From Candidatus Saccharimonadota bacterium (GTDB lineage Bacteria; Patescibacteriota; Saccharimonadia; Saccharimonadales; SZUA-47), in NCBI GenBank assembly GCA_020428465.1, contig JAGQMY010000005.1:1-43169 (forward strand): DNA of 43,169 bases, read 5' to 3'. The notes beneath the pieces are model-generated. The model was not told where the DNA came from and made no database searches. It saw only the letters and a list, made by a program, of their open reading frames with translations. The position numbers were made by a program, and so were the translations under genes. Positions 1-43,169 of this stretch are shown here, in pieces (within the stretch, counting starts at the first letter, position 1; each line of letters opens with the position of its first letter).

Positions 1-2
1 AG

Positions 3-1112
3 TTAGTACAGTTGGATGGATCGGGATTGATAAACGACAGTCTATTATCAAGTAATGTTACCTTACTAAACGGAACCCAAACGTTTACGGGTACCAATTC
101 ATTCAATAGTGGCGGAGTAGTTCTCGGACAAACTACACTTTCTTCATCGGCAACGGTTTCAAGAGCAATCAGTTTTCCTGATGAGTCTGGCACAATTTGT
201 CTCACAGACTCGGACACTTGTGGATACTTAAGATTTGCCTCTGGTATTGCTCAAACTGATTCAAGTAATAACAACACAATTTCTATTAATAAAACTTCTG
301 CGAGTGGAAGCTTAATTGATCTACAAAGAAGTGGTGGTGCGGTATTTACGGTTGCGAACAGTGGTGCTTTACAGATTCAATCAACATCATCAACCGCTCT
401 AGACATTCGTAACGGAAGTGGAAATAGCTATTTCATAGTCGACACAAATACTGGACTTGTGCAAGTAGGACCGGGAGTTGCGGATGCTACCGGCATACTG
501 TTTGTGCTTGATACCAAGAATACAACGGGAGATCCAACCGGTATAGATGGTGGAATTTATTATAATTCTGCTGACGGCAAGAACCGGTGCTATGAGAATG
601 GGTATTGGTCTGACTGCTCAACAACAAGGGTATTGGGTGAAAATACTATAACTTCAGCTAATACTACAATTACGGTTAATCTTGCAGAATCAACAGAGTA
701 TCTACACTGTAGGGTAAATGCAACAGGTAGGTCTGCAAACGCATTTCCGATTATTAGATTCAATGGTGATTCTGGTGGAGCATCTTATGGTTGGAATACC
801 TATGGCATAACAGGTACAACTGTAATAGATTCGCAAGACTCAAGTGACTCGGAAATCCAACTTTCTGGTACTGCCACGAGTAATATTCCGTTTAGCGCTA
901 ATCTATACATTAGCAATACGGTAGGCGTAAATGCAGGAGTTGACTGGACGATGGCAGGAATTGAACCAATAGGTACACAGGTTAATAGATTTAGTGGGGC
1001 AGGAGTATGGGGCAATACTAGTGCAATTACTTCTGTAACGTTTACCTTAAGTGGAACGGCAACATTTAACAGTGGATCATATGCTTGGTGTGAAGGTCGA
1101 AATATAAGATAA
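3..1112 (+). CDS. Large surface/fibre-like protein, C-terminal part (5' end outside window)
   Basis: The frame is open to the left edge (codons from base 3), so the visible 370 or so residues are the C-terminal part of a longer protein. A TTG at 12 is probably internal. The sequence is rich in Ser, Thr, Asn and Gly, with short beta-prone repeats of the kind seen in fibre and adhesin proteins. In the middle is a motif reading GGIYYNSADGKNRCYENGYW followed by SDC, a Cys-containing block I associate with large CPR surface proteins (impression, not a search). The last 170 residues look like a compact beta-sandwich, resembling C-terminal receptor-binding or C1q/TNF-like modules. No membrane anchor is visible at the C-terminus. 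Probable role: extracellular attachment or surface structure (inference). It ends 31 bases before parA. Confidence 0.6.
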   Translation, partial: LVQLDGSGLINDSLLSSNVTLLNGTQTFTGTNSFNSGGVVLGQTTLSSSATVSRAISFPDESGTICLTDSDTCGYLRFASGIAQTDSSNNNTISINKTSASGSLIDLQRSGGAVFTVANSGALQIQSTSSTALDIRNGSGNSYFIVDTNTGLVQVGPGVADATGILFVLDTKNTTGDPTGIDGGIYYNSADGKNRCYENGYWSDCSTTRVLGENTITSANTTITVNLAESTEYLHCRVNATGRSANAFPIIRFNGDSGGASYGWNTYGITGTTVIDSQDSSDSEIQLSGTATSNIPFSANLYISNTVGVNAGVDWTMAGIEPIGTQVNRFSGAGVWGNTSAITSVTFTLSGTATFNSGSYAWCEGRNIR

Positions 1113-1126
1113 ACTGTAGCTGATAA

Positions 1127-1143
1127 TATGATAGTCTTATAAT
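1127..1143 (+). promoter_or_regulatory. Candidate -10 boxes before parA
   Basis: TATGAT (1127-1132) and TATAAT (1138-1143) lie directly before the parA ATG at 1144. The first would place the transcript start about 4 nt before the ATG, giving an almost leaderless mRNA. No Shine-Dalgarno sequence is visible. Confidence 0.45.
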
Positions 1144-1896
1144 ATGAGGGTTATTGCGGTATTGAATCAAAAAGGCGGGGTAGGCAAAACTACCACTACT
1201 ATAAATTTAGGGGCGTCTCTAGCTAAGTCGGGCAGAAAAGTATTAATAATCGATTTAGATCCACAAGCTAACGCAACAAGTGGACTTGGTCTAGATAAAG
1301 CCATTATTAATAATTCAACGTATACTCTGTTATCGGGCAAATCTTCGTTTAATACATCTGTTGTCGAAACGGGTATTGATAATTTATTTATTCTGCCAGC
1401 AGTACCCAGTTTAGCGGCAGCAGAACAAGAATTGGTCGGTGTGTTATCCAGAGAAACAGTATTAAAAAACGCAATAAACCAAGCAAAGTTTGATTATATA
1501 TTAATAGACTGTCCACCGTCATTAGGACTGCTAAGTATAAACGCACTAGTTACAGCGGATAGTGTAATAATTCCTGTGCAAACTGAGTTTTATGCTTTAG
1601 AGGGCTTAGGTTTATTGATGCAAACTATTCAGAGAATTCAATCTGGGCTAAATCCGGATCTTAAGCTTTTGGGCGTTGTAATGACTATGGTAGATTCTCG
1701 AAATGCGCTATCAAGCCAAGTTATTGCTGAAGTAAAAAAGCATTTTAATGAATACGTATTTAATTCAGTTATACCAAGAAATGTAAGACTTGCTGAAGCA
1801 CCAAGTTTCGGTAAAACTGTATTTGAGCACGATAAATGGTCTAAAGGAGCGCGTGCTTATAAATCGCTTGCAAAGGAGGTTATGAATCGTGGCTAA
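1144..1896 (+). CDS. parA: ParA/Soj-type chromosome partitioning ATPase
   Basis: A 250-residue ParA of the short chromosomal (Soj) type. The deviant Walker A KGGVGKTT is at residues 10-17, followed by LIIDLDPQANAT near 35-46 and DYILIDCPPSLG (Walker B region). ParA binds DNA without sequence specificity in its ATP-bound dimer form. ParB stimulates its ATPase, and the pair segregates chromosome origins. The next gene is parB, overlapping by 8 bases, so the two are translationally coupled. In many bacteria this pair sits close to oriC. I did not find a classical parS (TGTTTCACGTGAAACA-like) or an origin in the window. Confidence 0.96.
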   Translation: MRVIAVLNQKGGVGKTTTTINLGASLAKSGRKVLIIDLDPQANATSGLGLDKAIINNSTYTLLSGKSSFNTSVVETGIDNLFILPAVPSLAAAEQELVGVLSRETVLKNAINQAKFDYILIDCPPSLGLLSINALVTADSVIIPVQTEFYALEGLGLLMQTIQRIQSGLNPDLKLLGVVMTMVDSRNALSSQVIAEVKKHFNEYVFNSVIPRNVRLAEAPSFGKTVFEHDKWSKGARAYKSLAKEVMNRG

Positions 1897-2746
1897 AACA
1901 GCACTCGGTAAAGGCTTAGAAGGATTAATACCAACAGGATTCGATATTGCTAATGTTGCTGAGCCGGGTGAATCAATTAAGCATTTGAATATTAATGACA
2001 TTGAACCAAACCCAGATCAACCAAGAAAGCATTTTGATGAACAATCACTCAAGGAACTAGCAAAATCGATAAAAGAGCATGGGGTTTTACAACCATTAAT
2101 AGTCACACCGAAATCGTCAAATGGCAAGTACAGGATAATTGCAGGTGAACGTAGATTTCGAGCCTCGCAACTCGCTTCTTTAAATAAAATACCTGCAATA
2201 ATTAGAGATCATAAAGAACTGGAAGAACTTGAAATTGCTCTTGTTGAAAATGTTCAGCGTGTTGACTTATCTCCACTCGAAACAGCAATTTCAATAGTGA
2301 AGCTAAGAGATCAGTTTTCATTGACACCTAAACAAATTGCAGACAAGTTGGGCAAGGCAGAAACCACAGTTAGCAACATAATTAGGTTGCTACAATTACC
2401 TAAACAAGCGATTGAGGCTTTACAGAATAATTCAATTAGCGAGGGTCACGCTCGTGCAATTTTGGCATTGAAAAACGACCCAAAAAAGCAAATTATTTTA
2501 CTAAAAATGATTACTGAATCTAACATTTCAGTCCGAGATGCAGAGGAATATGTTAGACTGCAAAAAAAGAATATTGAACAAAAAAGTAGTTCAAATAATA
2601 AGTACATCTCACCTCTGTTAAATGGGATGAAAAAACACGGTCTTAACTTTAAAATACAAGAAAAAAAGAACGGTGGAAATCTAATTATCAACTACAAAAA
2701 CGAATCTGAACTTGAGAAAATATTGAATCTTTTTAACGTCGAATAG
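1889..2746 (+). CDS. parB: ParB/Spo0J-type partition protein (CTPase, parS binding)
   Basis: A 285-residue ParB. Recognisable parts are the ParB/Srx-like N-terminal domain (about 31-120) with GERRFRA at 86-92 (CTP-binding motif), ENVQR at 120-124, a helix-turn-helix at about 145-170 (LTPKQIADKLGKAETTVSNIIRL), and a C-terminal dimerisation region. Start: GTG at 1889, supported by a strong AAAGGAGGT (1872-1880) 8 nt upstream, inside the end of parA. It loads on parS and slides as a CTP-gated clamp, activating ParA. The gene ends 5 bases before the end of the convergent lepB. Confidence 0.96.
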   Translation: MAKTALGKGLEGLIPTGFDIANVAEPGESIKHLNINDIEPNPDQPRKHFDEQSLKELAKSIKEHGVLQPLIVTPKSSNGKYRIIAGERRFRASQLASLNKIPAIIRDHKELEELEIALVENVQRVDLSPLETAISIVKLRDQFSLTPKQIADKLGKAETTVSNIIRLLQLPKQAIEALQNNSISEGHARAILALKNDPKKQIILLKMITESNISVRDAEEYVRLQKKNIEQKSSSNNKYISPLLNGMKKHGLNFKIQEKKNGGNLIINYKNESELEKILNLFNVE

Positions 2747-2751
2747 TTAGC

Positions 2752-3408
2752 CTAAAGTCGCTTCATATTGTTTACAGGTATGAAACGTACTGTCGCGTCA
2801 CCAACTATAATTGAGCTAGGTATTGGTCCGAAAACACGCGAATCCGCTGAATTACCACGATTATCGCCTAGTACAAATACCTCATTTGAACCAACGGTTA
2901 AATCTACATTTCCACTTGTAGATATTATGTCTTTTGAATAATCTTTATTGGCGTCAGGATCAAAACCTTCGGGATTGTCCTTATTAAAAATTGTAACTTT
3001 ACCTTGCCTGATTAAGACTCTTTCACCTGGAAGCCCTATAACCCGTTTGATTAAGTGTTTAGTTGATTCCGGTGCGTTTAGTTGTTTGGGTTTATCAAAT
3101 ACGATAATATCCCACCTACCTGGTATATAAGCACTGCCTCCTAAATTAGAAATGGTTTTAGGAAGTTTATATACGATTAATCTATCGCCGTCCTGTAGTG
3201 TAGTTTCCATACTTTGTCCATCAACTTGATAGGGCTGGAAAATGTGAGATGTAATTAGTAGCGCAAGAAGAGGGGCGGCTATTAATAAGCCTAATGTGCC
3301 AGATAATCCCTTAAAAACTCTTGAAGCGGACATTTTCATTACTTTATGATTTTGTCCATTATAGGAGACGACAGTATCTTTGCTCTCTTGATTTTCACTT
3401 TCTGTCAT
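2752..3408 (-). CDS. lepB: Signal peptidase I
   Basis: A 218-residue type I signal peptidase (S26A). It has a cytoplasmic N-terminus (1-32), one membrane segment (about 36-55), then the box-B motif DGQSMETTL with nucleophile Ser66, and HLIKRVIGLPGE with general base Lys121. The conserved GDNRGNSADSR is at 181-191. It cleaves signal peptides from Sec-exported proteins on the outer face of the membrane. The single N-terminal anchor and short length resemble Gram-positive SipS-type enzymes. It is convergent with parB and divergent from the LCP gene, so it is transcribed alone. The upstream region has no clear Shine-Dalgarno sequence. Confidence 0.95.
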   Translation of the reverse strand: MTESENQESKDTVVSYNGQNHKVMKMSASRVFKGLSGTLGLLIAAPLLALLITSHIFQPYQVDGQSMETTLQDGDRLIVYKLPKTISNLGGSAYIPGRWDIIVFDKPKQLNAPESTKHLIKRVIGLPGERVLIRQGKVTIFNKDNPEGFDPDANKDYSKDIISTSGNVDLTVGSNEVFVLGDNRGNSADSRVFGPIPSSIIVGDATVRFIPVNNMKRL

Positions 3409-3475
3409 AAAGATGACTATACATTAAAAAGTACGACAAAAGCGAAAGAATTTTACGATTAAGAGCTTTAAAGGT

Positions 3476-3481
3476 TATAAT
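3476..3481 (+). promoter_or_regulatory. -10 box for the LCP gene
   Basis: TATAAT ends 15 nt before the ATG at 3497. The predicted leader is about 8-9 nt and has no Shine-Dalgarno sequence. Confidence 0.5.
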
Positions 3482-3496
3482 AAAAAGCTAAGCCTA

Positions 3497-5191
3497 ATGG
3501 AAAATTTTAAGCAAAATAATAAGCGTAAAAAGAAGTTCAGTAGTGTCGATGGATTTATATCAAACACTGGAAATATTGATAATGGCGACATTAGAAAAAG
3601 GTTTAGACAAAACTATGCACCTACATCAACAAATAGCTTTGATTTAGAGATTCAGTCAAAGACGAACGAAGGCTTAAATGAGCGAAATCCATCTATAAAT
3701 CAAGACTTTATAGGTTATTCTGAAGACAAGAGCAAGGTTAGCAAAAATAATTTTGATTTAAATCTAGATAATGACATTCCGAAAAAGCCAAGACGCCGAT
3801 TCTTATTTTTCAAATCCAAAAAAGATAAGAAGAAACAACCAGTTCGAAAGAGGGTATTTAAGACTGTTGGCGTTCTATTCATTGTAATATTTTTATCACT
3901 GGGTTCAATTTTGGGCTATGGTTATCTAAAGACGCGACAAATATTCAAGGGTAATGGGGAAGGCGCTGCAGGTTTACAAAAAAACGTTCAGCCATCTGCT
4001 CTTAACGGTGAAGGCGACGGAAGAGTAAATATACTATTACTTGGCAAGGGAGGACCTGGTCACGAAGCGCCTGATCTAACAGATACGATTTTGCTCGCAA
4101 GTATTGATCCCGTTCAAAACGAAGCGGCATTACTTAGTGTGCCACGAGATATGTATGTTAAGGATGCGCTCGGGAATTCAATGAAGATAAACGCCATTTA
4201 TTCAACCGCAAAACAGCGTAAACTTTCTGAAGCTAATAAAACTGATAGTGACAAACAGTTAGCCGAAGATTACGGCCTAAAAGCAATAAAACAATCAGCG
4301 AGTGAGGTCCTAGGAATTCCAGTTCACTATTATGTAATGGTTGATTTTACAGCATTTAAAGAAGCAATCGATACAGTCGGTGGAATAACGATTGATGTAA
4401 AAGAGCCGCTTTATGACGCTACAATGGCATGGCTAAATAAGGGCAGTCCATTAATAGCCGATAAAGGAATGCAAACTTTCGACGGTAATAGAGCTTTAAT
4501 GTATGCGAGATCACGCCATGGAAGTGCCAGGGGAGATTTCGACAGAACTGAACGTCAACGTGAAGTAATACTAGCATTGGAACAAAAAGTACTTACGCTC
4601 GGTACATTCTCAAACCCTTTCAAAGTCGTTGAGCTAATTAATACTCTCGGTGATAACGTAAGAACTGATTTAAATGGTACAGGTGAGCTGAAGAGGCTAT
4701 ATGAAATCATGCAGAATATTGGCGCAGACAAGTTTGTCTCGATTGGTCTAGCAGATCCTCCCAATATTTTAGTAGGTACTGATAATGTAAACGGTCAATC
4801 GATAGTTGAACCACTTGAAGGCTTGTACCAATATGACAAAATACATTCTTACATAAGGAATACTCTTCTCGATCCTTTCTTGAAACAAGAAAATGCCCGA
4901 ATAGTTATATTGAATGGCACAGCAACACCAGGGCTCGCCACCGAAAGAGAAAAAGAGCTAAAATCATATGGATACAATATAGTCAAAATAGATAATGCTC
5001 CGACTGATAACTATGCCAAGACTGTTTTAGTAGATGTTACCAATTCAAAACCTTTCACTCTTAGTTATCTTGAAAAAAGGTTAGGATTAGTAAAAACGAC
5101 TCAAAACATAGAAGGATTGCCAACTTCAGAAACAGCAGATTTTGTTATAATACTGGGAAGTAATGAAGTTAATACGTCGACGTCAAACTAG
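3497..5191 (+). CDS. LytR-CpsA-Psr (LCP) family protein with LytR_C domain
   Basis: 564 residues. A long cytoplasmic, basic, low-complexity N-terminus (1-120, with RRRFLFFKSKKDKKK near 99-113) is followed by one membrane helix (about 122-142) and the LCP catalytic domain from about 175 (RVNILLLGKGGPG, DLTDTILLASID, SVPRDMYV with the conserved Arg-Asp at 217-218, and ARSRHGSARGDFDRTERQR). A LytR_C domain (about 455-560, ARIVILNGTATPGLA onward) completes it. LCP enzymes move polyprenyl-phosphate-linked glycopolymers onto peptidoglycan outside the membrane. The 120-residue cytoplasmic tail is longer than usual. The 3' end overlaps the next gene by 29 bases, indicating co-expression. Confidence 0.93.
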   Translation: MENFKQNNKRKKKFSSVDGFISNTGNIDNGDIRKRFRQNYAPTSTNSFDLEIQSKTNEGLNERNPSINQDFIGYSEDKSKVSKNNFDLNLDNDIPKKPRRRFLFFKSKKDKKKQPVRKRVFKTVGVLFIVIFLSLGSILGYGYLKTRQIFKGNGEGAAGLQKNVQPSALNGEGDGRVNILLLGKGGPGHEAPDLTDTILLASIDPVQNEAALLSVPRDMYVKDALGNSMKINAIYSTAKQRKLSEANKTDSDKQLAEDYGLKAIKQSASEVLGIPVHYYVMVDFTAFKEAIDTVGGITIDVKEPLYDATMAWLNKGSPLIADKGMQTFDGNRALMYARSRHGSARGDFDRTERQREVILALEQKVLTLGTFSNPFKVVELINTLGDNVRTDLNGTGELKRLYEIMQNIGADKFVSIGLADPPNILVGTDNVNGQSIVEPLEGLYQYDKIHSYIRNTLLDPFLKQENARIVILNGTATPGLATEREKELKSYGYNIVKIDNAPTDNYAKTVLVDVTNSKPFTLSYLEKRLGLVKTTQNIEGLPTSETADFVIILGSNEVNTSTSN

Positions 5192-5915
5192 TAGCCGGAG
5201 AAAACTATCTCCGTTTCTACATGTATTGTTAAAGACTATTTTGCCATTGGCGATATTCGTATTAGTACGTCTAGAATTGACGGCATTCGCCTTTATTGTT
5301 GTAGTGCTGAGTAAGTGGAGAGTAGTCGCGGTAAAGGTTAGACATTGGCCTGCCAATTTTCGAGCTAATGCAGTTGATCTGATTGTGGGGCTATCTACAG
5401 TTATTTTTGTCTCATTATCTAGCACCCAAATGCTACAAATTATATGGGTATCATTCTATTTACTTTGGCTACTTTTTATAAAACCCAGATCCAACGATTT
5501 ATTGGTAGGATTGCAAGCATTAATAGCCCAGACAATGGCATTGGTCGCTATATTTCTCATTTGGAATGAGGCGCCCGAAACTGGTCTAACATTCGCTATT
5601 TGGATTACGACTTACTTTAGCGCACGTCATTTCTTAGCTGTTTATGATGAAAGTATGGCAAAAACCACAGCTTATGTATGGGCATTTTTCTGTGCTTCGT
5701 TGACTTGGTTAACTAGTCACTGGCTAATATATTACAAAGTTATTTCTCAGCCAGCTTTGATAATAACTGCAGTTGGGTATGGCATGGCTTCAATGTACTA
5801 TCTACAAAAAAGAGATAAACTAAGCAAAAATGTCATACGACAGTTCGCAATAGTATTGGTTTTGATACTGTTGTTCATAATCGTTTATTCGAACTGGAAC
5901 GGAAATATAATATAA
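5163..5915 (+). CDS. Polytopic membrane protein of unknown function
   Basis: A 250-residue protein with a very basic N-terminus (KLIRRRQTSSRRK) and roughly six to seven hydrophobic segments (about 20-50, 71-88, 90-106, 113-135, 142-160, 168-190, 196-213, 226-243). I recognise no family. It starts with ATG at 5163, 29 bases inside the end of the LCP gene, so the two are probably translated together. A role in cell-wall glycopolymer export or assembly is possible from this pairing but is inference only. The positive-inside rule puts the N-terminus in the cytoplasm. Confidence 0.75.
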   Translation: MKLIRRRQTSSRRKLSPFLHVLLKTILPLAIFVLVRLELTAFAFIVVVLSKWRVVAVKVRHWPANFRANAVDLIVGLSTVIFVSLSSTQMLQIIWVSFYLLWLLFIKPRSNDLLVGLQALIAQTMALVAIFLIWNEAPETGLTFAIWITTYFSARHFLAVYDESMAKTTAYVWAFFCASLTWLTSHWLIYYKVISQPALIITAVGYGMASMYYLQKRDKLSKNVIRQFAIVLVLILLFIIVYSNWNGNII

Positions 5916-5937
5916 AACTAAAGCGGGAATGCTTGTG

Positions 5938-7110
5938 ATGGATAAAGAGCCCAAAGTGAACGTAAATAGCAAAAAGCCAAATAAGAGTATTAATTACTCA
6001 TCTATATTAACAATAATGATAGCTGTAGTCGCAGGATTTTTTGGTGGGTATTTCGGTTCTAAATATAATCCAGATGCCAGTCAGAGCAGTACAACTGTTC
6101 AGCGTCAGATAATCGACGGTGAAGGAAATCTAGTTAATACAATTGCAAATGATGTAAGCCCAAGCGTTGTTTCAATAGATGTCACCTCAACTGCATTATC
6201 TCAAAACTTTTTCAGCTTCGGGCAACAGTATCTTCAGCAATCAGCTGGAACCGGAGTAATAATTAGTAAAGACGGACTTATAATTACTAACCGCCATGTA
6301 GTGCCAAGCGGAACAAATAGTGTAAAAGTAACTTTAAATGACGGCACTGAACTAGATGCTGATGTTGTGGGTAGAACAAATAGTAGCGATCCTCTTGATG
6401 TGGCGTTTGTGAAGATTAAGGATTTATCAGGCAAGGAGCTTACACCTGTTAGTATTGGTGATTCCGATAAAGTACAAATTGGTGACAAAGTTGTTGCTAT
6501 TGGTAACGCCCTTGGCGAATTTAAAAATACGGTTACGAGTGGAATTATTTCTGGATTCGGTCGAGATATACAAGCTTATGACGGCGGGGGACTAGAATCA
6601 TTACAAAACTTAATTCAAACCGATGCAGCAATTAACAGCGGTAATTCAGGAGGGCCTTTAGTCAATTCTTCAAGTGAAATGATAGGCATTAATGTGGCAA
6701 CTGCTAATGCACAAAATATAAGTTTTGCAATTCCTATCAACGATATAAAACCATTGATTGAAACAGTACTTGAGACAGGAAAATTGGAACGACCATACTT
6801 AGGAATTCGTTACATATCACTTGATGAAAATACAGCAAAACAGCTAGGAATCAATGTAACAGAGGGTGCTTATATACCAGTATCTTCATCTACAAGCCAG
6901 TCTATACTTGCGGGATCACCGGCTGAAAAAGCTGGGCTAAAAGAGAAAGACATCATTACAGAGATAAATGGTAAAAAACTAGATAAAGACAATACGGTTG
7001 TTAGTGTACTTGGGAGATTGCGCGTAGGCTCTACGGTAGATATAAAAATTCTTCGTGATGATAAAGAGCAAACCCTGCAGGCAACTCTAGAAGCAGCCCC
7101 AGAACAATAA
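5938..7110 (+). CDS. HtrA/DegP-type serine protease with PDZ domain
   Basis: 390 residues from ATG 5938. An in-frame ATG at 5929 exists, but AAGCGGGA (5921-5928) sits 9 nt before 5938 and abuts 5929, so 5938 is preferred. There is one N-terminal membrane anchor (about 20-42). The trypsin-like S1C domain carries the triad His120 (TNRHVV), Asp154 (PLDVAFVKI) and Ser237 (GNSGGPLVN). A single C-terminal PDZ follows, with KAGLKEKDIITEINGKKL. The enzyme degrades or processes damaged extracytoplasmic proteins and is anchored outside the membrane. All catalytic residues are present. It follows the membrane protein by 22 bases and may belong to the same transcript. Confidence 0.94.
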   Translation: MDKEPKVNVNSKKPNKSINYSSILTIMIAVVAGFFGGYFGSKYNPDASQSSTTVQRQIIDGEGNLVNTIANDVSPSVVSIDVTSTALSQNFFSFGQQYLQQSAGTGVIISKDGLIITNRHVVPSGTNSVKVTLNDGTELDADVVGRTNSSDPLDVAFVKIKDLSGKELTPVSIGDSDKVQIGDKVVAIGNALGEFKNTVTSGIISGFGRDIQAYDGGGLESLQNLIQTDAAINSGNSGGPLVNSSSEMIGINVATANAQNISFAIPINDIKPLIETVLETGKLERPYLGIRYISLDENTAKQLGINVTEGAYIPVSSSTSQSILAGSPAEKAGLKEKDIITEINGKKLDKDNTVVSVLGRLRVGSTVDIKILRDDKEQTLQATLEAAPEQ

Positions 7111-7119
7111 ATAACTAAG

Positions 7120-7128
7120 TGCTATAAT
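7120..7128 (+). promoter_or_regulatory. Extended -10 promoter, leaderless type
   Basis: TGCTATAAT: an extended -10 (TG at 7120-7121, TATAAT 7123-7128) ending exactly 6 nt before the ATG at 7135. Transcription would begin at or next to the A of the start codon. Confidence 0.55.
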
Positions 7129-7134
7129 TAATCC

Positions 7135-7409
7135 ATGAACTTTAAGGCTTTAATAGTCACAGGATTGCGATATTGATGCTGTTAGTCGGAGGATATGTAT
7201 TTAAAAAACAAACGTCGACTTCTCCAACAGCACCATCTACGTCAACACAATCGGGCGGAATTTCTTATGGACCAACGAATACTGCTACTGAGCCAAAAAG
7301 TATGACTGACGAAACTTTAGAAGAATGTTTAAAGCGAGTTAGTAATTCAGAAGCGAATGACACGATTATACAAGCAGCTAGAAATGATTGCTACGCAAAA
7401 TACCAATAA
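7135..7409 (+). CDS. Small membrane-anchored protein, apparent one-base deletion near codon 10
   Basis: From ATG 7135 the frame reads MNFKALIVTGLRY and stops at 7174. The downstream frame (TTG/ATG at 7173/7176 to 7409) is open for 78 codons and starts in the middle of a hydrophobic stretch. Adding one A after GGA (7162-7164) would join MNFKALIVTG to IAILMLLVGG, giving an ideal Lys-flanked membrane anchor and a 91-residue protein. The rest is a Ser/Thr/Pro-rich linker and a C-terminal segment with two Cys (EECLKRV, NDCYAKYQ). The promoter lies at the upstream ATG, which supports it as the real start. The cause is a real frameshift or a sequencing/assembly error. Function unknown; convergent with prmC. 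Confidence 0.55.
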
Positions 7410-7411
7410 TT

Positions 7412-8257
7412 TCACTTAGAACTAAATACTTGTATGAAGTCGCTACTATTTATTAGCTTAAATTCATTTTTTCTTGCGATTTTCGATAATTCAGTATGCT
7501 GAAAAGGCAAAGATTCGGTGATTACTAAGCTGTTAATTTTATGAATTTTATCAAATAGTAGTCTGTAATAATCGAGTCCGTCATCACCACCAAAAATCGC
7601 AAAATTAGGCTCATGAGTAGCAGCTAAATTTATATTAAAATTTTTAGGAACATAAGGCAGATTGGCTAAGAAAATGTTAAATGATGATTCTTGAAGGTCA
7701 AAAGTATTTTTAATTAAATCAAATTTCTTAAATTTTATATCGACTTTATGTCTTTTAGCGTTCTCACAAGCGATCTTTAATGCCGGCGTAGAAATGTCTA
7801 AACCAAAGTATTCAAATCTCGTATTTCGTAGTTCGAAATTTGAGATCTCTAGTGCTGCGGTTATAACAATGCATCCGCTACCAGTACCAACGTCTATTAT
7901 GTTTACACTTTCGACTTTCGACCTTAGATTTTCTACCTGGCTTAGTAAAAGTTCAACCATTGTCTCGGTCTCTGGTCGTGGAGTTAAAGTGTCCGGAGAA
8001 ACGATAAAATCTCGACCATAAAATTCCTGTTTACCAATTAAATAAGCTATTGGCTCATGAGAAGCTCTTCTATTACACAAAGTTTGGATATTACTTAAAT
8101 CTTTAGAATTTAATCTATATTCCGGGCGAGCAAGTATCCATGACCTTTCTTTATTAAGTACATAAGAAATTATCAATTCGCTGTCGAGGTATGCGGTCGG
8201 TATATTATGACTTTCTAATAATACTTTTTGCTGTTTTAGACATTCGTTTATTGTCAT
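7412..8257 (-). CDS. prmC: Release factor glutamine methyltransferase PrmC (HemK)
   Basis: A 281-residue SAM-dependent N5-glutamine methyltransferase that methylates the GGQ glutamine of RF1 and RF2. Features: N-terminal helical domain (1-80), PRPETE at 93-98, SAM-binding DVGTGSGCI (122-130), and the active-site motif, which reads NLPY (199-202) where characterised enzymes have NPPY. The Asn and final Pro-Tyr are kept. The start ATG is only 2 bases after the prfA stop, so enzyme and substrate are co-transcribed, the classic prfA-prmC pair. Confidence 0.94.
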   Translation of the reverse strand: MTINECLKQQKVLLESHNIPTAYLDSELIISYVLNKERSWILARPEYRLNSKDLSNIQTLCNRRASHEPIAYLIGKQEFYGRDFIVSPDTLTPRPETETMVELLLSQVENLRSKVESVNIIDVGTGSGCIVITAALEISNFELRNTRFEYFGLDISTPALKIACENAKRHKVDIKFKKFDLIKNTFDLQESSFNIFLANLPYVPKNFNINLAATHEPNFAIFGGDDGLDYYRLLFDKIHKINSLVITESLPFQHTELSKIARKNEFKLINSSDFIQVFSSK

Positions 8258-8259
8258 AA

Positions 8260-9306
8260 TTATTCTAATTTCAGCAAATCTGCCTCTACTTTGCGCAGTT
8301 CACTAAATAAATCCTCAATATCTCCAGACATGGCTGATGGTATATTTGATCTAGAATAACCTATTCGGTGGTCAGTAATCCTATCTTGAGGGAAATTATA
8401 AGTACGGATTTTCTCGCTTCGGTCGCCAGAACCTATAAGTTTTTTGCGCTCAGCGCTAAGTTTTGCTTGTTCTTCTTCAATTTTTGCTTGAAGCAAACGT
8501 GATCTTAGCACGCCCATAGCCTTCTCTTTATTCTTAATTTGAGACTTCTCGTCTTGCATTGCTACAACAATTCCAGAAGGTAGGTGAGTGATTCTGACCG
8601 CTGAATCAGTGGTATTCACACTTTGACCACCGTTGCCACTAGAGCGGTATACGTCAACTCGTAAATCATTCGGATTAATTTCTATATCTGTTTCTTCGGC
8701 TTCAGGTAGAATGGCTACTGTTACAGTGCTGGTATGTATTCGCCCTTGTGATTCGGTAGCCGGTACTCTCTGAACGCGGTGTACGCCGGCCTCAAACTTA
8801 AGAGTACCGTATGCACTAGGACCAGACATTTTGAAAATAACTTCTTTAAAACCACCAGCTTCCGAAGGACTTTCACTAAGAAGCTCTGCCTTAAGTTGAT
8901 GTGTCTCGCCAAAACGAACATACATTTTGTATAATTCGGCAGCAAATAATGATGCTTCATCACCACCAGCTCCTGCTCTAATCTCAACGATACAATCCTT
9001 ATCGTCGTTCGGATCTTTAGAAACAAGAAGTTCTTGGAGCGTAGCTTCTTTGTTGCTTATTTCCTTATTCAAGGATTCAACTTCAAGCTTCGCCAGTTCA
9101 GCAAGTTCGTCAGTACCTTTGGCTAATTCTAGAGATTCGACCAAGTTTTTCTTAGCTTTATTAATTGCTTCGACTATATCTACTATTTCCTCAAGCTCAG
9201 ATATCCGTTTAGCTGTTTTAGGATATTCGCGCGAAGAAAAAAAACTAGGATCCTCTAGCATTTTTTTTAGAGTCTCGAGTTCTTGCCTGTAATTGTCGTA
9301 TTTCAT
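8260..9306 (-). CDS. prfA: Peptide chain release factor 1
   Basis: A 348-residue RF1. The codon-recognition tripeptide PAT is at 182-184 ([10 protein letters not shown]), typical for UAA/UAG recognition. GGQ is at 226-228 ([15 protein letters not shown]). Domain 1 is an N-terminal coiled-coil helical bundle. The protein hydrolyses peptidyl-tRNA on the ribosome. The ATG at 9306 is preceded by AAAGGGG at good spacing. It lies downstream of rpmE, separated by an intrinsic terminator, and is coupled to prmC. The order rpmE-prfA-prmC is common in bacteria. Confidence 0.97.
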
Positions 9307-9332
9307 TTTTTACCCCTTTACTGATTTTACAA

Positions 9333-9367
9333 ATAAAAAAGCTCCCAGTAATATGTCGTGGGAGCTT
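9333..9367 (-). terminator. Intrinsic terminator after rpmE
   Basis: On the minus strand AAGCTCCCA (from 9367) pairs perfectly with TGGGAGCTT (ending 9339) around an 11-nt loop, and a run of T follows. It ends rpmE transcription before prfA. Either some read-through feeds prfA or prfA has its own promoter in the short gap (a GTAAAAT-like -10 is possible). Confidence 0.85.
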
Positions 9368-9380
9368 CTGTTTATCTTAG

Positions 9381-9713
9381 CTATCCGATTTTTTGGGTTT
9401 CTTTTTCGGCTTTTTCTGTCTTTACTGATTTTTTAGCTTTTGCTGCTAGCTCAGCCCTTGCTTTAGTAGCTGCTTCACGGCGTGCCTTAAATTTGTCGAC
9501 TCTACCTTCAATGTCGACTAGCTTTTCTTGTCCTGTGTAAAACGGATGAGACGAGCTCGAAATATGTACTTTTACAAGAGGGTACTCATTGCCGTCTTCC
9601 CATTTAACTGTTTCTTCACTTTTTACAGTTGATCTGGTTAATATTTTTGTGCCGTCATTGAGGTCTTCAAATACGACTAATCTGTAGTCTTTTGGGTGCA
9701 AATCTTTTTTCAT
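9381..9713 (-). CDS. rpmE: Ribosomal protein bL31, cysteine-free type B
   Basis: 110 residues starting [11 protein letters not shown]. The open frame extends 7 codons further up (ATG at 9734), but that ATG falls inside a TATGAT -10-like box on the minus strand, so 9713 is the likely start. It matches type B L31: [39 protein letters not shown]. The zinc-binding Cys residues are absent, so it does not need zinc. The family is usually about 80-90 residues. Here a Lys/Ala/Glu-rich tail (about 80-110) extends the C-terminus. It is divergent from rpsB. Confidence 0.92.
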
Positions 9714-9779
9714 AGTTAAGTGATAGTTTATCATATCTGTTAATCTAGGTCAATAACACTTGATAACTATGACTATTAA

Positions 9780-9788
9780 TGCTACAAT
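9780..9788 (+). promoter_or_regulatory. Extended -10 promoter for rpsB-tsf operon
   Basis: TGCTACAAT (TG 9780-9781, TACAAT 9783-9788). The transcript start would be near 9795, leaving a leader of about 95 nt before the S2 start codon. Confidence 0.5.
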
Positions 9789-9810
9789 ATTGCTACTAAA
9801 TATTAAGCAG

Positions 9811-9866
9811 GGAGTCGAAAATCCTCTCAGCCGGAGCCAGTAGTGCGACGACTGAGAACCGACTTA
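9811..9866 (+). promoter_or_regulatory. Foldable 5' leader of rpsB, candidate ribosomal-protein autoregulatory RNA
   Basis: Two nested helices can form. The outer is AGTCG (9813-9817) with CGACT (9860-9864). The inner is TCTCAG (9825-9830) with CTGAGA (9852-9857). They are separated by an asymmetric internal loop (AAAATCC against AC). S2 autoregulation through a leader is known in E. coli. Whether this RNA does the same is inference. Confidence 0.4.
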
Positions 9867-9890
9867 CCGAAGATGAAAGGATTTAATAAT

Positions 9891-10619
9891 ATGGCAGGTA
9901 TTTCTGTCGACCCTAAAAAATTACTTGAAGCAGGTGCGCACTTTGGCCACAAAACTAGCCGATGGCATCCCGCAATGCGCCCATACATTCACAGCAAAAG
10001 AGGCGATACACACATCATTGACCTCGTAAAATCAGCAGAAAATCTCGAAAAAGCCTTAGCCGTAATAACGCAGAAAGTTTCAGAAGGTGGACAAGTTCTG
10101 TTAGTTTCAACAAAGAAACAAGCAAAAGAATCAGTGTTAAAACTTGCCGAAGAAACCAATATGCCATACGTTGTTAACAGATGGTTGGGTGGAATGTTAA
10201 CAAACTACAACACAATAGGTGCAAGGATTAAGTATTTAAAGAAGCTTGAAGAAAGAATGGCTAGCGGAGAGTTAGCAGCCAAATATAATAAACTTGAAGT
10301 ACAGCGTTTCCAAGAAGAAATCGATGAAATGAACGAACTTTATGGTGGTGTTAAGGAAATGCACGCTCGACCAGGAATAGTATTTGTTGTTGATATTTTG
10401 CATGATAAAAATGCAGTTGCTGAAGCCACCAAACTAAACATTCCAGTAGTAGCACTTGTTGATACTAATGGTGATCCGCGAACAATAACATATCCAGTTC
10501 CATGTAACGATGATGCTATTAAAGCTATAGATTTAATTTGCGACTACGTAAAACAGGCTATCGAAGCCGGTAAGGCATCAAGGAAGACAGATAAACCTGA
10601 AACTAAGAAGGGGGAATAA
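9891..10619 (+). CDS. rpsB: 30S ribosomal protein uS2
   Basis: 242 residues from ATG 9891 (MAGISVDPKKLLEAGAHFGH). The open frame reaches back to GTG 9843, but AAAGGA (9876-9881) lies 9 nt before 9891 and family members begin here, so the longer start is rejected. Typical S2 motifs: GAHFGHKTSRWHPAM, IIDLVKS, NRWLGGMLTNY, ARPGIVFVVDI, ALVDTNGDP. It binds the 30S subunit back near the head-body junction. It is first in an operon with tsf (2-base gap). Confidence 0.97.
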   Translation: MAGISVDPKKLLEAGAHFGHKTSRWHPAMRPYIHSKRGDTHIIDLVKSAENLEKALAVITQKVSEGGQVLLVSTKKQAKESVLKLAEETNMPYVVNRWLGGMLTNYNTIGARIKYLKKLEERMASGELAAKYNKLEVQRFQEEIDEMNELYGGVKEMHARPGIVFVVDILHDKNAVAEATKLNIPVVALVDTNGDPRTITYPVPCNDDAIKAIDLICDYVKQAIEAGKASRKTDKPETKKGE

Positions 10620-10621
10620 AA

Positions 10622-11218
10622 GTGACTATATCAATAGACGATATTAAGAGGTTAAAAAATCTTACAGGTGTTGGTTTAACAGATGCGAAAGCAGCACTGA
10701 CTGAAGCAAACGGAGATTTTGATAAAGCTCTAGAAGCAATGCGTAAAAAAGGTATGACCAAAGCAGAAAAGCGTGGCGAGCGAGAAGCCAGAGAAGGTGT
10801 AATTGGAAGCTATATACATGACAACCGAATCGGTGTCATTGTTGAGGTTAACTGCGAAACAGACTTCGTTGCTAAAAATGAAAAATTCACAGACCTAGTA
10901 AAAGATGTTGCGATGCACATCGCAGCAAGTTCGCCTGAGTATGTTTCAGTCGATGATATCCCTACGGAAATTCGGGAAAAACAATCAGCAGAATTTACTG
11001 AGAAAGTTGTAGCAGAAGGCAAACCAGCCGACAAAGCTCCAATGATTGTTGAAGGAATGTTAAAGAAGTATTTCGCTGAACGTTGTCTAATGGACCAACC
11101 GTTCATCAAAAATCCAGATCAAACTGTGGGTGAACTCGTAAAGGAAGCTAATGCTCAATTAGGCGAGAATATCGTTGTACGAAGATTCTCGCGAATGCAA
11201 CTTGGCGAAATAGCATAA
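10622..11218 (+). CDS. tsf: Elongation factor Ts (short form)
   Basis: A 198-residue EF-Ts starting with GTG at 10622, two bases after rpsB. It contains the N-terminal UBA-like domain (LKNLTGVGLTDAKAALTEANGDFDKALEAMRKKG) and the core with VNCETDFVAKNEKF, the TDFVA motif that pushes into EF-Tu. E. coli EF-Ts has about 280 residues. This form has a single compact core subdomain, like the short versions known from Thermus and from reduced genomes. It regenerates EF-Tu-GTP. Confidence 0.96.
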   Translation: MTISIDDIKRLKNLTGVGLTDAKAALTEANGDFDKALEAMRKKGMTKAEKRGEREAREGVIGSYIHDNRIGVIVEVNCETDFVAKNEKFTDLVKDVAMHIAASSPEYVSVDDIPTEIREKQSAEFTEKVVAEGKPADKAPMIVEGMLKKYFAERCLMDQPFIKNPDQTVGELVKEANAQLGENIVVRRFSRMQLGEIA

Positions 11219-11226
11219 AGGCTGAT

Positions 11227-12123
11227 ATGAAGGCGCATAGAATACCCTCATCAGAAGAGCTTGCTATTATTGAGGGATATAAGCTTCTTGCACCTCCTGA
11301 GCATTTTGGTTTGCACGAAGAAGCAGATAGAGAGTTGTTTAGATTAAATCCAAGTCATCTCTATGTTCCTTCCATTGAGGTTAGTGAAAAGCTTGGCAAC
11401 ATTACAATCGCAACCGTTGGCGGAGCTTTTGGTGTCGGTAAAGGTGCGGCTGTTACAGAAGCTATAAAATTATCTGCTCAAACACCTCCGTATAAAGGTG
11501 TAGGTCCAATTCATCCGGTTGTATCAGGGACGACAAGAATTCCGCAATTTAGAGACGGAGCAATTGAAGAGGAAGGAAAACATTACTATTTTGCATATGA
11601 GCTAGAACAGAATAGGAGGCTTGCAGATTCCTTAAGAAACGGTACTTTAGTTCAATATGCACAGCCAAGAGGTGATGGTGATATTTATTTTACAGAAATA
11701 TCACACTACCCTGATGATGGCATTGCTTTGCTAGACGCAGTTCCGTCAGCCATAGTGGATCTTAATAGGGTTCTTAAACCTGTTGGCAAAACAGCAATAG
11801 GCATCTATCGTACAGCTTTCTTTGATCAGTGGATGCGCCAAATTAGAACTCGAGGCGATGTTATTAGACTTAATGGAAAAATCGTAGATAATGATAACTA
11901 CACCAAAAGAATGAAAGAGGCTCGCACATCTATAATACAAGCAATGGATTTGCGCAAAGAGCTAGATATTAAATTTTTTGAGGCGCAAACTAGAGAAGGT
12001 GCTGGTGAGGCCGTGATTGATATATTGGTTGGAGAACATTCGGAAGATAAACAAAAGAGAGCGGAAAAAGCAGCGCATAGTATGTTGAAAGGTCTTGAAA
12101 AACGGGGTTTTAAGGGAGACTAA
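11227..12123 (+). CDS. Guanylate-kinase-like P-loop protein in the pyrH position
   Basis: 298 residues. A P-loop at 65-74 (GGAFGVGKGA, Lys72) and SGTTRIPQFRDGAIEEEGKHY at 100-119 strongly resemble guanylate kinase (GPSGVGKGT, and the S-x-TTRxPRxGExxGxxY GMP-binding segment). YAQPRGDGDIYF (144-155) may match the following Gmk region. The Ser/Thr normally found at or just after the P-loop Lys is replaced by Gly73-Ala74. A 60-residue N-terminal extension and a longer C-terminus set it apart from ordinary Gmk (about 200 residues). It lies between tsf and frr, where most bacteria carry pyrH (UMP kinase). A nucleoside-monophosphate kinase role is inferred; its substrate is unknown and it could also be a non-catalytic relative. 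Confidence 0.65.
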   Translation: MKAHRIPSSEELAIIEGYKLLAPPEHFGLHEEADRELFRLNPSHLYVPSIEVSEKLGNITIATVGGAFGVGKGAAVTEAIKLSAQTPPYKGVGPIHPVVSGTTRIPQFRDGAIEEEGKHYYFAYELEQNRRLADSLRNGTLVQYAQPRGDGDIYFTEISHYPDDGIALLDAVPSAIVDLNRVLKPVGKTAIGIYRTAFFDQWMRQIRTRGDVIRLNGKIVDNDNYTKRMKEARTSIIQAMDLRKELDIKFFEAQTREGAGEAVIDILVGEHSEDKQKRAEKAAHSMLKGLEKRGFKGD

Positions 12124-12161
12124 AATTACTGGTATAATTACTTTAATAGAAAGTGAGTTTT

Positions 12162-12725
12162 ATGAATCCAAATGAAGTATTGAATCAACTGAAGACTAAA
12201 CTAAAAGCCGTTAGAGAGCATTTTGACGAAGAGATAAAGAAACTTCGTACTGGACGGGCCCACCCAAACATGGTTGAGAATATTATGGCTGAGGCGTACG
12301 GCACACCTATGCCACTACTTCAACTTGCAACTATAACTACTCCAGAACCTCAATTAATTCAGATTAGCCCCTTTGATCCAAGTAATATCCAAGCAATAGC
12401 TCAAGCAATTCGCACAAATGAATCACTTGGATTCAATCCTGTTGACGACGGTAGAGTTGTACGAATCCAGATCCCACCGCTAACTGAGGAACGTCGTTTA
12501 CAGATAGTAAAGCAACTCGGTGAGAAACAAGAAGAAGCTTTCATAGGAATGCGTAAAGCACGTCATGATGCTATCGATCTAGTTGATAAAGCTAAAAAAG
12601 ACAAACAAATTGGTGAGGATGACGCTAAAAGGATTGAAAAAGACATTGAAGAAGAAATTAACTCATGTAAGACCGACATTGAAAGTGCTTCCAAGCTTAA
12701 GGAACAAGAAATACTTAAAGTTTAG
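12162..12725 (+). CDS. frr: Ribosome recycling factor
   Basis: 187 residues from ATG 12162; an in-frame GTG at 12153 would add three. RRF signatures are present: KKLRTGRAHPNMVENIMAEAYGTPMPLLQLATITTPEPQ, IQISPFDPSNIQAI, RVVRIQIPPLTEERR. It splits post-termination ribosomes together with EF-G. An extended -10 (TGGTATAAT, 12130-12138) just after the preceding gene suggests its own promoter in addition to read-through, with a short leader. Length is normal for the family. Confidence 0.96.
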   Translation: MNPNEVLNQLKTKLKAVREHFDEEIKKLRTGRAHPNMVENIMAEAYGTPMPLLQLATITTPEPQLIQISPFDPSNIQAIAQAIRTNESLGFNPVDDGRVVRIQIPPLTEERRLQIVKQLGEKQEEAFIGMRKARHDAIDLVDKAKKDKQIGEDDAKRIEKDIEEEINSCKTDIESASKLKEQEILKV

Positions 12726-12746
12726 TTTAATACTGCGGAGTTAAAG

Positions 12747-12757
12747 TATAATATAAT
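12747..12757 (+). promoter_or_regulatory. -10 boxes for rseP, leaderless type
   Basis: TATAAT at 12747-12752 ends 6 nt before the ATG at 12759. A second, overlapping TATAAT occupies 12752-12757. No Shine-Dalgarno sequence is visible. Confidence 0.5.
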
Positions 12758-12758
12758 C

Positions 12759-13961
12759 ATGCTTATTTTTGTTGGGGTTTTGCTACTAATATCTCTTGTA
12801 ATAGTGCATGAATTTGGTCATTTCTGGGCTGCAAGAAAATCAGGGATAGAAGTAGAGGAGTTTGGCATTGGTTTTCCTCCCAGAGCCAAAGTTCTAACTG
12901 AAAAAAATGGTACAAAATACACATTAAACTGGTTACCGTTAGGTGGTTTTGTAAAACTAAAGGGTGAGCACGATAGTGATACGACCAAGGGCTCATTTGG
13001 AGCGGCTAAGCTCAAAAACAAAGTAGCAGTAATGGTTGCTGGAGTATTTATGAATATAATTGCTGCGATTGTACTGCTCACAATTGTCGCTGCAACAGGT
13101 ATGCCTCAAGTTGTTGAAAATCAATTTAGCATAGCAAGTGATACAAAAATTGTTCAACAAGACGTAGTTGTTAGTTACGTCAGTCCTGGTTCTCCAGCAG
13201 ATATTGCAGGTATTAAACCAGGCGACTATATAAAGAGTATTGAAGATAATAACTATGACTGTGATTATTGCCTTGAGTCTGTTGATGCGAATAAAGTCGA
13301 ATTTACTAAATCACAAGATATTTCAGAGAATACAAAGAATTTTGAAGGGAGAGATGTAGTTGTCGATTTAGTAAGAGATGGAAAGAGCGAAACAGTAACA
13401 GCAAAATTGTTGACCAAACAAGAAGTAGAAGACAGTAAGACCGCTAACCAAATATGCCGTTCAGAAATACAAGATACTAGTGAACAATGCCCTGAAATAA
13501 AAGGATATTTAGGTATGATACCTTCTGACTACATCAAGCAACGCTCAACCTGGTCTGCGCCCATAGTTGGGACAGTAACAACTTTTCAGTTTTTCGGATT
13601 AACACTTCAAGGATTAGGTGGTATCATAGCAGACCTATTTCATGGCCAAGCATCTGTAGCAGGTGAACAGGTTACAGGTGTCGTAGGAATTGGTTATATC
13701 CTAAAAGAAATGAGCTCACAGGGATTTATCGCAGTTTTATTTCTAACAGCGATTATATCTGTGTCACTTGCAGTAATGAACATACTTCCAATACCAGCGC
13801 TCGATGGGGGAAGACTTTTTGTAACGTTGATTTTTAGGTTATTTAAGAAACCCCTCAAGAAAGAAACAGAGGAAAGAATTCATGCTACAGGCTTTGCATT
13901 ATTAATGATGTTATTTGTATTAATTACGGTATTAGATGTTAAAAAATTCTTCATCAACTAA
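12759..13961 (+). CDS. rseP: Site-2 type intramembrane metalloprotease RseP (M50)
   Basis: A 400-residue polytopic zinc protease. The metal-binding HEFGH is at 17-21 in the first membrane helix. It is followed by GIEVEEFGIGFPPR and the beta-loop LPLGGFVKLKGE. A PDZ region (about 135-230, with SPGSPADIAGIKPGDYI) and the third zinc ligand in NILPIPALDGG (Asp349) complete the active site. Family members cut membrane-bound anti-sigma factors and remnant signal peptides. An insertion with four Cys (DYCLESVDANK to ICRSEIQDTSEQCPEI) lies in the extracellular part. The gene overlaps the CPBP protease gene by 26 bases. Confidence 0.95.
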   Translation: MLIFVGVLLLISLVIVHEFGHFWAARKSGIEVEEFGIGFPPRAKVLTEKNGTKYTLNWLPLGGFVKLKGEHDSDTTKGSFGAAKLKNKVAVMVAGVFMNIIAAIVLLTIVAATGMPQVVENQFSIASDTKIVQQDVVVSYVSPGSPADIAGIKPGDYIKSIEDNNYDCDYCLESVDANKVEFTKSQDISENTKNFEGRDVVVDLVRDGKSETVTAKLLTKQEVEDSKTANQICRSEIQDTSEQCPEIKGYLGMIPSDYIKQRSTWSAPIVGTVTTFQFFGLTLQGLGGIIADLFHGQASVAGEQVTGVVGIGYILKEMSSQGFIAVLFLTAIISVSLAVMNILPIPALDGGRLFVTLIFRLFKKPLKKETEERIHATGFALLMMLFVLITVLDVKKFFIN

Positions 13962-14721
13962 AAAAAAGGCTAATAATAAAGAGCCAGAACATCCCAAGCC
14001 ACATATACTTGGCGTTATTAGTAATATTGCTTCAGCATCCGTTGCTTTTTTTGGTGCGCAGTACATCGCATTGTTTAGCGTGGCAATCATTCTATCAATT
14101 GTCGGGAACACCAAAGACCAGATAGTCGACATTATTAGTAAAAATGTTTTAGTACAACTCGCTACATCTGTTCTAGTAGCTATTATTGCAATAAAAATTT
14201 TATTAAAGTTTATCAATCGACAGAAATCAAAGCCCGATGAATTATTCATGATTAAAAATAAACCGACATGGAATAATGTCATAGACGTTATTCTCACCTA
14301 CGGTCTATATTTCTTGACCATGATTATCGTAACTATAGTATTACAGATCGGCACCAAGGTAGATGTGAATCAGTCGCAGGAATTAGGATTAGCTAGACCG
14401 AATAGCTTTCCTTCTTATATTCAACTATTTTTACTGGTTTCTATTATTCCTCCAATCTTTGAGGAGCTTTTATTTCGCGGATATTTGTTCAACAATCTCA
14501 GCAAAAATACGACGATATTAGCCTCTACAATCATAACATCGATTTTATTTGGTGCCGCTCACCTAGAATACGATAATCTCAACTACATAGCTGCTATAGA
14601 TACGATGATATTTTCAGTTTTTCTTATATACATATCGCAAAAACATAAGTCAATTTACAGCTCTATGATGATGCATGCTATTAAAAACTCCATTGCATTT
14701 TACGTATTATTCGTTCGTTGA
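13936..14721 (+). CDS. CPBP family intramembrane metalloprotease (Rce1/ABI-like)
   Basis: A 261-residue membrane protein. It carries the full CPBP signature: EELLFRG with Glu176-Glu177 and Arg181, FGAAH with His209, and HAIKN with His247 and Asn251. A lysine-rich N-terminus (1-20) is cytoplasmic. Relatives process CAAX-type prenyl proteins in eukaryotes. In bacteria they take part in bacteriocin self-immunity, maturation or regulated proteolysis. The ATG at 13936 lies 26 bases within the end of rseP, so two intramembrane proteases are translated as a pair. Substrate unknown. Confidence 0.9.
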   Translation: MLKNSSSTKKKANNKEPEHPKPHILGVISNIASASVAFFGAQYIALFSVAIILSIVGNTKDQIVDIISKNVLVQLATSVLVAIIAIKILLKFINRQKSKPDELFMIKNKPTWNNVIDVILTYGLYFLTMIIVTIVLQIGTKVDVNQSQELGLARPNSFPSYIQLFLLVSIIPPIFEELLFRGYLFNNLSKNTTILASTIITSILFGAAHLEYDNLNYIAAIDTMIFSVFLIYISQKHKSIYSSMMMHAIKNSIAFYVLFVR

Positions 14722-14829
14722 GTTAATTAGAATTACTATTGTTTTATAAACTAGTGTTATTTTGTTTTCACTCTATATAAGATACAATTATACTAATGGG
14801 TTTTAATCAATATATTAACCTTAGATTCC

Positions 14830-14850
14830 CGGCTAATAAGTAGCCGTTTT
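14830..14850 (+). terminator. Short hairpin with T-run between the CPBP gene and proS
   Basis: CGGCTA (14830-14835) and TAGCCG (14841-14846) form a 6-bp stem with an ATAAG loop, followed by TTTT. It is either the terminator of rseP-CPBP or, because a TATACT box (14790-14795) lies upstream, an attenuator in a proS leader. Confidence 0.45.
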
Positions 14851-14910
14851 AAATATATATTATTCAAATTTTGCCAATTCAAACTTAAAAAATTAGGAGA
14901 AACTAGCAAC

Positions 14911-16161
14911 GTGAGGCGAACCAATCTATTCATTAAAACATTGAAGAATGCACCAGCTGATGAACAGGCCAAAAATGCCCAACTACTTATCAGGGCCGGC
15001 TATGTATACAAAGTAATGGCCGGAGTCTACGCATATACTCCTCTTGGCATACGAGTTGTTGAAAAGATTAAGCAAATTGTCCGAGAAGAAATGAACGCAA
15101 TAAACGGCTGTGAATTAATAATGTCTGCTTTGCAACGTCCAGATACTTGGACTGGTACCGGCAGATGGGATGATGACGTGGTTGATGTTTGGTTTAAAAC
15201 GCACCTCAAAGATGGACACGAAGTAGGACTTGCATGGTCCCATGAAGAAGCGATTATTGAGATGTTAAAGCAACATGTAAACAGTTATAAAGACCTTCCG
15301 CAGAGTGTTTATCAATTTCAAACAAAGTTCCGCAATGAACTTAGAAGCAAAAGTGGAGTGATGCGCGGTCGTGAATTTGTAATGAAAGACATGTATTCCG
15401 TGCATGCAACTCAAGAAGACATGGACAAATATTATGACACTGTCATTGAAGCTTATAAAAGAGTTTTTGATCGGCTGGGTATAGGAAATAAGACATTTGT
15501 TACATTTGCGAGCGGTGGGGCGTTTACAAAGTTTAGCCACGAGTTTCAAACTATTTGTGAAGCTGGTGAGGATACGCTTTATACAGATGAAGAGAATACA
15601 GTCGCTGTTAATGAAGAAGTATTAGATGATGCTACACAGGAAATTGGAATAGATAAATCAACTTTAAAACCAGTAGTAAGTGCCGAAGTAGGTAACATAT
15701 TTAAATTCGGTACAGAAAAATCAGAAAGCATGGGTTTTACATATACGGACAAAGACGGTATGCAAAAACCAATTTTCCTAGCCTCATACGGTATCGGAGT
15801 CACTCGTGTCATGGGAGTGATTGCAGAAATGATGAGTGATGAAAAGGGCCTAGTTTGGCACTCGAACGTTGCGCCTTATCATGTTTATCTTGTGGCAATT
15901 GGTGACATAAGTGAGCACGCCGATATGCTTTATAAGGAGTTAGAGTCAAACGGTATTGAAGTGCTTTATGATGATAGAGATGAACGTCCGGGCACAAAAT
16001 TTGCCGATGCTGAGCTTATGGGTATACCAATACGGTTAGTATTGAGCCAAAGAACATTAGATGAAAATAATGCTGAAATAACATATAGACAAACCGGTGA
16101 AACAACCACAGTCAATTTAGAGGAAGTTGCAACACAAATCAAAGATAAAATTCAGTTGTAG
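14911..16161 (+). CDS. proS: Prolyl-tRNA synthetase, form without the editing insertion
   Basis: A 416-residue class II synthetase with GTG start at 14911 and AGGAG (about 14895) upstream. Recognised parts: motif 1 region (PLGIRVVEKIKQIVREEM), TGTGRWDDDVVD, motif 2 (FRNELRSKSGVMRGREFVMKDMYS), motif 3 (ASYGIGVTRVMGVIAE), then the anticodon-binding domain (HVYLVAIGD onward). Typical bacterial ProRS has about 570 residues and holds a YbaK-like INS domain between motifs 2 and 3. That domain is missing here, as in alphaproteobacterial and mitochondrial forms, so Ala-tRNAPro cannot be edited in cis. Confidence 0.96.
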   Translation: MRRTNLFIKTLKNAPADEQAKNAQLLIRAGYVYKVMAGVYAYTPLGIRVVEKIKQIVREEMNAINGCELIMSALQRPDTWTGTGRWDDDVVDVWFKTHLKDGHEVGLAWSHEEAIIEMLKQHVNSYKDLPQSVYQFQTKFRNELRSKSGVMRGREFVMKDMYSVHATQEDMDKYYDTVIEAYKRVFDRLGIGNKTFVTFASGGAFTKFSHEFQTICEAGEDTLYTDEENTVAVNEEVLDDATQEIGIDKSTLKPVVSAEVGNIFKFGTEKSESMGFTYTDKDGMQKPIFLASYGIGVTRVMGVIAEMMSDEKGLVWHSNVAPYHVYLVAIGDISEHADMLYKELESNGIEVLYDDRDERPGTKFADAELMGIPIRLVLSQRTLDENNAEITYRQTGETTTVNLEEVATQIKDKIQL

Positions 16162-16253
16162 AAACATGTTTGTTTTTGATATAGTTAAGTGACTTTGATA
16201 GATACCGAGAATTTACTGAAATCATAATTTAAAATTGTATTTAAAGGATAATA

Positions 16254-16715
16254 ATGAAGCAGAAACAATACAAACTCACTAGTGAGGGAATAGCAGAGCT
16301 TAAAACAGAGCTCGACATGTTAATTGGCAGTCGTAGCGAGCTTGCAGAAAGGATTAAATCAGCTCGGGAATTCGGTGATTTGTCAGAAAATGCTGAGTAT
16401 AGTTCAGCGCGTCAAGACCAAGAACGAGCAGAAATCCGTATTGCTGAAATAGAGAATATTTTAAACAACTCAGAAGTAATTAAACAGCCAAAGAAAAACG
16501 ATACCGTATCGTTAGGCAACACAGTAGTTCTGAAAGACGGTAAAACCGAAAAAACCTTTACAATAGTTGGTAGCGTAGAGGCTGATCCAATGGAGGGTAA
16601 GATTTCTAACGAATCACCAATCGGCCAAGCTCTATTAGGCAAGAAACTTGGCGAAAAGGTTGAAATCAAAACACCATCGTCGACTAATACTTATACGATT
16701 AAAGAAATTAACTAA
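16254..16715 (+). CDS. greA: Transcription elongation factor GreA
   Basis: 153 residues. An N-terminal coiled coil with the acidic tip signature EFGDLSENAEYSSARQDQ (about 40-57) enters the RNA polymerase secondary channel and promotes cleavage of backtracked RNA. The C-terminal FKBP-like domain follows, with SPIGQALLGKKLGEKVEI. Start ATG 16254 with AAAGGA (16243-16248), a good Shine-Dalgarno in a window where many genes lack one. It lies between two tRNA synthetase genes. Confidence 0.96.
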   Translation: MKQKQYKLTSEGIAELKTELDMLIGSRSELAERIKSAREFGDLSENAEYSSARQDQERAEIRIAEIENILNNSEVIKQPKKNDTVSLGNTVVLKDGKTEKTFTIVGSVEADPMEGKISNESPIGQALLGKKLGEKVEIKTPSSTNTYTIKEIN

Positions 16716-16763
16716 TTCAAAATTAGAATAAAAAGCTCAATAATATTGTAAACTAGGATTAGT

Positions 16764-18278
16764 ATGGCGACGCTAAAAGATTTTAGAGATGAGAGATTAA
16801 GGAAATTATCCGACTTACGCGGGCTTGGCTTAAACCCATATCCTGCAAAGGCGAATAGAACACATAATTTATCTGAAATTGTAAATGAATTTTCTAGCCT
16901 AGAAAATTCTACTGTAACAGTAGTGGGTAGAATATTGACTATTAGGAAATTCGGTAAGCTTGCTTTTATAGTAATTCGCGACATGAGCGGACAAGCGCAG
17001 ATATTTATTCGTTCGGGTGAACCAAGTTCAGACGCAGACAGACAAAACAGTGAACTAATTATGCCCGACGAAATTCACCTATTAGATAGTGGAGATTTCA
17101 TTGAATGTACCGGTGAAGTTATCAAAACGCAGACAGGAGAAATATCAGTAAATTGTCGCAAACTACGGCTATTAACTAAATCCCTGCGTCCTATGCCAAG
17201 TTCTCAAGAAGGATTTACCGACAAGGAACAACGCCTACGAAGACGTTACGTCGATATGAATGTTAATCAAGATGTCCGAGATAGATTTACAAGGCGCAGT
17301 AAATTTTGGCAAGCAACCAGAGATTTCTTGAATAACAACGGCTTTCTAGAGATTAATATACCAGTTCTAGAGCACACAACCGGAGGTGCAGATGCAAATC
17401 CATTCGTAACACATATGGATGCACTGGATCAGGATTTTTATTTGCGTATCAGTCACGAATTACCGCTTAAAAGGTTAATAGGCGCAGGTTTCGAAAAAGT
17501 TTATGATATTGGCCCACGTTTTCGTAATGAAAATTATTCTGACGAACACTTACCTGAGCATATTGCGATGGAGTGGTATTGGGCATATGCTGATTGGCAA
17601 GATGGAATGCAGTTCATGGAAAACATGTACAAATACGTTCTAGAGCAAACATTCGGAAGACTTCAATTCAATATCAACGGCATGGATATAGATATGAGTG
17701 GGTCTTGGGAACGATGGGATTATGCAGAAGTTATCAAAAAACATTACGACATAGACGTCTTTAACTGTACTTTAGAAGAAGTTCAAAGCGCTCTCAAAGA
17801 GAATAAACTTGAAGTCGAAAAATCCGACAGCATACCTAGAGGTATAGATAAGTTATGGAAAAATGTACGTAAAGATGTAGTTGGACCTGTATGGCTAATA
17901 AATACACCAGCATTCATTTCTCCTCTAAGCAAAAGTGACGATAATAATCCGAATTTTGTGCAGAGATTCCAACCTGTAATAGCAGGCACTGAATTAGGTA
18001 ATGGTTTCTCAGAACTTAACGATCCTATAGACCAATTGAACAGATTTACTGAGCAACAAAAGATGCGCGATGCCGGTGACGAGGAGGCTATGATGTTAGA
18101 TATTGACTATGTGGAGATGCTTGAGTATGGAATGCCACCAGCATGTGGTTGGGGTTACAGTGAAAGAGTATTTTGGATTTTTGAAGGTGTAACTGCTCGT
18201 GAAGGTGTGCCTTTTCCTCAATTGCGTGCAGAAACCGACGAAGTAACAAAATCTATTTATCCAGATCTCAATCTGTAA
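16764..18278 (+). CDS. lysS: Lysyl-tRNA synthetase, class II
   Basis: 504 residues. The OB-fold anticodon-binding domain (about 50-140, VTVVGRILTIRKFGKLAFIVIRD) precedes the class II core: motif 1 RRSKFWQATRDFLNNNGFLE, ATP/Lys pocket GGADANPFVTH, motif 2 FRNENYSDEHLPEHIAMEW. The usual C-terminal motif 3 Arg appears in a divergent context (GWGYSERVFWIFEGV). Length is normal. It ends 2 bases before the stop of a convergent membrane-protein gene. A -10-like TAAACT (16749-16754) lies 9 nt before the ATG. Confidence 0.95.
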   Translation: MATLKDFRDERLRKLSDLRGLGLNPYPAKANRTHNLSEIVNEFSSLENSTVTVVGRILTIRKFGKLAFIVIRDMSGQAQIFIRSGEPSSDADRQNSELIMPDEIHLLDSGDFIECTGEVIKTQTGEISVNCRKLRLLTKSLRPMPSSQEGFTDKEQRLRRRYVDMNVNQDVRDRFTRRSKFWQATRDFLNNNGFLEINIPVLEHTTGGADANPFVTHMDALDQDFYLRISHELPLKRLIGAGFEKVYDIGPRFRNENYSDEHLPEHIAMEWYWAYADWQDGMQFMENMYKYVLEQTFGRLQFNINGMDIDMSGSWERWDYAEVIKKHYDIDVFNCTLEEVQSALKENKLEVEKSDSIPRGIDKLWKNVRKDVVGPVWLINTPAFISPLSKSDDNNPNFVQRFQPVIAGTELGNGFSELNDPIDQLNRFTEQQKMRDAGDEEAMMLDIDYVEMLEYGMPPACGWGYSERVFWIFEGVTAREGVPFPQLRAETDEVTKSIYPDLNL

Positions 18279-18280
18279 AT

Positions 18281-18877
18281 TTATTTAGAGTCTTCACGAA
18301 GACCAGCTAAGATCATTATTAGCCAGGCACATACAAAAAATGTACCAGAGTAAAGAATAATATTGCCCCAGAGTTGAATTCTATAACCTTCGTTAAAGTA
18401 ATCATTGAAATATTTAACGGCTGCCATAGAATATACTGCAGACGAAGTCGTTGCTATAGCAATCAGCGCATGACGGTTTTTAAGAGTAGCGACAACTAAC
18501 ATTGGTATCGCATACAAAATCGTTGAAGTACTAGCCATTCCGCGCTCCCAATAGGTTAAAAATCCAGTAAAAAGAACTAGTACGAGACTAAGAACGAAGG
18601 TGCTAAATGATCGACTTCTTTTGGGATAATGTGCACCCATATACCATGCTAATGTGTTAAAAAAAGTCAAAACTGTTAATATTGACCAGCGTTGTATTAC
18701 AGATTCTTTAGTTATTAAATTACCAGAATCAAATATTATTATTGATATCGCAAAAATTACTATAAAGAAATATATAGTCCTAGTTAGTCTTGTGATATGA
18801 ATATTAATATTGGTTTTTTGTTTTTTATGCATAAGCTTTTTATACATTATATTGCTAAATTTAGCAACAATTAACAA
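18281..18877 (-). CDS. Membrane protein of unknown function
   Basis: 198 residues with a TTG start at 18877. The start is decided by a strong AAAAAGGAG on the minus strand ending 7 nt before it; no ATG upstream competes. After a basic N-terminus (1-30) come about six hydrophobic segments (34-52, 66-82, 88-108, 115-130, 136-152, 168-192). The arrangement resembles sensory membrane modules at the front of histidine kinases (MASE-like), but no output domain follows. I assign no family. Single gene, convergent with lysS and divergent from the pilin operon. Confidence 0.7.
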   Translation of the reverse strand: MLIVAKFSNIMYKKLMHKKQKTNINIHITRLTRTIYFFIVIFAISIIIFDSGNLITKESVIQRWSILTVLTFFNTLAWYMGAHYPKRSRSFSTFVLSLVLVLFTGFLTYWERGMASTSTILYAIPMLVVATLKNRHALIAIATTSSAVYSMAAVKYFNDYFNEGYRIQLWGNIILYSGTFFVCAWLIMILAGLREDSK

Positions 18878-18930
18878 GAATTATCTCCTTTTTAAATATA
18901 CTTTTTCTGGTCTTCTTTAAGCTTAAGTAA

Positions 18931-18936
18931 TATACT
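18931..18936 (+). promoter_or_regulatory. -10 box of the minor pilin operon, leaderless type
   Basis: TATACT ends 6 nt before the ATG at 18943. The AAAAGG between them is too close to the ATG to act as a standard Shine-Dalgarno. Confidence 0.5.
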
Positions 18937-18942
18937 AAAAGG

Positions 18943-19374
18943 ATGAGCGTTAAGGAAGAAAACGGATTCAGTCTAGTTGAAATAATGCTTTCTATTGTTC
19001 TAGCTTCAGTAGCGCTGTATGTGGGCACCTTGTTATTAGCTCTCGGTAATCAAGTAAGTTCAAGGACAGAGGCATTACTGGCTGCAAATTCTGCAGCTTT
19101 TTCTAAAGTTCAGGAATACGAAAATAAATCTTTTGATAACATACCAATCGGAATCGACTCGAACGAATACGAAGTTGAAGATTTTTCTTCGACTTTACCA
19201 ACTATAACTGGTGGTTTCATTAAATCTGGAACTGCAAAAGTCTATACTCAATACGCAAACGAATATACCGCGTCACTAATAAAGATGACTGTAAAAATAG
19301 ACTTTAAATATGGCAACAGAGATAGGCTTATTGAATATGCTACATATATTCAACTAGGGGGTGTAGGTAGATGA
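18943..19374 (+). CDS. Type IV minor pilin, PilV/GspI-like
   Basis: 143 residues. The prepilin peptidase site is ENG|FSLVE with Gly8 before the cut and Glu at +5. A 20-residue hydrophobic helix (IMLSIVLASVALYVGTLLLA) follows, then a small C-terminal domain. The prepilin peptidase (not in the window) would remove the short leader and methylate Phe. It is first of three overlapping genes whose order corresponds to GspI-GspJ-GspK or PilV-PilW-PilX, the initiation complex that primes pilus assembly and caps the fibre. The stop overlaps the next start by 4 bases. Confidence 0.88.
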   Translation: MSVKEENGFSLVEIMLSIVLASVALYVGTLLLALGNQVSSRTEALLAANSAAFSKVQEYENKSFDNIPIGIDSNEYEVEDFSSTLPTITGGFIKSGTAKVYTQYANEYTASLIKMTVKIDFKYGNRDRLIEYATYIQLGGVGR

Positions 19375-20117
19375 AGCAGTCGATCAATTTTAAAATTAAT
19401 GCACTCAATGCAGGCTTTACTATTCTAGAAATACTAATAGCTTTACCTATTGCTTCTATGTTGTCGCTGGTTTTAGCTACAACTATGTTCAATCAATATG
19501 GTCAGCTGTTACAGAGTTCGGCGCACGCTCGACTCAGAATGGAGGGTGAAATTCTATTATTGTCTCTAGAAGACGAGCTTTTATTTGCTACTGACTTCGC
19601 GAATGGTATGTCTAGCGATCTTACAGACAATAACGCCCCCTCTGGTGGATGGACTTATAATACAGCGCCAACAGATACACTTATAGTATACGAAACAGCG
19701 CTGACTGCCGATAGACGTGACCCGAATAGGGACTTTGTCTATAAGAAGTCAGGAAACTGTAGTAGTTCATATAATATCGCTATAGATAATTTAATGTACT
19801 TTACGACAAAAAATTCTAACGATAACTACCGGAGTTTATTCAGAAGAACAATAGTACCGCAATATGCAACATGTGGAACTAATTATAAAACCCAAACTTG
19901 TCCGTCGAGCAATGTTGCGTCTCCGTGTCAGGGCACCGACTCATTGCTCTCGGATAAAGTAGTAGATTTTCAGATTGAGTATTACGATGAGAATAATGTA
20001 GCATTAACAAGTCCGGGGAACTCTGAATTAGTAAAACTAACATTGACTTTAGGAGAAAAAATATACGGCAAGGACGTTAATGTCGCAACAAATATAACAA
20101 TGAAGAAAGTTAACTGA
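19371..20117 (+). CDS. Type IV minor pilin, PilW/GspJ-like
   Basis: 248 residues. The class III signal is NAG|FTILE (Gly15, Phe16, Glu20), followed by a hydrophobic helix IALPIASMLSLVLATTMF. The C-terminal domain carries several Cys (SGNCSSS, YATCGTN, TQTCPSS, ASPCQGTD) likely to form disulfides outside the cell. Start ATG overlaps the previous stop (ATGA), and its last base is the first of the following gene. Size and position match PilW/GspJ. The function is inferred from the signal and the operon; the globular domain itself is not a family I recognise. Confidence 0.86.
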   Translation: MKQSINFKINALNAGFTILEILIALPIASMLSLVLATTMFNQYGQLLQSSAHARLRMEGEILLLSLEDELLFATDFANGMSSDLTDNNAPSGGWTYNTAPTDTLIVYETALTADRRDPNRDFVYKKSGNCSSSYNIAIDNLMYFTTKNSNDNYRSLFRRTIVPQYATCGTNYKTQTCPSSNVASPCQGTDSLLSDKVVDFQIEYYDENNVALTSPGNSELVKLTLTLGEKIYGKDVNVATNITMKKVN

Positions 20118-21868
20118 TGATAAAAATTAATAAACAAACAGGTTTTGCTATGCCGATGATCCTAACATTCATCATACTTTTATCGGTAGTAGGTATTGCA
20201 ATTGTCCAGAATGTAACACAAACAAATGGATCAGCAGTATTGCATTCACAAGTTCAAATTGCTCACATAGCAAGTAAGGCCGCAATTGACTATGCCGAAG
20301 AACAGTTTGAGCTAAACTCATCTTATAGTGGTACCCCTGAGCAAGATTTATTCGTTAATGATTTCTACAGAGCAACAATAGAAGTCGATGTTTTATATGA
20401 TCAGTCATCTACAGCTAAAAGGGTGCAGGGGATCGGCAGAGTTTACATACCCGAAACATCATCAAGTGCAAAAGTGGTTAGAGATATAAAGTCTACAATA
20501 ATAAGAAACGGTGAAGTTATAATAACAGCTGGTCAGGTAGATCCTGCAACCTATAACCCACTTCTTTGGTTAGACGCAAATGAGCCAGATAGTCTTTATA
20601 AAACAGTTGTTTCTCCGAACACACAGACGATTAATGCTTTAGCGGGTTCTGCTTATGGAGATGTAGTGGAGGAGAGAGGTTCGAATGCTTCAAGTAGTAA
20701 AGGCTCCTTACTATTTGGAGATTCTGACTTGGAAATGTCGTATGATGGTAATACAAAAGGTAACCAAACAATAGGATTGAGATTCAGATCAATACAAACA
20801 CCAAAGAATGCGGTAATACAAAATGCCTATATTCAATTTCAGGCCGATGAAACAAAAACAGCAGGAGTTGTGCAATTTGAAGTTTACGGTGTGGCATCTG
20901 ACGACCCAGGATCATGGAGCGGTAACTACGCAGTTGCAAACGCTACTAAAACATCAACCATATTAGACTGGCAACCTCCAAATTGGAACTCGGTTGGTTC
21001 GAATGGTGTGAATGAACGATTAGACGTAACGTCAATTGTACAAGAATTAGTGAATAGATCTGGTTGGAATCCTAATAATGCCATGGCGTTTGGAATAAAA
21101 TGGAAGACTGGAAGTGGGGTTCGTACAGCTGAAAGCGGTACCTCAAGTGGTGGTCCACAATTGTTCATTCAGTGGGATAGTGCATCAACTGCATCTCCAG
21201 CTGAATCTGACGGAGATAATGTTGTTGCTTGGTATGACAAATCAGGAAACAACAACGACGCACTATCTGCATACGGTACATCTCCAATCCTAAAAATTAA
21301 TCAAATTAACGGATTGAATGCAGTTAGGTTTTCATCTAACGGCAATCTTTTATCTAGCATTACAAGTAATACCGCAAGAGAACTTACCGTTTTCATGATT
21401 ATGGCGCCTAATACAAGTTCATCAACGGATGCCAGGTTTATAAGTGTGATGAGTTCAACTCAGAATTCAGACAACTCTTCAAGTGGAATAATTCCACTTA
21501 TGAAGAGTGGGTCTACAACAACACTCAAGCAATATTTTAATGGTTCTTCAGGTAGATCCCTTAGCTCGACAATTGACGGTAACTGGTCCGAAATTATGAG
21601 CAGAACAAGTTACTCAGATAATGAATGGCTAATAACTAACAGCACAAATCAGAGCTCAGGGAACAGCTTTAGCCCTAATTTTAATTTTGATCAAATTTAT
21701 ATAGGCGGAACAAGAAGTGGAAGTACTGGAGCATATTACGCAAACGCTGACATTGCCGAAATTATTATCTATGATAAAAAGCTAACATGTCTTGAGACTC
21801 AAGGTGTAGAGAATTATCTAGAAGCTAAATACGGATTGTCATACTCGGACAAATCACCGTGTAATTAA
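20117..21868 (+). CDS. PilX/GspK-like minor pilin with LamG-type domain interrupted by a second beta domain; probable tip adhesin
   Basis: 583 residues. The N-terminus QTG|FAMPMILTFIILLSVVGIAI is a prepilin signal with Gly9 and Phe10 but without Glu at +5, as in GspK, the subunit at the pseudopilus tip. A pilin-like part runs to about 140. A LamG/concanavalin-like domain begins at 147 (NPLLWLDANEPDSL) but resumes only at about 364 (DGDNVVAWYDKSGNNNDA) and runs to about 575. The 180-355 gap holds a separate beta domain (VEERGSN, SYDGNTKGNQTIGLRFRSI, LDVTSIVQELVNRSGW, GVRTAES) of a type found in secreted carbohydrate-active proteins. Such a domain on a tip subunit suggests carbohydrate or host-surface binding (inference). 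Confidence 0.82.
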   Translation: MIKINKQTGFAMPMILTFIILLSVVGIAIVQNVTQTNGSAVLHSQVQIAHIASKAAIDYAEEQFELNSSYSGTPEQDLFVNDFYRATIEVDVLYDQSSTAKRVQGIGRVYIPETSSSAKVVRDIKSTIIRNGEVIITAGQVDPATYNPLLWLDANEPDSLYKTVVSPNTQTINALAGSAYGDVVEERGSNASSSKGSLLFGDSDLEMSYDGNTKGNQTIGLRFRSIQTPKNAVIQNAYIQFQADETKTAGVVQFEVYGVASDDPGSWSGNYAVANATKTSTILDWQPPNWNSVGSNGVNERLDVTSIVQELVNRSGWNPNNAMAFGIKWKTGSGVRTAESGTSSGGPQLFIQWDSASTASPAESDGDNVVAWYDKSGNNNDALSAYGTSPILKINQINGLNAVRFSSNGNLLSSITSNTARELTVFMIMAPNTSSSTDARFISVMSSTQNSDNSSSGIIPLMKSGSTTTLKQYFNGSSGRSLSSTIDGNWSEIMSRTSYSDNEWLITNSTNQSSGNSFSPNFNFDQIYIGGTRSGSTGAYYANADIAEIIIYDKKLTCLETQGVENYLEAKYGLSYSDKSPCN

Positions 21869-21889
21869 TATAGACTTTATAGGTCAATA

Positions 21890-21898
21890 TGTTATATT
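21890..21898 (+). promoter_or_regulatory. Extended -10 promoter of the heliorhodopsin gene
   Basis: TGTTATATT (TG 21890-21891, TATATT 21893-21898) ends 7 nt before ATG 21906. This supports the upstream ATG, and therefore the lysine-rich tail, as part of the protein. Confidence 0.5.
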
Positions 21899-21905
21899 AA
21901 CTCAT

Positions 21906-22865
21906 ATGGCAACGACTAAGAAATCAACTACAACTAAATCAAAAACAGCAAAAAAATCATCAACTAAGAAGCAACCAACCAAGAAGTCTGTAGCTAGCGC
22001 ATCAGTAAAAGCGAGCTCAACTAAGGCTGTTGCGAAAAAAGCGAGTTCAGTTAAAACTTCAGTACCAAAGAAAAGTTCTAAAAAAGGCCCGATGAGCGTA
22101 ATGCAAAAACTAAATGTTTGGAACTGGGTTATGGCCGGTTTGCACACTGCACAGGGAATAGCCGTAATATTATTGAGCCAAAACAAACTATTTCCGGTCA
22201 CAACAAACTATCTCACGGTCGACACAATTAAAGATTTAAACGACGCCCCAACATTGGTTTCAGCAACGAGACATTTATTTGATGTAAGATTAGCTTATCT
22301 TGTAGCAGCATTCTTTTTCATGAGTGCGATTGCTCATTTAGTAATTGCGACAGTTTATCGTAAGCGTTACGAAAGCGATCTGAACAATGGCATAAATAAA
22401 GCTCGATGGTTTGAGTACGGTGTTAGTGCGAGCACTATGATGTTGGCTATATCAATGCTAGCAGGTGTATCAGATATATCAACATTAGTTCTAATATTTG
22501 GTTCAACTGCAGTCATGAACTTGATGGGATTGATGATGGAAGTTCATAATCAAACAACAAAGAAAACAGATTGGTTAAGTTTCATAATCGGTACCAAATC
22601 AGGATTATTGCCCTGGATAAGTGTTGGACTGTATCTATGGGGTGCAAATCAATATGGCGATGGTAAAATCCCGACATTTGTATATTGGATATACGGAAGT
22701 ATGTTCGTATTCTTCAGTAGTTTCGCTGTAAATATGTGGCTTCAGTACAAAAAGAAAGGCAAGTGGTCTAATTATCTATATGGCGAAAGAGCCTATATGA
22801 TTTTGAGCTTGGTTGCTAAATCATTGCTAGCTTGGCAAGTATTCGCTGGCACCCTCCGACTATAA
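21906..22865 (+). CDS. Heliorhodopsin with a lysine-rich N-terminal tail
   Basis: 319 residues. Residues 67-319 match heliorhodopsin over the whole length, including AGLHTAQG, ARWFEYGVSAS, GKWSNYLYGERAY and SLVAKSLLAWQVFAGTL. Aligned from memory with the reference protein 48C12, Lys305 is the retinal Schiff-base lysine (K241), Glu170 the counterion (E107), and His80 and His144 the conserved histidines (H23, H80). All are present, so a retinal-binding photoreceptor is expected. Heliorhodopsins are not proton pumps in the cases studied and are inverted, with the N-terminus in the cytoplasm. Residues 1-60 are an added tail with 19 Lys and no acidic residue, rich in Ser, Thr and Ala, resembling histone H1-type tails. 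No retinal synthesis gene is in the window. The gene stands alone, with its own promoter and a strong terminator. Confidence 0.93.
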   Translation: MATTKKSTTTKSKTAKKSSTKKQPTKKSVASASVKASSTKAVAKKASSVKTSVPKKSSKKGPMSVMQKLNVWNWVMAGLHTAQGIAVILLSQNKLFPVTTNYLTVDTIKDLNDAPTLVSATRHLFDVRLAYLVAAFFFMSAIAHLVIATVYRKRYESDLNNGINKARWFEYGVSASTMMLAISMLAGVSDISTLVLIFGSTAVMNLMGLMMEVHNQTTKKTDWLSFIIGTKSGLLPWISVGLYLWGANQYGDGKIPTFVYWIYGSMFVFFSSFAVNMWLQYKKKGKWSNYLYGERAYMILSLVAKSLLAWQVFAGTLRL

Positions 22866-22885
22866 CTCGATAAGCTATTAGCTTT

Positions 22886-22912
22886 AAACTCCCTCATCTG
22901 AGGGAGTTTTTT
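22886..22912 (+). terminator. Strong intrinsic terminator after the heliorhodopsin gene
   Basis: AAACTCCCTC (22886-22895) pairs perfectly with GAGGGAGTTT (22900-22909) around an ATCT loop, and the T-run continues to 22912. Ten base pairs with a T tract. Confidence 0.92.
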
Positions 22913-22920
22913 GATAGAAT
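22912..22920 (+). promoter_or_regulatory. Extended -10 promoter of the RlmD-like gene
   Basis: TGATAGAAT: TG at 22912-22913, TAGAAT at 22915-22920, ending 6 nt before the GTG at 22927. The box begins on the last base of the preceding terminator. Confidence 0.5.
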
Positions 22921-22926
22921 TAATTA

Positions 22927-24210
22927 GTGAGTAAAAAAAGTACACTTATACTAGATAATGTAAAAGTTGATAAATTAGTTCATGGTGGACAGGGAATAGC
23001 TGAAGCTCAGGATGGTCGTAAGATATTTCTATGGGGCGGGCTACCTGGTGAAATAGTTAATGTGCGTGTTACCAAGAAAAAACGGAGTTACTTTGAAGGT
23101 ATCGTAACAGACGTTATCAGTCGGTCTACGGACAGAATTGAGCCAGTAGAACCTGAGGTTTATTTATCGTCAAGCCCATGGCAAATAATGTCATTAAATG
23201 CCGAGAACAATGCAAAACAAGCAATATTAGAAGAAACATTTAGTCGTGAAGGTGTTGATATTTACAAATGGGGTAATTTTTCCTTTGCTGGTAACGAATA
23301 TGGATACCGAAACAAAGTAGAACTAGGCTTCTGGGGTGATGATAGGGGAGTTCATTACGCTAGTTATGTGCGAGGGACGCACGGTAAACAGATTATTACA
23401 CGTAATGCCCTTGCAAATGAATCGATTAATTCTGTTTTAGATGATTTTTTAAAGTCATTGAATACTTTCATATATAAAAACAAATATAGAGCAGGTGATT
23501 TTAAAACAGTTATAATTCGGTCGAATAAAAAGGGTGAAGTAGTGGCAGCATTATTTACTAAATTAGATGCTGACTTCAGTCAATTCATTAAACCAGCTAA
23601 CTTAAAAGGACTTATAATCTGTTACTCTAACCCAAAGAGTCCCGCTAGCGTAAGGACAAAAGACCTTTATATCAACGGTGATATAACTCTAACAGATACG
23701 TTAATGGGCACAAATATCACATATGACGTATTTTCGTTTTTTCAAGTAAATTTGCCAATATTTGAGCAGGTCTTAGGTAGAATTGATTACTTTTCTGGAG
23801 GAATACCGAAGATCGATATGTATTCAGGCGTGGGAGCTATAGGAATACCGATAGGTATGACCGACATTTTGGTAGAATCCGATGAAAACAATGTCAAAAT
23901 GGCTAAAATGAACGCGTCGAATCTACCGATAAAAGTAGTTCATGCGACTAGTGAATCTGCACTCGAGTACATTGATGATAAACACTGCGTTATAGTTGAT
24001 CCGCCGAGGGTGGGGCTTCATAAAGATTTAGCCAATAAGTTATTAGAAGTTTTACCACCACAAATTGCGTACTTAAGTTGCAATCCTAGCACACAGGCTA
24101 GGGATGTAGCCCTGCTTCAAGATAGGTACAAAATACGCGCAATTGAGGGATATAATTTCTTCCCTCGCACGCCACATATAGAAAGTCTGGTAGTATTAGA
24201 AAAGAAATGA
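22927..24210 (+). CDS. RlmD/TrmA-family RNA uracil-C5 methyltransferase without Fe-S cluster cysteines
   Basis: 427 residues from GTG 22927. An N-terminal TRAM RNA-binding domain (about 1-65, VDKLVHGGQGIA, GLPGEIVNVRVTKKKRSYFEG) is followed by the Rossmann SAM domain with FFQVNLPIFEQVL, DMYSGVGAIGIPI, DPPRVGL and the catalytic Cys385 in YLSCNPST. Relatives convert specific uridines in 23S rRNA or tRNA to 5-methyluridine. The region where RlmD has the 4Fe-4S cysteines reads YLSSSPWQIMSL (79-90), so the cluster is absent. The exact RNA target cannot be told from sequence. It overlaps rsmE by 4 bases. Confidence 0.9.
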   Translation: MSKKSTLILDNVKVDKLVHGGQGIAEAQDGRKIFLWGGLPGEIVNVRVTKKKRSYFEGIVTDVISRSTDRIEPVEPEVYLSSSPWQIMSLNAENNAKQAILEETFSREGVDIYKWGNFSFAGNEYGYRNKVELGFWGDDRGVHYASYVRGTHGKQIITRNALANESINSVLDDFLKSLNTFIYKNKYRAGDFKTVIIRSNKKGEVVAALFTKLDADFSQFIKPANLKGLIICYSNPKSPASVRTKDLYINGDITLTDTLMGTNITYDVFSFFQVNLPIFEQVLGRIDYFSGGIPKIDMYSGVGAIGIPIGMTDILVESDENNVKMAKMNASNLPIKVVHATSESALEYIDDKHCVIVDPPRVGLHKDLANKLLEVLPPQIAYLSCNPSTQARDVALLQDRYKIRAIEGYNFFPRTPHIESLVVLEKK

Positions 24211-24899
24211 AACTGCATAGATATTATTTACCTAATACAGATCTCACGCATGATTTTTGGATGGATGATGCAAAATTATTCCATCAATGGACAAGAGTCT
24301 TGCGATACGAGGTAGGCAGGGAGGTTGAGCTTTTCAATGACAAGCAAGAAGACAGGTTGTACAAAATAACTAAAATCGGGAACAACGCCGTACATCTGGA
24401 ATTGATAACACAGCTAGAACCTGTCGAACCTGAAAAAGAAATGTATCTATGTTTTGCCTTGCTTAAGAAAGACAAAGTGGAATGGGTATTACAGAAGGGC
24501 ACCGAACTAGGTGTACGACATTTTGTACCAATGTTAACCGATCGGACAGAGAAAACAGGTTTTGATATAGAGCGTGCAGAGAAGATCGTGATCGAAGCAA
24601 GCGAACAGTGTGGACGATCTGACATCCCGAGAGTCCGCGAACCGCTTAAATTACAAACAATTATTGAGGAACTTAAGGAAAAATCTGAATTATTTGTAGC
24701 TGAGCAAGGCTCGCCTCATTTATCTTTTATTAATTCACAATCCTCAAAACCGCGCGCAGTTTTGATAGGCCCCGAAGGTGGTTGGTCCGATAATGAAAAA
24801 ATGTTTTTCGAAGAAAATAAACTAGAATTCATAACACTAAGCAAATTTACTCTACGAGCTGAAACCGCCTGCATTGTCGCGTCTTCGTTGCTACAATGA
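24207..24899 (+). CDS. rsmE: 16S rRNA m3U1498 methyltransferase RsmE
   Basis: A 230-residue SPOUT-class methyltransferase. The N-terminal PUA-like part (HRYYLPN, HQWTRVLRYEVGREVELFND) and the C-terminal knot with LIGPEGGWSDNE and LSKFTLRAETACIVASSLL are characteristic. It methylates N3 of U1498 in the decoding region of 16S rRNA. Start ATG overlaps the stop of the preceding methyltransferase gene (ATGA), so two RNA methyltransferases are translated as a pair. Length is close to the usual 240. Confidence 0.94.
   Translation: MKLHRYYLPNTDLTHDFWMDDAKLFHQWTRVLRYEVGREVELFNDKQEDRLYKITKIGNNAVHLELITQLEPVEPEKEMYLCFALLKKDKVEWVLQKGTELGVRHFVPMLTDRTEKTGFDIERAEKIVIEASEQCGRSDIPRVREPLKLQTIIEELKEKSELFVAEQGSPHLSFINSQSSKPRAVLIGPEGGWSDNEKMFFEENKLEFITLSKFTLRAETACIVASSLLQ
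24889..24897 (+). promoter_or_regulatory. Extended -10 promoter, leaderless type, inside the end of rsmE
   Basis: TGCTACAAT (TG 24889-24890, TACAAT 24892-24897) ends 6 nt before ATG 24904 and overlaps the last codons of rsmE. Confidence 0.5.
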
Positions 24900-24903
24900 A
24901 TGT

Positions 24904-25713
24904 ATGGCAAATAACTATTGGGCGAAACGAAATAAACCATATCAACCTGGTCAAAAGGATGTATTCAAGCTATCTCGATCAAAAATTGAGTTATTCATGC
25001 AATGTCCACGCTGTTTTTGGTTGGATGTACGATTTAAAATAAAACGTCCTTCAAGCCCACCTTTCAATATAAATAAAGCAATTGATGAGCTGTTCAAAAA
25101 AGAGTTCGATGTCTACAGAAAAAAGGGTGAACCACATCCGCTCATGAAAGATAATCAGATAAAAGCCGTTCCATTCAAACATAAAGATCTAGATAAATGG
25201 CGGGCAAATTTCACGGGTGTAACTCATTTGCACGAAGCAACAAATTTGCATATATTCGGAGCGGTTGATGATGTCTGGATAGACGAAGACGGTAATTTGA
25301 TAGTTGTAGATTATAAAGCGACAGCAAAAGCAGAACCAGTAAAAAGTCTCGGCGAAGAAGGATCTTGGCAGGACATGTATCGACGACAGATGGAAATCTA
25401 TCAGTGGTTACTAAAACAGAACGGATTTGGTGTAAATGATACGGGCTACTTTGTATATGCTACCGGAACTTGGGACAGAGATGGATTTAATAATATCGTA
25501 GAATTTGAAACGCACGTGATTCCGCACACCGGAAAAAGTGATTGGGTTGATAAAACTATCAAAGAAATGAAAAAAGTCATGGATAGCGATGAAATGCCGA
25601 AAGTTGGCACAGCTGCCATGGGAGGTCCTTGTGAATATTGTGAATATGCCAAATCCAGAACCGATATTACAATCAAAGCCATACAAAACAAAAATAAGAC
25701 TGTAAAGAGTTGA
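24904..25713 (+). CDS. PD-(D/E)XK nuclease family protein with four-cysteine set (Cas4/AddB-like fold)
   Basis: 269 residues from ATG 24904; a TTG at 24874 lies inside rsmE and is rejected because the promoter box falls between. Motifs: LSRSKIELFMQCPRCFWL (Cys34, Cys37), GAVDDVWID (Asp122/123), VVDYKAT (Asp136, Lys138) and RRQMEIYQWLL (Gln162, Tyr166), which is the RecB-type nuclease signature D...DxK...QxxxY. A second Cys pair GPCEYCEYA (Cys243, Cys246) could complete an iron-sulfur cluster as in Cas4 and AddB. No helicase, cas1, cas2 or repeat array is nearby, so it is not a CRISPR gene on this evidence. A DNA-processing or repair role is inferred. Confidence 0.8.
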   Translation: MANNYWAKRNKPYQPGQKDVFKLSRSKIELFMQCPRCFWLDVRFKIKRPSSPPFNINKAIDELFKKEFDVYRKKGEPHPLMKDNQIKAVPFKHKDLDKWRANFTGVTHLHEATNLHIFGAVDDVWIDEDGNLIVVDYKATAKAEPVKSLGEEGSWQDMYRRQMEIYQWLLKQNGFGVNDTGYFVYATGTWDRDGFNNIVEFETHVIPHTGKSDWVDKTIKEMKKVMDSDEMPKVGTAAMGGPCEYCEYAKSRTDITIKAIQNKNKTVKS

Positions 25714-25737
25714 CCGCACGAGTTATACTAGAATTAT

Positions 25738-26985
25738 ATGATAGATATCCAATTAGTGCGCGATAATCCAGAGCGCATTAAACAAAAAGTGGCCGAAAAA
25801 AACATGAAAGTCGACATTGACTTGCTGTTAAAGCTAGATGTTGAATGGCGAGCCCTTCAACAGGAGGTTGATGAATTACGCCGAAAGCGTAATGAGCTGA
25901 GTAGCAAACTGAAAAGCGGTAAGCCAGACCAGAACCTCATAGATGAAGGTAAGCAATTGAAAATAGAGCTCGCAGACAGAGAAGGCTTATTAGATAAATC
26001 AAAAGCTGAGTTTGATAATTTGCTTTTCAGAGTTCCTAATCCCCACAGCGACGATGTGCCAGTAGGCAATGAAGACAGTAGTGTTGAGATTAAACGTTAT
26101 GGAGATTGTAATAAAACAGGAGCTACCGACCATCTTGATTTTGCAGTAGCTAGAGGATGGGTAGATTTTGAACGAGGGGCAAAAGTTGCCGGCACGAAGT
26201 TTTATTTTCTAAAGGGAGAATTGGCTCTTCTAGAAAACGCATTATTGCAATACGGACTTAGTGTTATGGCAGACGAAGGATTTACGTTTATGACAGTGCC
26301 ACACTTAGTTAATGCTCGTACGGCTACTGGTGCGGGATTCTCTCCTCGCTCTGATAAAGAAAGCAACGAATACTTTGTAGAAGACGAAGATCTATCTTTA
26401 ATCGCCACTGCGGAAATGCCTATAACTGGTTATCATACGGACGAGATTTTAGACGAAAAAGATTTACCCCTACTATATGCAGGTTATAGTGCTTGTTATA
26501 GAAAAGAAGCCGGTACATACGGAAAACATACAAGAGGTTTGTTTAGGGTGCACCAATTTAATAAACTAGAAATGTATGCTTTCTGCTTACCTGAAAACAG
26601 TCTGGAACTCCACGAACGCATTCTAGGAATCGAAGAAAAAATTTGGCAAGAGATTGATATTCCTTATCACATAATTAATATCGCTAGTGGTGACCTCGGT
26701 TCGCCAGCAGCAAAAAAATATGACATCGAATATTGGTCATCTGTAGATAATGCTTTCAGAGAACTTACAAGTTGTTCAAACTGTACTGATTTTCAGGCGA
26801 GAAACGTCAACATAAGGGTTAAAAGAGCTGACGGCACGCTTCAATTAGTTCATACGTTAAACGGTACGGCTATATCAATGGCACGTGCGTTGGTTGCCAT
26901 TATTGAGCATTATCAAAATGCCGATGGGAGCCTAAATGTTCCAAAAGTTTTACAAAAATATATGGGAGGAAAAGAAACAATATGA
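25738..26985 (+). CDS. serS: Seryl-tRNA synthetase
   Basis: 415 residues. The N-terminal long coiled-coil arm that grips the tRNASer variable arm (about 25-105, RALQQEVDELRRKRNELSSKL) is followed by the class II core: TAEMPITGYHTDEIL, motif 2 YRKEAGTYGKHTRGLFRVHQF, FRELTSCSNCTDFQARN, and motif 3 NGTAISMARALVAIIEHYQ. Complete and of normal length. TATACT (25724-25729) lies 8 nt before the ATG at 25738. The last four bases overlap the hpf start. Confidence 0.97.
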   Translation: MIDIQLVRDNPERIKQKVAEKNMKVDIDLLLKLDVEWRALQQEVDELRRKRNELSSKLKSGKPDQNLIDEGKQLKIELADREGLLDKSKAEFDNLLFRVPNPHSDDVPVGNEDSSVEIKRYGDCNKTGATDHLDFAVARGWVDFERGAKVAGTKFYFLKGELALLENALLQYGLSVMADEGFTFMTVPHLVNARTATGAGFSPRSDKESNEYFVEDEDLSLIATAEMPITGYHTDEILDEKDLPLLYAGYSACYRKEAGTYGKHTRGLFRVHQFNKLEMYAFCLPENSLELHERILGIEEKIWQEIDIPYHIINIASGDLGSPAAKKYDIEYWSSVDNAFRELTSCSNCTDFQARNVNIRVKRADGTLQLVHTLNGTAISMARALVAIIEHYQNADGSLNVPKVLQKYMGGKETI

Positions 26986-27371
26986 TAGAAAATATAGCAA
27001 TATCAGGAATAAAAACTGACGTAACTAAAGACTTAGAAAAATACGTTCAGAAAAAAATCGGTAAGCTCGATAGACACCTAAAACGTCAGCAAAGACCAGA
27101 GATTCGAGCCGACGTGAAGCTTAGTGAATCCATGAGCAGTAAAGCGGGCAAAAAATGTACTTGCGAAGTTATTCTCCATATACCCGGCGTTAGATTAACA
27201 GCTGCAGAATCGACAGTAAATATGTTTGCTGCGGTTGATATTGTTGAAGCGAAACTGCAAAACCAGCTTAAAAAACACAAAGAAAAACATTCATTTTCGG
27301 ATGACAAGCACAAGAATTCTCGGGCAAGAGCACTGGTTGGTAAATTACGTTTACGAAGAGCATCAAAATAA
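26982..27371 (+). CDS. hpf: Ribosome hibernation promoting factor (HPF/RaiA family)
   Basis: 129 residues. The beta-alpha-beta-beta-beta-alpha fold of the family is visible (IENIAISGIKTDVTKDLEKYVQKKIGKLDRHL, EVILHIPGVRLTAAES, NMFAAVDIVEAKLQNQLKKHKEKH). It binds the decoding site of idle 30S subunits. It is longer than the minimal proteins by a basic tail (about 100-129) but lacks the separate dimerisation domain of long HPF. Start overlaps serS (ATGA). It precedes secA, an order also seen in Firmicutes. Confidence 0.93.
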   Translation: MIENIAISGIKTDVTKDLEKYVQKKIGKLDRHLKRQQRPEIRADVKLSESMSSKAGKKCTCEVILHIPGVRLTAAESTVNMFAAVDIVEAKLQNQLKKHKEKHSFSDDKHKNSRARALVGKLRLRRASK

Positions 27372-27417
27372 CCGATTTTATCAGTTTATTTACTCGCTAA
27401 TAACTATATATCTAAGG

Positions 27418-27423
27418 TATAAT
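27418..27423 (+). promoter_or_regulatory. -10 box of the secA transcript
   Basis: TATAAT. The predicted transcript start is near 27430, giving a leader of about 92 nt before the secA ATG. Confidence 0.5.
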
Positions 27424-27450
27424 ATAACTCAAACGAGTAGGGTTGGGTTA

Positions 27451-27489
27451 TTCGGTGAGCACTATAAAGTGTTCTGAGCCTAGCTCGAA
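27451..27489 (+). promoter_or_regulatory. secA leader with two mutually exclusive hairpins
   Basis: GAGCACT (27457-27463) can pair with AGTGTTC (27468-27474) around ATAA. Alternatively TTCG-gt-GAGC (27451-27460) can pair with GCTCGAA (27483-27489). The two share GAGC and exclude one another unless partly opened. A regulatory switch is possible but unproven. Confidence 0.35.
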
Positions 27490-27521
27490 TCAGTAATTAA
27501 ATTATCAAACCAGAGGTATAT

Positions 27522-30137
27522 ATGAAGAAGTTTGTTAAGAAAGTTTTGGGCGATCCAGAGGCGAAAACGCTACGCCGTCTCAGAAAACGCGTTAATGAAA
27601 TCAACTCTTATGAAGAAGAATACAAAAAGCTCAGCACAAAAGATTTAAGAGCAAAAACCGATGAATTAAAAGAAAAACTTGGTAAAAAAGGACAATCACT
27701 AGACACAATACTTCCAGAAGCCTTTTCTGCTGTACGTGAAACCGCTTGGAGACAAATAAAACAACGACATTACGATGTGCAGTTGATTGGTGGAATGGTG
27801 CTCCACGAAGGAAAAGTCGCAGAGATGAAAACCGGAGAGGGTAAAACCTTGGTAGCAACTCTACCAGTTTATCTTAATGCGCTCGAGGGCAAAGGTGTGC
27901 ACGTTGTAACTGTAAACGAATATCTAGCGCAACGTGATGCCGGATGGATGGGTCAAATTTACCATGCGCTTGGTCTAAGTACTGGCGTTATAATCCCTGA
28001 TCACAGCTTCATTTACGATCTTACGTACAACAACGAAGAGCACGAAGACGAACGATTCAGGCACTTGCGACCATGTACACGGCAAGAAGCTTATGGTGCC
28101 GATATAACATACGGTACAAATAATGAATTTGGTTTCGATTATCTTAGAGACAATATGGTACGAGAAGTTGATCAGCTTAGACAGCGTGATTTACACTTTG
28201 CAATCGTTGATGAGGTAGACTCTATCTTGATTGATGAAGCTCGTACACCTCTGATTATTTCTGCTCCATCGGCAACCAGTGGCGCTTCCTACGAACAATT
28301 TGCCAAAATTGCCAGACAGCTTAAACGCGACAAACATTTCGAAGTTGACGAAAAGCGTAAAACAGTTGTATTAACAGATGCCGGTATTACTTACGTAGAG
28401 AAAGCTTTAGGTATCAGTAATCTTTATGACACAGAAAATATCAGGACAATTTATCACTTAGATCAAGCGCTGAGAGCTGAAGCATTGTTCAAGAGGGATA
28501 AAGACTATGTTGTAACAAAAGATGGTGAAGTTGTTATTGTTGATGAATTCACGGGTCGTTTGCTAAAAGGTCGAAGATATAACGAAGGATTACACCAGGC
28601 CATTGAGGCAAAAGAACATGTTGATGTTCAGGAAGAAAGCATGACGCTGGCGACAATTTCATTCCAGAATTATTTCCGTTTATATGAAAAGTTATCTGGT
28701 ATGACCGGAACAGCTAAAACTGAAGAAGAAGAATTCCATCAAATTTATGAACTTGAGGTTGTAGAAATTCCACCGAACAAGCCAATCGCTCGTAAAGACA
28801 ATCCAGATATGATTTTCCGAACTAAAAAAGCAAAATATAACGCGATTATTAATAATGTAGCTGAACTGCAAAAGCGCGGACAGCCAGTGCTTATCGGAAC
28901 TGGGGCAATCGAACACAACGAAGAGCTTAGCCGTTTGCTTAATAAAGCAGGAATTAAACACGAAGTTTTAAACGCTAAAAACAATGAACGGGAAGCGCAC
29001 ATTGTCGCGCAAGCTGGTCAAAAAGGTTCAGTTACATTAGCTACTAACATCGCCGGTCGTGGTACTGACATTGTTCTGGGTGAGGGAATTGCGAAACTTG
29101 GCGGTCTATACGTTGTTGGTTCTGAGAGGCACGAATCACGACGAATAGACAATCAGTTACGTGGACGTTCCGGACGTCAAGGAGACCCTGGAGAAACTCA
29201 GTTCTATGTCAGCACAGAAGACGATCTAATGAGGGTTTTCGGAGGCGATAGAATCCGTGTCGTGATGGATAGGCTAAGAGTTGATGATGATATCCCGATT
29301 CAAAATAGGTTTATTAGCCGGAGCCTAGAAGCAGCTCAGAAAAGGGTTGAAGGTTTTAACTTTGATACTCGTAAAAACGTCGTTCAATATGATGATGTAA
29401 TGAATCGTCATAGAGTAGCGATTTATACACTGAGAAAAGAAGTTCTAAAACAAGCGAATATTACTGGAAAGATTAAAGATTTTATTCATGAGCAAGCTGA
29501 GATGATGTCAGCGTCACCAGAATCATATTCCGAAGAATTTGAAACCCAGCTTCAAGAAGTTTTTAACTTAGACAATGCGACTTTAGATAAGTTATTTGAT
29601 ACGGATGCGGAGAAATTCTCCAAGGAGCTAATAAAAGCTGTTCTGAACAAATATGAAGAGCAGACCAAAGATTTCGGTAAAGAGATAATTGAGAAAGTCG
29701 AGCGAGATATTTACTTGCAAGTTATGGACAATCTTTGGATGCAACACCTTGAGAACATGGATCATTTACGCCAGGGAATTCACTGGATATCAGTTGGCCA
29801 GAAAGATCCATTAGTAGAATATAGACGTCAGTCAAAGATTATGTTCGAACAAATGCAGAATGTTCTTCGTCATGACGTATTGAGAGCTTTGTTCCATGCA
29901 CGTCCAGTGAGTGAGCAAGAACTTGATAGACCAATCGAAACAGAGCTTACAATTGCAGCCAGAAACTCAGTCGATAATGCTGATAGAATTATTGAGCTGG
30001 GTGATGAATTTCACGAAGAAGACTTTAATGTAGCAAAAGAATCAACTTCACAAGTTGAATCAGGCAAACGTCATAATGCGATCAAGAAAAAACGTAAAAA
30101 CGAACGCAAAAACCGTAAAAAAGGTCGCAGAAAATAA
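27522..30137 (+). CDS. secA: Preprotein translocase ATPase SecA
   Basis: 871 residues. NBD1 has AEMKTGEGKTL (Walker A, 100-110) and VDEVDSILIDEARTPLIIS (DEAD-type Walker B). The preprotein cross-linking domain, NBD2 (TNIAGRGTDIVLG, GRSGRQGDPGETQFY) and the helical scaffold (IYLQVMDNLWMQHLENMDHLRQGI) follow. It pushes secretory proteins through SecYEG. The C-terminal zinc motif found in many SecA proteins is absent. Instead the tail is a run of Lys, Arg and Asn (residues about 848-871), which could bind ribosomes or lipids. A leader of about 90 nt precedes the ATG at 27522. Confidence 0.98.
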   Translation: MKKFVKKVLGDPEAKTLRRLRKRVNEINSYEEEYKKLSTKDLRAKTDELKEKLGKKGQSLDTILPEAFSAVRETAWRQIKQRHYDVQLIGGMVLHEGKVAEMKTGEGKTLVATLPVYLNALEGKGVHVVTVNEYLAQRDAGWMGQIYHALGLSTGVIIPDHSFIYDLTYNNEEHEDERFRHLRPCTRQEAYGADITYGTNNEFGFDYLRDNMVREVDQLRQRDLHFAIVDEVDSILIDEARTPLIISAPSATSGASYEQFAKIARQLKRDKHFEVDEKRKTVVLTDAGITYVEKALGISNLYDTENIRTIYHLDQALRAEALFKRDKDYVVTKDGEVVIVDEFTGRLLKGRRYNEGLHQAIEAKEHVDVQEESMTLATISFQNYFRLYEKLSGMTGTAKTEEEEFHQIYELEVVEIPPNKPIARKDNPDMIFRTKKAKYNAIINNVAELQKRGQPVLIGTGAIEHNEELSRLLNKAGIKHEVLNAKNNEREAHIVAQAGQKGSVTLATNIAGRGTDIVLGEGIAKLGGLYVVGSERHESRRIDNQLRGRSGRQGDPGETQFYVSTEDDLMRVFGGDRIRVVMDRLRVDDDIPIQNRFISRSLEAAQKRVEGFNFDTRKNVVQYDDVMNRHRVAIYTLRKEVLKQANITGKIKDFIHEQAEMMSASPESYSEEFETQLQEVFNLDNATLDKLFDTDAEKFSKELIKAVLNKYEEQTKDFGKEIIEKVERDIYLQVMDNLWMQHLENMDHLRQGIHWISVGQKDPLVEYRRQSKIMFEQMQNVLRHDVLRALFHARPVSEQELDRPIETELTIAARNSVDNADRIIELGDEFHEEDFNVAKESTSQVESGKRHNAIKKKRKNERKNRKKGRRK

Positions 30138-30141
30138 CTAA

Positions 30142-31440
30142 ATGCTCCGACATAAAGTACACGAGCTTAGTTTTAAATCCGGTTTAAAAGGAATTGTCAT
30201 AGACACACCGAAGACCGGTGTAGTTGTAGCGGAAGTTAGTTTTCGAGCTGGTGAATTTTTACTAAAAAAAGAAAAATGGGAAACTGCCCATTTAATGGAG
30301 CATGTACTCTTAGGCGCGAACAAATATTTCAAAAAAGCCCGAGATTTTCAGGCGGCAATCGAGCAGAATGGTGCATATTCTAATGCTTCAACTAGTGTCT
30401 ATGATATTACCTACGAAGCTGAGTCGGCACACTTTGAATGGCAAAGAGTAGTCGGCTTATTGCTCGACGGTATTAGTACACCGAAATTTCTTCAGGAAGA
30501 ATTCGACTCAGAGCTAAGTAATGTGCGTGAAGAATTAATCAGTCGATCTAATGATCATTTTCGACATCTAAATGCATCGATGCGCCAAGCAATGGAGCTA
30601 ATTTCTTTAACCGATCCAGAGCGGGTCGAACTTCTATACGGTGTGAAGCGAGAAGATTTGATAAATCACTACAAGAAAACACACACCCTTTCTAATGCGA
30701 GATTTATTATAGCTGGTAACTTTAAGGGTAATTATGAAGAGATTGAGGCTATTTTTAAAGAACGACTGATTTTAGATAAAGGTGATGGTCGTATCGATAT
30801 GCCTGACGAAAAAGCTATCAAACTCGATGGACCGCTTGTTGTTAGAAAACCGAGTGTACCTAATATATACCTATTTATTGACTATTATATAAATCGTAAA
30901 TTATCTACTCAGGAGCGTGTAGCGATGCAGACAATCAGTACACTTCTGACTGATACTATGTATTCAAGAATTTTTGGCGCAGCGAGGGAAAAAGGCTGGG
31001 TTTATGGTATGGGTTCGGGTATTACATTAGGCTACGATGTTTCAAATTGGTGGATGGGAGCTCAGGTCAGTAAAACAAACAGTAAACCACTTATTCGCTT
31101 GATTCGAGATGAACTGAATCGATTAAGTCAGGGCTTAATTGATAGTGATGAATTAGAGATGGCGAAGAAAAATCTTCTAGGAAAAACAATGCGTTCGGGT
31201 CAGACTGCCGGAGGACTGGTGTCTAGGTATTCAGAGTATTACGCTAGTGATGTAGTAGAAAATTTAGGTAAGTTGCCTCATATGATTAAGAAAGTTAGCG
31301 CCAAACAGTGCACGAAACTATTTAAAGAACTAGTAGATAGTCAAATCTGGGGATTGGGTCTTTTAGGGTCAATAACAATGAATCCGGCCCGAACACTTGA
31401 GGAATATCTAGAAGAAGTTTATTCTGAATCTAAGGATTAA
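30142..31440 (+). CDS. M16 family zinc peptidase
   Basis: 432 residues. The inverted zinc motif HxxEH is present as His50-Leu-Met-Glu53-His54, with a downstream Glu in SNVREELISR about 75 residues later as third ligand, so it looks catalytically competent. The C-terminal half is the paired inactive M16 domain (REKGWVYGMGSGITLGYD). M16 enzymes degrade peptides, such as signal peptide remnants, in a closed chamber. No signal peptide is seen, so it is cytoplasmic. It lies 4 bases after secA and 2 bases before prfB. Confidence 0.91.
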   Translation: MLRHKVHELSFKSGLKGIVIDTPKTGVVVAEVSFRAGEFLLKKEKWETAHLMEHVLLGANKYFKKARDFQAAIEQNGAYSNASTSVYDITYEAESAHFEWQRVVGLLLDGISTPKFLQEEFDSELSNVREELISRSNDHFRHLNASMRQAMELISLTDPERVELLYGVKREDLINHYKKTHTLSNARFIIAGNFKGNYEEIEAIFKERLILDKGDGRIDMPDEKAIKLDGPLVVRKPSVPNIYLFIDYYINRKLSTQERVAMQTISTLLTDTMYSRIFGAAREKGWVYGMGSGITLGYDVSNWWMGAQVSKTNSKPLIRLIRDELNRLSQGLIDSDELEMAKKNLLGKTMRSGQTAGGLVSRYSEYYASDVVENLGKLPHMIKKVSAKQCTKLFKELVDSQIWGLGLLGSITMNPARTLEEYLEEVYSESKD

Positions 31441-31442
31441 AT

Positions 31443-32525
31443 ATGTCAGAACCCAAATTTTTAGAACTTCTTAACGAAATAAGTTCAGCCTGCGAAAAGA
31501 TAGGTATTGAGAAACTTGAGGCCAAAAACACTGAGCTAAAAATTCAGATGGAGGCTTCTGATTTTTGGTCTGATAACGAAACTGCTAGCAAAGTTGTTAA
31601 AGAACAGTCTAATTTACAGAAACGATTAGATTTCTGGCGTGGGTTATTAATGCGCGCCAAAGACATCGTAGAGCTTGAAAAGTTGGATGACGAATCAATC
31701 TCAGAAGAACTATCTTCTCAGTTTAAACAGTTAGAAAAAGAATTTGCTAAAGCTAAAAGAGAGTTACAGCTTAGCGGCCCTTATGATGACCATGAAGTAA
31801 TTATGAGTATATTTGCCGGTGCTGGAGGTACGGAAGCACAAGATTGGTCTGGCATGCTACTGCGTATGTATCTGCGTTGGGCCGAAGCAGAGGGCGTGGA
31901 TGCTAAAATCATCGACCAATCGCCAGGTGAGGAAGCGGGTATAAAAAGCGTTACTTTAGAACTCTCCGGTGGTAGTTATTTATACGGAAAGTTGCAGAGC
32001 GAGAATGGCGTACATAGATTAGTACGGTTGAGTCCATTTAATGCTGATAACTTACGCCAAACATCATTTGCGCGGGTAGAAATTGTTCCGATGATTGACT
32101 CTCCAGACGAGGTAGAGATTGATGAAAAAGATCTGAAAATAGATGTCTACCGAAGCGGAGGCAAGGGTGGTCAAAGTGTGAATACGACTGATTCTGCGGT
32201 GCGAATTACGCACTTACCGACAAACATAGTTGTAGCTATTCAGAATGAGCGCTCACAGCTTCAGAATAGAGAAACAGCCATGACGTTATTACGTTCTAAA
32301 CTTGCTCAACTTCAACTAGAACAGCACAAGGATAAAATATCTGAACTACGTGGTCCGAATGAGCAGGCTGCCTGGGGCAACCAAATCCGCAATTATGTTC
32401 TTCATCCATATAATATGGTCAAAGATACAAGAACTAAGTACGAAACTTCAAATACGCAAGGTGTCCTTGACGGTGATATCAATCAGTTTGTTGAAAGCTA
32501 CCTAGACTGGAAAATAGGCAAGTAA
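31443..32525 (+). CDS. prfB: Peptide chain release factor 2
   Basis: 360 residues. The recognition tripeptide SPF at 197-199 (HRLVRLSPFN) gives UGA/UAA specificity, and GGQ is at 242-244. Unlike E. coli and many others, the frame is uninterrupted: there is no in-frame UGA near codon 25 and no frameshift site, so RF2 is not autoregulated by programmed frameshifting here. Its presence shows that UGA is used as a stop codon, unlike in Absconditabacteria and Gracilibacteria. It ends an operon-like run hpf, secA, M16, prfB. Confidence 0.97.
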   Translation: MSEPKFLELLNEISSACEKIGIEKLEAKNTELKIQMEASDFWSDNETASKVVKEQSNLQKRLDFWRGLLMRAKDIVELEKLDDESISEELSSQFKQLEKEFAKAKRELQLSGPYDDHEVIMSIFAGAGGTEAQDWSGMLLRMYLRWAEAEGVDAKIIDQSPGEEAGIKSVTLELSGGSYLYGKLQSENGVHRLVRLSPFNADNLRQTSFARVEIVPMIDSPDEVEIDEKDLKIDVYRSGGKGGQSVNTTDSAVRITHLPTNIVVAIQNERSQLQNRETAMTLLRSKLAQLQLEQHKDKISELRGPNEQAAWGNQIRNYVLHPYNMVKDTRTKYETSNTQGVLDGDINQFVESYLDWKIGK

Positions 32526-32641
32526 TTTCAGATTGAGAATTGAAGAATAGAGACCGAAAGAGTAGAAGTATAAAAGTTACAGAGTAGTAGAGTTTCAGAG
32601 TACTTGATACATAATACTTGTTAAATTTTTGCTGTATGAAC

Positions 32642-32652
32642 CATGTCACATG
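32642..32652 (+). repeat. Small perfect inverted repeat
   Basis: CATGT-C-ACATG, upstream of the stronger palindrome at 32674-32689. Possibly a second operator half-site region. Confidence 0.3.
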
Positions 32653-32673
32653 ATAAATGTAGCTATCGCAACC

Positions 32674-32689
32674 TGTGATAAATATCACA
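32674..32689 (+). promoter_or_regulatory. CRP/FNR-type operator palindrome
   Basis: TGTGATAAATATCACA: perfect 7-bp arms around AA, and an exact match to the CRP consensus TGTGA-N6-TCACA. It sits 2 bases before the -35 box of the following promoter, with its centre about 45 bases upstream of the predicted transcript start. The regulator is not in the window. Confidence 0.55.
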
Positions 32690-32691
32690 CA

Positions 32692-32720
32692 TTGATTTTT
32701 TATAACACTTATGGTAATAT
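32692..32720 (+). promoter_or_regulatory. Promoter of the repeat-protein gene
   Basis: TTGATT (32692-32697), a 17-nt spacer, TAATAT (32715-32720). The predicted start near 32727 gives a leader of about 29 nt ending with AAGGAA before the ATG. Confidence 0.6.
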
Positions 32721-32755
32721 CAGCGTATAACAAAAAATAAATATAAGGAAAATAT

Positions 32756-34522
32756 ATGGCGACTGAATCAATTTCGAGTATATTTAACAAATGGTATAAC
32801 GGGGTTAATAAAAGCACTGTAACTTCTATGCTTACTGATCTTAAGAACAGCCTTAGTGCACCAGGTATAACTGCTAGTCAAGCAACATCTTTAATAAATA
32901 CATATAATACTTGGGCAAAATCAAATATGGGAACTCGGGGAGGTCCAGCACAAGTTCCCGCAAGCGTTATAGTAACGATTAATAATCCACCGACAATCGC
33001 ACAGACTTCAGAAACGCCAGAACCAGACGTGGGAGATACAGGACCGAGAACTGGTGGTGATACTCCACCACCTCCACCATCTCCACCACCCCATGTAGAA
33101 CCAGACGTGGGGGATACAGGATCGAGGGATACAGTTTATTCAAAGCAAGATCTGAAAAATATCGTTTCATTGTATGATGATCCTAGATTCGACGACGACG
33201 AAAGAAAAGAGCTGATTGCAAACATCGAAAACAATAGCATTACTACGCCGACGCAAGTAATTAATTATGCAAACTACTACATATCACATGACTCAACAGG
33301 CCATGGCGGAGGCCCAGGAGGCGGTGACCACAACCCACCCGTATATAGACCCCCAGTCGACACGCGTTCAACTGAGCAAAAACAAGCAGATTTTTACAAA
33401 GCAGCACAATCAGCATCAGACAATGCGGCCCTAGGGGATTCAACACAACTTCGTAATTTCGATAAGTTTTTCCATATAGATCGCCCAGAGAATGAATACT
33501 CTGCAAACTTCCAAAAGGCTGCTATGGGTTTCAGCGAAGGAGCATATCTCAAAGCTAACCCAGATGTAGCTCAAGCAGTGGCTGATGGCACAATAGAATC
33601 CGGTCTAGCGCACTACATAAGTTCAGGTCGGACTGAAGGTAGAAATGGTAACTTCACGCCAGAAGGTTTCAACGAGGAAGCATACCTTGCAGCGAATCCA
33701 GATGTAGCTGCAGCTGTAACCGATGGACAATTTGCTTCAGGACTTGATCATTATCTACAGTTTGGTTGGAATGTACCAGAAAGAAATAATACCTGGCTGG
33801 AAGGCACTTTCAGTCCTGATGAAGCAGGTGTTGTTGCGGTAGCGGGTAGTTCTGGTTCGGGTGATATAAGTGGCGACGGATCTGATGCAGCTGACGATAC
33901 AACCATCAGGGATGCAAAAAAGCGAGAAGAAACTCCATTATCAGGATCACAAACTTCATCGGATAGTACTGACACGGCCATTTTCGCAGGCGGATCTGCA
34001 ACTTTCGACGAAAATACCGGACAAGAAAGTGAAACTACACCTAACGACGGTGGTGATGCTAGTCAGAAAAGCTCATTCGTTCGTAATGATGAAGACTCAG
34101 GGTTTGCATATCCTTGGTCGGCTGCTCAAAGCACAGGGTCATCTGATATCAAGGGTACGATTGCAAAAGCTGTTGCGTTTCTTAACGATAACGACGGAAA
34201 AGATTACATATACGATGATGTAAAAGGCACGATTATTTCAAAATCTACTGGCTCATTCATGTCTAGAAAAGATACCCAAGCTCTAAACCATGTAATAGTT
34301 GACTATTACAAACAAGATTTCAAGCTTCCTGGTGGTAATAACTTATCATCAAGTGGCGGTGGAATTGAGTCTGGATCGACACAATTCTACACTCCAAACG
34401 GTGTTGGAGCTGCTAAAATCGACAGCAACAATAATGGACTTCCAACAGTAGGCGACGGCGCGGGCGTTATAGCTGGAGCCGCTCCTGTTAGAACTGATGG
34501 TGGAACAGTACCACTTCCTTAG
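32756..34522 (+). CDS. Large repeat protein with two YL-x-NPDV modules, no signal peptide
   Basis: 588 residues starting ATG 32756 after AAGGAA. There is no signal peptide or membrane segment. An N-terminal helical part (1-60) is followed by Pro-rich linkers in which EPDVGDTG occurs twice (89-96 and 115-122), flanking a poly-Pro run. Two copies of a 38-residue module follow (259-296 and 305-343; GFSEGAYLKANPDVAQAVAD and GFNEEAYLAANPDVAAAVTD). This module is known from secreted repeat and RTX-associated proteins of Proteobacteria. The rest is Ser/Gly/Asp-rich and acidic. The likely role is extracellular or surface display. Export route unclear; an ABC exporter gene lies convergently 17 bases away. 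Confidence 0.72.
   Translation: MATESISSIFNKWYNGVNKSTVTSMLTDLKNSLSAPGITASQATSLINTYNTWAKSNMGTRGGPAQVPASVIVTINNPPTIAQTSETPEPDVGDTGPRTGGDTPPPPPSPPPHVEPDVGDTGSRDTVYSKQDLKNIVSLYDDPRFDDDERKELIANIENNSITTPTQVINYANYYISHDSTGHGGGPGGGDHNPPVYRPPVDTRSTEQKQADFYKAAQSASDNAALGDSTQLRNFDKFFHIDRPENEYSANFQKAAMGFSEGAYLKANPDVAQAVADGTIESGLAHYISSGRTEGRNGNFTPEGFNEEAYLAANPDVAAAVTDGQFASGLDHYLQFGWNVPERNNTWLEGTFSPDEAGVVAVAGSSGSGDISGDGSDAADDTTIRDAKKREETPLSGSQTSSDSTDTAIFAGGSATFDENTGQESETTPNDGGDASQKSSFVRNDEDSGFAYPWSAAQSTGSSDIKGTIAKAVAFLNDNDGKDYIYDDVKGTIISKSTGSFMSRKDTQALNHVIVDYYKQDFKLPGGNNLSSSGGGIESGSTQFYTPNGVGAAKIDSNNNGLPTVGDGAGVIAGAAPVRTDGGTVPLP
33020..33121 (+). repeat. Direct repeat of 24 bp inside the repeat-protein gene
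   Basis: Two copies (33020-33043 and 33098-33121) differing at one base, both encoding EPDVGDTG. They flank a CCA/CCT-rich stretch encoding poly-proline. Slippage or recombination could change the linker length. Confidence 0.7.
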
Positions 34523-34539
34523 GGATTTAGCTTGTGCTA

Positions 34540-36741
34540 TCAGTGTAGTTTTATTTCGACTTCTTCTTTGTCCTGAGGTGCTTCAGCTGTTGGCGCGACG
34601 ACTTCGCTGGCTTGTGATTGGTTCTGTGAAGTTTCATTATTAGCAGTGGGGTCCATATATACCTGTACAGTGGGCTGAGGTAGCTGTGTTTCTGTTGATG
34701 TTTCTGTTGCAACCGAATTAGTATTATTACCTGCGTTCATAACTTGCTCTTGATAGCTTCGGGTAAATTCTTCTATCCAAGCTTGATCTTCTTCGGTATC
34801 TTTGTGCTCTTCGGCTATTTCTTCCTGAGCATTCTTTTGTTCTATGCCCTCGAGTCTTGCTAAGTATGCTTCAAGACCACCGAGATTGCGCACATCGTCG
34901 AGCTTACCATTATCGAGAACATATATTATGTCCATTAGATCTAGCAATGGTTTTCGGTGAGTTACCATAACAACGGTTTTACCTTTTATCATCTGACTTA
35001 AAGAGTCTCGTATGTAGTTCTCACTCTTAACATCAAGCGCAGCTGTTGGTTCGTCCAGACAAAGTATCGGAGCGTCTTTGATTAATGCTCTACCGATCGA
35101 TACTCGTTGTCTTTGGCCTCCACTCAATGAGCCACCGTCTTCGCCGACAGGAGTTCGGAAGGCTAGGGGCATTTTCGAGACAAATTCAGTGATATTAGAT
35201 ACTTCGACAGCATGAGCTATTTCTTCGTTAGATACAAACCTGTCTATGTCACCCTCTACTAAGTTTTCGAAAATATTCTCGTTGAATAACTGCGGTGTTT
35301 GGCTAACCCATGCAATTTTCTTGCGAAGCTCGCGGAGCGAAACAGCTTGCGTATTGATACCGTCAATTGTTACGGCTCCATCCTGAGGCTCGATAAAGAG
35401 TGGAATTAGTTTGAGAATTGTACTTTTACCACCACCGGACGGTCCGATAATACCAATCTTTTGCCCAGCAGGAATTGTGAAGTTAATTCCATCGAGTACT
35501 TTTTGGTCTTTGTACGAATAATGAACGTTATGAAATTCAATTGTACCTTTAATTTCTTGGTTTATGTGATTATCCTGGCGCAAGTATTCGATACCTTGGT
35601 GATCCTGCATGACCTCGTAAATACGGCTCACATCCACAAGTTTCTGATTTCTAGAGGTAATTTGACCAATCATTTGTTCAACTGGTCCTATTAGATAGCC
35701 CATATATGTCATGAAAATGAGCAAATCACCAAAAGACAATTCTTGCTTTAGTGCGGCCGCGCCTCCAACCAACATTACTGATGAAGTCGCTAGGGTTACG
35801 AGGAATCCGTTGATGCCTTCCAGAAGCTCACCCCAAAGCATGTTTTTTGTTCTATAGAGTAGACTATTCCGCCATAATACATCGATTTTCTGAACCATTT
35901 TTTCTTCAAGTGTGAATGCTTGAACTGTTTCGGCGTTGTTAACTGATTCATTAATTTTGGCTGAAATTGCCGAAGCATTCTCTGTATATTTTCGAGCCCA
36001 AACTCCCATTTTCGGACCAATTATTTTAATTGTCACAAACAAAAGAGGTAGAAGCACAACAGATATTAGTGTCAGTGAAGGATTAATCAGGAACATTATT
36101 ATCAAAACGCCAAATATAACAAGCAACGACTGGATTATTACAGATGTAGTGCCTAAAACTAGCTCAGATAAACTATCTGTTACAACATTCTGCCTATAGA
36201 CATAGTCTCCTTTGGCGAGTCTTTCCTGATGAAAAAGTGGCAAATGAAGTATATGACGTAATGATTCTTCTTTAATACTGCGATTTAGTCCAAATCCAAT
36301 CTGGAGTATGAAATAATTTCGGAAAACTCCAAATATTTTACCGAATATGAATAAGCTAATGGTCATTAGTGATGTTATGGCTAGAAGCGTAACTGTATGG
36401 GTGTATGGTGCTAGGGGGCCCCAGGCTGGATGCGTACCAAACACTGAGTCAGCCATAATTTTAACCGGCCATGGCTTAAGCAACGCTATACCGGTATCGA
36501 AAAGATTAAGACCAACCACGACCGCTATCGATGGTCGAGCCATACGATAGTATTTGCTAAGCCACTGTTTAAATGCCGCATTTGCACCAGCCTGTTTAGC
36601 CGCTGCGTTCAAAAATTGTTCGACAGCGGGATCTACTAAATCTTTTGGCCAGCCTGCACTAATAAGTTTGCCATTCAATAAGTGTGACGGCGTGCCTTTT
36701 TTAATTTCAGCAGCTATCGCTGAGTAAAGCTTCTCTTCCAT
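34540..36741 (-). CDS. ABC transporter, fused membrane and ATPase domains (exporter type)
   Basis: 733 residues, a half-transporter likely to act as a dimer. The N-terminus (1-50, AIAAEIKKGTPSHLLNGKLISAGWPKDLVDPAV) is a small helical module before the membrane domain of six helices (about 70-350). The ATPase has GPSGGGKST (Walker A), LSGGQRQRVSIGRAL (signature), ILCLDEPTAALD (Walker B) and the switch His in MVTHRKPL. The last 95 residues form an acidic, Gln/Glu-rich tail without structure. Closest types are MsbA/lipid-A-like or multidrug exporters and HlyB-like peptide exporters without peptidase domain. The substrate is unknown. It faces the repeat-protein gene tail to tail. Confidence 0.88.
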   Translation of the reverse strand: MEEKLYSAIAAEIKKGTPSHLLNGKLISAGWPKDLVDPAVEQFLNAAAKQAGANAAFKQWLSKYYRMARPSIAVVVGLNLFDTGIALLKPWPVKIMADSVFGTHPAWGPLAPYTHTVTLLAITSLMTISLFIFGKIFGVFRNYFILQIGFGLNRSIKEESLRHILHLPLFHQERLAKGDYVYRQNVVTDSLSELVLGTTSVIIQSLLVIFGVLIIMFLINPSLTLISVVLLPLLFVTIKIIGPKMGVWARKYTENASAISAKINESVNNAETVQAFTLEEKMVQKIDVLWRNSLLYRTKNMLWGELLEGINGFLVTLATSSVMLVGGAAALKQELSFGDLLIFMTYMGYLIGPVEQMIGQITSRNQKLVDVSRIYEVMQDHQGIEYLRQDNHINQEIKGTIEFHNVHYSYKDQKVLDGINFTIPAGQKIGIIGPSGGGKSTILKLIPLFIEPQDGAVTIDGINTQAVSLRELRKKIAWVSQTPQLFNENIFENLVEGDIDRFVSNEEIAHAVEVSNITEFVSKMPLAFRTPVGEDGGSLSGGQRQRVSIGRALIKDAPILCLDEPTAALDVKSENYIRDSLSQMIKGKTVVMVTHRKPLLDLMDIIYVLDNGKLDDVRNLGGLEAYLARLEGIEQKNAQEEIAEEHKDTEEDQAWIEEFTRSYQEQVMNAGNNTNSVATETSTETQLPQPTVQVYMDPTANNETSQNQSQASEVVAPTAEAPQDKEEVEIKLH

Positions 36742-36803
36742 AAGTGTTTGATATAAGCATAAACGGATATGACCAATTAGGCAACATTTAACTATACTTC
36801 TTT

Positions 36804-36812
36804 TGCTATAAT
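36804..36812 (+). promoter_or_regulatory. Extended -10 promoter of ftsEX
   Basis: TGCTATAAT (TG 36804-36805, TATAAT 36807-36812), 3 nt before ATG 36816 and 9 nt before ATG 36822. The predicted start of RNA falls between them, which favours 36822 as the true start codon. Confidence 0.5.
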
Positions 36813-36815
36813 TAC

Positions 36816-37502
36816 ATGAGAATGATTCTTCTAGACCGCGTTACCAAAACCTATAACAGCAAAGGCCAAGCTTTAGAGCGTATTAATTTACACGTAGAAG
36901 ATAAAGAATTTGTTGTGATTGTAGGGCCAAGTGGCGCAGGGAAGTCGACGTTATTAAAACTGCTTACTAGAGAAGAGAAGCCGACCAGTGGCAAGATAAT
37001 TGTAGGCGGGATAGATTATGAACGACTTCGCGATAAAGACGTGCCATTCTTGAGGCGTAAAATTGGCGTTGTGTTCCAAGACTTTAAACTGCTAAGTAAC
37101 CGAACAGTATTCGAAAATGTAGCTTTTGCTCTAGAGATCGTAGGCATGGGAAATAAAGAAATACGACATACAGTTCCGAAAGTTCTCGACATTGTTGGGC
37201 TGAAAGGTAAAGGTGAAAGTTATCCATCGGAGCTTTCTGGTGGTGAGCGCCAACGAGTAGCGATCGCACGGGCAATTGTACGCCAGCCAAAAATTCTAAT
37301 CGCTGATGAGCCAACAGGGAACCTTGACCCAAAACATGCTTGGGATGTTATCAGGGTTTTAGAGAAGATAAATCGATATGGAACTACCGTACTTCTCACC
37401 ACTCACAACAAAGAAATAGTTGATAAGCTGAAACGGCGAGTCGTCACGATTAAAGATGGCAAAATTGTGGAAGATAAAGCCAGGGCGGAGTATCGGGTAT
37501 GA
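36816..37502 (+). CDS. ftsE: Cell division ATP-binding protein FtsE
   Basis: 228 residues from ATG 36816, or 226 from ATG 36822 (MILLDRVTKTY), which fits the usual FtsE N-terminus and the promoter better. It has GPSGAGKST (Walker A), VVFQDFKLL (the Q-loop form typical of FtsE), LSGGERQRVAIARAI and ILIADEPTGNLDP. With FtsX it forms a type VII ABC system that does not transport but transmits force to extracellular peptidoglycan hydrolases at division. It overlaps ftsX by 4 bases. Confidence 0.96.
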   Translation: MRMILLDRVTKTYNSKGQALERINLHVEDKEFVVIVGPSGAGKSTLLKLLTREEKPTSGKIIVGGIDYERLRDKDVPFLRRKIGVVFQDFKLLSNRTVFENVAFALEIVGMGNKEIRHTVPKVLDIVGLKGKGESYPSELSGGERQRVAIARAIVRQPKILIADEPTGNLDPKHAWDVIRVLEKINRYGTTVLLTTHNKEIVDKLKRRVVTIKDGKIVEDKARAEYRV

Positions 37503-38440
37503 AAGGAAGAAGATGGCATATAATTGTCAGAATACTGAAATCAGGCTTTGTTAATCTTTTTCGTAACGCCTGGTTAACCATAGCGGCAACTGCTGTGATG
37601 GTTGTAGCACTGACAATTATTTCTATAGCAGTTGTTTTAAACGTAACTGCCAATAACGCGATAAACGTACTCGCTAAGAACTTGAAGGCTTCTGTATATT
37701 TGCACTCCGGTTTGTCGGATCCGCAGAAAAACAGTGTAAAAGCAGCGATATCTTCACTAGATTTTGTCGACTCAGTCGAGCTCATTACTCAGAACCAAGC
37801 TAAAGAAGACCTAGCTGGAGATTATCAGAACAACAACGATATTCTCCAGGCCTTAGAGCTGGCCGGAGATGATGTACTGCCTGAAAGTTTCAAAGTCAGC
37901 GTCACTGATCTAAAACGAATGCCAGAGATAAAAACATTACTCGAACAGGATCAGTATAAAAATCTAGTCGATTCAGTATCTTTAGGACAGACAGATGCTC
38001 AAGCTACAATTGATAAGGCTGCTGGCGCGCAAAGATTCATAAATATCGGCAGTATTATTTCGGCAACTTTTCTATCAGCTATATCGATAATGATTATCTT
38101 CAATACAATTAGAATGGCAATTTATACTAGACGCGAAGAGATTCGTATCATGAAATTAATTGGTGCAACCCCTGATTATATAAGGGGACCATTTTTGGTA
38201 GAAGCATCTTTATACGGTATTTTTGCTGGTGTAATAGCTTACGGTGTTGTTTACTCGCTAGTTTATACGCTAGGAATAAAAGTCTCAGATCAACCAGAAT
38301 TTTCACAGACATATAACTTTTTTATGAACCCAGGAGTAATGATAGGAATGTTCTTATCTATACTACTTATCGGTATGTTGATCGGTGTTATATCTAGTAT
38401 GCTCGCTATGGAGAAACATCTAAAGCTCAAACACTGGTAA
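37499..38440 (+). CDS. ftsX: Cell division protein FtsX
   Basis: 313 residues with four membrane segments (about 25-48, 183-205, 235-258, 277-300). A large extracellular loop follows the first (about 50-180, with SVYLHSGLSDPQKNSVKAAISSL and EDLAGDYQNNNDILQAL), which in other species binds the hydrolase partner. The region EEIRIMKLIGATPDYIRGPFLVEASLYGI is the coupling segment. Start overlaps ftsE by 4 bases. A coiled-coil CHAP hydrolase, the expected partner, is encoded 61 bases downstream. Confidence 0.95.
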   Translation: MKGRRWHIIVRILKSGFVNLFRNAWLTIAATAVMVVALTIISIAVVLNVTANNAINVLAKNLKASVYLHSGLSDPQKNSVKAAISSLDFVDSVELITQNQAKEDLAGDYQNNNDILQALELAGDDVLPESFKVSVTDLKRMPEIKTLLEQDQYKNLVDSVSLGQTDAQATIDKAAGAQRFINIGSIISATFLSAISIMIIFNTIRMAIYTRREEIRIMKLIGATPDYIRGPFLVEASLYGIFAGVIAYGVVYSLVYTLGIKVSDQPEFSQTYNFFMNPGVMIGMFLSILLIGMLIGVISSMLAMEKHLKLKHW

Positions 38441-38486
38441 TTAGTAATAAGTTACGTTAATTCATATCTTAAAAATTGACTAAAAA

Positions 38487-38495
38487 TGCTATAAT
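38487..38495 (+). promoter_or_regulatory. Extended -10 promoter, leaderless type
   Basis: TGCTATAAT (TG 38487-38488, TATAAT 38490-38495), ending 6 nt before ATG 38502. Confidence 0.55.
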
Positions 38496-38501
38496 ATTCT
38501 T

Positions 38502-39629
38502 ATGGTTTCTAAAACACACATTTCTGTTAAAAGATTACTGATTACGCTAGGAATAAGTAGCGTTTTTGTAATGGCGCAGTATTTTAGGATACCGGTAGTT
38601 AACTCTCTAAGTTCTAATGAGCTTAGAGCACAATCAAACGATCTGCAGTCGCAAATTGATGCGAATAAAGCCAGAGCAGCCCAGCTAGCAAGTGAAGCAA
38701 GCTCACTCCGTCGAACTATAGAAAATCTTGACATTGAAATCGACAGTCAAGAAAAGCAAATTCAGATTCTACAAAATAAAATCGATGACCTAAATAATCA
38801 GCTTCAAAAAGCAAATGAAGAACTAGAGCGACAGAAGGGACTACTCAAGGCAGCCTTGAGAGCTTTATATCAAAAGCAGGGAGCATCAACAGTTGAAATG
38901 TTGGTCGCAAGCGATAGTTTCTCGGATTTTATAAACGAACAAGAATATTTACAGCGTTTACAGGCAGCGATTAAGACTTCTACTGAACAAGTTATTGAAC
39001 TCAAAAACCAAATTGAAACTCAGAAACAAGAACAAGAGGCGCTCAAAACTGAGCGTAAGCAAGAGTTGGACAGGCTAGAGACTACTAAATCCGATAGGGC
39101 CGATTTACTCGCTAAGACCGAGGGACAAGAGTCGGCATATCGAAATATGGTAGACCAACTTGTTGCTGAACAAGCCGAGGTTAACAGACAGCTGTTCCTA
39201 GCGATTCAGCTAGAGTCAGGTGATGGATCGAATGGTGGATACCCATACGCAAACTGGCCATTTAGCATGGACACTCCTGGATGTCCTGCCGGCGATGGAC
39301 CAGATAGGTGGGGATACTGTACTCGTCAATGTGTATCTTATGCAGCCTGGGCTGTTGAACGATCTGGTAAAAAAGCGCCAATGTATTGGGGTAATGCGAA
39401 GAACTGGAAATGGCACGGAGAGGCCGAAGGTTACGCTGTTAATAAGACCCCTGAGGCAGGTGCAGTAGCTGTTTATACGAGTGGGTATTTTGGACATGTT
39501 CAGTTCGTCGAGGCAGTATATGGTAATGGAACCATGAGAATAAGCCAATATAATGCACAATTAACCGGTAAATACAGTGAAGCGACCGTTTCATCATCAC
39601 GCAGCGACCTTTGGTTTGTCCATTTCTAA
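38502..39629 (+). CDS. Coiled-coil CHAP-domain peptidoglycan hydrolase (PcsB/CwlO-like)
   Basis: 375 residues. An N-terminal hydrophobic signal/anchor (about 11-30, LLITLGISSVFVMAQYF) is followed by a long coiled coil (about 40-235) and a C-terminal CHAP domain (about 245-375). The catalytic pair is Cys277 (TRQCVSYAAW) and His332 (GHVQFVEAV). Enzymes of this design are held inactive by their coiled coil and switched on by FtsEX at the septum (known from Streptococcus PcsB). The position right after ftsX supports that role. Extra Cys in PGCPAGDGPDRWGYC may form a disulfide. Confidence 0.93.
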   Translation: MVSKTHISVKRLLITLGISSVFVMAQYFRIPVVNSLSSNELRAQSNDLQSQIDANKARAAQLASEASSLRRTIENLDIEIDSQEKQIQILQNKIDDLNNQLQKANEELERQKGLLKAALRALYQKQGASTVEMLVASDSFSDFINEQEYLQRLQAAIKTSTEQVIELKNQIETQKQEQEALKTERKQELDRLETTKSDRADLLAKTEGQESAYRNMVDQLVAEQAEVNRQLFLAIQLESGDGSNGGYPYANWPFSMDTPGCPAGDGPDRWGYCTRQCVSYAAWAVERSGKKAPMYWGNAKNWKWHGEAEGYAVNKTPEAGAVAVYTSGYFGHVQFVEAVYGNGTMRISQYNAQLTGKYSEATVSSSRSDLWFVHF

Positions 39630-39753
39630 AAATTGATTTTAATAAAAATGAAAAGTATTAATTAGCTGTATTAAGTTTTTAAGAAAAAATTCAGCTTTTT
39701 TAAGGTACAATTAACTTAAGTAGAATTAACTAACGAGAAAGCGGGTGAGGTAA

Positions 39754-40974
39754 GTGGAGCCTGAACAAATAAAAAAACCGAAACATAATATACTGAAATC
39801 AAATCTATTACGTAAGATAGCCACCGTGTTTATTGCAGTTACGCTTTTTGCTTTTGGATGGTTATTCGGTAACGGAAAAATTTCGTTGCATAGTTCAGGG
39901 ATAAAATCTCTAAACAGCGAACAGTCTAACACCCTCTCGACCGACGGATTGCAAGAAATTTATCAAGACTTATTAGAGAACTACGATGGCACAATAAAAC
40001 CTGAAGATTTGTTAGATGGTTTAAAGAAAGGTGCAGTAGCAGCAGTCGGTGATACATATACTGAGTACTTATCTGCTAAGGAAACAGAGCAATTTAACTC
40101 AGATTTAAATGGAACTTTTGATGGTATAGGTGCAGAGCTGGGTAAGCAAGACAGTTTTATAATAATAATCGCACCAATCAAAGGTACCCCTGCTGATAAA
40201 GCTGGGTTACAGCCGAAAGATGTCATTACTGAGATAGACAACGAACCGGCTACAGACATAACAGTAACAGAGGCGGTAAACCGAATTCGTGGCCCGAAGG
40301 GCAGTACGGTTACACTGAAAGTTATTCGGGACGGTCAGGAGCTGGAGGTACCGATAGTACGCGATACAATAGATATTCCAAGCGTTGAGTACAAAAATGA
40401 GAACGGTATAGGAACAATAACAATAAGTAGATTTTCATCTGATACAACCGAGTTGGTACAAAAAGCGGCAAATGAATTTAAAAAAGCCGGTGTAGATAAA
40501 GTGATTCTCGATTTACGCGGTAATCCTGGTGGGTTGTTAGATCAGTCTGTTGGTGTTTCCGGTGTTTGGTTGACTAAAGGATCAACTGTATTAGAAGAAA
40601 AACGTGGGGGCGAGACGGTTCAGACATTTAGAACTGTATCAGATCCTATACTCAACGGCGTCAAGACAGTCATTCTAATCAATGAGGGAAGCGCCAGCGC
40701 TAGTGAAATCGTATCAGGCGCGCTTAAAGATAATGGCGTTGCTACACTTATGGGTGTAAAAAGTTACGGTAAAGGTAGTGTTCAACAGTTGATAAGCTTA
40801 TCAGGTGGCGGCTCTCTAAAAGTTACAATTGCTCGTTGGTATACACCTAACGGCAAAAACATCGACAATGAAGGCATAGAACCAGATACAAAAGTTGAGC
40901 GAACACTGGATGATATAAAATCAGGCAACGACCCACAGTTAGACGCCGCCAAAACATACTTAAATAGTAATTAG
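39754..40974 (+). CDS. C-terminal processing peptidase CtpA (S41)
   Basis: 406 residues with GTG start at 39754; the nearest Shine-Dalgarno-like GGTGAGG is only 3 nt away, so the start is slightly uncertain. An N-terminal membrane anchor (about 21-41) is followed by a PDZ domain (about 115-210, GIGAELGKQD, ADKAGLQPKDVITEIDN) and the S41 protease domain. The catalytic dyad is Ser315 (GSASASE) and Lys340 (SYGKGSVQQ), exactly 25 residues apart as in E. coli Tsp. CtpA-type enzymes trim or degrade envelope proteins, often including peptidoglycan hydrolases. The neighbouring CHAP hydrolase is a plausible substrate (inference). Confidence 0.94.
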   Translation: MEPEQIKKPKHNILKSNLLRKIATVFIAVTLFAFGWLFGNGKISLHSSGIKSLNSEQSNTLSTDGLQEIYQDLLENYDGTIKPEDLLDGLKKGAVAAVGDTYTEYLSAKETEQFNSDLNGTFDGIGAELGKQDSFIIIIAPIKGTPADKAGLQPKDVITEIDNEPATDITVTEAVNRIRGPKGSTVTLKVIRDGQELEVPIVRDTIDIPSVEYKNENGIGTITISRFSSDTTELVQKAANEFKKAGVDKVILDLRGNPGGLLDQSVGVSGVWLTKGSTVLEEKRGGETVQTFRTVSDPILNGVKTVILINEGSASASEIVSGALKDNGVATLMGVKSYGKGSVQQLISLSGGGSLKVTIARWYTPNGKNIDNEGIEPDTKVERTLDDIKSGNDPQLDAAKTYLNSN

Positions 40975-40986
40975 CAATTTATAAAA

Positions 40987-41012
40987 AGCAAAAAGTAAAA
41001 TACATTTTTGCT
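40987..41012 (+). terminator. Weak AT-rich hairpin after ctpA
   Basis: AGCAAAAA (40987-40994) pairs with TTTTTGCT (41005-41012) around a 10-nt loop. It may be a weak terminator; its stem is almost all A:T. Confidence 0.35.
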
Positions 41013-41219
41013 ATTTATTAACGAATTTACTTATTTACTCTTGAACTAATAAATTGACGTATTAACTAATTATTTTCAGCATAAAGTAAGAATACTGATG
41101 CTTCACCCTCTGAAAAACTGATTTAAGCCAATCAGCCAGTACTGAATCAAGCGGCGAGCCAACCGAGCCAATTAAATAGAAAACAGCAAATTATGTATTT
41201 GCACCTTTTTCGGGGGTAT
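41013..41219. other. Gene-free stretch between ctpA and pyrG, left part
   Basis: No convincing reading frame, tRNA or promoter pattern is seen here. It is AT-rich with a G-run (CGGGGGTATGGGGG) at 41211-41224 that leads into the palindromic element. Confidence 0.5.
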
Positions 41220-41388
41220 GGGGGCATAAAGAATTTCGTTCCGATGATAATCGTTATGTCAAAATCACAAGATTAAAAGATGCATGAGGAGGAAGTCCGC
41301 CATCCGCCAACTGGCGGAGGCGGACGCCTTGCATCTGCCTTGTGATTATTGACAACGATTTCATAGTGAACGATAATTCACGACCCCC
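41220..41388. repeat. Rod-like 169-bp imperfect palindrome (REP/MITE-like element or structured RNA)
   Basis: The two halves pair in nested order: GGGGG (41220-41224) with CCCCC (41384-41388); GAATT (41231-41235) with AATTC (41375-41379); CGTTC (41237-41241) with GAACG (41368-41372); AATCGTT (41249-41255) with AACGATT (41354-41360); GTCAA (41258-41262) with TTGAC (41349-41353); AATCACAAG (41263-41271) with CTTGTGATT (41339-41347); AGATGCA (41278-41284) with TGCATCT (41330-41336). The tip is a GC-rich hairpin: GTCCGCC-a-TCCGCCA (41295-41309), loop AC, TGGCGGA-GGCGGAC (41312-41325). Base composition differs clearly from its AT-rich surroundings. A REP-type or miniature transposable element is most likely; a 6S-like rod RNA is an alternative. 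Confidence 0.7.
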
Positions 41389-41396
41389 TTGTTTTG

Positions 41397-41417
41397 GTAC
41401 TTTGTCGCACAAAGTAC
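41397..41417. repeat. Perfect 9-bp hairpin next to the palindromic element
   Basis: GTACTTTGT (41397-41405), loop CGC, ACAAAGTAC (41409-41417). No T-run follows, so it is not a standard terminator. It may belong to the same element. Confidence 0.6.
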
Positions 41418-41497
41418 ATAGACAAAGCTTTTGTTTTGCTTGCATTGTAGTTATCTGATACTATTTATTTCAGAGTTATTAAAGAGGTGTATAAGGT

Positions 41498-43099
41498 ATG
41501 AGCGGAAAGTCTCAGACAAAATATGTATTTGTCACAGGTGGTGTATTGTCCGGAGTGGGCAAAGGTATTTCTGCCGCTTCTATTGGAAACATCCTCAAGA
41601 GTAGAGGGTTCAAAGTAAATATACAGAAGTGCGACCCCTACCTAAATGTTGATGCCGGAACTCTTAATCCAGGTGAACACGGCGAATGTTTCGTTACAGT
41701 TGATGGTGCAGAAACAGATCTCGATCTAGGTCATTATGAGCGATTTATGGACATTGAGCTGAAACAATCAAGCTCACTAATGAGCGGGAAAGTACTACAG
41801 CAAGTTATTAATGATGAGCGCGCTGGCAAGTATTTAGGCAAGACAGTCCAGATTATCCCGCATGTAACAACAGCTATAGCTGAAAATATTGCCGAGACGG
41901 CTAATGGATTCGATGTTCATATCGTCGAGATTGGTGGCACGGTAGGTGATTATGAAGGGCTTAGTTTCATTGAAGCAATTCGTGAACTTGCGATGAAAGT
42001 CGGAAGGCAAAATTGCGTATTTGTTCATGTTGTTTATCTGCCGTATCTTGGTGCTAGTGGTGAGCTAAAAACTAAACCAGCGCAGAATGCGGTCCGTGAA
42101 CTTCGAGGTCTAGGAATAGTCCCAGATGTGTTAATAGCTCGTAGCGAAAAAGAGCCAACTGATGATGTTGTGCAGAAACTTAGTCTTTTTAGTGGAATAG
42201 AAGAAGACGCAATCGTACTTTTACCTAACGCCCGAACAATTTATGAAGTTCCATTAACTCTAGAAAATCGCGGAATCGGACGTGTAATAACACAGAAGTT
42301 GTCGCTGAAGTCTAGTAAACCGCATTTAAAAGCGTGGCAAGACCTTGTAGGTAGAGCAACGGATGAATACGCTCCCGTAGTTAAAGTCGGTGTCGTAGCA
42401 AAATATTTGAATAACCAAGACACATATATGAGTGTATTCGAAGCCTTAAAAGCTGCAGCTTGGGCTAACAATTATCAAGTTGACATCGAGTGGATAGACG
42501 CAGAAAACGTAACAGAAGCTAATGCCGAATCAATGCTAAAACACGTTGACGGAATCGTAGTACCTGGCGGTTTCGGAAAGCGCGGTTTAGAGGGTAAAAT
42601 TGCTGCAGCTCAATATGCATTAAAATCTAAAAAACCATATCTTGGCCTATGTCTAGGACTTCAAATGGGTGTGATTGCGGCTGCTAGGAATGCAGGTCTG
42701 ACTAAAGCAAATACAATTGAGCTCGATCCAAATACGCCAGATCCTGTGATAAATATGATGGAAGACCAGAAATACATTGAGAAAATGGGTGGAACTATGA
42801 GGTTAGGTAATTATCCATGTCATTTGACAAAAGGTAGTTTAGCTAGGAGGGTCTACGGCAATGATGAGGTTCAGGAGCGCCATAGACACCGCTATGAGTG
42901 CAATAATAATTATCGAGATCAATACGAAAAGTGGGGAATTTCCGCAACAGGACAGTCACCCGACGGCAATCTAGTTGAGATGATTGAAGCGATTGATCAT
43001 CCATTTTTCCTAGCATCGCAATTTCACCCTGAGTTAGCATCAAGACCTAATAAACCACATCCGATGTTCTTAGGATTTGTTAAGACTCTTATCAAATAA
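41498..43099 (+). CDS. pyrG: CTP synthase
   Basis: 533 residues, complete. The amidoligase domain starts with KYVFVTGGVLSGVGKGISAA and continues with KCDPYLNVDAGTLNPGEHGE and DLGHYERF. The C-terminal class I glutamine amidotransferase has the nucleophile Cys in YLGLCLGLQMG and the His/Glu pair in FHPELASRPNKPHP. It makes CTP from UTP and glutamine. Start ATG 41498 with AGAGGTG (41483-41489) 8 nt upstream. It is the only clear nucleotide-metabolism enzyme here, consistent with a cell that imports precursors but adjusts its own CTP pool. Confidence 0.98.
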   Translation: MSGKSQTKYVFVTGGVLSGVGKGISAASIGNILKSRGFKVNIQKCDPYLNVDAGTLNPGEHGECFVTVDGAETDLDLGHYERFMDIELKQSSSLMSGKVLQQVINDERAGKYLGKTVQIIPHVTTAIAENIAETANGFDVHIVEIGGTVGDYEGLSFIEAIRELAMKVGRQNCVFVHVVYLPYLGASGELKTKPAQNAVRELRGLGIVPDVLIARSEKEPTDDVVQKLSLFSGIEEDAIVLLPNARTIYEVPLTLENRGIGRVITQKLSLKSSKPHLKAWQDLVGRATDEYAPVVKVGVVAKYLNNQDTYMSVFEALKAAAWANNYQVDIEWIDAENVTEANAESMLKHVDGIVVPGGFGKRGLEGKIAAAQYALKSKKPYLGLCLGLQMGVIAAARNAGLTKANTIELDPNTPDPVINMMEDQKYIEKMGGTMRLGNYPCHLTKGSLARRVYGNDEVQERHRHRYECNNNYRDQYEKWGISATGQSPDGNLVEMIEAIDHPFFLASQFHPELASRPNKPHPMFLGFVKTLIK

Positions 43100-43116
43100 T
43101 TACAAAATTAAACGGA

Positions 43117-43145
43117 TTGATTTTACTTGAAAAACGTGGTAGCAT
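43117..43145 (+). promoter_or_regulatory. Promoter of the next gene
   Basis: TTGATT (43117-43122), 17-nt spacer, TAGCAT (43140-43145), ending 7 nt before an ATG at 43153. Confidence 0.5.
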
Positions 43146-43152
43146 AAGCACT

Positions 43153-43169
43153 ATGGATGGACAAAACCT
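43153..43169 (+). CDS. Start of a further gene (first five codons only)
   Basis: ATG GAT GGA CAA AAC at the right edge, 7 nt after a -10 box. It fits the leaderless pattern of the window. Product cannot be told. Confidence 0.4.

Follow-up and report, generated by a model that had tools for sequence, protein, structure and literature searches.

The heliorhodopsin gene, its transcript and its neighbours

The window (the whole stretch of DNA that was analysed, 43,169 nucleotides) contains an ATG-initiated open reading frame at 21906–22865 (+) that codes, over 319 residues, for a canonical heliorhodopsin (HeR) preceded by a polycationic N-terminal tail. The core (residues 67–319; 22104–22862, +), with seven transmembrane (TM) helices and a β-hairpin in ECL1, is defined by Pfam, by matches to solved structures and by an AlphaFold2 model. 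Residues 69–317 cover the Pfam Heliorhodopsin profile (PF18761) from position 1 to 242 of 242 (E = 1.3e-90), and solved heliorhodopsins align with the protein from residue 66/67 to 318 (6is6, E = 5.8e-69). The core of the AlphaFold2 model, which was built from a 12-sequence alignment, consists mostly of confident helices, and the seven helices and the ECL1 β-strands are all present. The retinal-site residues H80, H144, E170, S301 and K305 are likewise complete; alignment with relatives places Glu170 at the counterion position in TM3 (22413–22415, +) and Lys305, the Schiff-base lysine, in the SLVAK motif of TM7 (22818–22820, +). The SxxxK retinal lysine and the Glu counterion that characterize an HeR are thus found in the window protein, but not in the syntenic sequence L111 and other tailed relatives (see below). 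The claim in a preliminary description of this DNA that the gene encodes a complete heliorhodopsin is borne out by the Pfam match over the core and by the intact H80, H144, E170 and K305.

The protein resembles 48C12 HeR (6su3 and 6uh3) and TaHeR (6is6) in core residues 66/67–318, the retinal lysine, the Glu counterion, the two histidines and the predicted ECL1 hairpin. It differs in its polycationic extension, which is left uncovered by alignments that start at residue 66/67. An imperfect 20-bp tandem duplication lies inside the coding sequence at 22182–22220, in the region of the first extracellular loop. A profile search of the window's genome for a divergent HeR paralogue returned the 21906–22865 gene alone. 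A search of the same genome for a type-1 rhodopsin gave no match, as did its control search, and no Rfam element was found at the ends of the HeR gene within 21500–23300.

Downstream of the HeR gene are genes for a TRAM-type RNA methyltransferase (22927–24210) and an RsmE-like protein (24207–24899), both named by inspection, which are conserved and mark a syntenic locus (22927–24899, +). With genes clustered by similarity and named by inspection, the upstream genes at the conserved locus are LysRS-, GreA-, ProRS-, MsrA- or pilin-like; the downstream genes, also named by inspection, are TRAM methyltransferase-, RsmE-, PD-(D/E)XK-, SerRS- and HPF-like. Immediately before the HeR gene in the window lie three pilin-like genes (18943–21868) that are conserved in the family; the last of them codes for 583 residues, with a long unclassified region. 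In other families this position is mostly taken by an msrA-like gene.

A promoter, recognized from the sequence and by comparison with relatives, immediately precedes the tail (21871–21898, +). It consists of a −35-like TAGACT (21871–21876), a 16-nt spacer and an extended −10 element TGTTATATT (21890–21898), in which the −10 hexamer TATATT (21893–21898), with its extended TG, is separated from the tail ATG by a gap of 7 nt. The extended −10 element (TGNTANNNT) begins 12–13 nt upstream of the tail ATG in the window and most tailed homologues, in agreement with the earlier placement of a promoter directly before this codon; L118, L119 and L124 instead have a Shine–Dalgarno-like motif ahead of the same Met. 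The element occurs at −12/−13 in 34 of 372 sampled genes of the window's genome, compared with a few genes that have it at other positions, which indicates that leaderless starts are a regular class in this genome. The gene is followed by an intrinsic terminator (22886–22912, +) with a 10-bp stem, a 4-nt loop and a T-run (fold of −15.5 kcal/mol, z = −3.9; an equally stable fold in none of 200 shuffles), and the strength of this terminator suggests a monocistronic gene. The HeR transcript is therefore probably leaderless, starting at the tail ATG, and monocistronic.

The junction between tail and core (22092–22103, +) holds two in-frame ATGs, Met63 and Met66, which could be taken to mean that the tail is untranslated and that synthesis starts at one of them. 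Both Met residues are peculiar to the window, and internal starts are not conserved: in the sister sequences L002–L006 and L111 the stretch from the first Met to TM1 is free of further ATG, GTG and TTG codons, so that any shorter product would be missing part of that helix. In 22 homologous tails the tail frame contains no stop, against 53 and 129 in the two remaining sense frames, and the promoter adjoins the tail ATG in most homologues. Initiation at Met63 or Met66 was rejected, and an untranslated tail is very improbable. As proposed previously, the tail is translated from its own upstream ATG, to judge by these comparisons, and the same-family homologues at the locus do not begin near Met63/Met66.

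Composition and conservation of the tail

The tail (residues 1–62; 21906–22091, +) is polycationic and predicted to be disordered, on the basis of its composition, the conservation of its frame and the AlphaFold2 model, in which the pLDDT is below 50 across residues 1–61, consistent with disorder. Its first 60 residues include 19 Lys and are devoid of Arg, Asp and Glu, which confirms the count given in the preliminary description. The mean composition of 22 homologous tails is 27% Lys, 20% Thr, 18% Ala and 13% Ser, with less than 5% aromatic residues, Ile, Leu and Met; Val is the exception to this near absence of aliphatic and aromatic residues. The histone H1 C-terminal domain is Lys/Ala-rich and disordered, with Lys accompanied by Ala, Ser, Thr and Pro and almost no acidic or aromatic residues. 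The window tail shares this composition with H1 and with the C-terminal tail of bS20 from the same genome, but it sits on the N-terminus of a seven-TM protein and is accompanied by no globular nucleic-acid-binding domain, and nucleic-acid binding by the tail would be by analogy. The earlier label 'histone-H1-like' is accordingly apt for the composition and does not extend to homology, as no histone H1 or Hc1/HC2 profile in Pfam matched the window protein at E up to 1. The same scan returned Heliorhodopsin, one sub-cutoff match to another family and nothing else.

Tails of this kind are rare in the window's genome. Among 328 ORFs (370 kb), comparable 60-residue segments were found only in the window HeR and in the C-terminal tail of a bS20-like ribosomal protein. 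A looser 40-residue scan, covering 477 ORFs and 509 kb (51% of the genome) and with protein names taken from a reading of the sequences, returned the HeR tail, mostly RNA-binding proteins (ribosomal and RnpA-like) and a few other segments, with no obvious membrane protein among those other segments. A sequence search of the genome with the tail as the query found only itself. The idea that the tail is a module widely used in this genome was set aside, with no second copy by sequence and few similar segments by composition, as was a tandem-repeat artefact, since repeats were looked for in the tail and none were found. The bS20-like protein (L155, 3030–3389, +) carries its Lys/Ala-rich segment, resembling the HeR tail, as an added C-terminal tail. 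In other genomes of the order, three apparently single-TM proteins (L238, L239 and L241) have similar Lys-rich low-complexity N-tails preceding the TM helix, so that the module extends beyond heliorhodopsins.

HeR-like matches were found in 70 of the 100 relatives searched, the genomes of which are largely metagenome assemblies. Every full-length same-family sequence found at the locus carries a tail, of 62–76 residues before the core in L001–L006, 65 in L111 and 59 in L115; both the length and the charge are conserved within the window's family, which answers the question of conservation that had been raised earlier. Most divergent order-level orthologues have tails of 38–80 residues. These sequences, with 22–35% identity to the core, likewise start MATTKKS, MATAKKS or similarly, and the L111 tail starts MATTTKRGA, as does that of L003. 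The tails are alike in composition and not in aligned sequence. Three divergent copies (L186, L187 and L189) are without a tail, and the N-termini of most canonical HeRs in the order comprise 0–25 residues, so that HeR function does not in general depend on a tail.

The divergent sequences are recognizably heliorhodopsins. All 15 that were scanned match the Pfam Heliorhodopsin family, profile–profile comparison is unambiguous (E = 5e-50) and the model of the divergent L113 has solved heliorhodopsins as its first Foldseek matches (6is6, E = 2.0e-11, TM 0.89). In those copies examined, tailed canonical and tailed degenerate HeRs have a common neighbourhood, and the divergent tailed sequences are therefore best read as orthologues. 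A single clade of the family with L111 was not rejected (AU p = 0.50). Parsimony gives nine tail changes across the order; as the branches of the divergent clade are long, one or several gains may fit. Taken together, these comparisons indicate that a charged, low-complexity tail module has been maintained at a syntenic locus and that the window protein is a real, translated and lineage-conserved N-terminally extended variant of heliorhodopsin, as far as sequence can establish this.

N-terminal MORN and zinc-ribbon fusions to HeR are described by Bulzu et al. (2021; PMC8612252), who list ten N-terminal variants (ntv1–10). Znf-HeR and MORN-HeR resemble the window protein in having a lineage-restricted extra module on the cytoplasmic HeR N-terminus, which in their case is proposed to engage partners. 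The window module differs from these in being a disordered polylysine-type tail: it has no Cys, and hence no CxxC-17x-CxxC zinc ribbon as in Znf-HeR (ntv1), and no MORN repeats (PF02493) were detected at the N-terminus in the Pfam scan (E up to 1). Znf-type CxxC motifs are present in the archaeal sequences L054–L056. Neither a Lys-rich HeR tail nor a tailed HeR without the lysine was found described in the open literature, although a Lys-rich class might sit among ntv1–10 (PMC8612252). Open-access texts gave nothing for heliorhodopsin together with 'lysine-rich', an absence that is no proof of novelty, and PMC8612252 alone for heliorhodopsin together with an N-terminal extension.

Retinal-binding residues of the tailed heliorhodopsins

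The window protein and its counterparts in five sister genomes have all the retinal-site residues intact. Of the 28 tailed homologues compared across the order, 12 have no Lys in TM7 residues 298–314, and position 305 is occupied in these by Arg, Gln, Val, Ile, Ala or Thr. The divergent sequences often lack an acidic residue at position 170 and have mostly lost H80 and H144. Many divergent tailed copies retain Lys at position 305, and some carry Asp at position 170; such copies may therefore still bind retinal.

Two sequences from the same locus and the window's family are of particular use here. L111 has the changes K305V, E170G and H80A, and AHGNV replaces HHESK; L115 is tailed and has no TM7 Lys. 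Among the eight same-family syntenic copies, Lys305 is thus lost in two and kept in six, including the window, so that the concern raised previously about loss of this residue in close relatives applies to part of the family and leaves the window protein itself with its lysine. The genome that encodes L115 (G002) has a second copy, L116, which is untailed with an intact retinal site and has none of its neighbours from the conserved locus. The pair in G002, together with L111, shows that tail and chromophore are separable. A paired test of tail against retinal-site loss had too few independent pairs for significance. The most informative result of the analysis is that the tail persists at the same locus where the retinal site has been lost; at the level of sequence, this speaks against a role coupled to light alone.

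Retinal-binding residues are changed or missing in L111 (3262–4188, +), L115 (2847–3776, −) and, order-wide, in L112–L128, L190, L191 and L221–L224, several of which have no TM7 lysine. In entry L116 (3740–4220, +) a small membrane protein comes after the untailed HeR of G002 and by eye resembles DUF2177, a reported neighbour of other heliorhodopsins (PMC11109279).

Surveys of HeRs have made the TM7 lysine a requirement or verified its presence (PMC8612252, PMC9166423 and PMC9601134), and lysine-less tailed descendants would be screened out by such a step. The available portion of PMC9166423 reports 80 heliorhodopsin occurrences in Saccharimonadia, the same broad lineage and protein family as the window HeR; it contains no mention of tails, and the TM7 lysine motif was checked in its candidates.

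Possible roles of the tail

The function of heliorhodopsins is still unsettled. In characterized heliorhodopsins the N-terminus is cytoplasmic; the same is assumed for the window protein, and the positive charge of the tail is consistent with this. We infer, with a probability of about 0.5, that the protein is a disordered polycationic tether on a seven-TM anchor that binds a polyanion, is expressed from a leaderless transcript and has light control as an option. The seven-TM body would serve as the membrane anchor, and the tail, judging from its composition, would hold a polyanion at the inner membrane face by electrostatics. RNA, the ribosome or nucleoid DNA would be likelier targets than lipid, given the few aromatic and hydrophobic residues and the likeness to the tails of RNA-binding ribosomal proteins in this genome. 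Light could modulate tethering in proteins with an intact retinal site, such as that of the window; the persistence of the tail in relatives without this site suggests that its basic role probably needs no light.

Three other readings assume a translated tail. The tail may bind acidic phospholipids of the inner leaflet, as a MARCKS-like polybasic segment that clusters or stabilizes HeR, possibly as oligomers; it is polybasic and membrane-proximal, similar N-tails precede the TM helix in L238, L239 and L241, and for the MORN repeats of other HeRs a function at lipids or in oligomerization has been proposed (PMC8612252). However, the scarcity of aromatic and hydrophobic residues does not favour lipid, membrane pinning would need fewer than 60–80 residues and the composition is common to the tails of RNA-binding proteins, and we regard this reading as unlikely. 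That the tail has no specific partner, being either a low-complexity extension that drifts and is tolerated or a positive-inside signal for topology, would agree with tails that are alike by composition and not by alignment and with the low-complexity N-tails of further membrane proteins in the order. The length and net charge are nevertheless kept across a large divergence, such tails are rare in the window's genome and canonical HeRs with N-termini of 6–8 residues exist, so that insertion needs no tail; this makes a partnerless tail distinctly improbable.

Coupling of the light or retinal state to an intracellular partner, the idea put forward in the preliminary description, would have photo-isomerization alter the exposure of the tail and so release or recruit that partner. 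The intact retinal site of the window and the five sister genomes is compatible with this, published HeRs bind a photolyase (PMC9769723) and an ABC transporter (PMC11109279), and a photolyase-family protein is encoded in the window's genome. A tail is missing, however, from most canonical HeRs whose retinal site is intact, and same-locus orthologues without the retinal lysine keep it, two of them (L111 and L115) in the same family and many in other families. As the main role, light coupling is thus unsupported, and we consider it quite unlikely.

The tether reading can be extended, tentatively and with more doubt than belief, to a scaffold at the conserved locus that in this order, which includes Saccharibacteria, has been turned, perhaps repeatedly, from a photoreceptor into a chromophore-independent membrane anchor for a tail that ties down ribosomes, mRNA or the nucleoid, with the window protein as a dual-function intermediate. 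The HU family (PF00216) was not detected in the window's genome (G000), which is 98.6% complete, with positive controls in nine genomes; this leaves room for an unusual nucleoid organization and proves nothing. A charge switch on the tail operated by a Ser/Thr kinase was also considered and rejected, as there was no Pkinase match in the window's genome (controls positive in 11 of 14), which makes phosphorylation of the tail by Hanks-type kinases unlikely. The same-locus orthologues that have a tail and no chromophore site offer a natural separation of the two functions, in which the target of the tail and its dependence on light are directly testable. The photolyase-family domain of the window's genome lies elsewhere, at G000:C2:4509-4973; a photolyase has been reported to partner a heliorhodopsin from another organism (PMC9769723).
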